Shown here in pieces: positions 1-64,000 of a stretch of DNA of 64,000 nt (the first letter of the stretch is position 1; each line of letters starts with the position of its first letter). The DNA is from Rhodocyclus purpureus (GTDB lineage: Bacteria > Pseudomonadota > Gammaproteobacteria > Burkholderiales > Rhodocyclaceae). The position numbers and the translations under genes were made by a program. The stretch covers positions 29,715-93,714 of the forward strand of contig NZ_NHRX01000016.1 in assembly GCF_016653115.1 (NCBI RefSeq), written 5' to 3'. The notes under the pieces are model-generated. The model had not been told where the DNA came from and did no database searches. It saw only the letters and a program-made list of their open reading frames with translations.

Positions 1-283
1 ATCGTCATCGTCATCGCGAGCCCGCAGGGCGTGGCGATCCAGTGCGTAGGTCTCGCATCATGAAAAGCGCCAAGACGGAAGAACGAACTGGATTGCCACG
101 GCGCTGCGCGCCTCGCAATGACGGCAGTGCGAGGCGTGCGCGGAGAGGTGCCGAGATCGTCATCGTCATCGCGAGCCCGCAGGGCGTGGCGATCCAGTGC
201 GTAGGTCTCGCATCATGAAAAGCGCCAAGACGGAAGAACGAACTGGATTGCCACGGCGCTGCGCGCCTCGCAATGACGGCAGC
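1..283. repeat. Dispersed hairpin repeat, two direct copies
   Basis: Two direct copies with a period of 155 bases (starting at 1 and 156). Each has a left arm beginning CGTCATCGCGAGCCCGCAGG and a right arm ending CCTCGCAATGACGG that is an imperfect reverse complement of it, so each copy can fold into a long hairpin. The same arms recur at about 6956, 35150, 37695, 41875, 46130, 51445 and 53200. The first copy may start outside the window. Open frames across it are artefacts of the repeat. Confidence 0.9.
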
Positions 284-349
284 GGATGGGCGCGTTTCAT
301 GCGCCGGGGCGGCGCCGACCAGCGTGGGGCGCACGCTATACTCCGCGCG

Positions 350-790
350 ATGAGCCATACCGTCACCCTGCGTTCCCTTCCCGACCGGCTGCGCCAGGTC
401 GCCCTGTTCGAGGTCGGCGGGCTCGTCCTGTTCACCCCGCCCTTCGTCTGGGCCAGCGGCGTTCCGGCCAGGGACTCACTGGCGCTGCTCGCCGTCCTCG
501 CGCTGATGGCGGCAGTCTGGAACGGCGTCTTCAACACGGCTTTCGACTGGGTCGAGGGACGTCTCACCGGCCGCAGCGCCGACCGCCGTCCCTGGCCGCT
601 GCGCCTTGTGCACGCGCTCGGCTTCGAAGGCGGACTGCTCGTGATGACGCTGCCGGTGATCGTCTGGTGGACCGGGATGGGCTGGGTCGAGTCGCTCGTC
701 GCCGACATTGGCCTCGCGCTCGCCTACACCCTCTACGCGCTCCTTTTCAACCTCGCTTACGACCGGGCGTTTCCGATCAGGAAACCGTGA
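350..790 (+). CDS. PACE family antimicrobial efflux transporter
   Basis: A 146-residue inner-membrane protein of the proteobacterial antimicrobial compound efflux family (AceI type), proton-driven exporters of chlorhexidine-like cationic biocides. Two tandem bacterial transmembrane pair units give four hydrophobic helices, at about residues 15-65 and 85-140. Glu21 in LFEVGG lies where AceI has its essential helix-1 glutamate, and Glu93 in GFEGGLL is the matching residue of the second unit. ATG 350 was chosen because the frame upstream runs into repeat sequence and the family is about 145 residues long. It ends one base from the stop of the convergent cusA. Family assignment is firm; the substrate is inferred from the family only. 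Confidence 0.85.
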   Translation: MSHTVTLRSLPDRLRQVALFEVGGLVLFTPPFVWASGVPARDSLALLAVLALMAAVWNGVFNTAFDWVEGRLTGRSADRRPWPLRLVHALGFEGGLLVMTLPVIVWWTGMGWVESLVADIGLALAYTLYALLFNLAYDRAFPIRKP

Positions 791-791
791 T

Positions 792-3700
792 TCATGCGCT
801 CCCACGAGTGAGCTGCCACGCCTTGACGCGCACGTAGATCGCCGGAATCACCGCCAGGGTGAGCACGGTCGACGAGATCATCCCGCCGACCATCGGTGCG
901 GCGATGCGGCTCATCACCTCGGCACCGGTCCCGCTTCCCCACAGGATCGGCAGCAGGCCGGCCATGATCGCGACCACGGTCATCATCTTCGGACGCACGC
1001 GCTCGACGGCACCTTCCATCACCGCCGCGTGCAGATCGGCCAGTGCGGGCGCGACGCCCATGGCCCGGCGCTCGGCCTGCACGGCCTCCCAGGCGTGGTC
1101 GAGATAGATCAGCATGACGACGCCGGTTTCCGCCGCGACACCGGCCAGGGCGATGAAACCGACCGCCACCGCCACCGACAGGTTGTAGTCGAGCAGCCAC
1201 AGCAGCCAGACGCCGCCGACCAGCGCGAACGGCACCGAGAGCATTACGATCAGGGTTTCGGTCAGCCGCCCGAAGTTGAGATAGAGCAGCACGAAGATGA
1301 GCAGCAGCGTCAGCGGGATGACCAGCTTCATCTTCTCGCTGGCGCGCTGCATCGACTCGAACTGGCCGCTCCAGGTCGCGTAGTAGCCGGGCGGAAACCT
1401 GACCTGGTCGGCGACGGCCTGCCTCGCTTGGGCGACGTAGCCGCCGATGTCGCGACCGCGGATGTCGACGAAGATGTACGCGGCAAGCAGCGCGTTTTCG
1501 GTGCGGATCGCCGGTGCGCCCATGGCAACTTCGACGCGCGCCAGTTGCCCGAGCGGAATCATGGCCCCCGTCGCGGTCGCCACCAGCACCTCGCGCGCGA
1601 TCTGCTGGGGGTCGGAGCGCAATTCACGCGGATAGCGCACGGAAACGCCGAAGCGCTCGCGCCCCTCGACGGTGGAGGTGACCATCTCGCCGCCGAGCGC
1701 GCTGCCGATCACGTCCTGAAGTTCGCCGAGCGACAGGCCGTAGCGCGCCAGTTGCTGCCGGTCCGGTTCGATGTCGAGGTAGAAGCCGCCGGTGATGCGC
1801 TCGGCGAAAGCCGAGGTGGTTCCGGGGACGGCCTTGACAACGGTCTCGATCTCCCGCGCCAGGCGCTCCATTTCGCCCAAGTCCTTGCCGAAGACCTTGA
1901 TGCCGATCGGCGTACGGATTCCGGTCGACAGCATGTCGATGCGCGCCTTGATCGGCATCGTCCAGGCGTTGGCGATGCCGGGGAACTGCAGCGCCGCATC
2001 CATCTCGGCGACCAGCTTGTCGACGGTCATTCCGGCTCGCCATTGCTCCTCGGGTTTGAGATTGATGACGGTCTCGAACATCTCGGTCGGCGCCGGGTCG
2101 GTCGCGGTGTTGGCGCGTCCGGCCTTGCCATAGACCGAAGCGACTTCCGGGAAGCTCTTGATGATCTTGTCCTGCGTCTGCAGCACCTCGGCCGCCTTGG
2201 TGATCGACATGCCGGGCAGCGAGGTCGGCATGAACAGCAGGGTTCCCTCGTTCAGCGTCGGCATGAACTCCGAACCGAGCCGCGCCGCCGGATAAAGCGA
2301 AAGCAGGAGCACGACGAGGGCCGCGCCGACGGTGAGCTTCGGTCGGCGCAGGACGCCGGCGATCACCGGCCGATAGCGACGGATGAGGAAACGGTTCACC
2401 GGATTCTTCGCCTCGGGCAGGATCTTGCCGCGGATGAACGACAGCATCAGCACCGGAACCAGCGTCACCGAGAGCAGCGCCGCGCCGGCCATGGCGAAGG
2501 TCTTGGTGTAGGCAAGCGGCGCAAAGAGCTTGCCTTCCTGCGCTTCGAGGGTGAATACCGGCAGGAACGAGACGGTGATGATCAGGAGCGAGAAGAACAG
2601 CGCCGGCCCGACCTCCTTGCAGGCGGCAAGCATCGCCTCGACCCGTTCGGCCTGGCCGTGGCCTTTGGGCAGGCGTTCGAGGTGCTTGTGCGCGTTCTCG
2701 ATCATCACGATCGCCGCGTCGACCATGACGCCGATGGCGATCGCGATCCCGCCCAGGCTCATCAGGTTCGAGTTCATTCCGAGGAGGCGCATGGCGATGA
2801 AGGCGATCAGCACGCCGACCGGCAGCATCAGGATCGCGACCAGCGCCGAGCGCAGGTGCAGCAGGAAGACGAAGCAGACCAGCGCGACGATCAGGCTCTC
2901 CTCGAACAGCGTGCGCTTGAGGGTGTCGATCGCACGGTGGATCAGCTCTGAACGGTCGTAGACGGCCTCGATACTGACGCCTTCGGGCAGGCCCGCCGCT
3001 ACCTCGGCGATCTTCTCCTTGAGATTGTCGATGACTGCGAGCGCGTTCTGGCCGTAACGCGCCATCGCGATTCCGGAAACGACCTCGCCCTCGCCGTTCA
3101 ACTCGGCGAGCCCGCGCCGCTCGTCGGGTGCCAGCTCGACGCGGGCGACGTCGCGGATCAGCACCGGCGTTCCGCCATCGGCCTTGACAACCAGGTTTTC
3201 GATATCCGCCGCGCCGCGCAGATAACCCTTGCCGCGCACCATGTATTCGGTCTCGGCCATTTCCACCACCCGGCCGCCGACATCGCGGTTCGAGTCGCGC
3301 ACCACCTGCGACACGCGCGACAGCGGAATGCCCCAGGCGCGCAGCTTGAGCGGATCGACCGTGATCTGGTAGGTCTGCACGAAGCCGCCGATCGACGCCA
3401 CCTCGGCCACGCCCTGCGCCTTGGCGAGCTGGTAGCGCAGATACCAGTCCTGCAGGGTGCGCAGTTCGGCAAGGGTCCGCTCCTTGGCCAGCACCGCGTA
3501 TTGATAGACCCAGCCGACGCCGGTCGCGTCGGGCCCTAGCTGCGGCGTGACGCCCTTCGGCATCCGCCCCGCCGCCGAGTTGAGGTGTTCGATGACGCGC
3601 GAACGCGCCCAGTAGATGTCGGTCGCCTCCTCGAAGATCACGTAGACGAAGGACGCGCCGAAGAACGAGAAGCCACGCACCACCTTCGACTTCGGCACCG

Positions 3701-3923
3701 ACAGCATCGCCGAAGTCAGCGGATAGGTGACCTGGTCCTCGACCACCTGCGGCGCCTGCCCCGGATACTCCGTATACACGATCACCTGCACATCAGACAG
3801 GTCGGGAAGCGCGTCGAGCGGCGTCCTGACGACAGCGAAGGCACCGCCGATGACGATGAACAGCGTGGCGAGCAGGACCAGGAAGCGGTTTCTTCCCGAC
3901 CAGTCGATCAGTGCGGCGAGCAT
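792..3923 (-). CDS. cusA: Heavy-metal RND efflux pump, CusA type
   Basis: Inner-membrane proton antiporter of the heavy-metal-efflux RND family (1043 residues, the usual length), the trimeric engine of a Cu(I)/Ag(I) export complex. The N-terminus has the typical first helix followed by the porter domain start (TPLDALPDLSDVQV). Two sets of transmembrane helices flank periplasmic porter domains. Methionines matching the CusA metal-binding set appear in LPGMSIT, RAGMTVD and RIDMLSTG, which favours copper/silver over the CzcA zinc type. It is the last gene of cusC-cusB-cusA, 21 bases after cusB, so one transcript is likely. Specificity is inferred from the methionines and the CusF-like neighbours. 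Confidence 0.93.
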   Translation of the reverse strand: MLAALIDWSGRNRFLVLLATLFIVIGGAFAVVRTPLDALPDLSDVQVIVYTEYPGQAPQVVEDQVTYPLTSAMLSVPKSKVVRGFSFFGASFVYVIFEEATDIYWARSRVIEHLNSAAGRMPKGVTPQLGPDATGVGWVYQYAVLAKERTLAELRTLQDWYLRYQLAKAQGVAEVASIGGFVQTYQITVDPLKLRAWGIPLSRVSQVVRDSNRDVGGRVVEMAETEYMVRGKGYLRGAADIENLVVKADGGTPVLIRDVARVELAPDERRGLAELNGEGEVVSGIAMARYGQNALAVIDNLKEKIAEVAAGLPEGVSIEAVYDRSELIHRAIDTLKRTLFEESLIVALVCFVFLLHLRSALVAILMLPVGVLIAFIAMRLLGMNSNLMSLGGIAIAIGVMVDAAIVMIENAHKHLERLPKGHGQAERVEAMLAACKEVGPALFFSLLIITVSFLPVFTLEAQEGKLFAPLAYTKTFAMAGAALLSVTLVPVLMLSFIRGKILPEAKNPVNRFLIRRYRPVIAGVLRRPKLTVGAALVVLLLSLYPAARLGSEFMPTLNEGTLLFMPTSLPGMSITKAAEVLQTQDKIIKSFPEVASVYGKAGRANTATDPAPTEMFETVINLKPEEQWRAGMTVDKLVAEMDAALQFPGIANAWTMPIKARIDMLSTGIRTPIGIKVFGKDLGEMERLAREIETVVKAVPGTTSAFAERITGGFYLDIEPDRQQLARYGLSLGELQDVIGSALGGEMVTSTVEGRERFGVSVRYPRELRSDPQQIAREVLVATATGAMIPLGQLARVEVAMGAPAIRTENALLAAYIFVDIRGRDIGGYVAQARQAVADQVRFPPGYYATWSGQFESMQRASEKMKLVIPLTLLLIFVLLYLNFGRLTETLIVMLSVPFALVGGVWLLWLLDYNLSVAVAVGFIALAGVAAETGVVMLIYLDHAWEAVQAERRAMGVAPALADLHAAVMEGAVERVRPKMMTVVAIMAGLLPILWGSGTGAEVMSRIAAPMVGGMISSTVLTLAVIPAIYVRVKAWQLTRGSA

Positions 3924-3944
3924 GCGATCCTCTCCGTGTGCGCG

Positions 3945-5573
3945 TCAATGGCCGGCGTGCGCATTGGTTCCGGCAGCTCCCGCCCGGGCACCTTCCGCGC
4001 TGGCTGCGCCGGCCGCCGCCTTGACCGGGCCGACGCGTGTGACGACCCACTCGCCCTGGCCGCGCTCGACGAACTCGAAGGCGACCACGCTGCCTGGTTT
4101 CAGCGCCTTGAAGATCGCATCGTTGGCCGCCTTGAACTCCATGGTCATGGCCGGCCACTTGAGGCTGGCGATCGGTTCGTGACTGATGCTCGCGGTGCCT
4201 GCCTTGGCGTCGACCTCCTCGACCTTGCCGACGGTCTGGTGGCCGACCGCGGCGGGCTTGGTGTCGGTTTTTTCGTCGGGCCGGGCGAAGCCGGCGACCG
4301 CCGCCTTGAGCTTGCTTTCGGCATCGATCAGGAAATTCGCGGCGACGACCACCGACTCGCCTTCGCGCACGCCGGCGAGCACCTGGACGTACTCGTCGCC
4401 GCGTGCGCCGAGGCGCACCTCGCGCGGCTCGTAGCGCCCGGCCCCGAGTTCGACGAAGACGAGCTGTCGTTTGCCGCTGTCGATCACCGCCGATATCGGC
4501 ACGGTGAGGACGGGCCCGCTGTCCGCCGTCGCCAGCTGGACCTGCGCGAACATCCCCGGCTTCAGGAGCGTGCCGGGGTTGGCCAGTTCGATGCGCACCG
4601 CCGCCGTGCGTGTCTGAGCATTCAGCATCGGGTAGATGTAGCCGATCGTCCCGGCCAAGGTCTTCCCGGGATAAGCGTCGGTCGTGACCGTGGCCTTGGC
4701 ACCGTTCCTGAGCACGCCGATGTCCTGTTCGGCCACCTCGGCGATCACCCACACCGAAGAGAGGTCGGCGATCTGGTAGAGCGCTTCACCGGGACCGAAG
4801 CGCATTCCCTGCACCGCCTTCTTCTCGGTGACGACGCCGCTCACAGGCGAAACGACGGTCAGCGTACGCTGCGCAGCGCCGGATCTCGCCAGCGCCTTGA
4901 TCTGTGCTTCCGGGATGTCCCAGTTGCGCAGGCGGCTCAAGCTCGACTCGGCCAGTTGCCACATTCCGCGCCGGGTCGTCTCGGCAGCTTCGCCGGCGGA
5001 TCCCTGCAAGCGGTCGGCGCCTTCGGCAGCGATCGCGTATTCGCGCTGCGCCGACACCAGTTCGGGGCTGTACACCTCGAACAGTGGCTGGCCTCTGCGG
5101 ACCAGCTGGCCGGTGGCGTTCGCGTGCAGACGTTCCACATAGCCCTCGAACTTCGGTGCAATGGCGTAGACACGGCGCTCGTCCGCCTCGATGCGGCCGA
5201 CGGCGCGCACCTCCTTGCCGAGCGGGCGCAGGCTGACCACCTCGCTGCGCACGCCGAGTTTCTGGACCTTCTCGGTGCTGATCCGGATCCGCCCGGTCGC
5301 CGCCGCATCGCCCTCCTCTTCGTCGGCGTAGACCGGGATGTAATCCATCCCCATCGGATCCTTCTTCGGCGTCGGCGAAGTATCGGGCAGGCCCATCGGG
5401 TTGCGGTAGAACAGGATCTTGCGCTGGCCGGGGGGAGCGGCCGATCCCGGGGCGGCGGGATTTGCGGCTTCGCCCGCGGGCGAAGCCGTGGGCGCACTGC
5501 CCAGCCGGTACCCGCCTGCCGCCGCCAACGCGGCGACGAGGACGAGAACGACGGTCAATGGCCATGCTTTCAT
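3945..5573 (-). CDS. cusB: Efflux adaptor CusB with fused CusF-like domain
   Basis: Periplasmic membrane-fusion protein (542 residues) linking CusA to the outer membrane channel. Order of parts: N-terminal membrane anchor at about residues 5-22; a small heavy-metal-binding domain at about 50-80 (YRNPMGLP, DPMGMDYIPVY); the barrel-sandwich and beta-barrel adaptor core; then, from about residue 445, a CusF-like domain. The CusF part keeps all the metal-site residues: His in ISHEP, then Trp and two Met in KWPAMTM. E. coli CusB ends before this domain, so the chaperone has been appended. The tail ends in a His-containing AHAGH. The start overlaps the stop of the upstream channel gene (ATGA), indicating translational coupling. 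Confidence 0.92.
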   Translation of the reverse strand: MKAWPLTVVLVLVAALAAAGGYRLGSAPTASPAGEAANPAAPGSAAPPGQRKILFYRNPMGLPDTSPTPKKDPMGMDYIPVYADEEEGDAAATGRIRISTEKVQKLGVRSEVVSLRPLGKEVRAVGRIEADERRVYAIAPKFEGYVERLHANATGQLVRRGQPLFEVYSPELVSAQREYAIAAEGADRLQGSAGEAAETTRRGMWQLAESSLSRLRNWDIPEAQIKALARSGAAQRTLTVVSPVSGVVTEKKAVQGMRFGPGEALYQIADLSSVWVIAEVAEQDIGVLRNGAKATVTTDAYPGKTLAGTIGYIYPMLNAQTRTAAVRIELANPGTLLKPGMFAQVQLATADSGPVLTVPISAVIDSGKRQLVFVELGAGRYEPREVRLGARGDEYVQVLAGVREGESVVVAANFLIDAESKLKAAVAGFARPDEKTDTKPAAVGHQTVGKVEEVDAKAGTASISHEPIASLKWPAMTMEFKAANDAIFKALKPGSVVAFEFVERGQGEWVVTRVGPVKAAAGAASAEGARAGAAGTNAHAGH

Positions 5574-6841
5574 AATTCTTCCCCGATGATGCGTTCGATG
5601 TCGGCCACGCGTATATGGACCTCCGCGCGCGACCTGATCTCGTCGAGCTTCGCCTGGCGGATCTGGCGCTGCGCGTCGAGCAGCGTCGCGAAGTCGAGCT
5701 TGCCGTTCTCGTAGCCGGCGAGCGCCGCGCGGAAAGTCAGCTCGGCTTGCGGCAGCAGGCTGTCGCGTACCAGGACCCCGGTTCGCTGCGCGGCGTCGAG
5801 CGCGGCGATGGTTTCGGCAAGCTCGCCGACGATCCGGTTGGCGGTCGCTTCCCGGCGCGAGCGCGCAGCGGCCAGCATCGCCTCGGCTTCGCGCTCCTGC
5901 GCGCGCCGCGAAGACTGCTGCAGCGGGATGTTCATCTCCAGCATCAGATCCCATTGCTTCAGCTCGTTCTGGAACTGGTTGGGGGCGACGCCGAGGGTGA
6001 AGTCGGGATAACGGTTCTTGTAAGCCAGCTCGCGGCTTTTCTCGGCGGCGTCGATGCGCGACGAATCGACCGCGAGCAAGGGGTTGCGCGCCCTGGCGCG
6101 TTCCTCGAGGCTGGCGTAGTCGAGTTGCGCGGGGGCAGGCAGCGCTCGCAGCCGTTCGGGCGACGCGAGCGGCGCTGTCGCCGGGCGACCAAGCAGCGCG
6201 TTTATGCGCGCGCTCAGCTGGCGCTGCTCGGTGTCGAGCGCGATCAGCTCGTTTCTCATCGTCGTCTGTTCGACCTGGGCGCGGATCACGTCCTGCTGGG
6301 CGGCGAGCCCCGACGCATAACGCAGTTGCGCGACACCCTCCAGGCGGACCAGCAGGTCGAGGATTTCGCGCGTCAGCCGTTCCCTGTGCGCGAGGTAGTA
6401 GCGCTGGGCATGGAGGGTCCTGATCTGCGCGGCGAGGTCGTTCCAGCTGGCCGCGGCCGTCGCGGTGGCGCCGTCGGCCTCACGCTGCGCAAGCTCGCGC
6501 TTGAGATCGCGCTTGCCCCACCAAGGGATGTCCTGCATCAACAGGTAACGCGTACTGCCGGCCCGGCCGGGCAGCAGGGTGGCGCTCTGCTCACCACCAC
6601 GGGTGACGTCCATCAGTTCGGTGCGCAGCCTGGGGTCGGACAGGGCGCCTGCGGCTTCGACGCGTTGCGCTGCAGCCGCCGCCTCGTGACGCGTGCCGGC
6701 GTAGTCAGGGTTGTTCTCGCGCGCCAGCGCGAGCAGGCTGTCGACGTCGCTTCCCGGCGCCATCTGCGCCTGGGCGCTCCCCCAGCAAAGACCGACCAGC
6801 GCAAAGAACAGTAGGCCGCGGGAACTCTTGGCAGGCTTCAT
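5570..6841 (-). CDS. cusC: Outer membrane efflux factor, CusC/TolC family
   Basis: Outer membrane channel component (423 residues) of the copper RND system. A signal peptide is visible (hydrophobic residues about 8-22, then SAQAQ). The body has the repeated Ala/Glu/Leu-rich helices of an outer membrane efflux protein domain and no lipobox, so it is closer to CzcC/TolC-like factors than to the lipidated E. coli CusC. ATG 6841 was chosen because it puts the signal peptide at the very N-terminus. First gene of the cusC-cusB-cusA operon, overlapping cusB by four bases. Its upstream region carries the motif GTTTCACGTTA (complement 6860-6870). The symbol is by context. Confidence 0.82.
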   Translation of the reverse strand: MKPAKSSRGLLFFALVGLCWGSAQAQMAPGSDVDSLLALARENNPDYAGTRHEAAAAAQRVEAAGALSDPRLRTELMDVTRGGEQSATLLPGRAGSTRYLLMQDIPWWGKRDLKRELAQREADGATATAAASWNDLAAQIRTLHAQRYYLAHRERLTREILDLLVRLEGVAQLRYASGLAAQQDVIRAQVEQTTMRNELIALDTEQRQLSARINALLGRPATAPLASPERLRALPAPAQLDYASLEERARARNPLLAVDSSRIDAAEKSRELAYKNRYPDFTLGVAPNQFQNELKQWDLMLEMNIPLQQSSRRAQEREAEAMLAAARSRREATANRIVGELAETIAALDAAQRTGVLVRDSLLPQAELTFRAALAGYENGKLDFATLLDAQRQIRQAKLDEIRSRAEVHIRVADIERIIGEEL

Positions 6842-6955
6842 TGGACTTTCCGTGATGGCTAACGTGAAACGTGGAACAATTTCGTGAAACATCGGCTGAA
6901 CTAATCTGCCGAAGCCGTCGGATCAACAGCCCGTCAGTTGGAAAGGCCGCGAAAA

Positions 6956-7200
6956 CAGAAGAACGAACTGGATTGCCACGGCGCTACGCGCCTCGCAATG
7001 ACGGCAGTGAAGCGAATCCGTCATCGCGAGCCTGCAGGGCGTGGCGATCCAGACAATGCGTCATCGCGAGCCCGCAGGGCGTGGCGATCCAGTTCGTGGG
7101 GCTTATATCCGGGCGCCCATGGATAGCCGGCAAGGGCGAGAAAACAGAAGAACGAACTGGATTACCACGGCGCTGCGCGCCTCGCAATGACGGCAGCGGA
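6956..7200. repeat. Dispersed hairpin repeat cluster between cusC and cusF
   Basis: Two right arms (near 6965-7003 and 7155-7193) and two left arms (near 7018-7052 and 7061-7095) of the dispersed palindromic family. They separate cusF from the cusCBA operon. The 461 bases between the two genes hold only this repeat material and a short flank (GCGCGTTTCATGC near 7205) that also borders other copies. No gene is seen here. Confidence 0.88.
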
Positions 7201-7302
7201 TGGGCGCGTTTCATGCTTCGGGCCTTCCTGCCCTCCCACATCCGTTGCCACGGGAACGCTTGTCACGGGAGGAGCGGCAGCCGCAAATGCGGGTGGATAA
7301 CG

Positions 7303-7650
7303 TCAGCGTAATTCGAGGCGGACGATGGTCATGGCGCCGTCGATGGTTTCGCTGGCGAAGCTGATCCGGCTGCTTTCAGTCACCTTGTCGAGCCAGGCGG
7401 CTTCCTTGACCTTGAAGCTCATCGTCATCGCCGGCATGCCGTTGGGCAGGGGACCGTGGGAGACGGTCAGCTTGCCGCCTGCCTTGTCGAGCTTCTTGAC
7501 CACGCCGTCGATCAGCGTGGACGGCGTACTGGCTTGTCCAGTTGACGCGTGCATGGCGCCCTGTCCGGCCTTACCTTCATGTGCGACGGCGCCCAGCGCG
7601 GGGGACAACAACAGCACGGCAACGAGGCCGGGTACGATCGAATTTTTCAT
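7303..7650 (-). CDS. cusF: Periplasmic copper/silver chaperone CusF-like
   Basis: A 115-residue secreted protein with a signal peptide (hydrophobic about 5-20, ending ALGAVAHE) and one CusF domain at about residues 45-113. CusF carries Cu(I)/Ag(I) to the CusCBA pump. The metal site is recognisable as [14 protein letters not shown], with the His and both Met ligands. The Trp that caps the metal in E. coli CusF is absent; a Met occupies that position (NGMPAMTM), whereas the CusF-like domain fused to CusB keeps the Trp. It is transcribed away from cusRS and separated from cusCBA by repeats, so it may have its own promoter near the palindrome at 7770-7787. Confidence 0.88.
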
Positions 7651-7769
7651 GGACTTTCTCCTGTTCGGGAATGGACAAGGCGGCAGTGACGTCCTTGACG
7701 CTGGTCGGCGTGGTGCACTGGCGACAGGCGCAGTCTGACGCGGCAGGCCGAACAGGAAGCTGTCCGCGA

Positions 7770-7787
7770 GATTACATTTCGGTAATC
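7770..7787. promoter_or_regulatory. Candidate copper-responsive operator (CusR/CopR box)
   Basis: A perfect inverted repeat, GATTAC and GTAATC around ATTTCG, between the divergent cusF and cusR genes. It resembles the operators of CopR/CusR-type copper response regulators, which contain TTAC and GTAA half-sites. Binding by the adjacent CusR is inferred from position and symmetry. Confidence 0.6.
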
Positions 7788-7856
7788 TTCGTCAGCGCGC
7801 AGGCTCTCCGGCAGAAAATTAGGGCGATGGCGAAGAGATTCGAGAAGGAGTGGCAG

Positions 7857-8534
7857 ATGAAAATACTGGTCGTCGAAGACGAGCCCAAGACCGGGGACTA
7901 CCTGCGCCAGGGGCTGGCAGAGGCAGGTTTCGTCGTCGACCTCGCCCGCAACGGATTGGATGGGCTGCACCTGGCACTCGGCGAAGCCTACGACCTCGCG
8001 ATTGTCGACGTGATGCTGCCGGGAATCGACGGCTGGCAGCTGTTGCAGGGAATCCGGCGCGCCGGCAAGGACATGCCGCTGCTCTTCCTCTCCGCGCGCG
8101 ACGCCGTCGAGGACCGGGTCAAGGGCCTCGAACTCGGCGCCGACGACTACCTCGTCAAGCCCTTCGCCTTCTCGGAACTGCTGGCCCGCGTGCGCACGCT
8201 ACTGCGGCGTGGCAGCAAGGCGAAGGAGCCCGAGCTCTTGCGCGCTGCCGACCTCGAACTCGACCTGATTCGTCGCCGCGTCAGCCGCAGTGGCAGGAAG
8301 ATCGACCTCACCGCCAAGGAATTTTCCTTGCTCGAACTGCTGTTGCGGCGACAGGGCGAGGTGCTTTCGCGCTCGCTGATCGCCTCGCAGGTCTGGGACA
8401 TGAACTTCGACAGCGACACCAACGTCATCGAGGTCGCCATCCGTCGCCTGCGCGCCAAGGTCGACGACGGCTTCGAGCCCAAGCTCATCCGCACCGTGCG
8501 CGGCATGGGCTACGTGCTGGAAGTCGCCACATGA
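7857..8534 (+). CDS. cusR: Heavy-metal response regulator CusR/CopR
   Basis: OmpR/PhoB-class response regulator of 225 residues. The receiver domain (about 1-115) has the acidic pair Glu7/Asp8, phospho-acceptor Asp51 in IVDVMLPG and Lys101 in YLVKPF. The winged-helix DNA-binding domain (about 125-222) ends in the usual [14 protein letters not shown] 7857 follows a GAAGGAG ribosome site. The next gene, the sensor kinase, overlaps by four bases, so the pair is co-translated. Adjacent copper efflux genes and the heavy-metal regulator subfamily point to control of the cus genes. Confidence 0.92.
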
Positions 8535-9934
8535 AGCTCGTCGCCGGCCAGTCGCTCACTGCCCGTCTGACCCTGCTCTTCGCCTCGGTGTCGACCGGCG
8601 TCCTGCTGCTGCTCGGTCTCCTGGTCGGTGCGCTGGTCGAGCGTCACTTCGAGGACCTGGACACGGAATTGCTGTCAGGACAGCTCGAGATCGTCCGCCA
8701 GGCGGTGGTGGCGGCACGTTCCGCAGGCGCTTCGGCGGGCCATTCCGGCGCGCTGGCGGAGCACCTGGACAGGGTGATGGTCGGACATCACGGTCTGGCC
8801 TTGGTGGTCCGCGGCGCCGACGGGAGGTTGCTCCATGCGAGTGCGGGCGCAGACTTTCCGGCGGAAATCCAGGCGAGACTGAATGCTCAAGCGCTGCGTC
8901 CGCTCAAGTGGTCGGGTCGCGACGGGCGCCTCTATCGCGGCATCACCGGCAGCGCGCCGACCGGTGTCGACGGCGAGCCGGCGCTCGCCATCGCACTATC
9001 CACCGAGCTCACGCACCACGAACAGTTCATGGACTCGTTCCGCGCGGCGCTGTGGTCGGTGGTCGCGCTGGCGGCGCTGCTCTCCGGAGGCCTGGGCTGG
9101 CTGGCGGCACGGCGCGGCTTGGCCCCGCTCCGCGACATCGCCCGTGACGCCGAAGACATCACCGCCGACCGCCTCGACCGGCGCCTGCGCAGCGAGGCCA
9201 TCCCGTCCGAACTGGCCGAGGTGGCGCAGACGCTCAACGAGATGCTCGCGCGGCTCGAGGCATCTTTCCGCAGGCTGTCCGACTTCTCGTCGGACATCGC
9301 GCACGAGCTGCGCACGCCGGTGAGCAATCTGCTGACGCAGACCCAGGTCACCCTGTCGAAGGCGCGCAGCGCCGAGGAATACCGCGAGGTGCTCGCGTCC
9401 AACGCCGAAGAGTTCGAGCGTCTCGGGCGAACCATCGCCGACATGCTTTTTCTCGCCAAGGCGGACAACCAGTTGCTGATCCCGCATCGCGAAGCGGTCG
9501 ATCTGGCACAGCAAGTCGCCAGCCTGCTCGAGTTCTACGAAGCTCTGGCCGAAGAGAAGGATTTGCGCATGACTTTTTCCGGCGCGGCGCGGGTGAGCGG
9601 TGACCGCTTGATGCTGCGCCGGGCCATCGGCAACCTGCTCTCGAACGCGGTCCGCCACACGCCGCCGCACGGACACATAAGGGTCGTGCTCGACGGCGGC
9701 GACGGCAGGACTGCGCTCGTTCGCGTCGAGAACACCGGAGAAACCATCGCCGCCGAACACCTGCCGCGCCTCTTCGACCGTTTCTACCGGGCGGATGCCT
9801 CGCGCCGCCACAGCGGCGAAGGCGCCGGGCTGGGCCTGGCGATCACCCGCTCGATCGTCATCGCCCATGGCGGCGAGGTCGCGGTACGTTCGGCAGACGG
9901 TGTCACTGCGTTCGAGCTGCGCTTTCCCGGCTGA
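8531..9934 (+). CDS. cusS: Heavy-metal sensor histidine kinase CusS
   Basis: Membrane sensor kinase of 467 residues, partner of CusR. Helix at about residues 13-35, a periplasmic sensing loop of about 120 residues, a second helix near 175-195, then HAMP, a dimerisation/phospho-acceptor domain with His258 in DIAHELRTP, and a catalytic ATPase domain with N box ([11 protein letters not shown]) and G boxes ([10 protein letters not shown]). The topology and length match CusS/CopS of the heavy-metal sensor family, which detect periplasmic Cu(I)/Ag(I). Its last 32 bases overlap the 3' end of the convergent ATPase gene. Confidence 0.92.
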
Positions 9935-12665
9935 TGGCAGCGGCGATCCGCCGGCGCACGACCCATTTGCGCACCTCCTCCAGCACCAGCATCGCCAGCG
10001 CGAAGGGCAGGATGCACAGCCACACCGATGGCGGCGGTGGGGCGGTGGCGAAGAGCGCGTTGCCCCACGGCGTGTAGTCGATCAGCAGCAGCAAGATGAG
10101 TTCGAGGACGACCCCGCCGAGGATCAGCGGGTTGCCGGAGATCCCGGTTTCGCGCAACGAGCGCAGCGAACTGCGGCAGAGGAAGACGTTCACGATCTGC
10201 AGCACGATGATCGTCGTGAGCGCGGCGCTGGTCGCCTGCCGGTAGAGGAGGCTGTCCGCCGCCGGCATCTCGCCCCAGCTCCAGCCGCCCTCAAGCAGGA
10301 CGAAGAAGAAGGCGGACATGGTCGCCGCGGCCTCGATCAGCCCGAGGAACAGGTAGGCGCGCCAGACAAGCTGCGCGTTGAACAGGCGCTCGTTCTGCGC
10401 GCGTGGCGGACGCCGCATCGCCTGCGGATCGGGCTTCTCGACGCCGAGCCCGAGCGCAGTCAGCGAATCGGTGCCCATGTCCACGGTCAGCGCCTGGATC
10501 GGGGTCAGCGCGATCGGCACGCGGAAGAGCGCGAAGGCGAGGTAGGGGACCAGTTCGGCGACATTGTGCACGAGGACGTAGGTGAGGAACTTGCGGATGT
10601 TGCCGAACACCGCGCGGCCCTCCTCGACGGCGGCGACGATCGACGCGAAGTTGTCGTCGAGCAGGACCATGTCGGCAGCCTCCTTGGCGACGTCGGTCCC
10701 CGAACGCCCCATGGCGATGCCGATGTGCGCGGCCTTCAGCGCCGGCGCATCGTTCACGCCGTCGCCGGTGACCGCGACGATCTGCTGCTTCCTGCGCAGC
10801 GCGACGACGATGCGCATCTTCTGGTCGGCGGCAAGCCGCGCGAAGACGAGCTCTTCCGAGTCGAGCGCGAGCTGCAGTTGCGTCGCCGACAGGTGGCGCA
10901 ACTGCTCGCCGGTGAGCACGCGCGGCTCGGGCGAGCGTACCAGCCCGATCTGGCGCGCGATCGCCAGTGCCGTCTGCGGATGGTCGCCGGTGACCATGAT
11001 CACGCGGATTCCCGCCTCCCGGCATTTCGCGATCGCCGCCGGAACCTCCGGGCGCGGCGGATCCTCGAGTCCCGCGAGACCGCAGAAGACCAGTTCCTCC
11101 TCGGCAGCCTCGGCCGTCAGCGGGATCTGCGCGCCGGCTTGAGCTTCGGCACCGCCCGCCTCCACCGCTCGCACCGGCAGCGTCCGCCAGGCGAAGGCGA
11201 TGACGCGCAAGCCCCTCGCCGCCATCTGCTCCTGCGCGCGCTGGATTTCGGCACGCGCCGCGGCGTCGAGCGGACGCACGACGCCGGCGTCGACTAATTG
11301 CCCGCACAGCGGCAGCACGCTTTCGGGGGCGCCCTTGCAGTAGAGCGTGCGCCCCGTCGCCGTCTCGACCAGCACCGACTGGCGCATGCGGTCGGTATCG
11401 AAGGGAAGCTCGTCGACACGCTCGGCGCCCTTCTCAGCCACCTCCAGCCTCGCCGCAAGCTCGACCAGCGCGATCTCCATCGGGTCGCCGAGCAGGACGG
11501 GCTTGCCGTCGGCCTTCGCTTCCTCCAGCGAATGGCAGAACGCGGCGGCGAGCAGCAGTTGCCGATTGTCTTCGACCAGGGTGCGCTCCTCGCCCAGCGC
11601 GGCGGCCGGGTGCAGCCTCAGCCCGAGCAGCAGTTCCTCGACGCGCATCCGGTTCTCGGTCAGCGTTCCGGTCTTGTCGGTGCAGATCACCGTTGCCGAG
11701 CCGAGCGTCTCGACGCAGGGCAGGTGGCGGATCAGGACCTGGCGCCTGGCCATGCGTTGCGACGCCAGCACCAGCGCCAGCGTCAGCGTCGGCAGCAGCC
11801 CCTCGGGGACCATCGCGACGATGATGCCGATCGAGAAGATCAGCGCCTGCCAGAAGGGGATCCCCAGCGTCTGCGCCAGCGCGAGAAAGACGATCCCGAT
11901 CAGCACGGCGAAGAAGGCGATGCGGCGGCTCAGGTGCGCGAGTTCGAGCCGCAGCGGCGAGACGGTGTCGCCGGCCGTCTGCGTCAGCTGCGCGATGCGC
12001 CCGAACTCGGTCTGCGCGCCGGTGGCGAAGACGAGCGCGCTGCCGCGTCCGGCAACGAGAGAGGTGCCGGCGAGCAGGAGGCAACGGCTGTTGATCCAGT
12101 GCTCCTCGCGCGAAGGCAGCGCGTCGGCGACCTTCGGTCTCGACTCGCCGGTGATGGTCGCCGTGTTGACGCGGATGCCGTGGGCTTCGAGCAGCCGGCA
12201 GTCGGCCGGGATGCTCTGCCCGGCCTCGACGTGGATGACGTCGCCGGGAACCAGTTGCTCGACCGGGAGCCGCACGACGTTGCCGTCGCGCAGCGCATTG
12301 ACCTCTTCGGGCAGCAGTTTCCTCAGCGAGGCCAGCGTCCGCTCGATGCGGTGCTCCTGCCAGAAGGAGAAGCTGCCGCTGACCAGGATGACGGCGACGA
12401 TGGCGACGCCGACCTTGGCCATCCCCTGTCCCGGATCGAACCATTCGGCGAAGAAGGCGAGCGCGGCCGCCACCCAAAGGATCACCGAGAAGAAGCCGAA
12501 GTACTCCTGCGCCAGACGCCAAGCGAGCGGCTCCCTGGCAACCGGCGACACCACATTGGCGCCGTGCTCGGCCAAGCGGCGTCCGGCTTCGGCGCTGGAA
12601 AGCCCGCTCGCGCTGCTGTGCACGCTGGCCAGCGCCTCGGCGACCGACATCTGGCGGATCTGCAT
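9903..12665 (-). CDS. P2-type cation-transporting ATPase
   Basis: A 920-residue P-type ATPase with the N-terminal cation-ATPase domain, M1-M2, the actuator loop (TITGES), M4 with VPEGLLPTLTLA, the phosphorylation motif DKTGTLT at about residue 330, the nucleotide domain, TGDGVNDAP at about 632 and six C-terminal helices. The M4 motif and following region resemble the P2 group (Ca2+, Na+/K+ type). There is no CPC motif or N-terminal metal domain, so it is not a CopA copper pump despite the neighbourhood. ATG at 12665 was preferred because GGGAGG lies just upstream. The transported ion cannot be read from the sequence. Its 3' end overlaps cusS tail to tail. Confidence 0.88.
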   Translation of the reverse strand: MQIRQMSVAEALASVHSSASGLSSAEAGRRLAEHGANVVSPVAREPLAWRLAQEYFGFFSVILWVAAALAFFAEWFDPGQGMAKVGVAIVAVILVSGSFSFWQEHRIERTLASLRKLLPEEVNALRDGNVVRLPVEQLVPGDVIHVEAGQSIPADCRLLEAHGIRVNTATITGESRPKVADALPSREEHWINSRCLLLAGTSLVAGRGSALVFATGAQTEFGRIAQLTQTAGDTVSPLRLELAHLSRRIAFFAVLIGIVFLALAQTLGIPFWQALIFSIGIIVAMVPEGLLPTLTLALVLASQRMARRQVLIRHLPCVETLGSATVICTDKTGTLTENRMRVEELLLGLRLHPAAALGEERTLVEDNRQLLLAAAFCHSLEEAKADGKPVLLGDPMEIALVELAARLEVAEKGAERVDELPFDTDRMRQSVLVETATGRTLYCKGAPESVLPLCGQLVDAGVVRPLDAAARAEIQRAQEQMAARGLRVIAFAWRTLPVRAVEAGGAEAQAGAQIPLTAEAAEEELVFCGLAGLEDPPRPEVPAAIAKCREAGIRVIMVTGDHPQTALAIARQIGLVRSPEPRVLTGEQLRHLSATQLQLALDSEELVFARLAADQKMRIVVALRRKQQIVAVTGDGVNDAPALKAAHIGIAMGRSGTDVAKEAADMVLLDDNFASIVAAVEEGRAVFGNIRKFLTYVLVHNVAELVPYLAFALFRVPIALTPIQALTVDMGTDSLTALGLGVEKPDPQAMRRPPRAQNERLFNAQLVWRAYLFLGLIEAAATMSAFFFVLLEGGWSWGEMPAADSLLYRQATSAALTTIIVLQIVNVFLCRSSLRSLRETGISGNPLILGGVVLELILLLLIDYTPWGNALFATAPPPPSVWLCILPFALAMLVLEEVRKWVVRRRIAAAISRESAARTQ

Positions 12666-12914
12666 TGCCGCTTGCCTCCCGTGATCGGCGGATCGGGGTG
12701 ATCGATTCGGGCCTGCCGGCCCTCCCGTGGCAGGGCGCCGCCGCCCCACTTTCATTCTAATGCCATGAGCAAGTCGTTTCCCTGCCGGGTCCTGCCGCAG
12801 CGAGGGGCACGATCGCCCCGGCATTCTTGCCGCTCCCGCCGAAGTGCTATCATCGGCGCGCCTGGCCCGCTACGGCAGGCTGCGCTCCCTCCCCCACCCT
12901 TCTGAACCGACAAG

Positions 12915-13796
12915 ATGCAAGTTTCCGTCAAGCAGTCTCACTTCGAAGTCGAGGACCACGGCCCGCGCCACGCGCCGGCCGTCCTGCTGATCCCGGGTCT
13001 CGGACTGCAACTCACGTACTGGCCCGATGAATTCGTCCAGCCGCTGCTCGACGCCGGCTACCGCGTGATCCGCTTCGACAACCGCGACGCGGGGCTGTCG
13101 AAAGCCTTCGACGAATTGCGCATGCCCAACTTCGTCTGGTTCATGATCCGCCAGCAGTTGGGCCTGCCGGCGCGCCCGCCCTACACCCTGCAGGACATGG
13201 CCGACGACGCGCGCGGCATCCTCGACGCGCTCGGGATCGACGCGGCGCACGTGGTCGGCATCAGCATGGGCGGAATGATCGCGCAACGACTCGCCGCCAG
13301 CGCGCCGCAGCGGGTGAAGAGCCTGACCAGCATGATGAGCAGCAGCGGCGCGCCCAGGCTGCCGACTGCCTCGCGCGAGGTGTTGAAGGTGATGCGCCGG
13401 CGCCCGCCGAAGGAACACGGCAAGCTGCTCGACCACCTGACCGAACTGCAACTGCTGCTCGCGAGTCCCGCCGCGCCGATCGCGCCGGCCGAGATCCGCC
13501 GCCAACTGGAACAGGCGATCGAGCGCAGCTACCGGCCGGTCGGCTTCATGCGCCAGGTGCTCGCCATCGCCAGCGACCTCGACCGCGCCGAACTGCTCGC
13601 CAGGATCACCGCGCCGACGCTGGTCATCCACGGCCGGCAGGACCCGATGATCCCCTTCGCCTGCGCCGAGGACACGCAGCGGCGGATTCCAGGCGCGCGG
13701 CTGGTCGGCGTCGAGGGCATGGGACACAACCTGGCGCCCGGCATCTGCCCACAGCTCGCCGACCATGTCCTGAAGCATCTGCAGGCCTGCCACTAA
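12915..13796 (+). CDS. Alpha/beta-fold hydrolase
   Basis: A cytoplasmic alpha/beta hydrolase of 293 residues without a signal peptide. The oxyanion region is IPGLGLQ, the nucleophile elbow is GISMGG with Ser117, the acid is the Asp of HGRQDPMI, and the base is the His of GMGHNLA. The layout resembles RdmC/EstA-like esterases and proline iminopeptidase relatives; the substrate is unknown. The next gene starts two bases after its stop, so the two are probably cotranscribed. Confidence 0.85.
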   Translation: MQVSVKQSHFEVEDHGPRHAPAVLLIPGLGLQLTYWPDEFVQPLLDAGYRVIRFDNRDAGLSKAFDELRMPNFVWFMIRQQLGLPARPPYTLQDMADDARGILDALGIDAAHVVGISMGGMIAQRLAASAPQRVKSLTSMMSSSGAPRLPTASREVLKVMRRRPPKEHGKLLDHLTELQLLLASPAAPIAPAEIRRQLEQAIERSYRPVGFMRQVLAIASDLDRAELLARITAPTLVIHGRQDPMIPFACAEDTQRRIPGARLVGVEGMGHNLAPGICPQLADHVLKHLQACH

Positions 13797-13797
13797 G

Positions 13798-15066
13798 GTG
13801 GAAGAGCTGGCCGCAGACCGGCAGCAGCGCGCCCGGCTGCGCCGGATGCAGCTCTGGGCCGGCGGCCTGCTGCTCGCGTCGCTGCTCCTCTTCATCGTCG
13901 CGCAGCTGCTGCACGCCCGCCACCCGGCCTGGGGCTATGTCGCCGCCTTCGCCGAAGCTGCGGTGATCGGCGCCATGGCCGACTGGTTTGCCGTCGTCGC
14001 GCTCTTCCGCCATCCGCTCGGCATCCCCGTCTGGCACACCGCGATCATCCCGCGGCGCAAGGACGACATCGCCCGCAGCCTCGGCCAGTTCATCGAGAAC
14101 CACTTCATCACCGAGGAAGGAATCACCCGGCGGATCCGGGACGCCGACCCGGCGACCCGGATCGCCAGCTGGCTGCTGCACCCGGTCAACAAGGCCAGGA
14201 TCGGCGACGCGGGCGCCCGCGCCTTGCGCCAGCTCCTGCTCGCCATCGACGACGCGGAGATGTCGGAGGCCATCCGCGACATCGCCACCCGCCAGCTGGC
14301 GAGAATCGACCTGTCCGGGTCGGCGGTGACGCTCGCCGACATGCTGGTCGAGGCGGACAAGCATCAGCAACTGCTCAATGCCGTGCTCGACGGGATCGGC
14401 GGCTACCTCGGCAACGAGGAGAACCGTCCGCGCATCACCCAGTTCCTGATTTCGGCCTTCGACATCGACAACGCGCTCCTGAAGATGGCGCTCGGCCGCT
14501 ATGCACCGCGCGCCATCGTCTCGCTGCACGGGACGGTCGCCGCGATCCGCAATGACCCGGAGCACGCCTTCAGGCTTAGCTTCGGCGAGTGGGTCGACGC
14601 GTGCATCGAGCGGCTCAGGGAAGACCCCGAGTGGCGAGCGCGGATCGCCCGCCATCAGTCGGAAACGCTGGCCAGCCCCGCGGTGCAGTCGATCCTCGCC
14701 GGCTTCTGGGATGCGATCAGGGATCATCTGCTCGACGATCTCGGCCGCGACGACCCGCGCATCGCCGCGCGCACCCAGGCGCTGGTCGACAGGATCGGCA
14801 GGCTGCTGGTCACCGACGAATCCTTCCGCGACTGGCTCAACGCGGCCATCGAAGCCGGCAGCCGGGGTCTGGTGCACAGGTATCGCGGCGAAGCCGGCAA
14901 GTTCATCGAGCAGCAGCTCGCCCAATGGACCCGGGAAGAGATGAGCGAGCGCATCGAACTCGCCCTCGGCCGTGACCTGCAGTTCATCCGCATCAACGGC
15001 ACCGTGGTCGGCGGGCTGATCGGCCTCCTGATCTACACGGCGCTGCAGCTGGCGGGAAGGAGTTAG
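13798..15066 (+). CDS. DUF445 family membrane protein
   Basis: A 422-residue DUF445 (YjiN-like) protein. One N-terminal helix (about residues 18-38) is followed by the family signature (AAVIGAMADWFAVVALFRHP) and a long helical body, with a final hydrophobic segment at the C-terminus (GLIGLLIYTALQLAG). The GTG at 13798 lies two bases after the hydrolase stop; an ATG 16 codons later is an alternative. The family is widespread, possibly envelope-related, without a settled function. A diverged 48-base copy of part of this gene (14881-14928) lies at 16003-16050. Confidence 0.85.
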   Translation: MEELAADRQQRARLRRMQLWAGGLLLASLLLFIVAQLLHARHPAWGYVAAFAEAAVIGAMADWFAVVALFRHPLGIPVWHTAIIPRRKDDIARSLGQFIENHFITEEGITRRIRDADPATRIASWLLHPVNKARIGDAGARALRQLLLAIDDAEMSEAIRDIATRQLARIDLSGSAVTLADMLVEADKHQQLLNAVLDGIGGYLGNEENRPRITQFLISAFDIDNALLKMALGRYAPRAIVSLHGTVAAIRNDPEHAFRLSFGEWVDACIERLREDPEWRARIARHQSETLASPAVQSILAGFWDAIRDHLLDDLGRDDPRIAARTQALVDRIGRLLVTDESFRDWLNAAIEAGSRGLVHRYRGEAGKFIEQQLAQWTREEMSERIELALGRDLQFIRINGTVVGGLIGLLIYTALQLAGRS

Positions 15067-15120
15067 GCTTCCGGCGTGCCGGGGCGGGTGCTACGCAAGG
15101 GAGTGGGCGCTTGTAGCCGC

Positions 15121-15747
15121 CTAGGGAAAGCGATTCCGCTCCGGGAATTTGCCATCCGATTCCCATAGGCCCTCCAGGGTGCGCAGCTTCACCCTCCAGC
15201 CCTGAGCTGATGGGTGGAAGCGCCGATAAGAAGTCACGAAGCCCCGCCCCGCGGGCTGACAACTGACGAGGAGCAGGTCGTCAACACGGCCGTTTGCAAT
15301 CCTTTTCCATGCTGATTTGCCGGTCAGCGTCAAGCGTATTGGTTCGATACGCTTGTCAGCGGATCGAGCGACTGCCGCCTGCAAATGGTCGCGTACGACC
15401 TGCACCGGAATGGTCAACGGCCCATTGTATGAACCGGCTTCGACGGTCAAATCGGTCGATACCAGATAAGTGGGATGTGGAGCGCCGCGAACGGGCACGG
15501 GGTCGAGTCGCGCCAAGGGTGTCTCAAGAGGAAAACGATCCAGCACCTCTCCCGCGCAGCCGACAAGCTCCAGTGTTGCCGATGCCTCGGAACGAGGATT
15601 CCCGCTTCCCCATTCACTTTCGACGACTTCAGGGCTCAGCCGCTCATCCAGAACGACGCGCAGGCGCTTGCACCCTAGTTCCACCTCCTGTGCGGCGAGG
15701 ACTACGGAAGTGGCGCAAACAAGACCGAGACATATCCAGCGCTTCAC
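15121..15747 (-). CDS. Exported protein of unknown function
   Basis: A 208-residue protein with a clear signal peptide (KRW, hydrophobic about 4-18, VLAAQ) and no membrane segment in the mature part, so it is probably periplasmic. I do not recognise the family. The GTG start overlaps the stop of an upstream reading frame (GTGA), as in a two-gene operon, but that upstream gene survives only as a fragment. Three cysteines (GCKRL, VGCAGE, VSCQPA) remain in the mature part. Base use is like its neighbours. It lies tail to tail with the DUF445 gene, 54 bases apart. Confidence 0.6.
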   Translation of the reverse strand: MKRWICLGLVCATSVVLAAQEVELGCKRLRVVLDERLSPEVVESEWGSGNPRSEASATLELVGCAGEVLDRFPLETPLARLDPVPVRGAPHPTYLVSTDLTVEAGSYNGPLTIPVQVVRDHLQAAVARSADKRIEPIRLTLTGKSAWKRIANGRVDDLLLVSCQPAGRGFVTSYRRFHPSAQGWRVKLRTLEGLWESDGKFPERNRFP

Positions 15748-15971
15748 GGAAGTCTCACAATCTCTATGCCTGGAATGAGCCCCTCGCTCGCTTCCACCGC
15801 TTTCATCAGGGCATCGATCTGGGATTTGACGCTTTCGTCGAGATCGACGCCCGCGGCGTTCAGTTGAGCGAGGTAAGCCTTGGTATCGTTTTCGCTGGGA
15901 GGCGTCAGCTTGTTGATCTGCGGAATGCTCCTGGCCCTCCGGGACCAGCAGGTGCGTTCGGATGAATTGCG
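15744..15971 (-). pseudogene. 3' remnant of an unknown gene
   Basis: A coding-like minus-strand frame of about 60 residues runs into the exported-protein gene and ends with TGA overlapping its GTG start. The last part (about 15744-15930) reads like real protein, with segments such as NDTKAYLAQLNAAGVDLDE and ending EIVRLP. Upstream of that the frame turns Arg/Ser-rich and is closed at 15972, with no suitable start codon. I read it as the C-terminal end of a gene whose front was lost; the original product is unknown. Confidence 0.45.
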
Positions 15972-16002
15972 TCACCTTTTGTCATATCAGTGCCTCAACA
16001 AG

Positions 16003-16050
16003 TATTGCGGCGAAGTCTGCAAGTTGCTCGAACAACAGCTGGCCCAATAG
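16003..16050 (+). pseudogene. Diverged fragment of the DUF445 gene
   Basis: These 48 bases align without gaps to 14881-14928 inside the DUF445 gene with 9 mismatches (about 81% identity by hand). The protein reads YCGEVCKLLEQQLAQ followed by a stop where the intact gene has Trp (TGG to TAG). No further similarity is obvious on either side. It looks like a leftover of a duplicated and decayed DUF445 copy, lying next to the truncated gene at 15744-15971. Confidence 0.55.
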
Positions 16051-16404
16051 ACCAAGGGGAAGCATGGTGTCAGTTCACGGTGTCGTCTGACCGGTATCTA
16101 GCTCGCGACGAGGTGTTCGTCACTCGATGCAACGACGGGACTACTGCCGCCATGCCCTGCACTCCCCGGCTAGTGCGGCGGCATGCCGTACATGCTGCGT
16201 TACGTTACGGAAGCCGCCTGTATCGTCGCCCGACAGAGCGCACTCATTGTACTCCATTGGCATCATTGGCGAGTTCGTTCAAACCTTGTCTCACAGCGAC
16301 TTAAGTGGGCTCGGGTTAGCTCACGCAGCGTTGCACTCGGCGAACTTTTCGCCGTGACAAACCCGGCGAGCGAAAAGCGATGGCAAAATGCGCGACCTTG
16401 GCCC
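16051..16404. other. 354 bases without a recognised gene
   Basis: Frames in this stretch are short, lack ribosome sites and have Cys/His/Arg-rich compositions unlike the neighbouring proteins. I see no RNA gene, repeat arm or clear promoter. It may be decayed sequence continuing from the DUF445 fragment. Confidence 0.4.
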
Positions 16405-16935
16405 ATGCGCGCATCTGCATCTGAAGAACTGAAACACTTGCCACGCCACATCGCCGTTCTCGTCGCCGCCGTCATCGGCATCCTCTCCGCCAGCAGTCTC
16501 CGGGCCGAATCCTGCCGTGTCGATCATTGTCACGACGGCGATACCTGCACGCTCGACTGCGCCGGCCAGATCGTGAAGGTCCGGCTTTACTGCGTGGACG
16601 CGCCCGAGATCGGGCAGAAACCGTGGGGCAGGATCAGCCGCGATTTCCTGCGCGAGCGCCTGCCTGCGGGCAGTTCGGTCGAGCTGCTGAGGGTCCCCGG
16701 ACAGCGCGACCGGCGCCAGCGCACGATCGGCGTCCTGTTGCAGCCCGATGGCGTGAACCTCAATCTCGACCAGGTGCAGTCAGGCTGGGCTGCGGTCTAT
16801 CCGCAGTACTGCGCCGACCCGGTCTATTACATGGCGCAGGAAGACGCGGAAGCGCAGCGGCGCGGAATCTGGCGGACCGGCGGCGCGCAACAGCGGCCGT
16901 GGGAGTGGCGAGCTGCGAAACGGCGCAGGGGGTGA
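16405..16935 (+). CDS. Secreted thermonuclease-like (SNase) protein
   Basis: A 176-residue protein with an N-terminal hydrophobic signal (about residues 15-33, ending LRAES) and one staphylococcal-nuclease-like domain. Motifs include CHDGDTC (Ca2+-binding Asp), VRLYCVDAPEIGQ (catalytic Arg region), a central Arg-rich strand and VNLNLDQVQSGWAAVYP near the end. Extra cysteine pairs suggest disulfides, fitting periplasmic or extracellular action on nucleic acids. ATG 16405 was chosen because it places the signal peptide at the N-terminus; the open frame upstream has no signal-like start. Confidence 0.8.
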   Translation: MRASASEELKHLPRHIAVLVAAVIGILSASSLRAESCRVDHCHDGDTCTLDCAGQIVKVRLYCVDAPEIGQKPWGRISRDFLRERLPAGSSVELLRVPGQRDRRQRTIGVLLQPDGVNLNLDQVQSGWAAVYPQYCADPVYYMAQEDAEAQRRGIWRTGGAQQRPWEWRAAKRRRG

Positions 16936-16947
16936 GGCTCAGAGCGT

Positions 16948-17043
16948 GGGGTCAGGTCTCACATTGTTCATTCCACTTGAGCAAGCAGCTATCCCCGTGA
17001 CGACGCGTTCGTCAATTCATGCAAGGATGTGGGACCTGACGCC
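16948..17043. repeat. 96-base inverted repeat with GGGGTCAGGTCTC ends
   Basis: The left arm 16948-16970 (GGGGTCAGGTCTCACATTG) and right arm 17021-17043 are imperfect inverted copies (about 17 of 23 positions). Ends of the form GTCAGGTCTCACAT resemble REP-type palindromes mobilised by REP-associated tyrosine transposases; no transposase is in the window. The right half forms the 3' end of the DUF488 gene. Confidence 0.6.
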
Positions 17044-17405
17044 AAGCCCGCGCTCCTCGTCCGGGCGGCCTCCACATATTCGCGCAACGCAACCGCGTTG
17101 TTGTGCTCGACGTCGTGCGCGCTGAAGAGCAGCGTGACGTTGCCGTTCCGCGCCGCGGTGAGGAGCAGCTGCACGGCCCCCTGCTTCGCGTCGAGTTCCG
17201 CATGGTAGCGACGGCGAAACTCGTCCCACTTCAGCGGATCGTGGGCAAACCAGGTGCGCAACTCGGCGCTCGGCGCCACATCCTTGAGCCATTCATCGAG
17301 CAGCAAGGCCTCTTTGCGCATGCCTCTCGGCCAGAGGCGATCGACGAGGAAGCGCCTGCCATCGCCGGTATCCGCGGGATCATGGACACGCTTGACCAGA
17401 ATCAT
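16989..17405 (-). CDS. DUF488 family protein (YeaO-like)
   Basis: A 138-residue DUF488 protein. Family landmarks are present: VKRVHDP at the start, DRLWPRG, the WLKDVAPS segment, LRTWFAHDP and a closing LLFSAHDVEHNNA. ATG 17405 was chosen over an upstream TTG because CGGGAG precedes it and the family normally starts at MILVKR. The last 18 or so codons (from SGPTSLHEL) lie inside the inverted repeat at 16948-17043 and are not part of the conserved domain, so the repeat has replaced the original end. Function of the family is unknown. Confidence 0.8.
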   Translation of the reverse strand: MILVKRVHDPADTGDGRRFLVDRLWPRGMRKEALLLDEWLKDVAPSAELRTWFAHDPLKWDEFRRRYHAELDAKQGAVQLLLTAARNGNVTLLFSAHDVEHNNAVALREYVEAARTRSAGLASGPTSLHELTNASSRG

Positions 17406-17482
17406 TTTGCGCTCCCGATTCAAGTTTTACTGTGGCAATCGCCAACGCAGTGTTGCCGATGGCGAGCATGGCCGTGCCTTCA

Positions 17483-19783
17483 TTACCGCCCCGCCGCGCG
17501 CATGCCGAGATAGCCCTTGATCGACGCGATGACCAGGGGCACGACGCCAAAAACGATGAACACGATGTCGCCGGGCAGTCTTAGCCACTCGATCAGGCGT
17601 GAACGGTCGCTCCCCGTATAGTCCAGGCTGCGTGCATGCCAGTAACTGTGCTCGAGCACGTCCCAGAGTTGGAGGACGCCACCGGGGAACAGGCTCAACA
17701 ACACCATCATCGCCAGGCCGATGTTCGTTCCCCAGAAAGCGAGCGCGACGTATTTCTCGATGCCCGACCAGCACGCGTTGTCGCTGGACTGGCACAGCAC
17801 GAACACCATCAGCGCGATCGCCAGCATGCCGAAGACGCCCATCAGCGCGGCATGCCCATGGTTGGGCGTCAGCAGGGTGCCGACCTCGTAGTAGCTGACG
17901 ATCGGCAGGTTGATCAGGAAGCCGAACATGCCGGCCCCGGTGAAGTTCCAGAAGCCCACCGCCATCAGGAAATGGAAGGTCCATTTGTGCGGCATCGCGA
18001 TCGCCTTGCCTACTCCCTCGGACCGTCCGCGCGTGGTGCGGACGAAATCCCAGGCGTCCAGCGTCAGCAAGGTCAGCGGAACCACCTCGAGCGCGGAGAA
18101 TATCGCCGACAGCGCCATGGTGAAGCCGGACTGGCCGGTGAAATACCAATGGTGGCCGGTACCGATCACGCCGCCGATGAAGTAGAGTATGGCGTCGAGA
18201 TAGATGACGCGCAGCGCGACATTGCGTCCGGTAAAACCGAGTTGAACGAAGATCAGCGCGACCACCGTCGTGGCGAAGAACTCGAAGAAGCCTTCCACCC
18301 ACAGATGGATGATCCAGAAGCGCCAGGTATCGACCACCGTGAAGTGGGTCCTGGCATCGAACAACAGCGCGGGCACATAGAAGACGGGAATCGCCAGGGC
18401 GGCCACCAGGAACATCCGAACGATCGGCCTCGACGCCGGATCCGCCAGCCCGTCCGGCCGCACCAATTTCCCCAGCATCACGAACCATACCAGCAAGCCC
18501 GCCACGAGCAGGTACTGCCAGAGGCGGCCGAGCTCGAGATACTCCCAGCCCTGGTTGCCGATCCAGAACCACCAGCGGCCGAGCTGTTGGGAGATCCCCA
18601 TCCACACGCCCGAGAGGCTGCCACCGATCACCAACACGAACGCAACGAACAGCGCGTGCACCCCGCCAGCGAACCAGGGCGGTTCGTCGACGCGCAGCAA
18701 GCGGCCGAGGAAAAGTGCCGCGGCGACGTAGGCGGTGGCGATCCAGAAGATCGCCAACTGCAGATGCCAGGTGCGCATCAGGTTGCTGGGGAAGAGGCGC
18801 GCCAGATCGAAACCGTAGAAGCTGCCCGGGTCCGCGCGGTAATGGGCGACTGCCCCGCCCACCAGGGCCTGCGCCAGCAACAGCAGCGCCACGATCACGA
18901 AGTATTTCACCAGCGCCTGCTGGCCCCGGCTGGATCGCCCCGGGAGCAGCCGCGCGTGAACATGCTGTGCGCGGGTCGCCCAGCCCAGGTAATCGAATTT
19001 CCCGAACGCCAGGAGAACCGCCGCGATGCCGGCCAGCAGCACCACCAGGCTCAGCGCGCTCCACAGCAGCATCCCGGAAGTAGGCACGTTGCCGACGATG
19101 GGATCGTAAGGAAAGTTGTTCGTGTAGGAATACGCCTCGCCGGGACGCATGGCCACCGAAGCCCACGCCGCCCAGCTGATGAAGGCGGCAAGCTGACGCA
19201 ACTCGGCCGTATTCGCGATGAGGTCAGCCTGCAAGCCGCCGTTGCGCGAAGGATCTCGAAAGTAGTCGGTCCAGTAACCCAGCTGCTGCCCGAAGGCCAC
19301 CGCTTCCGCGTCGGTCAGCTGCAGCGTTCCGCTGACTTCGTCGTAACGGTTGGTCTTGAGCAGCAACACCGCTTCGGCGCGGACCGATGCCAGTTGCGCA
19401 GCGCTCAGCGCCGCCAGAGGCTGACCGTATCGCCCTTGTGCAAGGGTCCCGGCGGTGCTCTCCCCGATCCGATGGAGTGCGTCGGCCGCATAGTCCGGAC
19501 CGAGATAGGCACCGTGCCCCCAGATGCTGCCGTTGTTCATCAGACCGTACTTGAGAAAGACAGCCTGGCCGTCGCGGACATCGTCGCCAGTGAACAGCGC
19601 GACACCCTGAGGGTCCGCCACCCGCGCCGGAATCGGCGGCGCATTGCGGTAGGCGAGCATCGTGATCGAGATCAGCCCGGCGAACCCCAGCGCCATCACG
19701 ATCAATACCGTGAGCAACCACCACGGCGAAAGCGGCTGGTCGTCTGCAGCGGTCAAAGCTTGCGTAACGCCGCCTGCATTCAT
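17483..19783 (-). CDS. norZ: Quinol-dependent nitric oxide reductase (qNOR)
   Basis: A 766-residue single-subunit NO reductase of the haem-copper oxidase superfamily, reducing 2 NO to N2O with quinol electrons at the inner membrane. An N-terminal helix and a periplasmic cytochrome c-like fold without a haem-binding CXXCH precede the NorB-like 12-helix core, which is the qNOR layout. The FeB ligands are intact: His and Glu in HLWVEGFFE (about 492-500) and both His in GTGHHWYF (about 541). Haem ligands include the His of RTWHLQ and those in NHGHAALMG. With both adjacent His kept, this reads as a reductase, not an NO dismutase. It stands alone; no norD/norQ or NO regulator is adjacent. Confidence 0.93.
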   Translation of the reverse strand: MNAGGVTQALTAADDQPLSPWWLLTVLIVMALGFAGLISITMLAYRNAPPIPARVADPQGVALFTGDDVRDGQAVFLKYGLMNNGSIWGHGAYLGPDYAADALHRIGESTAGTLAQGRYGQPLAALSAAQLASVRAEAVLLLKTNRYDEVSGTLQLTDAEAVAFGQQLGYWTDYFRDPSRNGGLQADLIANTAELRQLAAFISWAAWASVAMRPGEAYSYTNNFPYDPIVGNVPTSGMLLWSALSLVVLLAGIAAVLLAFGKFDYLGWATRAQHVHARLLPGRSSRGQQALVKYFVIVALLLLAQALVGGAVAHYRADPGSFYGFDLARLFPSNLMRTWHLQLAIFWIATAYVAAALFLGRLLRVDEPPWFAGGVHALFVAFVLVIGGSLSGVWMGISQQLGRWWFWIGNQGWEYLELGRLWQYLLVAGLLVWFVMLGKLVRPDGLADPASRPIVRMFLVAALAIPVFYVPALLFDARTHFTVVDTWRFWIIHLWVEGFFEFFATTVVALIFVQLGFTGRNVALRVIYLDAILYFIGGVIGTGHHWYFTGQSGFTMALSAIFSALEVVPLTLLTLDAWDFVRTTRGRSEGVGKAIAMPHKWTFHFLMAVGFWNFTGAGMFGFLINLPIVSYYEVGTLLTPNHGHAALMGVFGMLAIALMVFVLCQSSDNACWSGIEKYVALAFWGTNIGLAMMVLLSLFPGGVLQLWDVLEHSYWHARSLDYTGSDRSRLIEWLRLPGDIVFIVFGVVPLVIASIKGYLGMRAAGR

Positions 19784-20235
19784 GGGATCGCCTCCCGCCC
19801 GACAGTTTCGCGAGCTCTACGTCATAACTACATAACTATAGAAGCAACACGAAGTTTCCGCGCGTTTCATGGCCTGGGCGGCGAAGCTCGCCATGATTCT
19901 TATTGGCGCGTGACGCGACAGGCGCAGCAGTCGAAGTCACTCACAGATCCCGGCCGCAAGCTCGGCCAGGCTGTCGTGCAGCGATCTTGGCTTCGTTCCA
20001 CTCGCTTGCCGGCGAGCGTCAGCGCGATGGGGGGGGATGATGTGAAGGTCGTATCCTGCCACATCGGCCGGACGGGCGTAAGCAGGAGTCCGGGGGCCAC
20101 GCAGGACGGCGCGACCCGGTCACGGCGACGAGTCATGTTCGCCGTCGATTGTCGATTGCCGCGCGCGCGTGCATACTGCGGCGGGGAGATGGCGCAGCGC
20201 GTCCTCTCGGCAAGCTCCCGGCCGACGCCAGGACG
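19784..20235. other. 452 bases without a gene upstream of qNOR
   Basis: No convincing reading frame. The stretch at 19861-19899 (CGCGTTTCATGGCCTGGGCG, then GCTCGCCATGATT) matches one conserved flank of the dispersed repeat element without its hairpin core. An AT-rich stretch at about 19819-19850 contains a short direct repeat, TAGTTATG on the minus strand, likely near the qNOR promoter. I see no FNR-type box (TTGAT-N4-ATCAA). Confidence 0.4.
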
Positions 20236-20265
20236 AAAAAAATGCCCTTGGTTTTCAAGGGCATT
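20236..20265 (-). terminator. Intrinsic terminator of tRNA-Ser
   Basis: On the minus strand, a 10-base stem (AATGCCCTTG with CAAGGGCATT, loop AAAAC) is followed directly by a run of seven T, 12 bases beyond the tRNA 3' end. A textbook rho-independent terminator. Confidence 0.85.
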
Positions 20266-20277
20266 CTTCAGAATGAT

Positions 20278-20365
<88 letters not shown>

Positions 20366-20378
20366 GCTCGAAGCCGCT

Positions 20379-20384
20379 ATTATA
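20379..20384 (-). promoter_or_regulatory. -10 box for tRNA-Ser
   Basis: A perfect TATAAT on the minus strand, 13 bases before the tRNA 5' end. A weak -35 (TTCAAA) sits 16 bases further upstream, inside the start of the divergent mltF gene. The two transcription units therefore share this short region. Confidence 0.6.
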
Positions 20385-20401
20385 GCACCGGATCGGAAAA
20401 T

Positions 20402-21805
20402 TTGAAGAAAATTATCCTCTTTCTTGCGCTCACCCTGCTGGCAGCCTGCGGCGAGGGCGAACGCGCTCCCACTGCGTCGGATCTGCCGGCCGAGTTGCAG
20501 GTGTTGACGCGCGAAGGGCCGACCACCTACGGCAGCGAAGCCGGCGTCGGCGCGGTCGGCTTCGAGCACGACCTCGCAGAACTGTTCGCCGAGGACCTGG
20601 GGATACCGGTGCGCTTCATCGTCGCCGCCGACGAGGACGACGTGCTGCGCAGGCTGCGGCAGAACGAGGCACAGTTTGCTGCGGCCTGGCTCACCGGTGG
20701 CGATGGCAGCCTGCGCTCCAGCCGGAGCTACACGCGGACGTCGAGCCTCCTGGTCATGCACGAGGCTGCCCTGCCGATCGGCGAGATCGGCCGGCTCCAG
20801 GGCAGGACCGTCGACGTCAGGGCGGGGTCACAGCAGGCGGCGCTGCTGCGCGGCGTGCGCGAGCAGGTGCCGCAACTCAACCTGCGCGAGGACGCCACGG
20901 CTTCGTCGATGGACCTGCTCGAAGCAGTCGCAAACCGTCGCCGCGACGCCGCGCTGGTCGATCGCGCCGTCTACCGCATCGCGGTCAATTTCTACCCGGA
21001 ACTGGTCGGCGACCTGGAAATCGGTGGCGAACAGCCGATCGCCTGGCTGTTCGCGCCGCGGACCAGCGACAAACTGATCGAGCGTGCCAACGCATTCCTC
21101 GAACGGGTTGCCGGCGACGGCACCCTGGCCCGGCTGATGGACCGCTACTTCGGTCATATCGAGCGACTCGACCAGGTCGACCTCGCGATCTTCCGCGAAC
21201 GCACGCGCAGCCTGCTGCCGAAGTACCGGAAATTCTTCCACGAGGCGCAGGCACTGAGCGGGATCGACTGGCGGCTGCTCGCCGCCCTCGCCTACCAGGA
21301 ATCGCAATGGGACCCGCTGGCGACCAGTCCGCGCGGCGTGCGCGGGATGATGATGCTGACCAACGAGACTGCCGACCACCTGCAGGTCGACAACCGGCTC
21401 GACGCGCGCGCCAGCATTCTCGCGGGGGCACGCTATGTGGCAGAACTGCGCGACGAACTGCCGCAGTCGGTCAAGGAGCCCGACCGCGTCTGGCTGGCCC
21501 TAGCGGCCTACAACATCGGCATGGGACACGTCAGGAACGCGCGCCGCCTCGCCGGCCAGTTGCGCAGCAATCCGGATTCCTGGTACGACATGAAGTCGGT
21601 CCTGCCGCAACTGTCGCGGCCGAGCGTCGCGGAGAAGCTGAGGACCAAGCCCGCGCGCGGCGGCGAGGCGGTGCTCCTGGTCGAGAACGTGCGCATCTTC
21701 GCCGACATCCTGATGCGCCACGAGCCGGCGGTGAACGCCGGCGACATCGCGCCGCTCGGGCGCGGCAAGCCACCCGGCCTGCGCGCGCCGCCGGCGGGAG
21801 GCTGA
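20402..21805 (+). CDS. mltF: Membrane-bound lytic murein transglycosylase F
   Basis: A 467-residue lipoprotein with an N-terminal periplasmic solute-binding-like domain (about 30-265) and a C-terminal lysozyme-like transglycosylase domain (about 275-430), the MltF layout. It cleaves peptidoglycan glycan strands, forming 1,6-anhydromuramic ends. The lipobox LAAC puts the lipidated Cys at residue 16. The catalytic Glu is in AYQESQWDP, and ALAAYNIGMGHV is the usual final motif. The start is TTG 20402: it gives a proper signal peptide and no ATG or GTG fits. It ends two bases from the convergent serS stop. Confidence 0.9.
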   Translation: MKKIILFLALTLLAACGEGERAPTASDLPAELQVLTREGPTTYGSEAGVGAVGFEHDLAELFAEDLGIPVRFIVAADEDDVLRRLRQNEAQFAAAWLTGGDGSLRSSRSYTRTSSLLVMHEAALPIGEIGRLQGRTVDVRAGSQQAALLRGVREQVPQLNLREDATASSMDLLEAVANRRRDAALVDRAVYRIAVNFYPELVGDLEIGGEQPIAWLFAPRTSDKLIERANAFLERVAGDGTLARLMDRYFGHIERLDQVDLAIFRERTRSLLPKYRKFFHEAQALSGIDWRLLAALAYQESQWDPLATSPRGVRGMMMLTNETADHLQVDNRLDARASILAGARYVAELRDELPQSVKEPDRVWLALAAYNIGMGHVRNARRLAGQLRSNPDSWYDMKSVLPQLSRPSVAEKLRTKPARGGEAVLLVENVRIFADILMRHEPAVNAGDIAPLGRGKPPGLRAPPAGG

Positions 21806-21807
21806 AT

Positions 21808-23165
<1,358 letters not shown>

Positions 23166-23363
23166 GGCCGCGCGCAAGGCGCGCTGCAGGGAAAACCGTC
23201 AATTATAAGCGAGCCGGGCGCGTGGCCGTGGCATGAAGTCCGGGCATCGCCCGCTGCGCCCGGTTCGCCGGCTGAGGCGCGCAAACAGCTGCGCAAACAG
23301 CCGCACAGACGCCTTGCTCTCGGGATATCATCGGGAATTCCGCAGCCCGACCTCCACCCGTCC

Positions 23364-25565
23364 ATGACCCACACCCTGCACTCCCTGGCCGCGTATTGCG
23401 GCATCGCCGACGGCTTCCACGACATCTGGGGCCACTGGCATCCCGCCAGCGACGACACCCGACGCACCCTGCTCGCCGCGATGGACTTGCCGGTCGATCG
23501 GCTCGCGCCCGACGCCATCCGCGCGCAACTCGAAGACGCGGAGTGGCTGCATCCGCTGCCGCCGGTCAAGGTCGTGCGCTGTGGCGAGTCGCTGCGGCTC
23601 GAACTGAACCTGCGGCGCGCCGACTGCGAGCGCGGCTTCGGCTGGCGCGTGCAGGCCGAGGACGGCGGCGAGGGTGGCGCCATCCTCGCCAGCGGACACT
23701 TCACTGCCGCGCACCTGCACCCGCTCGGCGAGCGCAACATCGGCGGAGAGGCCTTTTCACGCCGGCTGCTCGAACTGCCGTCGCTGGACCTGCCCGGCTA
23801 CCACCGCCTGCTGCTCGACATGGACGGCGCCGCCTGGACGACGATGCCGCTGATCGTCGCACCGGCGCAGAGCTACCTGCCCCCGGCGATCCGCAATGGC
23901 GGACGCGTGTGGGGACCGGCCGTCCAGCTCTACGGCCTGCGCTCGCACGCCAACTGGGGAATCGGCGACTTCGGCGACCTGCGCCGCCTGGTCGGCATCA
24001 CCGGGCAGGCCGGCGGCGACATCGTCGGTCTCAATCCGCTGCACGCACTCTTTTCCGACAACCCTGCGCACATCAGCCCCTACAGCCCGTCGAGCCGGGC
24101 CGCGCTGAACACGCTCTACCTCGACGTCGAGGCCATGCCCGAGTATGCCGGGTGCGCGGCGGCCCGCGAGAAGGTCGCCTCGCCCGAATTCCAGGCGCGC
24201 CTGCGCGAGTTGCGTTCGCGCGAGCTGGTCGACTATCCGGCCGTCGCCGCGGCCAAGCGCGAGGTGATCGAACTGCTCTGGCAGCACTTCTGCAGCCTCC
24301 CCGCCGATTCGCCGCACGTTCGGGAATTCCGCCGCTACCGTGCCGAAGCCAACGGTCCGCTGCAGAAGCACGCGCTGTTCGAGGCGCTGCAGGCGCATTT
24401 CTGCGCGCAGGACGAGCGGGTCTGGGGCTGGCCGGCGTGGCCGGAAGCCTACCGCGATCCGCAGAGTCCCGCCGTCGCGGCCTCCGCTGCCGAGCACGCT
24501 GCCGCGGTGGACTACTTCGCCTGGCTGCAATGGTCGGCCGAGGCGCAGCTGACCGAGGTCGCCGCCGAGGCGCGGCGCTGCGGGCTCGCGGTCGGCCTCT
24601 ATACCGACCTCGCCGTCGGCGCCAACCCCGGCGGCGCCGAAGCCTGGTGCTGGCAGGGCGTCTTCGCCAGCTGCGCCAGTACCGGCGCGCCGCCCGACGA
24701 CCTCGCCCGGCAGGGCCAGGACTGGGGCCTTCATCCCTTCATCCCGCGCCGCCTGCGCGAGACCGCCTACGCGCCGTTCATCGAGGTGCTGCGCGAGAAC
24801 ATGAAGCACGCCGGCGCGATCCGCATCGACCACGCGATGTCGATGCAGCGGCTGTTCTGGGTTCCGGGCGGCGGCAACGCCTGCCACGGCGTCTATGTCG
24901 ACTACCCGTTCGCCGACCTGCTCGCGATCGTCGCGCTGGAGAGCTGGCGCAACGAGTGCCTGGTGATCGGCGAGGACCTGGGGACGGTCCCGGAAGGCTT
25001 CCGCGAGCGCCTCGCCGCCGCCTGCCTGCTCTCCTACCGCCCGTTCATCTTCGCGCGCCGGCACGACGGCAGCTTCGCGCGTCCGGGCGAGTATCCACGC
25101 CAGGCGCTGGTCACCGCCAGCACCCACGATCTGCCGACGCTGACGGGCTTCTGGGCCGGTGCCGACCTCGACGCGCAGGCGCAATGCGGACTGTTCCCGT
25201 CGGAAGAAGCGCGCGAGCGCTTCGTCGCCGGCCGCGCGCACGACCGCTGGCGCGTGCTCGAGGTCCTGGCAAGCGAGGGACTGCAGCCCGAGTCGGAGGG
25301 CATCGACCGAAGCGCGCCGGAGTCGGCCGACACCGCGCTGATCGCCGCGATCCACCGTTTCCTCGCGCGCACGCCGTCGGAAGTGCTGGTGGTCCAGGCC
25401 GAAGACCTGTTCGGCAGCCGCGAACAGGCCAACCTGCCGGGAACGCAAGAAGACCTGCATCCCAACTGGTCGCGCCGGATCGCGGTCGAGCTCGAGGACT
25501 GGAGTGCCGACCAACGCTTCCAGCAGAACGTCGCCGCTATCTGCCAGGAGCGCGGCACGCGCTGA
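23364..25565 (+). CDS. malQ: 4-alpha-glucanotransferase (amylomaltase)
   Basis: A glycoside hydrolase family 77 enzyme of 733 residues that transfers alpha-1,4-glucan segments, acting in maltodextrin and glycogen metabolism. An N-terminal beta-rich domain of about 190 residues, as in E. coli-type MalQ, precedes the TIM barrel. Catalytic motifs: nucleophile Asp in YTDLAVG (about 413), acid/base Glu in GEDLGTVP (about 535) and stabilising Asp in STHDLPT (about 585); IRIDHAM and LFWVPGG are also present. ATG 23364 gives the family N-terminus. No other glycogen or maltose gene is next to it. A possible terminator hairpin follows at 25579. Confidence 0.93.
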   Translation: MTHTLHSLAAYCGIADGFHDIWGHWHPASDDTRRTLLAAMDLPVDRLAPDAIRAQLEDAEWLHPLPPVKVVRCGESLRLELNLRRADCERGFGWRVQAEDGGEGGAILASGHFTAAHLHPLGERNIGGEAFSRRLLELPSLDLPGYHRLLLDMDGAAWTTMPLIVAPAQSYLPPAIRNGGRVWGPAVQLYGLRSHANWGIGDFGDLRRLVGITGQAGGDIVGLNPLHALFSDNPAHISPYSPSSRAALNTLYLDVEAMPEYAGCAAAREKVASPEFQARLRELRSRELVDYPAVAAAKREVIELLWQHFCSLPADSPHVREFRRYRAEANGPLQKHALFEALQAHFCAQDERVWGWPAWPEAYRDPQSPAVAASAAEHAAAVDYFAWLQWSAEAQLTEVAAEARRCGLAVGLYTDLAVGANPGGAEAWCWQGVFASCASTGAPPDDLARQGQDWGLHPFIPRRLRETAYAPFIEVLRENMKHAGAIRIDHAMSMQRLFWVPGGGNACHGVYVDYPFADLLAIVALESWRNECLVIGEDLGTVPEGFRERLAAACLLSYRPFIFARRHDGSFARPGEYPRQALVTASTHDLPTLTGFWAGADLDAQAQCGLFPSEEARERFVAGRAHDRWRVLEVLASEGLQPESEGIDRSAPESADTALIAAIHRFLARTPSEVLVVQAEDLFGSREQANLPGTQEDLHPNWSRRIAVELEDWSADQRFQQNVAAICQERGTR

Positions 25566-25578
25566 AGATCGGGGCGAG

Positions 25579-25612
25579 CGTCGCTGCCGTCTCAATCAAG
25601 GCGGCAGCGACG
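25579..25612 (+). terminator. Possible terminator hairpin after malQ
   Basis: An 11-base perfect stem (CGTCGCTGCCG with CGGCAGCGACG, 12-base loop) 13 bases after the malQ stop. There is no T-run after it, so it may be a 3'-end stabilising hairpin or a weak terminator. Confidence 0.4.
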
Positions 25613-25719
25613 TACCCGGCGCGTCGGGCCTTATGGCCGTCCCACAGGAAGCTGCGCCCTCGATCTCTCGTGGCAGCGGCGGCAGCCGCGAATGGGCACA
25701 AAACGCCGGGCGCTTGCGC

Positions 25720-27039
25720 CTACTTCCTCGCTCTCGCCTCGCGGTCGAGCTGTTCGAGGAAGGAGAGCTTGTCGCCGATCTTCGCCTCCAGCCCTCTTGG
25801 CGTCGGCTGGTACCAGCGTGGCTCGGCCATCCCCTCGGGCAGGTAGGTCTCGCCGGCTGCATAGGCATTCGGCTCGTCGTGCGCGTAGCGATAGGCGTGA
25901 CCGTAGCCGAGTTCCTTCATCAACTTGGTCGGCGCGTTCCTCAGATGCACGGGCACCTCGCGGCTCCTGTCCTTCTGCACGAAGGCGCGCGCCTGGTTGT
26001 AAGCCATGTAGCCGGCGTTGCTCTTGGCGGCAACGGCGAGATAGATGACGGCCTGGCCGAGCGCCAGTTCGCCTTCGGGCGAGCCCAGCCGTTCAAAGGT
26101 CTCCGCCGCGTCGTTGGCGATCTGCATCGCGCGCGGATCGGCGAGGCCGATGTCTTCCCAGGCCATGCGCACGATGCGCCGGGCCAGGTACTTCGGGTCG
26201 GCGCCGCCGTCGAGCATGCGACTGAGCCAGTAGAGCGCGGCGTCGGGGTGCGAACCGCGCACCGACTTGTGCAGCGCCGAGATCTGGTCGTAGAAGCTGT
26301 CGCCGCCCTTGTCGAAGCGGCGCGCGTTCAAGGTCAGCGCGTTGCCGACGAAGGCGGCCTCGATCTGGCGCACGCCGGCGGCCCTGGCGGCGGTGTCACA
26401 CTGTTCGAGCAGGTTGAGGAAACGGCGCGCGTCGCCGTCGGCGTAGCCGATCAGGGTGTCGATGGCAGCGTCGTCGAAGTCGAGATGCGCGAACACGCGC
26501 TCGTGCGCGCGCCCGAACAGCTGCCTCAACTCCTCCTCGGCGAGCGGCTTGAGCACATAGACCTGCGCGCGCGACAAGAGCGCCGAATTCACCTCGAACG
26601 ACGGGTTCTCGGTGGTCGCGCCGATGAAGGTGACGAGCCCGGACTCGACGAAGGGCAGGAGCCCGTCCTGCTGCGCCTTGTTGAAGCGGTGGATCTCGTC
26701 GACGAAGAGGATGGTGCGCCGGCCGTGCGCGAGGTTCTGCTCGGCCTGCTCCATCGCCGCGCGGATGTCCTTGACCCCGGAGAAGACCGCCGACAGCGCG
26801 ATGAACTCACAACCGAAGGCAGCGGCGGTGAGTCGGGCCAGCGTCGTCTTGCCGACACCGGGTGGCCCCCATAGGATCATCGAATGCAGCTTGCCGGCCT
26901 GGAAGGCGAGCCTGAGCGGCTTGCCCTCGCCGAGCAGGTGCGTCTGCCCGACGACCTCGTCGAGCGTCTGCGGGCGCAGGGCCTCGGCCAGCGGTGCCGC
27001 GGGTTCCTTGCCGAACAGGTCGCCTGCTTGTGCGCTCAC
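25720..27039 (-). CDS. rarA: Replication-associated recombination protein A
   Basis: AAA+ ATPase of 439 residues (RarA/MgsA, related to clamp-loader subunits and eukaryotic WRNIP1) that acts at stalled replication forks. Walker A GPPGVGKT at residues 58-65, Walker B FVDEIHRF, sensor 1 [10 protein letters not shown], then the tetramerisation and C-terminal domains ([27 protein letters not shown]). Start is GTG 27039. It follows lolA by 7 bases and ftsK further upstream; ftsK-lolA-rarA is a common proteobacterial order and probably an operon. Confidence 0.95.
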
Positions 27040-27046
27040 GGCCTGC

Positions 27047-27688
27047 TCACTCGCCGATCACGTCGACGCCGGCCGGCGGCGTGAAGCGGAACAGGGTCGG
27101 CGCCAGCGTCGGGTTCTTCTCGAGCCGCGAGAAGGAAAGCCGGGTCGTCTGGCCGAAGTTGTCGAAGAGTTCCATCGCGCGCAGCTCGTTGCCGGCAAAA
27201 CCGATGCGCACGCGCTCGAAGCCCGTGTCGGCGTTGCGCGGGGTCGCCTCGACCCACTCCAGCCCTTCCGCCTCGCCGCCTTCCCGCAACGCGAAGCGCT
27301 TCTCCAACGCCCCGTCACCGGCGAGCAGCGCTGCCGGCGTGCTGCCGAGCGCGTCGCCCATGCGCCGCACCGTCACCTGGCGCAGGTCCGGGTCGTGCAT
27401 CCAGACGCGTTCGCCGTCGCCGACCAGCAACTGGCTGTAGGGCTTGTCGACCTGCCAGCGGAACTTGCCCGGCCGCGCGAACAGCATCACGCCCGACGAC
27501 TGCTGCCGGCTGCGCGCGTCGCGCGAGACGACCGTCTGCGTAAACTCGGCACGCACCGTCTTCGTCGCATCGAGGAAGCGGTGCAGCTTCTCGATCGCCG
27601 CTGCCCGGGCAGCGCCGGCACCCGCAAGCAGTGCGGCGCCGAGCACGGCGACCAACGCGACCCGGCGCAGGAACCTCTGTTGATTCAT
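27047..27688 (-). CDS. lolA: Outer membrane lipoprotein carrier protein
   Basis: Periplasmic chaperone (213 residues) that ferries lipoproteins from LolCDE to LolB. Signal peptide at about 1-30 (ending AARAAA). The mature part has the LolA beta-half-barrel signature: [27 protein letters not shown] and a C-terminal [12 protein letters not shown]. The gene sits between ftsK and rarA, as in many proteobacteria. The spacer toward ftsK contains a large inverted repeat. Confidence 0.93.
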
Positions 27689-27706
27689 CCTTGAAACCTC
27701 TTTTCA

Positions 27707-27837
27707 GCCACGAAAAACACGAAAGCCACGAAACAAAACATGGGGTTGCGGTCGTTCAGTATCTAACCTATCGGGTTGTTTCCACTCCGCGTCGAACCCC
27801 ATGAACGATTTCGTGTCTTTTCGTGAATTTCGTGGCC
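27707..27837. repeat. 131-base inverted repeat with CACGAAA arms
   Basis: Left arm 27707-27747 (GCCACGAAAAACACGAAAGC, then CACGAAA and CATGGGGTT) and right arm 27795-27837 (AACCCCATG, then TTTCGTGTCTTTTCGTG and TTTCGTGGCC) are inverted copies with few mismatches, around a 47-base loop. The element fills the ftsK-lolA spacer. Its CACGAAA-rich arms resemble MITE-like hairpins found in other genomes. It is unrelated to the main repeat family here. Confidence 0.75.
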
Positions 27838-27857
27838 AACTGCCGTTTCCACGTCCA

Positions 27858-30227
27858 TCACTCCTCCCTGCGTGGCGCGATCACTTCGCGACCGCCGCGC
27901 GCATCCATCGCCGAGACCAGCCCGGCCTTCTCCATCGCCTCGATCAGCCGCGCTGAGCGGTTGTAGCCGATGCGCAGGTGGCGTTGCACCAGCGAGATCG
28001 ACGCGCGCTTGTTCTTGAGCACCACCTCGACAGCCTGGTCGTAGAGTGGGTCGGCCTCGGCATCGCTGCCATCGCCGTCCTCTCCACCCTCGCCGCCCTC
28101 CTCGTCGTCGGCAGTGCCGGTGAGGACACCATCGACGTAGTCGGGCGATCCGGTCGTCTTCAGGTAATCGACGATGCGGTGCACCTCGTCGTCGGCGACG
28201 AAGGCGCCGTGGACACGGGTCGGGTAGCCGGTTCCCGGCGCCATGTAGAGCATGTCGCCTTGGCCGAGCAGCGCCTCGGCGCCCATCTGGTCGAGGATTG
28301 TGCGCGAATCGATCTTCGACGAGACCTGGAAGGCGATGCGCGTCGGGATGTTGGCCTTGATCAGGCCGGTGATCACGTCGACCGACGGCCGCTGCGTCGC
28401 CAGGATCAGGTGGATGCCCGAGGCGCGCGCCTTCTGCGCCAGACGCGCGATCAGCTCCTCGACCTTCTTGCCGACGACCATCATCAGGTCGGCCAACTCG
28501 TCGATGACGACGACGATGTAGGGCATGGTCGACAGCGGCTCGGGCGTTTCCGGGGTGATCGACAGCGGGTTCGGCAGCTTCTCGCCGGCCTTCTCCGCCT
28601 CGCGGATGCGCTGGTTGAGGCCGGCGATGTTGCGCACGCCGACCGCCGACATCAGCTTGTAGCGCCGCTCCATCTCGGCGACGCACCACGACAGCGCGTT
28701 GGCCGCCTGCTTCATGTCGACGACCACCGGCGCCAGGAGGTGCGGGATGCCCTCGTAGATCGACAGTTCGAGCATCTTCGGGTCGATCAAGATCAGGCGC
28801 ACGTGATCGGGCTCTGACTTGTAGAGCAGCGAGAGGATCATCGCGTTGATGCCGACCGACTTGCCCGAGCCGGTTGTCCCGGCAACCAGCACGTGCGGCA
28901 TCTTGGCCAGATCGGCGACCACCGGCAGGCCGCCGATGTCCTGGCCGAGGGTGATCGTCAGTGGCGACGGGAATTCGAGGTAGGGCTTGCTCGACAGGAT
29001 TTCCGAGAGTCGCACCGTCTGCCGGCGCGGATTCGGCAGTTCGAGCGCCATGCACGACTTGCCGGGAACCGTCTCGACGACGCGGATCGACACCAGCGAC
29101 AGCGAGCGCGCGAGATCCTTGGCCAGATTGACGATCTGCGAACCCTTGACACCGACCGCCGGCTCGATCTCGTAGCGCGTGATCACCGGCCCCGGATAGG
29201 CAGCGAGTACCTTCACGGTGACGCCGAAGTCGGCCAGCTTGCGCTCGATCAGGCGTGCCGTGAATTCGAGGACGTCGGCGGCCGGACGCTCGGTCTGCGC
29301 GGGCGCCGGTTCGAGCAGGTTCAGCGGCGGCAGCGTGCCGCCGACCTCCGTCTCGGGGAACAGCGCCGGCTGCAGTTCGCGCTTGATGCGCTGGTCGACC
29401 TTGCTCGAACGCGGCATGGCAGCCGCCGAGGCGGCCGCCGCCGCCAGGACCGACGGCGCGGGCGGCGGCGCCGGCGCTGCATCGACCACCAGAACCGGCT
29501 CCTGTACCTCGCTGCGCTTCTTCTTGACCTCGACCACCGCCTCCCGCTGCCGCGCCGTCTGCCGGCCGATGCGCCGGTCGCGCCAGCGCTCGCCGGCGTT
29601 GCGCAGCGCGAGGACGCCGTCCTCGATCCAGCCGCCGACGCGCTCGGCGGCTGCGATCCAGGACATCCCGGTGAACACGCCCCAGCAGGCGAAGAAGACG
29701 GCGACGAGCAGCAGCGTCCCGCCGGTGAAGCCGAGATAACGGCCCGCTGCCGTCCCCGCCTCGAGGCCGAACATCCCGCCCGGCGCCAGCGGCAAGGTCG
29801 CGCCGAGCGAATGGAAGCGCAGCGATTCCAGCGCCGAACTGGAGACGAGCACGCCGGCAAAGCCGGCCAGCGCGATCAGCAAGGGCCGCCGGTCGCTGCT
29901 GCGGCTACCGTCGAGGCGCCGGTAGCCGCGCCCGACGAGTACGAAGAGCAGGACGATCAGCCACCATGCCGACAGGCCGAACAGGTAGAGCAGGAGGTCG
30001 GCGAGCCAGGCACCGGTGCGTCCGGCCGGATTGTGCACGACCGTGGCCGGCACTGCGTTCGACCAGCCCGGGTCTACGCGATCGTAGCCCCACAGCGCAA
30101 TCGCCAGGAAGGCTGCGAGCGCGACCGCCACCAGCCAGCGCGCCTCCCGCAGCACGCCGACGATCTTGTCGGGCAGCGGGGTGGGGGTCGCGCCCGTGCG
30201 CTTAGAGTTCCTTGAAGACAGAAGCAT
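27858..30227 (-). CDS. ftsK: DNA translocase FtsK
   Basis: Septal DNA pump (about 789 residues) that clears and aligns chromosome termini at division. Four N-terminal transmembrane helices (about 25-190), a short charged/Ala-Pro-rich linker (about 215-300), the RecA-like motor with Walker [12 protein letters not shown] (about 445-455) and Walker [10 protein letters not shown], then a C-terminal gamma winged-helix domain (about 725-785; [20 protein letters not shown]) for KOPS recognition. The linker is much shorter than in E. coli, as usual for many beta-proteobacteria. The start is not certain: 30227 gives a good N-terminus but a weak ribosome site; 30296 is an alternative. Confidence 0.94.
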
Positions 30228-30506
30228 CGGCAGAGGATCGGGTTCCGCGAAGGTGAGGCCACACGGCATGGACGTTCCGGCGACGGCGCCGTTCATCCAG
30301 TCCTGGCAGGAGAAGCCGGATTATAGCCCCGGCGCCGAAGCTGGCAGCGGCGCGCCAACTCAGCCACCCTGCTCCCGGACAAGACGAGGGAGAGCCGGCA
30401 GACCCGAATACTACGCGCCTGCCGCCGCCCCACGAAAACCATCCGGCATGGAGATCACCGCGTGGTCAGGCCGGCAGGCACGCAGCCCACCCGCTGCAAT
30501 CGCCCC

Positions 30507-31091
30507 TCAGCGCCCCGGATCGACGGCGCCGATCGGGTCGATGCGCTGGTAGCTGACCTCGACCACCTCGATCTCGCGCCAGCCGGCCGGGCTCATGAAG
30601 CGGACCCGGTCGCCCTCGCGCGACTTGATCAGCGCGCGCGCCAGCGGCGACACCCAGCTGATGCGCCCGTGCGCGAAATCCGTCTCGTCGACGCCGACGA
30701 TCTGGTAGCGCTGCTCGTCTCCCGCCTCGTCGGCGACGACCACCGTCGCGCCGAAAAAGACCTGGTCGGTCGCCTCGCGCGCGCAGGGATCGACGATCTC
30801 GGCGATGTCGAGGCGCTTGGTCAGGAAGCGGATGCGCCGGTCGATCTCGCGCAGCCGCTTCTTGCCGTAGAGGTAGTCGCCGTTTTCCGAGCGGTCGCCG
30901 TTCGATGCCGCCCAAGCGACGACCTCGACCACGTGCGGGCGCTCGAGGCGCAGCAGGTGATCGAGTTCGTCCTTGAGGCGGGCGTGCCCGCCCGGCGTGA
31001 TGTAGTTGCGCGTTCCCGGCGGCAAGGGCGTCGCCGCGGCTTCCCCGTCCTCATCCTCGTCGTCGCGTTCGCGCGTGAATGCCTTGCTCAT
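30507..31091 (-). CDS. greB: Transcription elongation factor GreB
   Basis: A 194-residue Gre factor that enters the RNA polymerase secondary channel and stimulates cleavage of backtracked RNA. The N-terminal coiled coil contains the tip residues (NGDRSENGDY) and the basic patch GKKRLREIDRRIRFL that distinguishes GreB from GreA. The FKBP-like C-terminal domain follows. An acidic extension (RDDEDEDGE) precedes the domain. ATG 31091 is preceded by GGGAGAG. The small gene upstream ends 25 bases before it. Confidence 0.93.
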   Translation of the reverse strand: MSKAFTRERDDEDEDGEAAATPLPPGTRNYITPGGHARLKDELDHLLRLERPHVVEVVAWAASNGDRSENGDYLYGKKRLREIDRRIRFLTKRLDIAEIVDPCAREATDQVFFGATVVVADEAGDEQRYQIVGVDETDFAHGRISWVSPLARALIKSREGDRVRFMSPAGWREIEVVEVSYQRIDPIGAVDPGR

Positions 31092-31116
31092 GCTCTCCCT
31101 TGACCCGAAGCGCCGC

Positions 31117-31437
31117 TTAATAACCGATGGTGAAGCCGGGCACGTCGACACGGATCATGTCGCGCCCGAGCGCCAGCGCCGCATTGCGTGCGAAGCACTC
31201 CGCCCAATCCTGGCCATCGGCAAAGCGCTGCTCGCCGCCGTAGCGCGCGACGTTCAGGATCTTGTCGATGATCAGCACCTTGCCCATCGGATTGCCCGGC
31301 TCGCACTCCAGATCGGCAAACTCGCGGTCGAACCAGCGCCTGGCCTCGTCCGCGTTTCCCTTGGCCAGACTGGCCGACGACATCTTGAACTCGTATTCCC
31401 GGTCTTTGCCGAAAGACACGATTAAGTGAGTCTGCAT
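31117..31437 (-). CDS. Conserved small protein of unknown function
   Basis: A 106-residue soluble protein with a mixed alpha/beta pattern and no signal or membrane segment (MQTHLIVSFGKDREYEF at the start, DVPGFTIGY at the end). I do not recognise a named family. ATG 31437 follows a strong ribosome site (GAGGAGGAG). A -10-like TAGAAT lies at complement 31481-31486, so a greB-proximal promoter may start here. It is 25 bases upstream of greB on the same strand, so probably cotranscribed. Confidence 0.65.
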   Translation of the reverse strand: MQTHLIVSFGKDREYEFKMSSASLAKGNADEARRWFDREFADLECEPGNPMGKVLIIDKILNVARYGGEQRFADGQDWAECFARNAALALGRDMIRVDVPGFTIGY

Positions 31438-31532
31438 CGCTCTCCTCCTCGGTGATCGCACCCATTCGGGTTGCCCGCATATTCTATTCGTTTTCGCCGA
31501 CCATCGGCCCCGGGCGGCGGACGCCGATCCGC

Positions 31533-31538
31533 TATAAT
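31533..31538 (+). promoter_or_regulatory. -10 box upstream of mfd
   Basis: A perfect TATAAT on the plus strand, 44 bases before the preferred mfd start codon. No good -35 lies at 16-18 bases. Transcription starting about 7 bases downstream would exclude the TTG at 31541 and supports the GTG at 31583. Confidence 0.5.
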
Positions 31539-31582
31539 CTTTGCCCGACTTTCGCTCGGCGCCCGCCGATCCCCTACTGCCC

Positions 31583-35143
<3,561 letters not shown>

Positions 35144-35146
35144 ATA

Positions 35147-35540
35147 GAAGAACGAACTGGATTGCCACGGCGCTGCGCGCCTCGCAACGACGGGATGGCG
35201 ACGCGTCATCGCGAGCCCACAGGGCGTGGCGATCCAGTACGTAGGGCTCATCTCCGGGCGCCCATGGATGGCCGGCAAGGGCGAGGAAACAGAAGAACGA
35301 ACTGGATTGCCGCGGCGCTGCGCGCCTCGCAATGACGGGATGGCGACGCGTCATCGCGAGCCCGAAGGGCGTGGCGATCCAGTGCGTAGGGCTCGTATCC
35401 GGGCGCGCATGGATGGCCGGCAAGGGCGAGGAAACAGAACAACGAACTGGATTGCCACGGCGCTACGCGCCTCGCAATGACGGCAGCGGATGGGCGCGTT
35501 GCATGCCCGGGGGCGGCATAACTCGCCATGACTGGCAATT
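35147..35540. repeat. Dispersed hairpin repeat cluster after mfd
   Basis: Three right arms (near 35150, 35300 and 35450) alternate with two left arms (near 35205 and 35350), joined by a spacer containing GGGCGCCCATGGATGGCCGG. The right end (CAGCGGATGGGCGCGTTGCA and then AACTCGCCATGACTGG, 35484-35536) is the same flank seen at 51388 in inverse orientation. It begins directly after the mfd stop, so the 3' end of the mfd transcript would fold into it. Confidence 0.88.
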
Positions 35541-35545
35541 CCAGA

Positions 35546-35686
35546 GAATCAAGGATAACGTCCCCGGAATTGTGGGGGAATGCTCTTGCGCTGTTTCACG
35601 CTAAACTAGCGGTCTTTGTTCAGCCGACTTCTTGACCAAGGGGACGATCCATTTAATTCAAGGAATCAAGCACACCGTCCCCGAGA
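35546..35686. repeat. REP-like GGGGACG palindrome halves upstream of aroG
   Basis: GGGGACG (35640-35646) and CGTCCCC (35676-35682) form an inverted pair. GAATCAAG with a following CGTCCCCG occurs twice in direct order (35546-35568 and 35664-35686). A related GGGGACG/CGTCCTC hairpin lies at 61167-61206. The right arm ends only 14 bases before the aroG start codon. The region also holds GTTTCACGCTA at 35593-35603. Confidence 0.5.
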
Positions 35687-35696
35687 TGATAAAACC

Positions 35697-36767
35697 ATGA
35701 CCACTGCCGATATCGACAACATCAACGTCGCGTCCTTCGACCCGATGCCGACGCCCCTGGAAATCATCGAGCGGCTGCCGCTCACCGTGGCCGCGGCCGA
35801 GTCGGTGCGGGCCGGACGCCAGGCGCTGCGTGCGATCCTCGACCGCCAGGACCCGCGCTTCTTCGTCGTCGTCGGCCCCTGCTCGATCCACGACCCGGTC
35901 GCCGGGATGGACTACGCGCGCCGGCTGAAGGCGCTGGCCGACGAGGTCGGCGACACGCTGCTGCTAGTCATGCGCGTCTATTTCGAGAAGCCGCGCACCA
36001 CCACCGGCTGGAAGGGCTTCATCAACGACCCGGACATGGACGACTCGTTCCGCATCGACCGCGGCATCGAGGAGGCGCGCCGTTTCCTGCTCGCCGTCGC
36101 CGAGCTCGGGCTGCCGGTCGGTACCGAAGCGCTCGACCCGATCTCGCCGCAGTACATCGGCGATCTGATCACCTGGACCGCGATCGGCGCGCGCACCACC
36201 GAATCGCAGACCCACCGCGAGCTCTCCTCGGGCCTGTCCACGCCGGTCGGCTTCAAGAACGGCACCAACGGCGACGTCGGCATCGCCGTCAATGCGATCG
36301 TCTCCGCCTCGCGCCCGCACAGCTTCCTCGGCATCAACGAACAGGGCCGCTCGTCGATCGTGCGCACGCGCGGCAACCGCTACGGCCACCTCGTCCTGCG
36401 CGGCGGCGACGGTCGCCCGAACTACGACACGGTCAGCGTGCAGATCGCCACCGAGGCGCTGGCCAAGGCCAAGTTGCCGGCGAACATCGTCGTCGATTGC
36501 TCGCACGCCAACAGCCACAAGAAACCCGAACTGCAGCCGAAGGTGCTCGCCGACGTCGTGAACCAGGTCCGCCTCGGCAACCAGTCGATCGTCGGCGCGA
36601 TGATCGAATCGAACCTCGTCGCCGGCAACCAGCCGATCCCCGACGACCCGGCCAAGCTGATCTACGGCTGCTCGGTCACCGACGCCTGCGTCGACTGGGA
36701 AACCACCGAAAAGGCGTTGCGCGAAGCCGCGGTCCTGCTGCGCGACGTGCTGCCCGCGCGCCTCTGA
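35697..36767 (+). CDS. aroG: 3-deoxy-7-phosphoheptulonate (DAHP) synthase
   Basis: Type I DAHP synthase (356 residues) joining phosphoenolpyruvate and erythrose 4-phosphate, the first step of aromatic amino acid synthesis. Family motifs: VVVGPCSIHDP, MRVYFEKPRTTTGWKG, IGARTTESQTHRELSSG, GFKNGTNG, VDCSHANSHK and YGCSVTDACV. These carry the PEP-binding Arg/Lys residues and the metal ligands (Cys, His, Glu, Asp). ATG 35697 has only a weak ribosome site. A REP-like hairpin lies just upstream. serB follows after 27 bases. Which aromatic amino acid inhibits it cannot be told from sequence alone. Confidence 0.95.
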   Translation: MTTADIDNINVASFDPMPTPLEIIERLPLTVAAAESVRAGRQALRAILDRQDPRFFVVVGPCSIHDPVAGMDYARRLKALADEVGDTLLLVMRVYFEKPRTTTGWKGFINDPDMDDSFRIDRGIEEARRFLLAVAELGLPVGTEALDPISPQYIGDLITWTAIGARTTESQTHRELSSGLSTPVGFKNGTNGDVGIAVNAIVSASRPHSFLGINEQGRSSIVRTRGNRYGHLVLRGGDGRPNYDTVSVQIATEALAKAKLPANIVVDCSHANSHKKPELQPKVLADVVNQVRLGNQSIVGAMIESNLVAGNQPIPDDPAKLIYGCSVTDACVDWETTEKALREAAVLLRDVLPARL

Positions 36768-36794
36768 ACAACCTCCATTTTCCGCTGACCCATC

Positions 36795-37643
36795 GTGAGC
36801 CGTGACCTGATCATCCTCGGCGGCGCCGTGCCGACCTTCCTCATCGACCGTGCCGCTGCCGCCACCGGCGCGGCCAGCATCGAACCGCGTCCGCCGCAGG
36901 CCGTGCGCCTGCGCGACGTCTGGCGCAACGCCGAATTCGACGCCGAGGTCGCCCCCCTGCTCCATCAGGAAAAGCTCGACTGGGCCTTCATCGACAGCGG
37001 GCGCAAGCTCGCCGACTACGGCCTGATCGTCTTCGACATGGACTCGACCTTGATCACCATCGAGTGCATCGACGAACTCGCCGACTTCGCCGGACGCAAG
37101 GCCGAAGTCTCGGCGATCACCGAAGCCGCGATGCGCGGCGAACTCGACTACCGCGAGAGCCTCGGCCAGCGCGTCGAAGTCCTCGCCGGGCTCGACGCGC
37201 GCGTCCTTGCCCGCGTCTATAGCGAGCGCCTGCAGTTGTCGCCGGGCGCCGGCGAACTGCTCGAGGCCGTGCGCGCCGCCGGCCTGCGCACCGCGATCCT
37301 CTCCGGCGGCTTCACCTACTTCACCGAGCGCCTGCGCATCGAACACGGCTTCGACTTCGCCACCTCGAACCGGCTCGAAATCGCCAACGGCAAGCTCACC
37401 GGCCGCGTCCTCGGCGAGGTCATCGACGCCGCCGCCAAGGCCGAGCACGTGCGCCGGCTGCGCGCCGAATTCGGCCTCGAGCGCGAGCAGGTGATCGCCA
37501 TCGGCGACGGCGCCAACGACATCCCGATGCTCGGCGAAGCCGGCCTCGCGGTCGCCTTCCGCGCCAAGCCCGCCACCCGCGCCAAGGCCGACGCCGCGAT
37601 CAACTTCGGCGGACTCGACCGGATCGCCGAAGTGCTCGGCTGA
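36795..37643 (+). CDS. serB: Phosphoserine phosphatase
   Basis: HAD-superfamily enzyme (282 residues) that hydrolyses phosphoserine, the last step of serine synthesis. Motif I is FDMDSTLI with the nucleophile Asp, motif II ILSGGFTYF, motif III around Lys in AAKAEHV, and motif IV IGDGANDIPML. An N-terminal extension of about 70 residues precedes the catalytic domain. The start is taken as GTG 36795, 27 bases after aroG; no ribosome site is obvious. Cotranscription with aroG is likely. Confidence 0.93.
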   Translation: MSRDLIILGGAVPTFLIDRAAAATGAASIEPRPPQAVRLRDVWRNAEFDAEVAPLLHQEKLDWAFIDSGRKLADYGLIVFDMDSTLITIECIDELADFAGRKAEVSAITEAAMRGELDYRESLGQRVEVLAGLDARVLARVYSERLQLSPGAGELLEAVRAAGLRTAILSGGFTYFTERLRIEHGFDFATSNRLEIANGKLTGRVLGEVIDAAAKAEHVRRLRAEFGLEREQVIAIGDGANDIPMLGEAGLAVAFRAKPATRAKADAAINFGGLDRIAEVLG

Positions 37644-37694
37644 AATTCCAGGAGTGAATGAAGAGGGCTGAAACCGCAACCGTCGCGAGCCTGC

Positions 37695-37880
37695 AATGCG
37701 TGGCGAACGATAGCGCGTCATCGCAAGCCCGCAGGGCGTGGCGATCCAGTGCGGGGGGCTGATATCGGGTCGGTCGTGGATAGCCGGAAAGAGCGAGGAA
37801 ACAGAAGAACGAACTGGATTGCCACGGCGCTACGCGCCTCGCAATGACGGCAGCGAATGGCTGCGTTTCATGCTCGGGGG
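37695..37880. repeat. Dispersed hairpin repeat after serB
   Basis: One left arm (near 37719-37750) and one right arm (near 37812-37850) with a short spacer, followed by the flank GCGTTTCATGCTCGGGGGTG (37863-37882). The remainder of the 310-base gap between serB and iscX holds a degenerate half arm and nothing else recognisable. It separates the convergent aroG-serB and isc transcripts, so the hairpin could act in transcript ending. Confidence 0.85.
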
Positions 37881-37953
37881 TGGTACGAATCTCCACGAGC
37901 GTCAGCGCGGCGTAAACCCGACTACACCGTCATTGCGTAGTAGCCCCCATTTC

Positions 37954-38145
37954 CTAGCGCTCGTCGATCCACCCCTGCTGGATCGCTTCGAGGATCTTCT
38001 CGCCGCAGTGCCGGCTGTCGTCGGTGAAGCCCGGCAGCGCGAGCACCAGGTTCATCAGGTCGACGAAGTTGATGGTCAGCGGATCGATGTCCGGGTGACG
38101 GTCGGCGAGTTCGACGGCGATGTCGTTGACGTCGGTCCACTTCAT
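37954..38145 (-). CDS. iscX: Fe-S cluster assembly protein IscX
   Basis: A 63-residue acidic IscX (YfhJ) protein, last gene of the isc operon. It matches the family along its whole length ([21 protein letters not shown] at the start, then LTINFVDLMNLV and EAIQQGWIDER at the end). IscX binds IscS and iron and modulates the rate of cluster building on IscU. Its start overlaps the fdx stop by four bases. Confidence 0.95.
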   Translation of the reverse strand: MKWTDVNDIAVELADRHPDIDPLTINFVDLMNLVLALPGFTDDSRHCGEKILEAIQQGWIDER

Positions 38146-38486
38146 GAGCGGTGCCCCTCCTTGGCCATGTTGATCGTGTAGCGCGGGATCTCGATCACCA
38201 GCGGCGTGTCGCCGACGGTCGCCTGGCAGGAGAGGCGCGAGTTCGGCTCCAGCCCCCAGGCCTTGTCGAGCAGGTCTTCCTCGAGTTCGTCGGCATCATT
38301 GAGCGAGGCGAAGCCTTCGCGCACGACCACGTGGCAGGTAGTGCAGGCGCAGGACATCTCGCAGGCGTGCTCGAGCGGGATGTCGTTGTCGAGCAGCGCC
38401 TGGCACAGCGAGGTGCCGGGCGCGGCTTCGATCAGCGCACCGTCGGGACAGAGCTCGACGTGCGGCAGGACGATGATCTGGGTCAT
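38142..38486 (-). CDS. fdx: ISC-type [2Fe-2S] ferredoxin
   Basis: Adrenodoxin-like ferredoxin of 114 residues that gives electrons to Fe-S assembly on IscU. The four ligand cysteines fall at the same positions as in E. coli Fdx: Cys42, Cys48, Cys51 ([12 protein letters not shown]) and Cys87 (LSCQ), with the extra Cys46. It overlaps hscA upstream and iscX downstream by four bases each, so the three are translationally coupled. Confidence 0.96.
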
Positions 38487-40357
38487 TGGCTTTCCTCCCC
38501 GGCGATTTCGGCGACGCTGCGCCCGGCCAGGGCGCGGCGGATGTTCTTGTCCATGCGACGGGCGGCGAAGTCCTTGGTGTCGGCGTCGAGCGTGTCCATG
38601 GCGAGCGTGATGTGGCGGCGGTTCTCGCCGAGCGCGGCGGCCTGCAGCGCCACGATCGCCGCCTCGATGCGCGCGCGCTCGTCGTCGGCGAGCAGTTCGC
38701 CGTCGCTCTTCAGCGCCGACTGCACCGCCTCGATCAGCCGCTGCGCCTCGACCTGGATCTCCTTCAGCGCACGGCGCATCGCGTCGTCGCGCGAGTGTTC
38801 GAGCGAGTCCTTCAGCATGTGCGCGATCTCGTCATCGGAGAGGCCGTAGGACGGCTTGACGACGACGCTGGCCTCGACGCCCGCGGTCTGCTCGCGCGCC
38901 GACACCGACAGCAGGCCGTCGGCGTCGACCTGGAAGGTGACGCGGATGCGCGCGGCACCGGCGACCATCGGCGGGATGCCGCGCAGTTCGAAGCGCGCCA
39001 GCGAGCGGCAGTCGGTGACGAGTTCGCGCTCGCCCTGCACCACATGCACCGCCAGCGCGGTCTGACCGTCGCGGAAGGTGGTGAAGTCCTGCGCGCGCGC
39101 GATCGGGATGGTCGAGTTGCGCGGGATGATCTTCTCGACGAGGCCGCCCATCATCTCCAGGCCGAGCGAGAGCGGGATCACGTCGAGCAAGAGCCAGTCG
39201 TCGGCGCTGCGGTTGCCGGCGAGCAGGTTGGCCTGCTTGGCGGCGCCGAGCGCGACGACCTTGTCCGGGTCGAGGTTGTTGAGCGGTTCCTTCTTGAAGA
39301 ACTCGCCGACGGCACGCTGGATCTGCGGCATGCGCGTGGCGCCGCCGACCATGATCACGCCGTTCACGTCATCGACGCCGAGTTTGGCGTCGCGTAGCGC
39401 CTTCCTCACCGGCTGCATCGTCTTGGTGACCAGGGTGCGCGTGATCTCGGCGAAGATCTCGGTGGTCAGCGTCAGGTCGACGACTTCGCCGGAGGAGAGC
39501 CGCGCGGTGATCGGCGCGGCGCCGTGGAAGGTCAGGTATTCCTTGGCTTCGCGTGCGCGCGACAGGATGAAGCGCGCGTCCTGCGGCGACAGCGGCTTCA
39601 GCTTGGCGGCCTCGATGATCCAGCAGAAGATGCGCTGGTCGAAGTCGTCGCCGCCGAGCGCCGAGTCACCGCCGGTGGACAGGACCTCGAAGACGCCGCG
39701 CGAGAGCTTCAAGATCGAGATGTCGAAGGTGCCGCCGCCCAGGTCATAGACCGCATAGACACCTTCGGCGGCGTTGTCGAGGCCGTAGGCGATCGCCGCG
39801 GCGGTCGGCTCGTTGAGCAGGCGCAGCACGTTGAGACCGGCCAGCCGCGCCGCGTCCTTGGTCGCCTGCCGCTGCGCGTCGTCGAAGTAGGCGGGGACGG
39901 TGATCACCGCGCCGACCAGGTCGCCGCCGAGCGCGGCCTCGCCGCGCTCGCGCAGGGCGCGCAGGATGTCGGCGGAGACCTCGACCGGGCTCTTCGGGCC
40001 GGCCGCCGTGTGCAGGCGGACCATGCCGGGGGCGTCGTCGAACAGGTAGGGCATAGACTCGCGATGGGCGATGTCCTTCAAGCCGCGCCCCATGAAGCGC
40101 TTGACCGAGACGACGGTGTTCCTGGGGTCGCTCGTCTGGTGCGCCTGCGCTTCATAGCCGACTTCGCAGCCGTCGCCCGTATAGCGGACGACCGAGGGCA
40201 GGAGCGAGCGACCGAGTTCGTCGTTGAGGACGACCGCCATTCCCGAGCGCACGGTGGCGACGAGCGAGTTGGTCGTGCCGAGGTCGATGCCGACCGCCAG
40301 GCGGCGCTCGTGCGGCGCGTCGGACTGGCCGGGCTCGGCGATTTGGAGAAGAACCAT
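38483..40357 (-). CDS. hscA: Fe-S assembly chaperone HscA (Hsp70)
   Basis: Specialised Hsp70 (624 residues) that works with HscB to transfer clusters from IscU by binding its LPPVK motif. The ATPase domain starts with [13 protein letters not shown] and includes [20 protein letters not shown] and [11 protein letters not shown]. The substrate domain and helical lid follow. Compared with DnaK it has an N-terminal extension of about 20 residues and lacks a long Gly-rich tail, as expected for HscA. 28 bases separate it from hscB. Confidence 0.96.
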
Positions 40358-40385
40358 GGAGCGGTTTCCGGTTAGTTGTTTTTTT

Positions 40386-40976
40386 TCAGTCGTCGAGCGC
40401 TTCTTCGGCGTCGCCGATGTCGGCGAGGAGTTTCTCCTCGAACATCAGGCGGCGGATGCGGTCCTCGGCGGCGCGCAACTCGGCGGCACGCGCCTCACCA
40501 GCGGCGCTCCCTGCGCGCTCGAGGACGGCGGCGAGTTCCTCGTAGTGCGCACGCAGGCGGCGGTCGAGATCGTCGCGCAGGCGGTCGAGCTGATCGAGGT
40601 CGCGCGCCTGCGCCGCGTCGGCGACCGCCTCGCGCAATTCCATCTGCGCGATCAGGAAGTCGGCCGGCAGGGCGGTATGGTCGTGCGCGAAGTCCTTGTC
40701 GCTGCCGAGCAGCCCGATCAGGTAGCGCGCCCGCGCGAGCGGTTGCTTCAGCGTCTGGTAGGCTTCATTGACCCGCGTCGCCAGTTCCAGCGAGCGCCGT
40801 CGTTCGGCGTCGCCGGCGCTGGCGAAGCGGTCGGGATGCACTTCGACCTGCAGTGCACGGAAGCGGCTGTCGAGTTCGCGGCCGTCGATGCGGAAGTCGC
40901 GCGCCAGTCCGAACAAGGCGAAATGATCGCGCGCGGGTTCCCAGGTGCCCGGCGCGCCGTCGGCAAGCCCGGCCAT
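40386..40976 (-). CDS. hscB: Fe-S assembly co-chaperone HscB (J protein)
   Basis: A 196-residue Hsc20. The N-terminal J domain (about 16-90) carries His47-Pro48-Asp49, which stimulates HscA ATPase. The C-terminal helical domain (about 105-190) binds IscU; it is Glu/Arg/Ala-rich. The start ATG shares one base with the iscA stop (TGATG). An alternative start 10 codons upstream would overlap iscA further and is less likely. Confidence 0.95.
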
Positions 40977-41299
40977 CAGACCTGGAAGCTCTCGCCGCAA
41001 CCGCAAGCGTCCTTGACGTTCGGGTTGTTGAACTTGAAGCCTTCGTTGAGGCCCTCGCGCACGAAGTCGAGTTCGGTGCCGTCGATGTAGGGCAGGCTCT
41101 TCGGATCGACGATGACGCGCACGCCGTGCGACTCGAAGAGGATGTCCTCGGCCTCGATCTCGTCGGCGAATTCGAGCTTGTAGGCCATTCCCGAGCAGCC
41201 GCTGGTGCGCACGCCGAGGCGCAGCCCGACGCCGCGCCCGCGTTTTTCGATGAACTTGGCCACGTGCGTGGCCGCCCTTTCGCTCAACGTTACCGCCAT
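40976..41299 (-). CDS. iscA: A-type Fe-S carrier IscA
   Basis: A-type carrier of 107 residues that receives clusters or iron and passes them to apo-targets. The three conserved cysteines are Cys35 (SGCSGMAY), Cys99 and Cys101 (ACGCGESF), identical in spacing to E. coli IscA. The gene follows iscU by 53 bases and is coupled to hscB. Confidence 0.96.
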
Positions 41300-41352
41300 T
41301 CCTTCATCTCCTTTGCTGAGTGTGCTTGCGCCGGACCTACTGGCGCCGGCCC

Positions 41353-41736
41353 TTATTCTGCCGACTTCTTGCGGTAGTCGGCCACTGCCGCCTTGATCGC
41401 GTCCTCGGCGAGGATCGAGCAGTGGATCTTAACCGGCGGCAGCGCCAGTTCTTCGGCGATCTGCGTGTTCTTGATCGCCAGCGCTTCGTCGAGCGACTTG
41501 CCCTTGACCCATTCGGTCACCAGCGACGACGAGGCGATCGCCGAGCCGCAACCGTAGGTCTTGAAGCGCGCATCCTCGATGATGCCATCCTTGCCGACCT
41601 TGATCTGCAGTTTCATCACGTCACCGCAAGCCGGCGCGCCGACCATGCCGGTGGCGACGCCCTCTTCTTCCTTGGCGAAGGAACCGACGTTGCGGGGGTT
41701 TTCGTAGTGGTCGAGGACCTTGACGCTGTATGCCAT
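41353..41736 (-). CDS. iscU: Fe-S cluster scaffold IscU
   Basis: Scaffold protein of 127 residues on which [2Fe-2S] and [4Fe-4S] clusters are built. Ligands are in their standard places: Cys37 and Asp39 (PACGDVM), Cys63 (YGCGSA), His105 and Cys106 (KIHCS). LPPVK at about 99-103 is the HscA recognition site. A GGAGACTC ribosome site precedes ATG 41736. Unusually, a 374-base gap with repeat elements lies between it and iscS. Confidence 0.97.
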
Positions 41737-41824
41737 GTTGAGTCTCCTTGTTGATTCGGACAGCCCGTAGCTGCCAGCGGCTCCGCCGATTGACCAGCGC
41801 GCGCCGCCCTTGTTCCGGATTTTC

Positions 41825-42098
41825 TAACGCGAAACTGCAAAAGATGAAGCGAGGGCACGCTCCCCGAACAACAGCCCGTCAGCGCGAGCCCGCAGGGCGT
41901 GGCGATCCAGACAACGCGTCATCGCGAGCCCGTAGGGCGTGGCGATCCAGTACGTAGGTCTCGCATCGGGTCGCCCGAGTTGGCGAGGCCGCGAAACTGG
42001 AAGAACACACTGGATTGCCACGGCGCTGCGCGCCTCGCAATGACGCCGAGGCTGAATTTCATGCTGGGGGATGGCGCAAGCTGCCGTGACCGTCACGA
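41825..42098 (-). repeat. Full composite repeat element between iscS and iscU
   Basis: Read on the minus strand: flank with TGGCGC and CATGAAATTC (complement of about 42050-42098), a right-arm/left-arm hairpin core with an extra left arm (41875-42045), then a tail containing GGGGAGCG and TTTTGCAGTTTCGCGTTA, ending at 41825. The same two ends border the copy at 51388-51612. The tail points to iscU, 88 bases away. It interrupts the isc operon. Confidence 0.75.
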
Positions 42099-42110
42099 AT
42101 TCGAGCGCGT

Positions 42111-43322
42111 TCAGTGCGCCGCCCACTGCACGGTCGACAGATCGACACCTTCCTGCACCATCTCCCACAGCGGCGAGAGTTCGCGCAGCTTGCCGATCTT
42201 CTCGTGCAGGAGCTTGACCGCGTAGTCGATCTCCTCCTCGGTGTTGAAGCGGCCGATGGTGAAGCGGATCGAGCTGTGCGCGAGTTCGTCGTCGCGACCG
42301 AGCGCACGCAGCACGTACGAGGGTTCGAGCGAGGCCGAGGTGCAGGCCGAACCGGACGACACCGCCAGGTCCTTGATCGCCATCAGCATCGACTCGCCTT
42401 CGACGTAGGCGAAGCTGATGTTGAGGTTGTGCGGGACGCGCTGGTCCAAGTCGCCATTGACGTAGGTCGCCGGCAGGTCGGCGAGGCCGGCGAGCAGGCG
42501 GTCGCGCAGCGCCTTGATGCGCGCGTTCTCCTCGACCATTTCTTCTTTCGCGATGCGGAAGGCTTCACCCATGCCGACGATCTGGTGCGTCGCCAGCGTA
42601 CCCGAACGGAAACCGCGTTCGTGACCGCCGCCGTGCATCTGCGCTTCGAGGCGGATGCGCGGCTTGCGGCGGACATAGAGCGCGCCGATGCCCTTCGGGC
42701 CGTAGGTCTTGTGCGCCGAGAAGCTCATCAGGTCGACCGGCAGCTTGGCGAGATCGATCTCCACCTTGCCGGTCGCCTGCGCTGCGTCGACGTGGAAGAC
42801 GATGCCGCGCTCACGGCAGATGGCGCCTATCTCGGCGATCGGCTGGATGACGCCGATCTCGTTATTCACGAACATCACCGAGGCGACGATGGTGTCGGGC
42901 TGGATCGCGGCGCGGAAGGCGTCGAGGTCGACGAGGCCGTTCTCCTTGACGTCGAGGTAGGTCGCCGTGAAGCCCTGGCGCTCGAGTTCGCGCACGGTGT
43001 CGAGAACCGCCTTGTGCTCGGTCTTGACCGTGATGATGTGCTTGCCCTTGCCCTTGTAGAACTGGGCGGCGCCCTTCAGCGCGAGGTTGTTCGACTCGGT
43101 CGCGCCCGAAGTCCACACGATCTCGCGCGGGTCGGCATTGACCAGCGCGGCGACCTGCGCGCGCGCTTCCTCGACCGCCGCCTCGGCTTCCCAGCCGAAG
43201 GAGTGCGAGCGCGAGGCCGGGTTGCCAAATTTCTCGACGAGGTAGGGAATCATCTTTTCTGCGACACGCGGATCGACCGGGGTGGTCGCCGAGTAATCGA
43301 GGTAAATCGGCAGTTTCAGCAT
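42111..43322 (-). CDS. iscS: Cysteine desulfurase IscS
   Basis: PLP-dependent enzyme (403 residues, as in E. coli) that takes sulfur from cysteine as a persulfide for Fe-S clusters and tRNA thiolation. It starts [23 protein letters not shown] lysine in [12 protein letters not shown]; the mobile-loop Cys in [16 protein letters not shown]; the C-terminal tail ending QWAAH binds IscU. ATG 43322 was chosen by family N-terminus. 165 bases separate it from the second desulfurase upstream. Confidence 0.97.
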
Positions 43323-43487
43323 GCTATCGCTCCATGTTCCGGTCCGTCGCGGAAGAGTCCGCGCCAACCCTGTTCAAATTCCCTGCAAACCTTTTGTTCC
43401 ATCTTCAAACCGTGCTGCCATCCTGCCCAAGCTGCTGCACAGCCACTGGCGAGCGCTTGTTCCCTGCCCTGTCCGTTCCCTGCTCGC

Positions 43488-44645
43488 TCAAACACCGAGC
43501 AGGCGGCGCAGCTTCTGCGTGGTCGCCTGCACGGCCGCCAGGAAATCGTCGACCTGCCGCTCGTCGTTGCCCGCACCGAGGCTGACGCGCAGGGCGCCCT
43601 GCGCCAGCAGCGGATCGACCCCCATCGCCAGCAAGGTCTGCGAAGGCCCGACCTCGCTGCTCGAACAGGCGCTGCCGCTGGCCACCGCGAAGCCGGCGCG
43701 GTCGAGCTGGCCGACCAGGGTCTCGCCGTCGATACCCGGCAGGGCGAAGTAGCAGGTGTTCGGCAGGCGCTCGGCGGTGGCGGCGAAGATCGTCGCCCCC
43801 ATCCCGGCGAGCGCGCTCTCCAGCCGCGCACGCAGCGCCTGCAGCCGGGCCGCCGCTTCGACACGGCGCGCCGCGGCGAGTTCGCAGGCGAGGCCGAAAC
43901 CGACGATGGCAGCGAGGTTTTCGGTACCCGAACGCAGCCCACCCTCCTGACCGCCACCTGCGATCAGGGGCTCCAGGTCTACGCGACGGTCGCGGATCAG
44001 CGCGGCGGCACCCTGCGGGCCGCCGATCTTGTGCGCCGAGACGCTCAGCGCGCGCACCCCGGCGCGCTTGAGCGCGCGGAAATCGACCGCGACCTTGCCC
44101 AGCGCCTGCACGGCATCGGTATGGAAGCAGCTCGTGCCGCCTGCACGGGCGGCGTCTGCGGCCAGCGCCGCGACGTCCTGGACGACACCCGTCTCGTTGT
44201 TGGCGAGCATCACCGAGACCAGCGCCGGGCGCAGCGCGAGCACTGTACGCCAGTCGTCGGCGTCGACGCGTCCCTCGCCATCGACGGCGATCCGGCGCAG
44301 TTGCCAGCCACGCCGCTGCAGTTGTTCGGCCGGACGCAGCACGCTCGGATGCTCGGTCGCGCCGACCGCGATCAGGCCGGCCGGCAGCCGTCCGGCAGCG
44401 CCCTTGACGAACAGGTTGTTGGCCTCGGAACCGCCGGAGACGAAGACGACTTCGTCGGGCTCGGCGCCGACGGCCGCGGCGACCTGCGCACGCGCGGCGT
44501 CGAGCGCGCGCTTGGCGGCGCGACCGTACTCGTGCCGCGCCGAGGCGTTGCCGCAGCGATCGCCGAGCCACGGCAGCATCGCCGAGCGCACGGCCGGGTC
44601 GAGCGGCGTCGTCGCGTTGTGGTCGAAGTAGGCCGGGGCGAACAT
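43488..44645 (-). CDS. Second cysteine desulfurase, NifS/IscS family
   Basis: A 385-residue class V aminotransferase-fold desulfurase, clearly distinct from the neighbouring IscS. It starts YFDHNATTPLDP, has the PLP lysine in SVSAHKIGGPQG and the active-site Cys in SGSACSSSEVGPSQ, so both catalytic residues are kept. The C-terminal tail of IscS that contacts IscU is missing (it ends KLRRLLGV), suggesting a different sulfur acceptor or a NifS-like role. It lies 4 bases after iscR and upstream of iscS, so it is under the same IscR-controlled promoter. I leave the symbol open. Confidence 0.85.
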   Translation of the reverse strand: MFAPAYFDHNATTPLDPAVRSAMLPWLGDRCGNASARHEYGRAAKRALDAARAQVAAAVGAEPDEVVFVSGGSEANNLFVKGAAGRLPAGLIAVGATEHPSVLRPAEQLQRRGWQLRRIAVDGEGRVDADDWRTVLALRPALVSVMLANNETGVVQDVAALAADAARAGGTSCFHTDAVQALGKVAVDFRALKRAGVRALSVSAHKIGGPQGAAALIRDRRVDLEPLIAGGGQEGGLRSGTENLAAIVGFGLACELAAARRVEAAARLQALRARLESALAGMGATIFAATAERLPNTCYFALPGIDGETLVGQLDRAGFAVASGSACSSSEVGPSQTLLAMGVDPLLAQGALRVSLGAGNDERQVDDFLAAVQATTQKLRRLLGV

Positions 44646-44649
44646 CGCG

Positions 44650-45135
44650 TCAGGGGTGCGCTGCAGCCTTGGCCGACGAGCGGCGGATGGTCAGCGGGCG
44701 CTGCTGCACGGGCGCGCTCAGACCGAGCTTGCTGCGCTGGCGTTCGACGAGGTCGGCCAGCGACACCGAGCTCAGGTAGTCGTACATCTTCATGTTGAGC
44801 GTCGTCCACAGATCGTGCGTCATGCAGCGCTCGGCGTCGCGGCAGTTCTCGAAGCCACCGCATTGCGTCGCGTCGAGCGGCTCGTCGACGGCACGGATGA
44901 TGTCGGCGACCGACACCTCGGCGAGCGGGCGTGCCGTGCTGTAGCCACCGCCGGGGCCGCGCACGCTGTCGACGATTCCACTGCGGCGCAGCTTGCCGAA
45001 CAGCTGCTCCAGATAGGACAAGGAAATGCTCTGCCGCTCGCTGATCCCGGCCAGCGTCACCGGACCTTCGCCATTGTTCAGCGCGAGGTCGATCATCGCC
45101 GTGACGGCAAAACGCCCTTTGGTGGTCAGTCTCAT
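44650..45135 (-). CDS. iscR: Fe-S cluster regulator IscR
   Basis: Rrf2-family regulator of 161 residues. The winged helix (about 1-75) includes RQSISLSYLEQLFGKLRRSG. The [2Fe-2S] ligands are Cys92, Cys98, Cys104 and His107, matching E. coli IscR. With cluster it represses the isc operon; without cluster it still binds type-2 sites. Its own promoter and a type-1 box lie directly upstream (45153-45211). AAGGAG precedes ATG 45135. Confidence 0.97.
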   Translation of the reverse strand: MRLTTKGRFAVTAMIDLALNNGEGPVTLAGISERQSISLSYLEQLFGKLRRSGIVDSVRGPGGGYSTARPLAEVSVADIIRAVDEPLDATQCGGFENCRDAERCMTHDLWTTLNMKMYDYLSSVSLADLVERQRSKLGLSAPVQQRPLTIRRSSAKAAAHP

Positions 45136-45152
45136 GCGTGCTCCTTGGTCCG

Positions 45153-45177
45153 GTACCCGAACGTTTTAGTCAAGTAA
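45153..45177 (-). promoter_or_regulatory. IscR type-1 binding site
   Basis: On the minus strand, TTACTTGACTAAAACGTTCG followed by GGTAC matches the E. coli type-1 IscR consensus (ATASYYGACTRWWWYAGTCR followed by RSTAT) at 21 of 25 positions by hand count. It covers the region just after the -10 box, where bound IscR would block initiation. A second TTGACTAA half-site coincides with the -35 box. Confidence 0.75.
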
Positions 45178-45181
45178 TCGT

Positions 45182-45211
45182 ACTATAGGAGATGCGCCGG
45201 CGATTAGTCAA
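45182..45211 (-). promoter_or_regulatory. Promoter of iscR and the isc operon
   Basis: -35 TTGACT (complement 45206-45211) and -10 TATAGT (complement 45182-45187) with an 18-base spacer, a strong sigma-70 match. The -35 box overlaps the stop codon of the upstream cysE gene, so cysE is transcribed separately or reads through. Confidence 0.8.
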
Positions 45212-45956
45212 CGATTTTACTCAGGTATTTCGGATCGAAGCGGTCGGCGACGGCGAGTTCGTCCTCGACGCTGACGCCCGCCTCTTCCAGGCGTGCGCGC
45301 AGGAGCTCGATGCGCCGGTCGGTCTCGACCGCGTGGTCGAGCAGGCCGTGGATCGCCTTGGACAGGGGGTCGTCCTGCCCGGTCGCCAGCGCGTAGGCCG
45401 AGAAGCCGAGCTTGCCGGCCTTCTCCTCGCGCCGCTGCGCCTGCTCGTTGTCGATGATCCGCGCCGGGTTGCCGACCGCGGTCGAGCCGGGCGGCACGTC
45501 TTTGATCACCACCGCGTTCGAGCCGACCTTGGCGCCGGCACCGATGCTGATCGGGCCGAGCACCTGCGCACCGGCGCCGACGACGACGCCGTCACCGAGC
45601 GTCGGATGGCGCTTGCCCTTGTTCCACGAGGTGCCACCGAGGGTGACGCCGTGGTAGAGCGTGACGTCGTCGCCGATCACCGCGGTCTCGCCGATGACGA
45701 CGCCCATGCCGTGGTCGATGAAGAAGCGCCGGCCGATCACCGCGCCCGGGTGGATTTCAATGCCGGTGAAGAAGCGGCCGAGTTGGGAGGTGAAGCGGCC
45801 GAGCCAGAACAGGCGCATCTGCCAGAACGCGTGCGCCAGGCGGTAGAAGATGACCGCGTGTATGCCGGGATAGCAGGTCAGGACCTCCCACGACGAACGG
45901 GCAGCGGGATCACGGTCGAACACCGACCGGATGTCTTCGCGCAGGCGGCTGAACAT
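45204..45956 (-). CDS. cysE: Serine O-acetyltransferase
   Basis: Left-handed beta-helix acetyltransferase (250 residues) that acetylates serine with acetyl-CoA, committing it to cysteine. The N-terminal helical part is short (EpsC-like, not the longer E. coli CysE type). Hexapeptide repeats run from about 65 to 175 with the catalytic [22 protein letters not shown] and [17 protein letters not shown] closes the core. ATG 45956 is the family start; the open frame upstream is Arg/Gly-rich and unconvincing. Position ahead of iscR, as in Azotobacter, suggests it feeds cysteine to the desulfurases. Confidence 0.93.
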
Positions 45957-46074
45957 GAACTGGAAAACTCCACAAAGTCGCCGCAATCGAGGGCCCGGGG
46001 CCGCAAGGGCGGCGCGGCGCCGACACCCCTGCAAGGCCGGAATTCTAGAATGCCCGACTTTTTCAATCAACTTT

Positions 46075-46875
46075 TAACGTGAAACTGTGAAGGGATGAGG
46101 CAAAAGCGCTGCCCCGAAGCAGTAGCAGGTCATCGCGGGCCCGCAGCGCGTGGCGATCCAGACAACGCGTCATCGCGAGCCCGTAGGACGTGGAGATCCA
46201 GTGCGTAGGCCTCGAATCGGGTCGCCCGAGTTGGCGACGCCGCGAAACTGGAAGAACGAACTGGATTGCCACGGCGCTACGCGCCTCGCAATGACGGCAG
46301 TGAAGCGAATCCGTCATCGCGAGCCCGCAGGGCGTGGCGATCCAGTACGTAGGTCTCGCATCGGGTCGCCCGAGTTGGCGAGGCTGCGAAACTGGAAGAA
46401 CGAACTGGATTGCCACGGCGCTACGCCCCTCGCAATGACGGCAGTGAAGCGAATCCGTCATCGCGAGCCCGCAGGGCGTGGCGATCCAGTACGTAGGTCT
46501 CGCATCGGGTCGCCCGAGTTGGCGACGCCGCGAAACTGGAAGAACGAACTGGATTGCCACGGCGCTACGCCCCTCGCAATGACGGCAGTGAAGCGAATCC
46601 GTCATCGCGAGCCCGCAGGGCGTGGCGATCCAGTACGTAGGTCTCGCATCGGGTCGCCCGAGTTGGCGACGCCGCGAAACTGGAAGAACGAACTGGATTG
46701 CCACGGCGCTGCGCGCCTCGCAATGACGGCAGTGAAGCGAATCCGTCATCGCGAGCCCGCAGGGCGTGGCGATCCAGTACGTAGGTCTCGCATCGGGTCG
46801 CCCGAGTTGGCGACGCCGCGAAACTGGAAGAACGAACTGGATTGCCACGGCGCTGCGCGCCTCGCAATGACGGCA
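46075..46875 (-). repeat. Tandem array of the dispersed hairpin repeat
   Basis: The 1005 bases between cysE and trmJ contain no real gene. From about 46156 there are five tandem units of exactly 144 bases (boundaries at 46300, 46444, 46588 and 46732). Units 2-5 are nearly identical; unit 1 differs at several positions. Each unit is one left arm, a spacer with TCGGGTCGCCCGAGTTGGCG, and one right arm. The left end (46075-46130) is the element tail with GGGGCAGCG and GTTTCACGTTA pointing toward cysE. Because 144 is divisible by 3, long false reading frames occur on both strands. Confidence 0.93.
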
Positions 46876-46961
46876 GTTAGGCGTATCGGCGGGATCCGTG
46901 GTGCACAAGCGGCAACGCTCGATCGCGGCGGCTGCCGTCCGCGTAATTATGTCCTCTGATT

Positions 46962-47759
46962 TCAGCGCTTGATCTTGCGTTCAACCGCGTCGAGGATGCC
47001 GCGCAGGATGTTGATCTCGTCGCGCTCCAGCCCGGCACGGCCGAACAGGCGCCTGAGCTTGGGCAGCAGGCGTTTCGGCTGGCGCGGGTCGTGGAAGCCG
47101 GTGTCGATCATCACGCGCTCCAGGTGAGCGAAGAAGCCCTCGTTCTCCTCGATCGTCGCCGGTTTCGAAGCGAAGGGCACGACCGGCGAATCGACGGGCG
47201 GCTCACCCGAGTAGGCCGCGAGGCGCAGTTCGTAGCAGACGAGTTGCACCGCCGCACCGAGGTTGAGCGACTGGAAATCGGGTTGCGACGGGATGTGCAG
47301 GCAACGCTGGCAACGCTGCACCTCGTCGTTGGCCAGTCCCGCCGTCTCGTTGCCGAAGACGAAGGCGATCGGTCCGTCGGCGGCCGCAGCGAGGAACAAC
47401 GGTGCCGCTTCGCGCGCGGCCAGCGGCGCGGGCCCCAGGTTGCGCCGGCGCGCGGTCACCGCGACCGCGAAGACCGCGCCGGAGAGTGCCTCGTCGAGCG
47501 TCTCGCAGACGCGCGCAGCGGCGAGGATGTCGTCGGCGCCGGCGGCCCGCGCACTCGCCTCGGCGTCGGGAAAACGCTTCGGCCGCACCAGCGCCAGGTC
47601 GGCGATTCCCATCGTCTTCATCGCCCGCGCTGCCGCGCCGATGTTGCCCGGGTGACTGGGGTGCGAGAGGACGATGCGCAGGCGGCCGAGCGCCTGCTCT
47701 GGATTCAAGGCGGGGCTCGGCGGGAGTGCGGTGATCGGATCGTTCAGGAGAGTGGACAT
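46962..47759 (-). CDS. trmJ: tRNA (cytidine/uridine-2'-O-)-methyltransferase TrmJ
   Basis: SPOUT-class methyltransferase of 265 residues that methylates the 2'-OH of position 32 in several tRNAs using S-adenosylmethionine. Motifs: [20 protein letters not shown] at the front of the domain, [10 protein letters not shown], and [20 protein letters not shown] forming the knot. The C-terminal helical extension (about 185-265) is typical of TrmJ. ATG 47759 precedes the conserved part by about 28 residues. Divergent from suhB. Confidence 0.93.
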
Positions 47760-47965
47760 CGAGGCTGGGGTCGGAAAGCAAAGTGGAACGAGGAGAGGCG
47801 TCGCGGCTTGAGCCGCTCTCACGGCTCGCGCGGAACCGGGCTGTCGTGGGAAGGCCGGAAGGCCGAATCAAGGACCGCCGACGCGGGCGTTTCACGTTAA
47901 AATGTTCGATTCGATCAACAGGAACAGTGGGCGGCAGCCGCCGCGCGTCGGGTTCTCAATCAGCC

Positions 47966-48775
47966 ATGCATCCAGCACTCAACATCGCCATCAAGGCCGC
48001 GCGCCGCGCCAGCCAGATCATCAACCGTGCCTCGCAGGACATCGACCGGATCCAGGTCACGCGCAAGCAGCAGAGCGACTTCGTCACCGAAGTCGATCGC
48101 GCCGCCGAGGCCGTGATCATCGAGACGCTGCGCGAAGCGTATCCCGAACATTCGATTCTAGCAGAAGAGTCCGGCCGCTCCGCCGGCCGTGATACGGGCA
48201 GCGAATACGAGTGGATCATCGACCCGCTCGACGGAACGACCAACTTCATCCACGGCGTTCCGCAGTACGCGGTGTCGATCGCGCTCAGGCACAAGGGCGT
48301 GCTGACGCAGGCGGTGGTGTACGACACGGTGCGCAACGAGCTGTTCACCGCGAGCAAGGGCGCCGGCGCCTTCCTCAACGACCGCCGCATCCGCGTCTCG
48401 CGCTGCCTGAAGCTCGAGGACGCGCTGATCGGCACCGGCTTCCCCTACCGTGCCTTCGAGCACGCCGACGCCTACCTCGGCATCTTCCGCGAACTGATGC
48501 AGAAGAGCGCCGGCATGCGCCGCCCGGGATCGGCCTCGCTTGACCTGGCCTGGGTCGCCTGCGGCCGCTTCGACGGCTTCTTCGAGTTCGGTCTCTCGCC
48601 CTGGGACATGGCCGGCGGCGCCCTGCTCATCGCCGAAGCGGGCGGCATCGTCGGCGACCTCGCCGGCGAAACCTCCTACCTCGACAGCGGCAACATCATC
48701 GCCGGCAACCCGAAGGTCTTCGCGCAACTGCTGCAGGTAGTGGCGCCGTTCCGCTCGGCAGCGCTCAACGCCTGA
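47966..48775 (+). CDS. suhB: Inositol-1-monophosphatase SuhB
   Basis: A 269-residue Mg2+-dependent phosphatase of the inositol monophosphatase family; in E. coli SuhB also joins rRNA antitermination complexes. Metal-site motifs: the Glu in [14 protein letters not shown] and [15 protein letters not shown]. It starts at ATG 47966. The upstream sequence has GTTTCACGTTAAAATG (47889-47904), in which TAAAAT could be a -10. trmJ-suhB divergence is common in beta- and gammaproteobacteria. Confidence 0.95.
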
Positions 48776-49033
48776 TCGGCGAGCTTGGTGGCGGCGCGCA
48801 GCGTCGCCGCTGCCGGCCCCGAGTACGGGCTTGCCGACCACCTCGCGCCGGAAACGCGCCTATACTGTTGCTTGAGGCGCGAGCCTTGCGTGTCGCGCGC
48901 GTAGCCGAAGGAACGAGGCGTCGGTGATCCCGCCATCGTCGACTTCATGACAGGCGGGAACCACGCAGGCAGCGCAATGCTTGTGCGGGACCAACGATGC
49001 GATCGGGAAGATCACATCGGCGAGGAGACGAAA

Positions 49034-49369
49034 ATGTCGCTGAGCTACGTGGTGGTGGCGGGGCGTTACGAGCAAGGCGTGCGCAAGATAGAATGCTTCC
49101 GTCCTGCCGAGAACTTCGAAGAAGCCTTCGCCCAGCTGACGGCCGCAGCCAACGGACACCAGTTCGCCCATATCGAGATCTATCACGGCGGGCAGGTCTA
49201 CACCTTCGCGAAGGATTCCGGCGCCTCCTGCACGCCCCAACCGCACGACCCGCTCCTGCTCAACGATCGGCGCAATTGCGCCCGTGGCGACCGGCGCAAG
49301 GGACCTGCGAACGATCGCCGCAAGGACAGGGACCGCCGCCTGGCGGCGACGGTGAACCAGTTCTACTGA
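49034..49369 (+). CDS. Small protein of unknown function
   Basis: A 111-residue protein with no signal peptide or membrane segment. The first 65 residues look like a small folded domain (SLSYVVVAGRYEQGVRKIE). The C-terminal third is very basic with repeated Asp-Arg-Arg motifs (DRRNCARGDRRKG, NDRRKDRDRR), suggesting nucleic acid or acidic partner binding. The ribosome site GAGGAGACG fits ATG 49034. I do not recognise the family. It is convergent with orn, 13 bases apart. Confidence 0.6.
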   Translation: MSLSYVVVAGRYEQGVRKIECFRPAENFEEAFAQLTAAANGHQFAHIEIYHGGQVYTFAKDSGASCTPQPHDPLLLNDRRNCARGDRRKGPANDRRKDRDRRLAATVNQFY

Positions 49370-49382
49370 AGGGTTTGGCGAA

Positions 49383-49928
49383 TCACCCGCGGATGAAGTG
49401 CTGCCGGTAGTACTGCAGTTCGGCGATCGACTCGCGGATGTCCGAGAGCGCCGTGTGCGCGCCCTTCTTGACCATTCCCTTCGCGATCTCCGGCTGCCAG
49501 CGGCGGCACAACTCCTTGACCGTGGACACGTCGATGCTGCGGTAGTGGAAGAAGTCTTCGAGCTTCGGCATGTAGCGCACCATGAAGCGGCGATCCTGGC
49601 CGATCGAGTTGCCGCACATCGGCGAAGTGCGCGCCGGCACGTATTCGGCCATGAACGCGAGCGCTGCCGCCTCGACCGCTGCCTCGTCCAGGGTCGACGC
49701 GCGGACGCGGGCGACCAGGCCGGAAGCGCCGTGCGTCTTCTGGTTCCATTCGTCCATCGCCGCCAGCACCGGCTCGGGCTGATGCACCGCCCACTCGGGT
49801 GATTCGGCGATCACGTTGAGCTCGTTGTCGGTGACGATCATCGCCAGTTCGATGATCCGCTCGCGCTCGGGGTCGAGCCCGGTCATTTCCATGTCCAGCC
49901 AAACGAGGCGGTTCGCGTCCTCTGCCAT
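49383..49928 (-). CDS. orn: Oligoribonuclease
   Basis: DEDDh 3'-5' exoribonuclease (181 residues) that degrades two- to five-nucleotide RNA and pGpG from c-di-GMP breakdown. Catalytic residues are in [12 protein letters not shown] (Asp, Glu), [10 protein letters not shown] (Asp) and [10 protein letters not shown] (His, Asp). ATG 49928 gives the family N-terminus. Divergent from the M48 protease gene, as in many beta-proteobacteria. Confidence 0.96.
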
Positions 49929-50070
49929 ATAATCCACCAATCTCCTGCAATGCTTGGGGTTCACCGCCGCCGGCGCAGCCAGCGGCGGCCGCCCTGCTCC
50001 GGGCATGGGCGCTAACCGCCTGCCGGGTCCGGGACGCAACTTTTCCTGGCGACATTTTCTCATATTGCGC

Positions 50071-51354
50071 ATGAACACTTTCACGATCGTCTTTCTCGCC
50101 GCGCTGCTGGCGACCACCGCCGTCCGGCTGTGGCTCGCCAGGCGACAGATCGCGCACGTGCTCGCGCATCGCGACGCGCCACCGGCGCAGTTCGCCGGGC
50201 GCATCGACCTCGCCGCGCACCGCAAGGCGGCCGACTACACGATCACGCGCACGCGCTTCGGCATCGCCGCCCTCGGCGTCGAAACCGCGCTGCTCTTGCT
50301 GTTCACGCTCGGTGGCGGCATCGAGGCCTTGCTCGACTTCTGGCACGGACGGCTCGCGCCAGCTGCCAGCACGGAACTGGCAACGGGGAGCGAACTGTGG
50401 TCAGGCGTCGCGCTGATCGTCAGCGTCTTCCTGATCTCGGCCATCGTCGACCTGCCCATGGCCTGGTGGCGGCAGTTCGTGATCGAGGAACGCTTCGGCT
50501 TCAACCGCATGACGCAGGGTCTCTTCTTCAGCGACCTCGCCAAGCAGGCGGCGATCGGTGCGCTGCTCGGCATCCCGACGATTGCCGCCGCGCTGTGGCT
50601 GATGGAACGGATGGGCGAGGCTTGGTGGCTTTGGGTGTGGACCTTCTGGTGCGCCTTGAACCTGCTGCTGCTGTTCATCTTCCCGACCTGGATCGCGCCG
50701 CTGTTCAACAAGTTCACGCCGCTCGCCGACGACGCGCTGAAGGCACGCATCGAGGCGCTGCTCGAACGCTGCGGCTTCGCGGCCAGCGGTTTCTTCGTCA
50801 TGGACGGCTCCCGCCGCTCCGCCCATGGCAACGCCTACTTCACCGGCTTCGGGCGCAACAAGCGCATCGTCTTCTTCGACACGCTGCTCTCACGGCTGCA
50901 GCCGCAGGAAGTGGAGGCCGTGCTCGCGCACGAACTCGGCCACTTCCGCCTGCGCCATGTGCTGAAACGTATCATGCTGATGTTCGTGCTCGCACTCGCC
51001 TTCCTTGCGTTGCTCGGGCTGCTCGCGCAGTCGCCCTGGTTCTACGCGGGACTCGGCGTCAGCGAGGCGGGCGACGCGCAGGCGCTGCTGCTCTTCTTCC
51101 TTGCGGCGCCGGTATTCGCCTTCCCGCTGACGCCCATGATGAGCCTGCTCTCGCGCACGCAGGAGTACGAAGCCGACGCCTACGCGGCAGCGAACGCCGC
51201 CGCCACCGACCTCGTCAGCGCGCTGGTCAAGCTCTACGAGGACAACGCCTCGACGCTGACGCCGGACCCGCTGCACTCGCTCTTCTACGACTCGCACCCG
51301 CCGGCCGCCCTGCGCGTCGCCAACCTGCAAAAACTCGCTGCCGGGGCCGGATGA
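50071..51354 (+). CDS. M48 family membrane metallopeptidase (Ste24-like)
   Basis: An integral membrane zinc protease of 427 residues, M48A (CAAX prenyl protease 1-like). Several helices precede the catalytic motif [10 protein letters not shown], with the third ligand Glu in [28 protein letters not shown] is the usual family segment before the zinc site. Such enzymes are thought to do membrane protein quality control. ATG 50071 was chosen; the open frame upstream lacks a ribosome site. Its stop lies 33 bases before the composite repeat element. Confidence 0.9.
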
Positions 51355-51387
51355 ACGCGGCCCCTCGGACCCGCAGCACCCGCCCCA

Positions 51388-51612
51388 ACGATCATGGCGA
51401 GTCGTGCCACCCCTGAGCATGAAACGCGGCCCTTCGCTTCAATGCCGTCATTGCGAGGCGCGTAGCGCCGTGGCAATCCAGTTCGTTCTTCTGTCTTTGG
51501 GCCCTTTCCGATGCGAGACTTACGTACTGGATCGCCACGCCCTGCGGGCTCGCGATGACGGGCTGCTGCTCAGGGCAGCGTCTTTGCCTCGTTCTTTCGC
51601 AGTTTCACGTTG
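51388..51612 (+). repeat. Complete single copy of the composite repeat element
   Basis: Reference copy with both ends. Left flank 51388-51436 (AACGATCATGGCGAGTCGTG, then CCCTGAGCATGAAACGC), hairpin core 51445-51562 (right-arm type first, then left-arm type, in the orientation opposite to 46156-46875), and right tail 51563-51612 (a small GCTGC/GCAGC stem, then TTTCGCAGTTTCACGTTG). The tail ends 27 bases before the rsgA start codon. The element fills the M48-rsgA gap almost completely. Confidence 0.8.
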
Positions 51613-51638
51613 ACGCCACCGGGGGAAACATCCTGAAC

Positions 51639-52502
51639 ATGCTTGACGCCGAAGTCATCGCCGCCCATGGGCGCCAGTACCGGGTGGCGCTCGCCGACGG
51701 AAGGACCCTGCTCGCCTTCCCGCGCGGCAAGAAGAGCGAGGTCGCCTGCGGTGATCGCGTCCAGCTCGCCCTGAGCGGCGACGGCCAGGCGGTGATCGAG
51801 TCGGTGGCGCCGCGCCATTCGCTGCTCTACCGCTCGAACGAGTTCCGCAAGAAGCTCGTCGCCGCCAACGTCACGCAGATCGTCTTCGTCGTCGCCGTCG
51901 AGCCGGGATTCTCCGACGAACTGCTGACGCGCTGCCTGATCGCCGCCGAAGATCAGGACCTGTCGGTGCTGATCGTGCTCAACAAGTGCGACCTCGCCGC
52001 GGGCGTACCGAATGCGCTGGCGGCGCTGGCCCCATTCGTGAAGCTCGGCTACCCCCTGCTGCAGCTCTCGGCGCGCGACCACGCCGAAGACCTGCGCCCC
52101 CACCTCGAAGGCCAGTTGAGCGTCCTCGTCGGCCAGTCGGGGATGGGCAAGTCGACCCTGATCAACGCGCTGGTTCCGGGCGCCGAGGCGGCAACGCGCG
52201 AGATCTCGACCGCGCTCGACTCGGGCAAGCACACGACGACGCACGCGACGCTCTACCGCTTCGACGCCGGATCGGCGCTGATCGACTCGCCGGGATTGCA
52301 GGAATTCGGCCTGCACCACCTCGACCTGACGACGATCGAGCACGCCTTCGTCGAATTCCGGCCGTTCATCGGCCAGTGCCGCTTCCGCAACTGCCGCCAC
52401 GAGAAGGAGCCCGACTGCGCGATCCGCGCCGCGGTCGCCGCCGGCGAGATCGACCCGCGCCGCTACGAAGTCTTCCGCACCCTGCGCGCGCAGGCCGGGT
52501 GA
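51639..52502 (+). CDS. rsgA: Small ribosomal subunit biogenesis GTPase RsgA
   Basis: Circularly permuted GTPase (287 residues) that checks late 30S maturation. N-terminal OB fold (about 1-65), then the G motifs in permuted order: NKCDL (G4), GQSGMGKSTLIN (G1), DSPGLQEFGL (G3). The C-terminal zinc-binding region has CRFRNCRHEKEPDC. ATG 51639 is the only reasonable start and lies just after the composite repeat, which may therefore supply its promoter or leader. Confidence 0.95.
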   Translation: MLDAEVIAAHGRQYRVALADGRTLLAFPRGKKSEVACGDRVQLALSGDGQAVIESVAPRHSLLYRSNEFRKKLVAANVTQIVFVVAVEPGFSDELLTRCLIAAEDQDLSVLIVLNKCDLAAGVPNALAALAPFVKLGYPLLQLSARDHAEDLRPHLEGQLSVLVGQSGMGKSTLINALVPGAEAATREISTALDSGKHTTTHATLYRFDAGSALIDSPGLQEFGLHHLDLTTIEHAFVEFRPFIGQCRFRNCRHEKEPDCAIRAAVAAGEIDPRRYEVFRTLRAQAG

Positions 52503-52662
52503 AGCGTCAGCCGGCGGATTGTCCACGCTGCAGTTTCACGTTATCGCGCTGCCGCACCGATGCTCGCGGCTGAGGTCGGCCGGCAGACCTCGACAGGCCG
52601 CTTGTCGGTCATCGCGCCTACGAGGCTACGAAGCTTCACAGCATGCCCTTTTCGCAGAGAAT

Positions 52663-52679
52663 GTAGTGCTGAACACTAC
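52663..52679. promoter_or_regulatory. Palindrome upstream of the antitoxin gene
   Basis: GTAGTG and CACTAC flank CTGAA, a perfect 17-base inverted repeat 13 bases before the antitoxin start codon. Phd/YefM antitoxins repress their own promoters through such palindromes, so this is a plausible autoregulatory operator. Confidence 0.55.
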
Positions 52680-52692
52680 TTTGGAGATCAAC

Positions 52693-52938
52693 ATGCAGAG
52701 TATTTCAGCCAGCGAGGCCAACCGTCACTTCTCGAACGTGCTTCGCAAAGTCGCATTGGGTGAAGTGGTAACGGTCCTGTCACGTGGAAAATCCGTGGCG
52801 ACGATCGCGCCGATTACCCGTACCGATGAAGGGCGCGAAGAGGCCAGGAGAGCGCTTGTTGCCCGGCTGCGCAAACAGCAACCATCGGGAGAGCGCAATT
52901 GGCAGAGGGGCGAAATCTACGGATGTGGGACGCGCTGA
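52693..52938 (+). CDS. Phd/YefM family antitoxin
   Basis: An 81-residue prevent-host-death antitoxin: N-terminal DNA-binding domain (ISASEANRHFSNVLRKVALG, then VTVLSRGKSVATIAPI), then a toxin-binding helix region (EEARRALVARLRKQ). The end (GEIYGCGTR) reads past the expected finish into sequence of the former toxin gene. No complete toxin follows; only the last part of a PIN-domain toxin remains. A palindrome lies just upstream. Confidence 0.85.
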   Translation: MQSISASEANRHFSNVLRKVALGEVVTVLSRGKSVATIAPITRTDEGREEARRALVARLRKQQPSGERNWQRGEIYGCGTR

Positions 52939-53087
52939 TACGCGCCGTCGCTGCCGAGAGTCACTGCCGAATCCTGCTGAGCGAGGACTTTCATCCCGGC
53001 TTTACCTGGCGAGGAATCACTGTCGTCAACCCGTTCGCGGCGGAGCAACCGGCGCTGCTCAAGCGCATCCTCGGCGAATGGCCTTAA
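52923..53087 (+). pseudogene. C-terminal remnant of a PIN-domain (VapC-like) toxin
   Basis: About 54 residues reading MWDALIRAVAAESHCRILL, then SEDFHPGFTWRGITVVNPF. This is the standard last third of PIN-domain toxins (SFWDALIV..., LLSEDL..G, IVNPF). The first two thirds, with the leading Asp of the DTN motif and the central acidic residue, are missing: the antitoxin gene runs straight into the remnant. An internal deletion fused the two ends and nuclease activity should be lost. Confidence 0.7.
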
Positions 53088-53147
53088 GCTGTCGGCTCAT
53101 CGCTTGAACGGATTACTTTGGGGAGCGTGGGTAAGTATCGGCTTGCT

Positions 53148-53580
53148 CTTGGCCAACGACCATGGCGAGTCGTGCCCCCCCTGAGCATGAAACGCAGCCA
53201 CTCGCTACCGTCATTGCGAGGCGCGTAGCGCCGTGGCAATCCAGTTCGTTCTTCCAGTTTCGCGGCCTCGCCAACTCCGGCGACCCTATGCGAGACCTAC
53301 GTACTGGATCGCCACGCCCTGCGGGCTCGCGATGACGGATTCGCTTCACTGCCGTCATTGCGAGGCGCGCAGCGCCGTGGCAATCCAGTTCGTTCTTCCA
53401 GTTTCGCGGCCTCGCCAACTCGGGCGACCCGATGCGAGACCTACGTACTGGATCGCCACGCCCGTCGGGCTCGCGATGACGGTTACGGTCTCAGCCCCTC
53501 TCCATGCAGTCCCGGCACTGCCGTCATTGCGAGGCGCGTAGCGCCGTGGCAATCCAGTTCGTTCTTCCGTCTTCTAGCCC
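53148..53580 (+). repeat. Dispersed hairpin repeat cluster after the antitoxin remnant
   Basis: Left flank at 53148-53195 (AACGACCATGGCGAGTCGTG, CCCTGAGCATGAAACGC), nearly identical to 51388-51436, then three right-arm-type sequences (near 53207, 53354, 53520) alternating with two left-arm types (near 53305, 53450). The spacing of the first two units is about 145 bases. The right tail with GTTTCACGTTA is missing. The 551 bases between the toxin remnant and the Crp/Fnr gene hold nothing else. Confidence 0.88.
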
Positions 53581-53638
53581 TTGCCGGCCATCCACGCGCG
53601 CCCACATACCCGACGAGTTGCGAGCACGGGCTTGCGCG

Positions 53639-54355
53639 CTAGAAATCGCAGCCGGCGGGGCAGACGTCGCGTGACAGGGCCTGCACGTCGGGAATGAAGT
53701 AGCCGCGTCCCTGGCGGACGATCAGGGACTTGTCCTCGAGCTCGCGGAACGCGCGCGAGAGATGTGAATCGCTGATTCCGAGCCGTGAAGCGAGCTTGTT
53801 GCGCGGGATCGGCAGGTGCAGGCTGTGCGTGCCGTCGTCGCCCTGCGGCAGCTTGTCGAAATGGCAGACGATGTAGCAGACGAGCCGGGCAGCGGCCTTC
53901 TTGGTGCAGAAGGTGAGCATGTCGCGGCTGGCGAAGTCGATGCGCTCGGCGACGAGCGACATCAGGCGGCGGGCGAAGGCGGGATAGTTCGCCATCCATT
54001 CGCTGACCACGTTCTCGGGCAACTGCAGCACGGCCGCCTGCGTCAGGCTGCGCGCCGAGTAGAGCAAGGCGCGCTCGCCGAAGAGAGTCTCCTCGCCCAG
54101 GGTCGCGCCGATGTTCACGAAGTCGAGGATCTTCTCGCGACCCACGCCATCGACGAAGAACAACTCGATCGTCCCGTGTGCGATGATCCACAGGCCCGGC
54201 TGCTGCGTGCCGGCCTCGACGAAGACAGTCTCCGGCGCCAGCCGCAGCTGGCTGCCGAGCTGTGCCGCCAACGCGGCGTCGACGACGCTGGCCGGGACGT
54301 CGCGCAGGAGAGGGGCTGATTTGATGAGAGCAATTTCGGTATCACTGAAGGGCAT
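53639..54355 (-). CDS. Crp/Fnr family transcriptional regulator
   Basis: A 238-residue regulator: cyclic-nucleotide-binding-like beta-barrel (about 15-130), dimer helix, and winged helix (about 160-225) with recognition helix ISDSHLSRAFREL, whose pattern is close to the FNR type (E..SR). The N-terminus lacks the FNR cysteine cluster, so it is not an O2-sensing FNR; it is more like Dnr/NnrR or related regulators. Two cysteines occur at the very C-terminus (VCPAGC). ATG 54355 was preferred over one six codons earlier because AAAAGGAG directly precedes it. Divergent from pntA. Signal and targets unknown. Confidence 0.82.
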   Translation of the reverse strand: MPFSDTEIALIKSAPLLRDVPASVVDAALAAQLGSQLRLAPETVFVEAGTQQPGLWIIAHGTIELFFVDGVGREKILDFVNIGATLGEETLFGERALLYSARSLTQAAVLQLPENVVSEWMANYPAFARRLMSLVAERIDFASRDMLTFCTKKAAARLVCYIVCHFDKLPQGDDGTHSLHLPIPRNKLASRLGISDSHLSRAFRELEDKSLIVRQGRGYFIPDVQALSRDVCPAGCDF

Positions 54356-54742
54356 GAGACTCCTTTTGGACATCGCCGTCGGTGCGCCCGCGAGCGCAAA
54401 TCTTCCGACTCCACATCTTTCAGGCTACTTCATTAGCGCCGTCACTGCAAAGACGATGCCATAGATGCACCAAAATAGGCACCGCAATGCACAAAAAAGT
54501 GACGAACCCCAAGTAAAATGCGCGGTGGTGTCACTCGACCACTTCCCGCCCGCGACCTTCGCCGTCGCGGACTGCACAGCCCGCAGACGCACGCGGCTGG
54601 AGAAGCGGTAAATCTGCTGTCGCCTCACCACAGCGCTGTCCGGTCCAGGGCAGGTGCAGGGGCTGCGCCCCTGATGCCTGCCGCACGGTAGCGCCGCCAA
54701 GGCGAGCGCGGCGACGATCAATTTTTTGCTGAAAGTTCTGCA
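54356..54742. other. 387-base region between the Crp/Fnr gene and pntA
   Basis: No supported gene. An open minus-strand frame spans most of it but is Cys/Arg-rich and lacks a ribosome site. The AT-richer part at 54440-54520 likely holds the promoters for the divergent genes; I cannot assign boxes with confidence. Confidence 0.4.
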
Positions 54743-56338
54743 ATGTCACTAACCATCGGCATCCCGAAGGAAACCTACGCAGGCGAAAAGCGCGTTGCCA
54801 CCGTCCCCGACGTCGTCGAGAAACTGATCAAGCTCGGTTTCTCGGTGGTCGTCGAGAGCGGCGCTGGCGCGGCGGCCAATTTCTCCGATCTCAGCTACCA
54901 GAGCGCAGGTGCGACCATCGTTCCGTCCGCCGCCGAACTCTGGGGCGGCGCCGACATCTTCTTCAAGGTGCGCGCGCCGAACCTCGACGAAGTGGCCCTC
55001 CTGAAGGAAGGCAGCACGCTGGTGAGCTTCATCTGGCCCGCCCAGAATCCGGAGTTGATGCAGGCACTGGCAGCGAAAAAGGTCACGGTACTGGCGATGG
55101 ACAGCGTGCCGCGCATGTCGCGCGCGCAGAAGATGGACGCGCTCTCGTCGATGGCCAACATCGCCGGCTACCGCGCGGTGGTCGAAGCCGCGCAGCACTT
55201 CGGGCGCTTCTTCACCGGCCAGATCACCGCCGCCGGCAAGGTGCCGCCGGCCAAGGTCTTCGTCATCGGCGCCGGCGTCGCCGGCCTGGCTGCGCTCGGC
55301 GCTGCGGTCGGTCTCGGCGCCATCGTGCGTGCCAACGACACGCGTCCCGAAGTAGCCGATCAGGTCAAGTCGATGGGCGCCGAGTTCGTCCCGGTCGATT
55401 ACGTCGAGGAAGGCTCTGGCGTCGGCGGCTACGCCAAGGTGATGTCCGAAGGCTTCCAGAAGGCGCAGCTGGCGACCTTCGCCAAGCAGGCCAAGGAAGT
55501 CGACATCATCATCACCACCGCGCTGATCCCGGGCCGTCCGGCACCGAAGCTGATCACCGCCGAGATGGTGCAGAGCATGGCGCCCGGCTCGGTCATCGTC
55601 GACCTCGCCGCCGAACAGGGCGGCAACTGTGAACTCACGGTCCCCGGCGAAGTGGTCGTCCGCCATGGCGTCACCATCATCGGCTACACCGACCTGCCGA
55701 GCCGCCTATCGAAGCAGGCGTCGACGCTGTACGCGACCAACCTCCTGCGCCTGACCGAGGAACTGTGCAAGACCAAGGACGGCGTGCTCAACGTCAACAT
55801 GGACGACGAGGTCATCCGCGGCGCCACCGTGATCAAGGAAGGCAACATCACCTGGCCGCCACCGCCGCCGAAGCTCTCGGCAGCGCCGGCGCAGGCCAAG
55901 CCCGCCGCCGCCGCGCCCGCACCGGCGAAGAAGTCGGGTGGGCATGGTGCGGCCTCCGAGCCGATGTCCGGCACCTCGCTGGCGCTCGTGTTCGGGGTCG
56001 GCGCCCTGCTCTTCTGGCTGATCGGTGCCTACGCGCCGGCGGCCTTCCTCGGCCACTTCACCGTCTTCGTGCTCGCCTGCTTCGTCGGCTACATGGTCGT
56101 CTGGAACGTGACGCCCGCGCTGCATACGCCGCTGATGAGCGTCACCAACGCCATTTCGAGCATCATCGCCATCGGTGCGCTGGTCCAGATCGCGCCGCCG
56201 CTCGCCGAACTCGGCGCCACGCAGCGTCCCGATGACTGGATCCGCTGGCTCGCGGTCGCCGGCATCGTCCTCACCGCGATCAACATGTTCGGCGGTTTCG
56301 CCGTCACCCGCCGCATGCTGGCAATGTTCCGGAAGTAA
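54743..56338 (+). CDS. pntA: NAD(P) transhydrogenase subunit alpha (fused)
   Basis: Proton-translocating transhydrogenase alpha subunit of 531 residues. Domain I (about 1-375), related to alanine dehydrogenase, binds NAD(H): [28 protein letters not shown] and [10 protein letters not shown]. An Ala/Pro/Lys-rich linker (about 385-405) joins it to the alpha part of membrane domain II with several helices ([18 protein letters not shown]). This is the E. coli-like fused form, not the split PntAA/PntAB of some alphaproteobacteria. The ribosome site is weak. pntB starts 5 bases after the stop. Confidence 0.95.
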
Positions 56339-56343
56339 CCACC

Positions 56344-57753
56344 ATGTCAGAAAGCCTCGCAACGATCGCCTACGTCGGCGCCACCATCCTCTTCATCCTC
56401 AGTTTGGGCGGCCTCTCCAACCCTGAAACATCGCGCCGCGGCAACCTCTACGGCATGGTCGGCATGACCATCGCCGTGCTGGCAACGGTGTTCGGTCCGC
56501 GCGTGACCATGGCCGGGATCCCCTGGATCATCGGCGCCATGGTCGTCGGCGGCGCCATCGGCGTCTTCGCCGCGCGCACCGTCAAGATGACGCAGATGCC
56601 CGAACTGGTCGCGCTGATGCACAGCCTGGTCGGTCTGGCCGCCTGTCTGGTCGGCTTCGCCAGCTACATCGACACCTCGATCGTGTTCAGCGGCGCCGAG
56701 AAGGCGATCCACGAAGTCGAGATCTACGTCGGCATCCTGATCGGCGCAGTCACCTTCTCGGGTTCGCTGATCGCCTTCGGCAAGCTGTCCGGACGCATCG
56801 GCGGCAAGCCCCTGCTGCTGCCGGCACGGCACTGGCTGAACCTCGCCGCACTGGTCGTCGTCATCGCCTTCGGCTGGCAGTTCCTGCAGGCCGAGACGAT
56901 GCAGGCAGGCCTGCTGCCCCTGTTCGTGATGACGGCCATCGCGCTGCTCTTCGGCATCCACATGGTGATGGCCATCGGCGGTGCCGACATGCCCGTGGTG
57001 GTGTCGATGCTCAACAGCTACTCGGGCTGGGCAGCGGCGGCGACCGGTTTCATGCTCTCCAACGACCTCCTGATCGTCACCGGTGCGCTGGTCGGCTCGA
57101 GCGGCGCGATCCTCTCCTACATCATGTGCCGCGCGATGAACCGCAACTTCATCAGCGTCATCGCCGGCGGCTTCGGCAGCGGCGGCGGTACGCCGGCGAA
57201 GAAGGCCGAAGGCGAACCGGCCGGCGAGGTGGTCCCGGTCAGCGCCGCGGAAACCGCCGAACTGCTGAAAGATGCCAAGAGCGTCGTCATCGTCCCCGGC
57301 TACGGCATGGCGGTGGCGCAGGCGCAGCACACGGTGTTCGAGATCACCAAGACCCTGCGCGAGCGTGGCGTCAATGTGCGCTTCGGCATCCACCCGGTCG
57401 CCGGGCGCATGCCGGGGCACATGAACGTGCTGCTCGCCGAAGCCAAGGTGCCCTACGACATCGTGATGGAAATGGACGAGATCAACGACGACTTCCCGGA
57501 CACCGACGTCACCATGGTCATCGGCGCCAACGACATCGTCAATCCGTCGGCCGCCGAGGACCCGACCTCGCCGATCGCCGGCATGCCGGTGCTCGAGGTG
57601 TGGAAGGCGAAGACCTCGATCGTGATGAAGCGCTCGATGGCCTCCGGCTACGCCGGCGTCGACAACCCGCTCTTCTACAAGGAAAACAACCGCATGCTCT
57701 TCGGCGACGCGAAGAAGATGCTCGACGAGGTGCTCACGGCCCTCAAGGCCTGA
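56344..57753 (+). CDS. pntB: NAD(P) transhydrogenase subunit beta
   Basis: Beta subunit (469 residues) with the rest of membrane domain II (about 1-260, nine or so helices) and the NADP(H)-binding domain III (about 285-469): [46 protein letters not shown]. With PntA it uses the proton gradient to make NADPH from NADH. A strong terminator hairpin follows at 57811. Confidence 0.96.
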
Positions 57754-57810
57754 GCGTCGGACGCCGCGGGGAGCAGCCGCTCCCCGCAGCCTGCCTTCGC
57801 CGACAGGCAC

Positions 57811-57850
57811 GAGGCCGGTTCCGCAACACGCGGAACCGGCCTCGTTTCAT
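57811..57850 (+). terminator. Terminator after pntB
   Basis: A perfect 14-base stem (GAGGCCGGTTCCGC with GCGGAACCGGCCTC, loop AACAC) followed by GTTTCATT. An intrinsic terminator for pntAB, 58 bases beyond the stop; a weaker GC stem (GCGGGGAGC) lies closer to the gene. Confidence 0.75.
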
Positions 57851-57875
57851 TCGGGCAGCCGGACCGGAAAGAGAA

Positions 57876-57908
57876 GAGGCCGGATCCGTCGATGACGGAT
57901 CCGGCCTC
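57876..57908 (-). terminator. Terminator after the thiolase gene, possibly bidirectional
   Basis: A perfect 15-base stem (GAGGCCGGATCCGTC with GACGGATCCGGCCTC, 3-base loop). On the minus strand it is followed by TTCTCTTT, ending the thiolase transcript 36 bases past its stop; on the plus strand by CTTTC. Confidence 0.7.
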
Positions 57909-57943
57909 CTTTCAGGCAGGCGGCGCAAAGCCGCCGGGCGCGA

Positions 57944-59122
<1,179 letters not shown>

Positions 59123-59235
59123 CTACTACTCCTTCGTGGTTAAAATCAACCGGCGACGAGGCCGGCAAGCTTCGACAACAGCAGGGTCAGGGCACGCCAT
59201 GGACATGCGCACCGCGTGAATGAGGAAACGCGACA

Positions 59236-59868
59236 TCATACCGTGGCGAGCCTTGCCGCGAGAATGCGCAGCATGGCGGCGGTCGCCCCCCAGATGAAGT
59301 AGTCGCCCCAGGGAACCGCGTAGTAGTGCCCGGAACGACCTTGCAGGGTGTAGGGATGGCGCTGGTAGTTGCGCGGATCGAGCACGAAGCTCAGGGGCAC
59401 CTCGAAGATCTCGGCGACCTCGAAGGCGTCGGGCGCCAGCGCAAAGGGCGGCGTCAGCGTCGCCACCACCGGCGTCACGCGGAAACCGGTGATGGTGTGG
59501 TAGTCGGGAAGGAAGCCGAGCACCTCGACGTGTACGGGGTCGAGGCCGATCTCCTCGGTCGCCTCGCGCAGCGCGGTATGCGTGGGGCTCGGGTCGCCGG
59601 CATCGACGCGGCCGCCGGGAAAGCTGATCTGCCCCGGATGGTCGCGCAGGTGCTCGCTGCGCCGGGTCAATAACAGGGTCGGCGCCGACTCGCGCAGGAC
59701 GATCGGCACCAGCACCGACGCCGGCGTCGCCGCTTCGGCAGCGAGATCGTGCGCGCCGTCGTCGCCGTGCCGCTGCTGCCCGCCGTCGCGCCTGTCGCCG
59801 TCAACCTCGTGCTGCAGCACCGCAAGGAGGCGCTGGCGGAAGGCAACGGGGTCGAAGATCGACGACAT
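59236..59868 (-). CDS. Nudix hydrolase, probable CoA pyrophosphatase
   Basis: A 210-residue Nudix enzyme. The NuCoA signature LLTRRSEHLRDHPGQISFPG precedes the Nudix box (GGRVDAGD... ALREATEEIGL), which together mark coenzyme A diphosphatases (NudL type, splitting CoA to phosphopantetheine and ADP). The first Nudix box acidic position is Asp where Glu is usual. An N-terminal Asp/Arg/Gln-rich stretch (about 22-45) is low complexity and not part of the domain. Confidence 0.85.
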   Translation of the reverse strand: MSSIFDPVAFRQRLLAVLQHEVDGDRRDGGQQRHGDDGAHDLAAEAATPASVLVPIVLRESAPTLLLTRRSEHLRDHPGQISFPGGRVDAGDPSPTHTALREATEEIGLDPVHVEVLGFLPDYHTITGFRVTPVVATLTPPFALAPDAFEVAEIFEVPLSFVLDPRNYQRHPYTLQGRSGHYYAVPWGDYFIWGATAAMLRILAARLATV

Positions 59869-59878
59869 CGGCAGTGGC

Positions 59879-60145
59879 TCAGGCCGGCTCGCCCAGGTCC
59901 TCGCCGGGGGCGATCTCGGCCTGCGCCGCCGCCAGTGCGTCCTGCAGGGTCTCCTCGGGCAAGGCGTTGATGATCGTCGACGCCAGATCGGCAGCGGCGA
60001 CCGCGTCCGGTGGCAGCTGCTTGCTGTCGAGTCCGGCGATCAGCGCCGCCGCCGCACCGACGACCTGCAGCAGGCTCTCGCGCTCCCCCATCAGGATTTC
60101 AAGTTCGCGGCGCAACATGGCGATTTCCTGGTCGCGATGGGGCAT
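59879..60145 (-). CDS. Small acidic protein of unknown function
   Basis: An 88-residue protein with a likely coiled-coil N-terminus (DQEIAMLRRELEILMGERES) and an Ala-rich, acidic C-terminal half. No signal peptide. It ends 10 bases before the Nudix gene on the same strand, so probably cotranscribed. ATG 60145 is preceded by a plausible GGAG. I do not recognise the family. Confidence 0.55.
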   Translation of the reverse strand: MPHRDQEIAMLRRELEILMGERESLLQVVGAAAALIAGLDSKQLPPDAVAAADLASTIINALPEETLQDALAAAQAEIAPGEDLGEPA

Positions 60146-60200
60146 GGAGTTCTCCGGGAGTTAGGCGTGGACGTCGGTGCTAAGCGTTGTTGGACCTGTT

Positions 60201-60695
60201 TCAGTCGCGGAAGTTGCCGGAGCGGATCGGAAAATCGGTGATCGTCTTGTTCACCAGCGCGATGCACGCCTGCAGCTCGTCGCGCTTGGCGCCGGTCACG
60301 CGCACTTCATCGCCCTGGATCGACGCCTGCACCTTGAGCTTCGCATCCTTGCACAGCTTGACGATCTTCTTCGCCAGCTCGCTGTCGATGCCGCTCTTGA
60401 TCTTCAACTCCTGCTTGACCTTGTTGCCCGAGATCTTCTGCACCGGCTGGTGGTCGAGGCGCTTGACGCTGTCCTTTTCCTTCTTTTCCATCGCCGGGAA
60501 GAGCAGGTCCTTGATCTGGTCGAGCTGGAAGTCGGAGTCGCCGTAGAGCATGATCGACTTGTCCTTCTCGTTCAGTTCGACCTTGGCGCTGGTTCCCTTG
60601 AAGTCGTAGCGATTGACGATGGCGCGGCCGGCAACGTCGATCGCGTTCTTCAACGCGACCATGTCGGCTTCGGAGGTGAAATCGAAGGATGGCAT
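60201..60695 (-). CDS. yajQ: YajQ family nucleotide/c-di-GMP-binding protein
   Basis: A 164-residue UPF0234 protein with the family N-terminus MPSFDFTSEAD, NRYDFKGT, and C-terminal QGDEVRVTGAKRDELQ. Members bind nucleotides; in Xanthomonas a homologue binds cyclic di-GMP and acts with a transcription factor. Two ferredoxin-like folds are expected (1-90, 91-164). ATG 60695 with GGAGGAGAG upstream is firm. ppnP lies 20 bases upstream on the same strand. Confidence 0.93.
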   Translation of the reverse strand: MPSFDFTSEADMVALKNAIDVAGRAIVNRYDFKGTSAKVELNEKDKSIMLYGDSDFQLDQIKDLLFPAMEKKEKDSVKRLDHQPVQKISGNKVKQELKIKSGIDSELAKKIVKLCKDAKLKVQASIQGDEVRVTGAKRDELQACIALVNKTITDFPIRSGNFRD

Positions 60696-60715
60696 GAACT
60701 CTCCTCCGCGGCCGC

Positions 60716-61030
60716 TCAGCCGAAGTGGCAGACGTAGTGGTAGGGCTCGTCGCAGGCGATCTCGAACGACGAGTTGGCGGGAATCGAGAAGGACTCGCCG
60801 ACGCCATAGGTCTTCCACTCGCTCTCGCCCTTGATGCGCGCGCGGCACGAACCGCCGACGCATTCCATGACTTCCGGCACACCGGTATTGAAGATCAGCG
60901 ACGAGGGCAGGATGACGCCGACGGTCTTGCGCGTGCCGTCGGCGAAGATGACGGAGGTGCTGACGCACTTGCCGTCGAAGAAGACGTTGCTTTTCTTGAC
61001 GACGCTGACGTTATCGAATTGGCTGCTCAT
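60716..61030 (-). CDS. ppnP: Pyrimidine/purine nucleoside phosphorylase PpnP
   Basis: A 104-residue cupin-fold enzyme (DUF1255/PpnP) that phosphorolyses several nucleosides to base and ribose 1-phosphate. Family pattern: NVFFDGKCVSTSVIFADGTR, KTVGVILP, the FNTGVPEVMECVGG core and FSIPANSSFEI, ending YHYVCHFG. Length is standard. Probably in one transcript with yajQ. Confidence 0.9.
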   Translation of the reverse strand: MSSQFDNVSVVKKSNVFFDGKCVSTSVIFADGTRKTVGVILPSSLIFNTGVPEVMECVGGSCRARIKGESEWKTYGVGESFSIPANSSFEIACDEPYHYVCHFG

Positions 61031-61166
61031 GAAAAAAATCCCATCAAAAACCGACGGCAGTGCCGCCGGGCAAAGGTGCGAAGCGCGCCGTCAGGTTGAC
61101 GCGCGCAGCGTGTGTTGGTCCTCCGGATTTTCCCACGTTTCCGCAGCAGCGGGAAAGACCAATCAC

Positions 61167-61206
61167 GGGGACGCCATACACAATTACGGGACTAATTAAC
61201 GTCCTC
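61167..61206. repeat. REP-like GGGGACG hairpin
   Basis: GGGGACG (61167-61173) and CGTCCTC (61200-61206) with inner AATTA/TAATT complementarity form a 40-base hairpin in the gap between ppnP and the DUF2721 gene. Similar GGGGACG/CGTCCCC pairs lie upstream of aroG (35640-35682). Confidence 0.5.
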
Positions 61207-61224
61207 GTAATCAGCATACCCACA

Positions 61225-61659
61225 TCAGCAGGAGCGGTCTTCGCCCGACTCGGGCCGCGCCACTGCAAGCGAGATCTCGCGCAGGAAGGCGACCAGCCCG
61301 CCGATCAGCGCCAGCAAGGCGGCGACGAACAGCCCGGCGACGACACGGTCGGAGTTGAGGTGCATCTCGGCGCCGACGAAGAGCGCGACGACGACCAGGC
61401 TGACGAGAAGCGCGCTCAGCACGCACAGGGAGATCGCCCCCTGGATCCAGCGCTTGCGCTGCCTCAGCGTGCGGATTTCCTCGCTGTCGGCAGCCGCGCC
61501 CTTGCCGGCCGCCCTGCCCTGCAGCTGGCGCCGGCGGTCGACGATGCGCGCCAGCCGGTTGACCAGTACACCGAGGATCGAGCCGACGCCGGTGAGCAGG
61601 AACACCGGCGCGACCGCCATCTCGATGACCTGGGCGACGCCCGGGTAGTTGGCATCCAT
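61225..61659 (-). CDS. DUF2721 membrane protein
   Basis: A 144-residue protein with three predicted helices: about 12-32 (VAPVFLLTGVGSILGVLVN), 75-95 and 105-128. The arginine-rich segment RLARIVDRRRQL after the first helix is characteristic of DUF2721. Function unknown. It follows the DUF2788 gene by 18 bases on the same strand; the GC-rich end runs toward a REP-like hairpin. Confidence 0.75.
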   Translation of the reverse strand: MDANYPGVAQVIEMAVAPVFLLTGVGSILGVLVNRLARIVDRRRQLQGRAAGKGAAADSEEIRTLRQRKRWIQGAISLCVLSALLVSLVVVALFVGAEMHLNSDRVVAGLFVAALLALIGGLVAFLREISLAVARPESGEDRSC

Positions 61660-61677
61660 GCGGCTATCCGCCAGCGC

Positions 61678-61887
61678 TCACATTCCCAGGAACTTCTCGA
61701 GAATGGACTTGGCGATGAAGCCGAGCATGCCGAAGGCGAGGACGAAGAAGAGGATCAGCGTCCCCTTCTTGCCTGCCTTCGACTTCCACGCCAGTTCGGC
61801 GATGATGAAGAGCATGAACAGGATGAAGGCGCCGACGCCGAAGCTCATCCCGAAGTCGGCGATCTGCTCCTCGCTCAGCCCGAACAT
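61678..61887 (-). CDS. DUF2788 small membrane protein
   Basis: A 69-residue inner-membrane protein with two helices (about 14-32 and 44-62) around a basic loop (WKSKAGKKGT). The start MFGLSEEQIADFGMSFGVGA matches DUF2788, a family of small beta- and gammaproteobacterial proteins without known function. It lies 22 bases after argG on the same strand. Confidence 0.75.
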   Translation of the reverse strand: MFGLSEEQIADFGMSFGVGAFILFMLFIIAELAWKSKAGKKGTLILFFVLAFGMLGFIAKSILEKFLGM

Positions 61888-61909
61888 GGCGCGTGCCCGG
61901 CTAGCCTGC

Positions 61910-63151
<1,242 letters not shown>

Positions 63152-63216
63152 GTGCGATCTCCATTGGTGAAACAAGCGCCGGCACCCGTGCGCCGACGTC
63201 GCGTCTCAAGATTCGA

Positions 63217-64000
63217 TCAGGATTCGGTCTGGATGCGGCCGAGGACCAGGTACTCCATCAGCGCCTTCTGCGTGTGCAGGCGGTTCTCGGCCTCGTCCCA
63301 GACCACGCTCTGCGGACCGTCGATGACCTCGGCGGTGACCTCCTCGCCGCGGTGCGCCGGCAGGCAGTGCAGGAAGATCGCGTCCTCGCGGGCGACGCGC
63401 ATCATCTCGGCGTCGACCTGCCAGTCGGCGAAATCCTTGAGCCTTTCCTCGTTCTCGGCCTCGTAGCCCATCGAGGTCCACACATCGGTGGTGACGATGT
63501 CGGCGCCGCGCGCCGCTTCCATCGGGTCGGCGAACTGCTGGAAGTGGTCCGTACCGACGAGGCCGACGCGCTCGGGCTCGATCTCGTAGCCGGGCGGGGT
63601 CGACACATGGACACGGAAGTCGAGCACCTCGGCTGCCTGCAGCCAGGTGTTGCACATGTTGTTCGAGTCACCGATCCAGGCCACCGTCTTGCCCTGGATC
63701 GGGCCGCGGTGCTCGATGAAGGTGTAGATGTCGGCCATGATCTGGCACGGGTGGTACTCGTTGGTGAGCCCGTTGATCACCGGCACGCGCGAGTTGGCGG
63801 CGAAGCGCTCGACGATGTCCTGCTCGAAGGTGCGGATCATCACCAGGTCGCTCATGCGCGAGATCACCTGCGCCGCGTCCTCGACCGGCTCGCCCCGCCC
63901 GAGCTGCGAGTCGCGCGTGTTGAGGTAGATCGCCGAACCGCCGAGCTGCTGGATGCCGGCCTCGAAGGAGAGGCGCGTGCGCGTGCTCGCCTTCTCGAAG
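63217..64000 (-). CDS. argF: Ornithine carbamoyltransferase, 5' end outside window
   Basis: The C-terminal 260 residues of ArgF; the gene runs off the right edge, so about the first 45 residues are missing. The enzyme makes citrulline from ornithine and carbamoyl phosphate. Carbamoyl phosphate motif STRTR at the window edge, then NGLTNEYHPCQIMAD (HPCQ), ornithine-binding residues in WIGDSNNMCNTW and DVWTSMG, and the catalytic HCLPAHRGEEV. Followed by argG. Confidence 0.97.
   Translation of the reverse strand, partial: FEKASTRTRLSFEAGIQQLGGSAIYLNTRDSQLGRGEPVEDAAQVISRMSDLVMIRTFEQDIVERFAANSRVPVINGLTNEYHPCQIMADIYTFIEHRGPIQGKTVAWIGDSNNMCNTWLQAAEVLDFRVHVSTPPGYEIEPERVGLVGTDHFQQFADPMEAARGADIVTTDVWTSMGYEAENEERLKDFADWQVDAEMMRVAREDAIFLHCLPAHRGEEVTAEVIDGPQSVVWDEAENRLHTQKALMEYLVLGRIQTES

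What the first reader, a model, noticed from the sequence alone, without database searches (positions are those of the whole stretch)
51388..51612. An oriented composite non-coding element with two distinct conserved ends around a hairpin core
Seen: the 51388-51612 copy has a left flank (AACGATCATGGCGAGTCGTG...), a hairpin core of two related arms, and a right tail ending GTTTCACGTTG. The same two ends, in inverse orientation, border 41825-42098. The left flank alone recurs at 53148, 35484-35536 (inverse) and, without any core, at 19861-19899; the right tail recurs at 46075-46130. This is more than a simple palindromic repeat: it has polarity, fixed ends and a core that can multiply. Inference: a MITE-like non-autonomous element or a structured RNA unit. 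The hairpin arms resemble palindromic repeats widespread in bacteria, but the flank-core-tail architecture is worth defining.
Basis: seen in the sequence. Interest (0 to 1): 0.6.

Follow-up and report, generated by a model that had tools for sequence, protein, structure and literature searches.

The report
REP-carrying miniature IS110 mobile element
This bacterium carries many short non-coding DNA elements whose two ends resemble those of an RNA-guided jumping gene (an IS110-family insertion sequence) but whose middle holds a pair, or a long row, of palindromic repeats, which suggests how such repeats can be carried around genomes.

Summary
51388-51612 is one copy of a dispersed, oriented, non-coding element with two sharply bounded ends, CTRAC|GATCATGGCGAG... 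and ...GTTTCACG|TTAA. The core is a head-to-head pair of CGTC-tagged REPs, multiplied in some copies (up to 67 arms in a row). Left ends face arm a in 59 of 67 hits; right ends mostly face arm b. Left and right target 4-mers are uncorrelated, so nothing indicates a target duplication. Nine copies sit at one join inside another palindromic repeat, of which 19 uninterrupted copies were found.

The origin came from other genera of the family: a related left end (40 bp) and right end (11 bp) bound a complete IS110-family insertion sequence (1556 bp, G260), and, more diverged, one in Comamonas (1612 bp). Their upstream non-coding regions repeat the element's own right end. In G133 and G183 similar ends enclose other palindromic cores.

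Best reading: non-autonomous (MITE-like) relatives of an IS110 element, moved in trans by a recombinase plus bridge RNA not detected in this genome, with REP dimers as cargo. Ends, polarity and IS110 relation are shown; mobilisation in trans is inferred. My literature searches showed no IS110-derived MITE.

The parts
51386..51388 (+). presumed target bases CAA just 5' of the left end (consensus CTRA)
   Evidence: sequence; profile of 32 non-palindromic left ends
51389..51446 (+). left end (L), first about 40 bp aligning with the left end of IS110-family elements; contains the inner repeat TGAAAC
51447..51481 (+). core arm a, CGTC-tagged REP (GTCATTGCGAG...GTGGCAATCCAG)
51482..51526 (+). spacer between arms
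   Evidence: sequence
51527..51559 (-). core arm b, inverse CGTC-tagged REP (GTCATCGCGAG...GTGGCGATCCAG)
51560..51613 (+). right end R1, ...CGCAGTTTCACG|TTGA; GTTTCA can pair with TGAAAC of L
41825..42095 (-). second complete, decayed composite: R1, two b arms (41878-41950), a arm (42010-42044), degenerate L (42050-42095)
46075..46871 (-). composite with R1 (46075-46128) and a tandem core of 11 arms, period 144; no L found
53149..53557 (+). composite with L (53149-53208) and a tandem core of 5 arms; no R found
35146..35540 (-). composite with L (35483-35540) and a tandem core of 5 arms; no R found
37712..37907 (-). composite with L (37850-37907) preceded by a left half of the palindrome (GTCGGGTTTACGCCGCGCTGAC); no R found
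6832..7222 (-). composite with the second right-end type R2 (6832-6967), 4 arms and a remnant L (7193-7222)
1..314 (-). tandem core continuing from before the window, with a remnant L (279-314)
19861..19902 (-). lone L-like sequence without core
   Evidence: nhmmer 19.3 bits, E 2.4e-4; no arm within 160 bp

Best explanation
The composite is a non-autonomous mobile element. Its two ends are related to those of an IS110-family insertion sequence and its core is a head-to-head pair of CGTC-tagged REPs. An IS110 recombinase with its bridge RNA, supplied in trans, would join the two ends (through the shared TAA) into a circle and insert it 3' of a CTRA(C) target without duplicating target bases, at times inside the palindrome GTCGGGTTACGCTGCGCTAA^CCCGAC. 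After insertion the REP core multiplies into tandem arrays, probably by unequal recombination or slippage. Shown: sharp ends, polarity, a fixed join within the palindrome, no correlated target copy, related end pairs on IS110 elements in other genera, other cores between such ends in other genera. Inferred: mobilisation in trans, the circular intermediate, the bridge-RNA guides, and that the partner was lost from this genome.
For: (1) Conservation starts at position -5 on the left (32 copies) and stops after TTAA on the right (21 copies). (2) L-end query against 297 family genomes (an even draw from a larger group): 8 match including the own, so 7 others. In G260 the L end starts 256 bp before a 407-aa ORF that is an IS110 transposase (NF033542 E 9.3e-87, PF01548 9.6e-30, PF02371 5.8e-21) and matches the ISCro4 and IS621 transposases of solved structures (E 6.3e-7, 1.2e-6). 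79 bp from the start of its stop codon the element ends in CTCTTTCACGCTAA. G147 and G179 have CTCTTTCACGTTAA behind the 3' end of the transposase gene. The Comamonas plasmid IS110 element, found through the protein (63% identity), runs from CTAACTGTCATG to TTCCACATTAA. (3) 12 L ends, one of them a typed own consensus, align over about 40 bp with an invariant TCAT and near-invariant GCG and C-rich blocks. (4) An inner inverted repeat behind L and before R is kept while its sequence changes: TGAAAGAG(A) in the three family IS, TGGAAGACAC in Comamonas, TGAAAC in the own composites and G183; the whole 51386-51613 stretch folds with its ends paired, z -3.45. (5) In the non-coding region of G260 the 8-mer of its own right end (CACGCTAA) recurs, in Comamonas the 9-mer CCACATTAA; 6 bases match when the two are swapped; mononucleotide shuffles reaching this 20 and 2 of 2000. 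(6) Left and right target 4-mers uncorrelated, p 0.62 in 33 non-tandem pairs. (7) 9 of 41 pairs have both palindrome halves at the same join; 19 other palindromes matched as one piece. (8) R|L junctions in tandem units (C19, C2, G101) look like circle junctions. (9) For IS621 a 22-bp donor works with bridge RNA in trans (PMC11208160, passages).
Against: No IS110 transposase is detected in the own genome or the two congeners, so the proposed partner is absent from the assembly. The right-end match is short (11 bp). L-end matches to the other genera are modest (E 1e-7 to 9e-4). The IS110 transposase loci of G133, G183 and the more distant ones of G147 and G179 examined show no such end pair. Exact target-guide matches are weak: in Comamonas 6 bases (1252 of 2000 shuffles reach this), in G147 and G179 5-6 bases (855, 181, 167, 100 of 2000); only G260 reaches 9 (27 of 2000). 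G133's inner repeat is not complementary (4 bases). No base-exact orthologous empty site was found: congener intergenic DNA is too diverged. Solo folds of the L end are no stronger than shuffles (z -1.29 to +0.54) and an L-end consensus fold gives 3 pairs only.
Confidence: 0.77

Rival explanations
1. REPIN-like element moved by a REP-associated tyrosine transposase (HUH, IS200/IS605-like): the REP dimer is the mobile unit and the ends ride along.
For: Three REP-associated tyrosine transposase genes in the own genome. No target duplication and a fixed 5' motif would also fit an IS200/IS605-type reaction. A b arm with an R2-like end lies between inverted repeats just upstream of the C49 gene.
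Against: None of the three genes is directly flanked by a complete composite; each lies among or beside other repeats (GGGGTCAGGTCTCG, GGGGACGTTATACT, GTGGGAGGGCCG). Related ends recur on IS110 elements without these REPs and around other cores. Di Nocera 2013 found no CGTC repeat flanking a tyrosine transposase gene (PMC3733652, parts read).
Confidence: 0.1
2. Reverse nesting: a dispersed coreless IS110-type miniature element existed first and CGTC REPs later inserted into it and spread on their own; the ends are only a landing site.
For: Arms without such ends occur in G008 and in own arrays without L or R. Coreless or lone L ends exist (window 19861; C22:13994; a truncated L joined to an R end at C66:117438).
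Against: Lone ends are few (6 of 67 L hits have no arm within 160 bp, about half of them spurious by eye), and the a-side/b-side order is nearly fixed, as expected for one entry of the core followed by spread of the whole.
Confidence: 0.12
3. Immobile structured RNA or terminator unit kept for a regulatory role.
For: The whole element folds strongly on both strands (z -3.45 and -2.95, DNA parameters).
Against: No match in the two congeners and none seen in the orthologous intervals compared; found inside another repeat at a fixed join; Rfam scan of the window at gathering thresholds gives only a tRNA.
Confidence: 0.04

Closest known systems
IS110-family insertion sequences (IS621, ISCro4; bridge-RNA or seekRNA guided)
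   Same: Related left and right ends on IS110 elements in other genera; no target duplication seen; at times inserted in a palindromic repeat; those relatives have a non-coding region upstream of the gene
   Different: The composite has no transposase gene and none of that non-coding region beyond the first 40 bp; complete copies with 1-4 arms are 163-441 bp from GATC to CACG and hold a REP core
CGTC-tagged REPs, especially the Halothiobacillus neapolitanus CGTC-1 dimers inside 41-bp palindromes (Di Nocera et al. 2013, PMC3733652; genus name expanded from memory)
   Same: CGTC tag, CCA tail, head-to-head heterodimers, enclosed in an outer inverted repeat
   Different: Here the outer repeat is an interrupted, asymmetric end pair related to IS110; arms are 33-35 bp; large tandem clusters are frequent, while clusters are reported as rare for CGTC REPs
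REPINs and BIMEs with RAYT
   Same: Paired inverted REPs, high copy number, tandem arrays
   Different: Fixed flank and tail, a-b polarity, no RAYT flanked by complete copies
Coxiella QMITE2 (PMC5896051, passages)
   Same: A MITE that carries a REP and is linked to an IS1111 element, a relative of IS110
   Different: QMITE2 is a target of IS1111 and has 7-11 nt direct repeats; here the element itself has IS110-related ends and no direct repeat was found

Membership tests
IS110-family derived MITE | both ends match an autonomous IS110 element | tested here: met
   L about 40 bp in 7 other family genomes, complete IS110 in G260; R TTTCACGTTAA behind IS110 tnp in G147 and G179 and TTTCACGCTAA in G260
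IS110-family derived MITE | no transposase gene inside | tested here: met
   complete copies with 1-4 arms are 163-441 bp and consist of ends, arms and spacers
IS110-family derived MITE | no target duplication, defined target motif | tested here: met
   CTRA(C) before the left end in 32 copies; left/right 4-mers uncorrelated, p 0.62; fixed join inside palindrome
IS110-family derived MITE | active partner in the same genome | tested here: not met
   0 IS110 transposases detected in the own genome
IS110-family derived MITE | mobilised in trans by recombinase plus bridge RNA | not testable with these tools
   needs an assay
Autonomous IS110 insertion sequence | DEDD transposase and bridge-RNA region | tested here: not met
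   no transposase in the genome; 0 hits of one regular expression for the family's non-coding motif in 512 kb of own DNA
CGTC REP superfamily | terminal CGTC, CCA tail, head-to-head dimers | tested here: met
   arms CGTCATTGCGAG...CCAG and CGTCATCGCGAG...CCAG facing each other
CGTC REP superfamily | 8-9 bp stem and 4-5 nt loop | tested here: inconclusive
   arms fold as a 5-bp outer stem, mismatches and a 4-6 bp inner stem with a 3-nt loop; the paper's figure could not be read
REPIN/RAYT | REP family flanks its own RAYT gene | tested here: not met
   three RAYTs, none flanked by complete composites; one has a b arm plus R2-like fragment upstream
Classical DDE MITE | symmetrical terminal inverted repeats and target duplication | tested here: not met
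   ends asymmetric, exact inner repeat TGAAAC only; no correlated duplication

The most novel reading that the evidence does not exclude
RNA-guided carriers of REPs: miniature IS110 elements are a general vehicle for palindromic repeats. The shell (ends read by a bridge RNA) stays, the palindromic core is exchanged between genera (CGTC REP dimers here, another CGTC-type dimer in G183, a CCCTGAGCCTGTCGAAGG palindrome in G133), and the guide steers new copies into other palindromes, so repeats build nested repeats. This would supply the mover that CGTC REPs were said to lack.
Probability: 0.35. Interest if true: 0.82.

Novelty: new variant of a known kind. Interest (0 to 1): 0.66.

Why it matters
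CGTC-tagged REPs occur in several phyla, and a survey concluded that they apparently lack a dedicated transposase (PMC3733652). Here a family of them sits between ends related to IS110 elements, whose recombinases are guided by a bridge RNA. If mobilisation in trans is confirmed, it names a mover for these repeats, shows natural non-autonomous substrates for bridge-RNA systems (short natural ends and many sampled targets), and explains nested palindromes in bacterial intergenic DNA. It is directly testable with a short donor construct.

Tried and rejected
Rejected: a 4-bp target duplication TAAC (first suggested by TAAC on both sides). Left and right 4-mers are uncorrelated (p 0.62 in 33 non-tandem pairs; p 0.14 in all 41), position -5 is mostly C while its right counterpart is mostly T, and none of the 5 CAAC left flanks has CAAC on the right. 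A supporting 2x2 test (C at the first target position in 7 of 20 palindromic against 3 of 32 other copies, p 0.033) used counts that I entered from reading the listing by eye, with a looser palindrome pattern; treat as weak.

Rejected: IS200/IS605-type (HUH) mobilisation, my working idea up, dropped when IS110 elements with related ends appeared.

Led nowhere: exact-pattern scans of genome contigs for the L end (0 and 0; that collection may leave out the window's own genome); plasmid and phage DNA searches with the composite (no match); base-exact empty sites in congeners (intervals found, intergenic DNA too diverged; at 46075 the right flank TTAA(A)AGTTGAT is shared with both); covariation in the L hairpin (3 pairs); solo folds of the L end; literature term GTCATTGCGAG (8 papers, none about this by title).

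Rows dropped before counts: one search used 41 of 43 pairs (C18:58229 and C48:94591 dropped because the R picked looked wrong); its second test left out the 8 tandem units in C2 and C19. One search left out the C2 and C19 tandem copies and three C66 hits (one coding, two truncated), and for the right ends also the two pairs above and C22:13548. The 64 L hits include those three C66 hits. One search's regular expression for the non-coding motif and one search's (found 6 of 7 loci, missed G260) are patterns of my own making.

Full report
What is there. The 51388-51612 copy has a left end, arm a, a spacer, an inverse arm b and a right end. Arms are 35 and 33 bp and read CGTC-ATTGCGAG...GTGGCAAT-CCAG and CGTC-ATCGCGAG...GTGGCGAT-CCAG. 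In the own genome (3.62 Mb, 69 contigs; the window is contig C16:29715-93714) the copy gives 219 matches. In 512,436 fetched bases I count 728 arms against 6 in a mononucleotide-shuffled control (the loci were fetched because they match, so this is not a genome-wide density).

Anatomy. A left-end search scored 40 of 94 candidates of the own genome and lists 40 matches; the two congeners gave nothing better than E 0.37. A right-end search scored 40 of 74 candidates and lists 43 matches; the best in the congeners is E 0.011 in G002, over query bases 62-97, which lie outside the right end. In the fetched DNA a regular expression finds 64 left ends, 43 with a right end behind the core. The information profile of copies outside the palindrome rises at position -5 (CTRAC|GATCATGG, n = 32) and falls to background after CACG|TTAA (n = 21). 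Left ends are followed by arm a in 59 of 67 hits; of 58 right-end hits 46 face a b-type arm and 5 a T-typed arm in the same direction. A second right-end type, R2, doubles the TTTCACG motif. Cores range from one arm (C8:52881, C34:37341) to 67 arms (C60), with periods of 144, 145, 155, 192 and others. In C19:32983-33745 and C2:16094-17070 whole units are tandem, with R and L joined through a single TAAC-like spacer.

Chance. Of the loci newly brought in by the left-end search (8 of 8 examined) and by the right-end search (12 of 12 examined), every one has a REP arm within about 250 bp; in the window 11.5% of positions are that close to one of 39 arms.

Target. The palindrome GTCGGGTTACGCTNCGCNAACCCGAC occurs uninterrupted 19 times with up to 2 mismatches in the own genome, 0 times reversed, 0 times in the two congeners. 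17 of 64 left ends follow its left half and 9 of 41 pairs have both halves. The join is GCGCYAA + [CGATC...CACGTTAA] + CCCGAC, that is the intact palindrome plus the element, without added bases. The left and right 4-mers are not correlated in the 33 non-tandem pairs (91 matches against 91.4 expected, p 0.62; with the 8 tandem units p 0.14).

Absence from relatives. Of 41 genomes searched with the composite, the own one and G008 match; the 8 G008 loci I looked at have arms but not these ends. Orthologous intervals in G001 and G002 lack the element. At 51388 the congeners have a gene-sized stretch instead (by eye). None is a base-exact empty site.

Origin of the ends. A 62-bp left-end query against 297 genomes of the family matched 8, the own one included. 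In G260 the left end begins an element of 1556 bp with a 407-aa IS110-family transposase and a right end CTCTTTCACGCTAA. G147 has three left ends, each about 125 bases from a contig end, and a contig that starts in the transposase 3' part and continues to CTCTTTCACGTTAA; G179 is alike with one left end. The position of those contig ends suggests a collapsed multicopy element (inference). A plasmid protein search gave a Comamonas thiooxydans IS110 element, 63% identical transposase, 1612 bp, CTAACTGTCATG...TTCCACATTAA; a Pseudomonas plasmid has its first 144 bp at 94.5% identity after a different flank, again starting at CTAAC. A Variovorax relative looked at in the same way does not show these ends. 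Twelve left ends, own and foreign (one a typed own consensus), align over about 40 bp. Behind L and before R lies an inverted repeat whose sequence changes on both sides: TGAAAGAG(A), TGGAAGACAC, TGAAAC. It contributes to the pairing of the ends in the fold of the whole element.

Other cores. G133 has L, a CCCTGAGCCTGTCGAAGG-type palindrome, and TTTGTTTCACGTTAA; G183 has L, a CGTCATTCCGG...GCCGGAATCCAG dimer and GATGTTTCACAAAA at the contig end; G101 has an R|L junction followed by a CCCTCCCCTTGAAGGGG repeat; G233 has an L end with no clear right end. The shell therefore seems to outlive its core.

Guide-like motifs. In the non-coding region before the transposase, G260 repeats CACGCTAA, its own right end, and CGCTTAACG, its own left junction; Comamonas repeats CCACATTAA, its own right end. 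Swapping the two leaves 6 bases. Shuffles reaching the right-end matches: 20 and 2 of 2000; the G260 junction match 27 of 2000; the Comamonas left-flank match (6 bases) is not better than chance (1252 of 2000), and for G147 and G179 the exact target match is 5-6 bases (855, 181, 167 and 100 of 2000). A stretch CTAAC[GT]TG[AC]CCCG lies at position 91-97 in 6 of 7 loci by my pattern; three of these are copies of one G147 element and two are the Comamonas and Pseudomonas relatives, and G260 carries CTTAAC there, as its flank does. The order, target-like motif first and donor-like second, is the order I recall for IS621 bridge RNA. I read this as bridge RNA; it is suggestive, not proven.

Partner. 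Neither the G260 protein nor the family model NF033542 finds an IS110 transposase in the own genome or the two congeners. The genome has three REP-associated tyrosine transposase genes, each among or beside other repeats. So the composites look orphaned: the partner was lost, is in another strain, or is missing from a 69-contig assembly.

Known background. Di Nocera 2013 (PMC3733652; parts 1, 2, 3 and 5 of 8 and passages) defines CGTC REPs, reports predominantly head-to-head dimers, rare clusters, no linked transposase, and dimers enclosed in a 41-bp palindrome in one species. IS621 inserts in REPs and a 22-bp donor works with bridge RNA in trans (PMC11208160, passages). RNA of the non-coding region supplied in trans also works for ISEc11 (PMC11187229, passages). 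IS110 is the family most represented among REP-associated IS in a 2006 survey (PMC1525189, passages). dRS3, which the 2013 survey equates with Neisseria CGTC-1 REPs, can act as a phage integration site (PMC9778887, passages). Searches for IS110 with MITE, miniature or non-autonomous (listings) and passages of PMC11578231, PMC2680597, PMC3718332, PMC9769881, PMC3189936, PMC5896051, PMC10969869 and PMC12859917 showed no IS110-derived miniature element; most papers in those listings were not opened, and subscription papers and ISfinder were not searched.

Verdict. The ends are IS110-type ends (confident). The element is a non-autonomous relative moved in trans (likely, inferred). The REP core is cargo that multiplies locally (likely). 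New variant of a known kind, because it joins two known kinds, REP dimers and IS110, in a way I did not find described.

Noticed in passing
L074:1676-18918 (own contig C49): A REP-associated tyrosine transposase gene (7195-8040) in a contig with 24 copies of GGGGTCAGGTCTC-type repeats, several of them fused to spacer plus b arms; one such piece with an R2-like end sits just upstream of the gene.
   Followed up: partly
L048:5594-6298 (C55) and L052:3102-3551 (C38): Two further REP-associated tyrosine transposases, one after GGGGACGTTATACT, one among GTGGGAGGGCCGTGAGGCCCGAAT repeats: three RAYTs in three different repeat settings in one genome.
   Followed up: partly
L077:6328-10652 (C60:7327-11651) and L046:3373-6163 (C13): Very long REP arrays (67 and 40 arms) with a 37-bp sub-period (a-a) here and 40 bp (b-b) in other arrays: candidates for strain-variable loci.
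   Followed up: no
window 51330-51680 against L139 and L141: The congeners carry a gene-sized stretch between the same two flanking genes where this genome has the composite; by eye it looks like loss of a small gene at this place.
   Followed up: no
L208:1199-2810 (NZ_AP025194.1 22351-23962): A 1612-bp IS110 element on a Comamonas plasmid that is not listed in the plasmid gene table.
   Followed up: partly
L094:1557-1633, L059 about 10323-10434, L077 from 3049: A further palindromic module (GGAATAGACGTATTCC type) that can follow the left end or the b arm in place of the usual right end (by eye).
   Followed up: no
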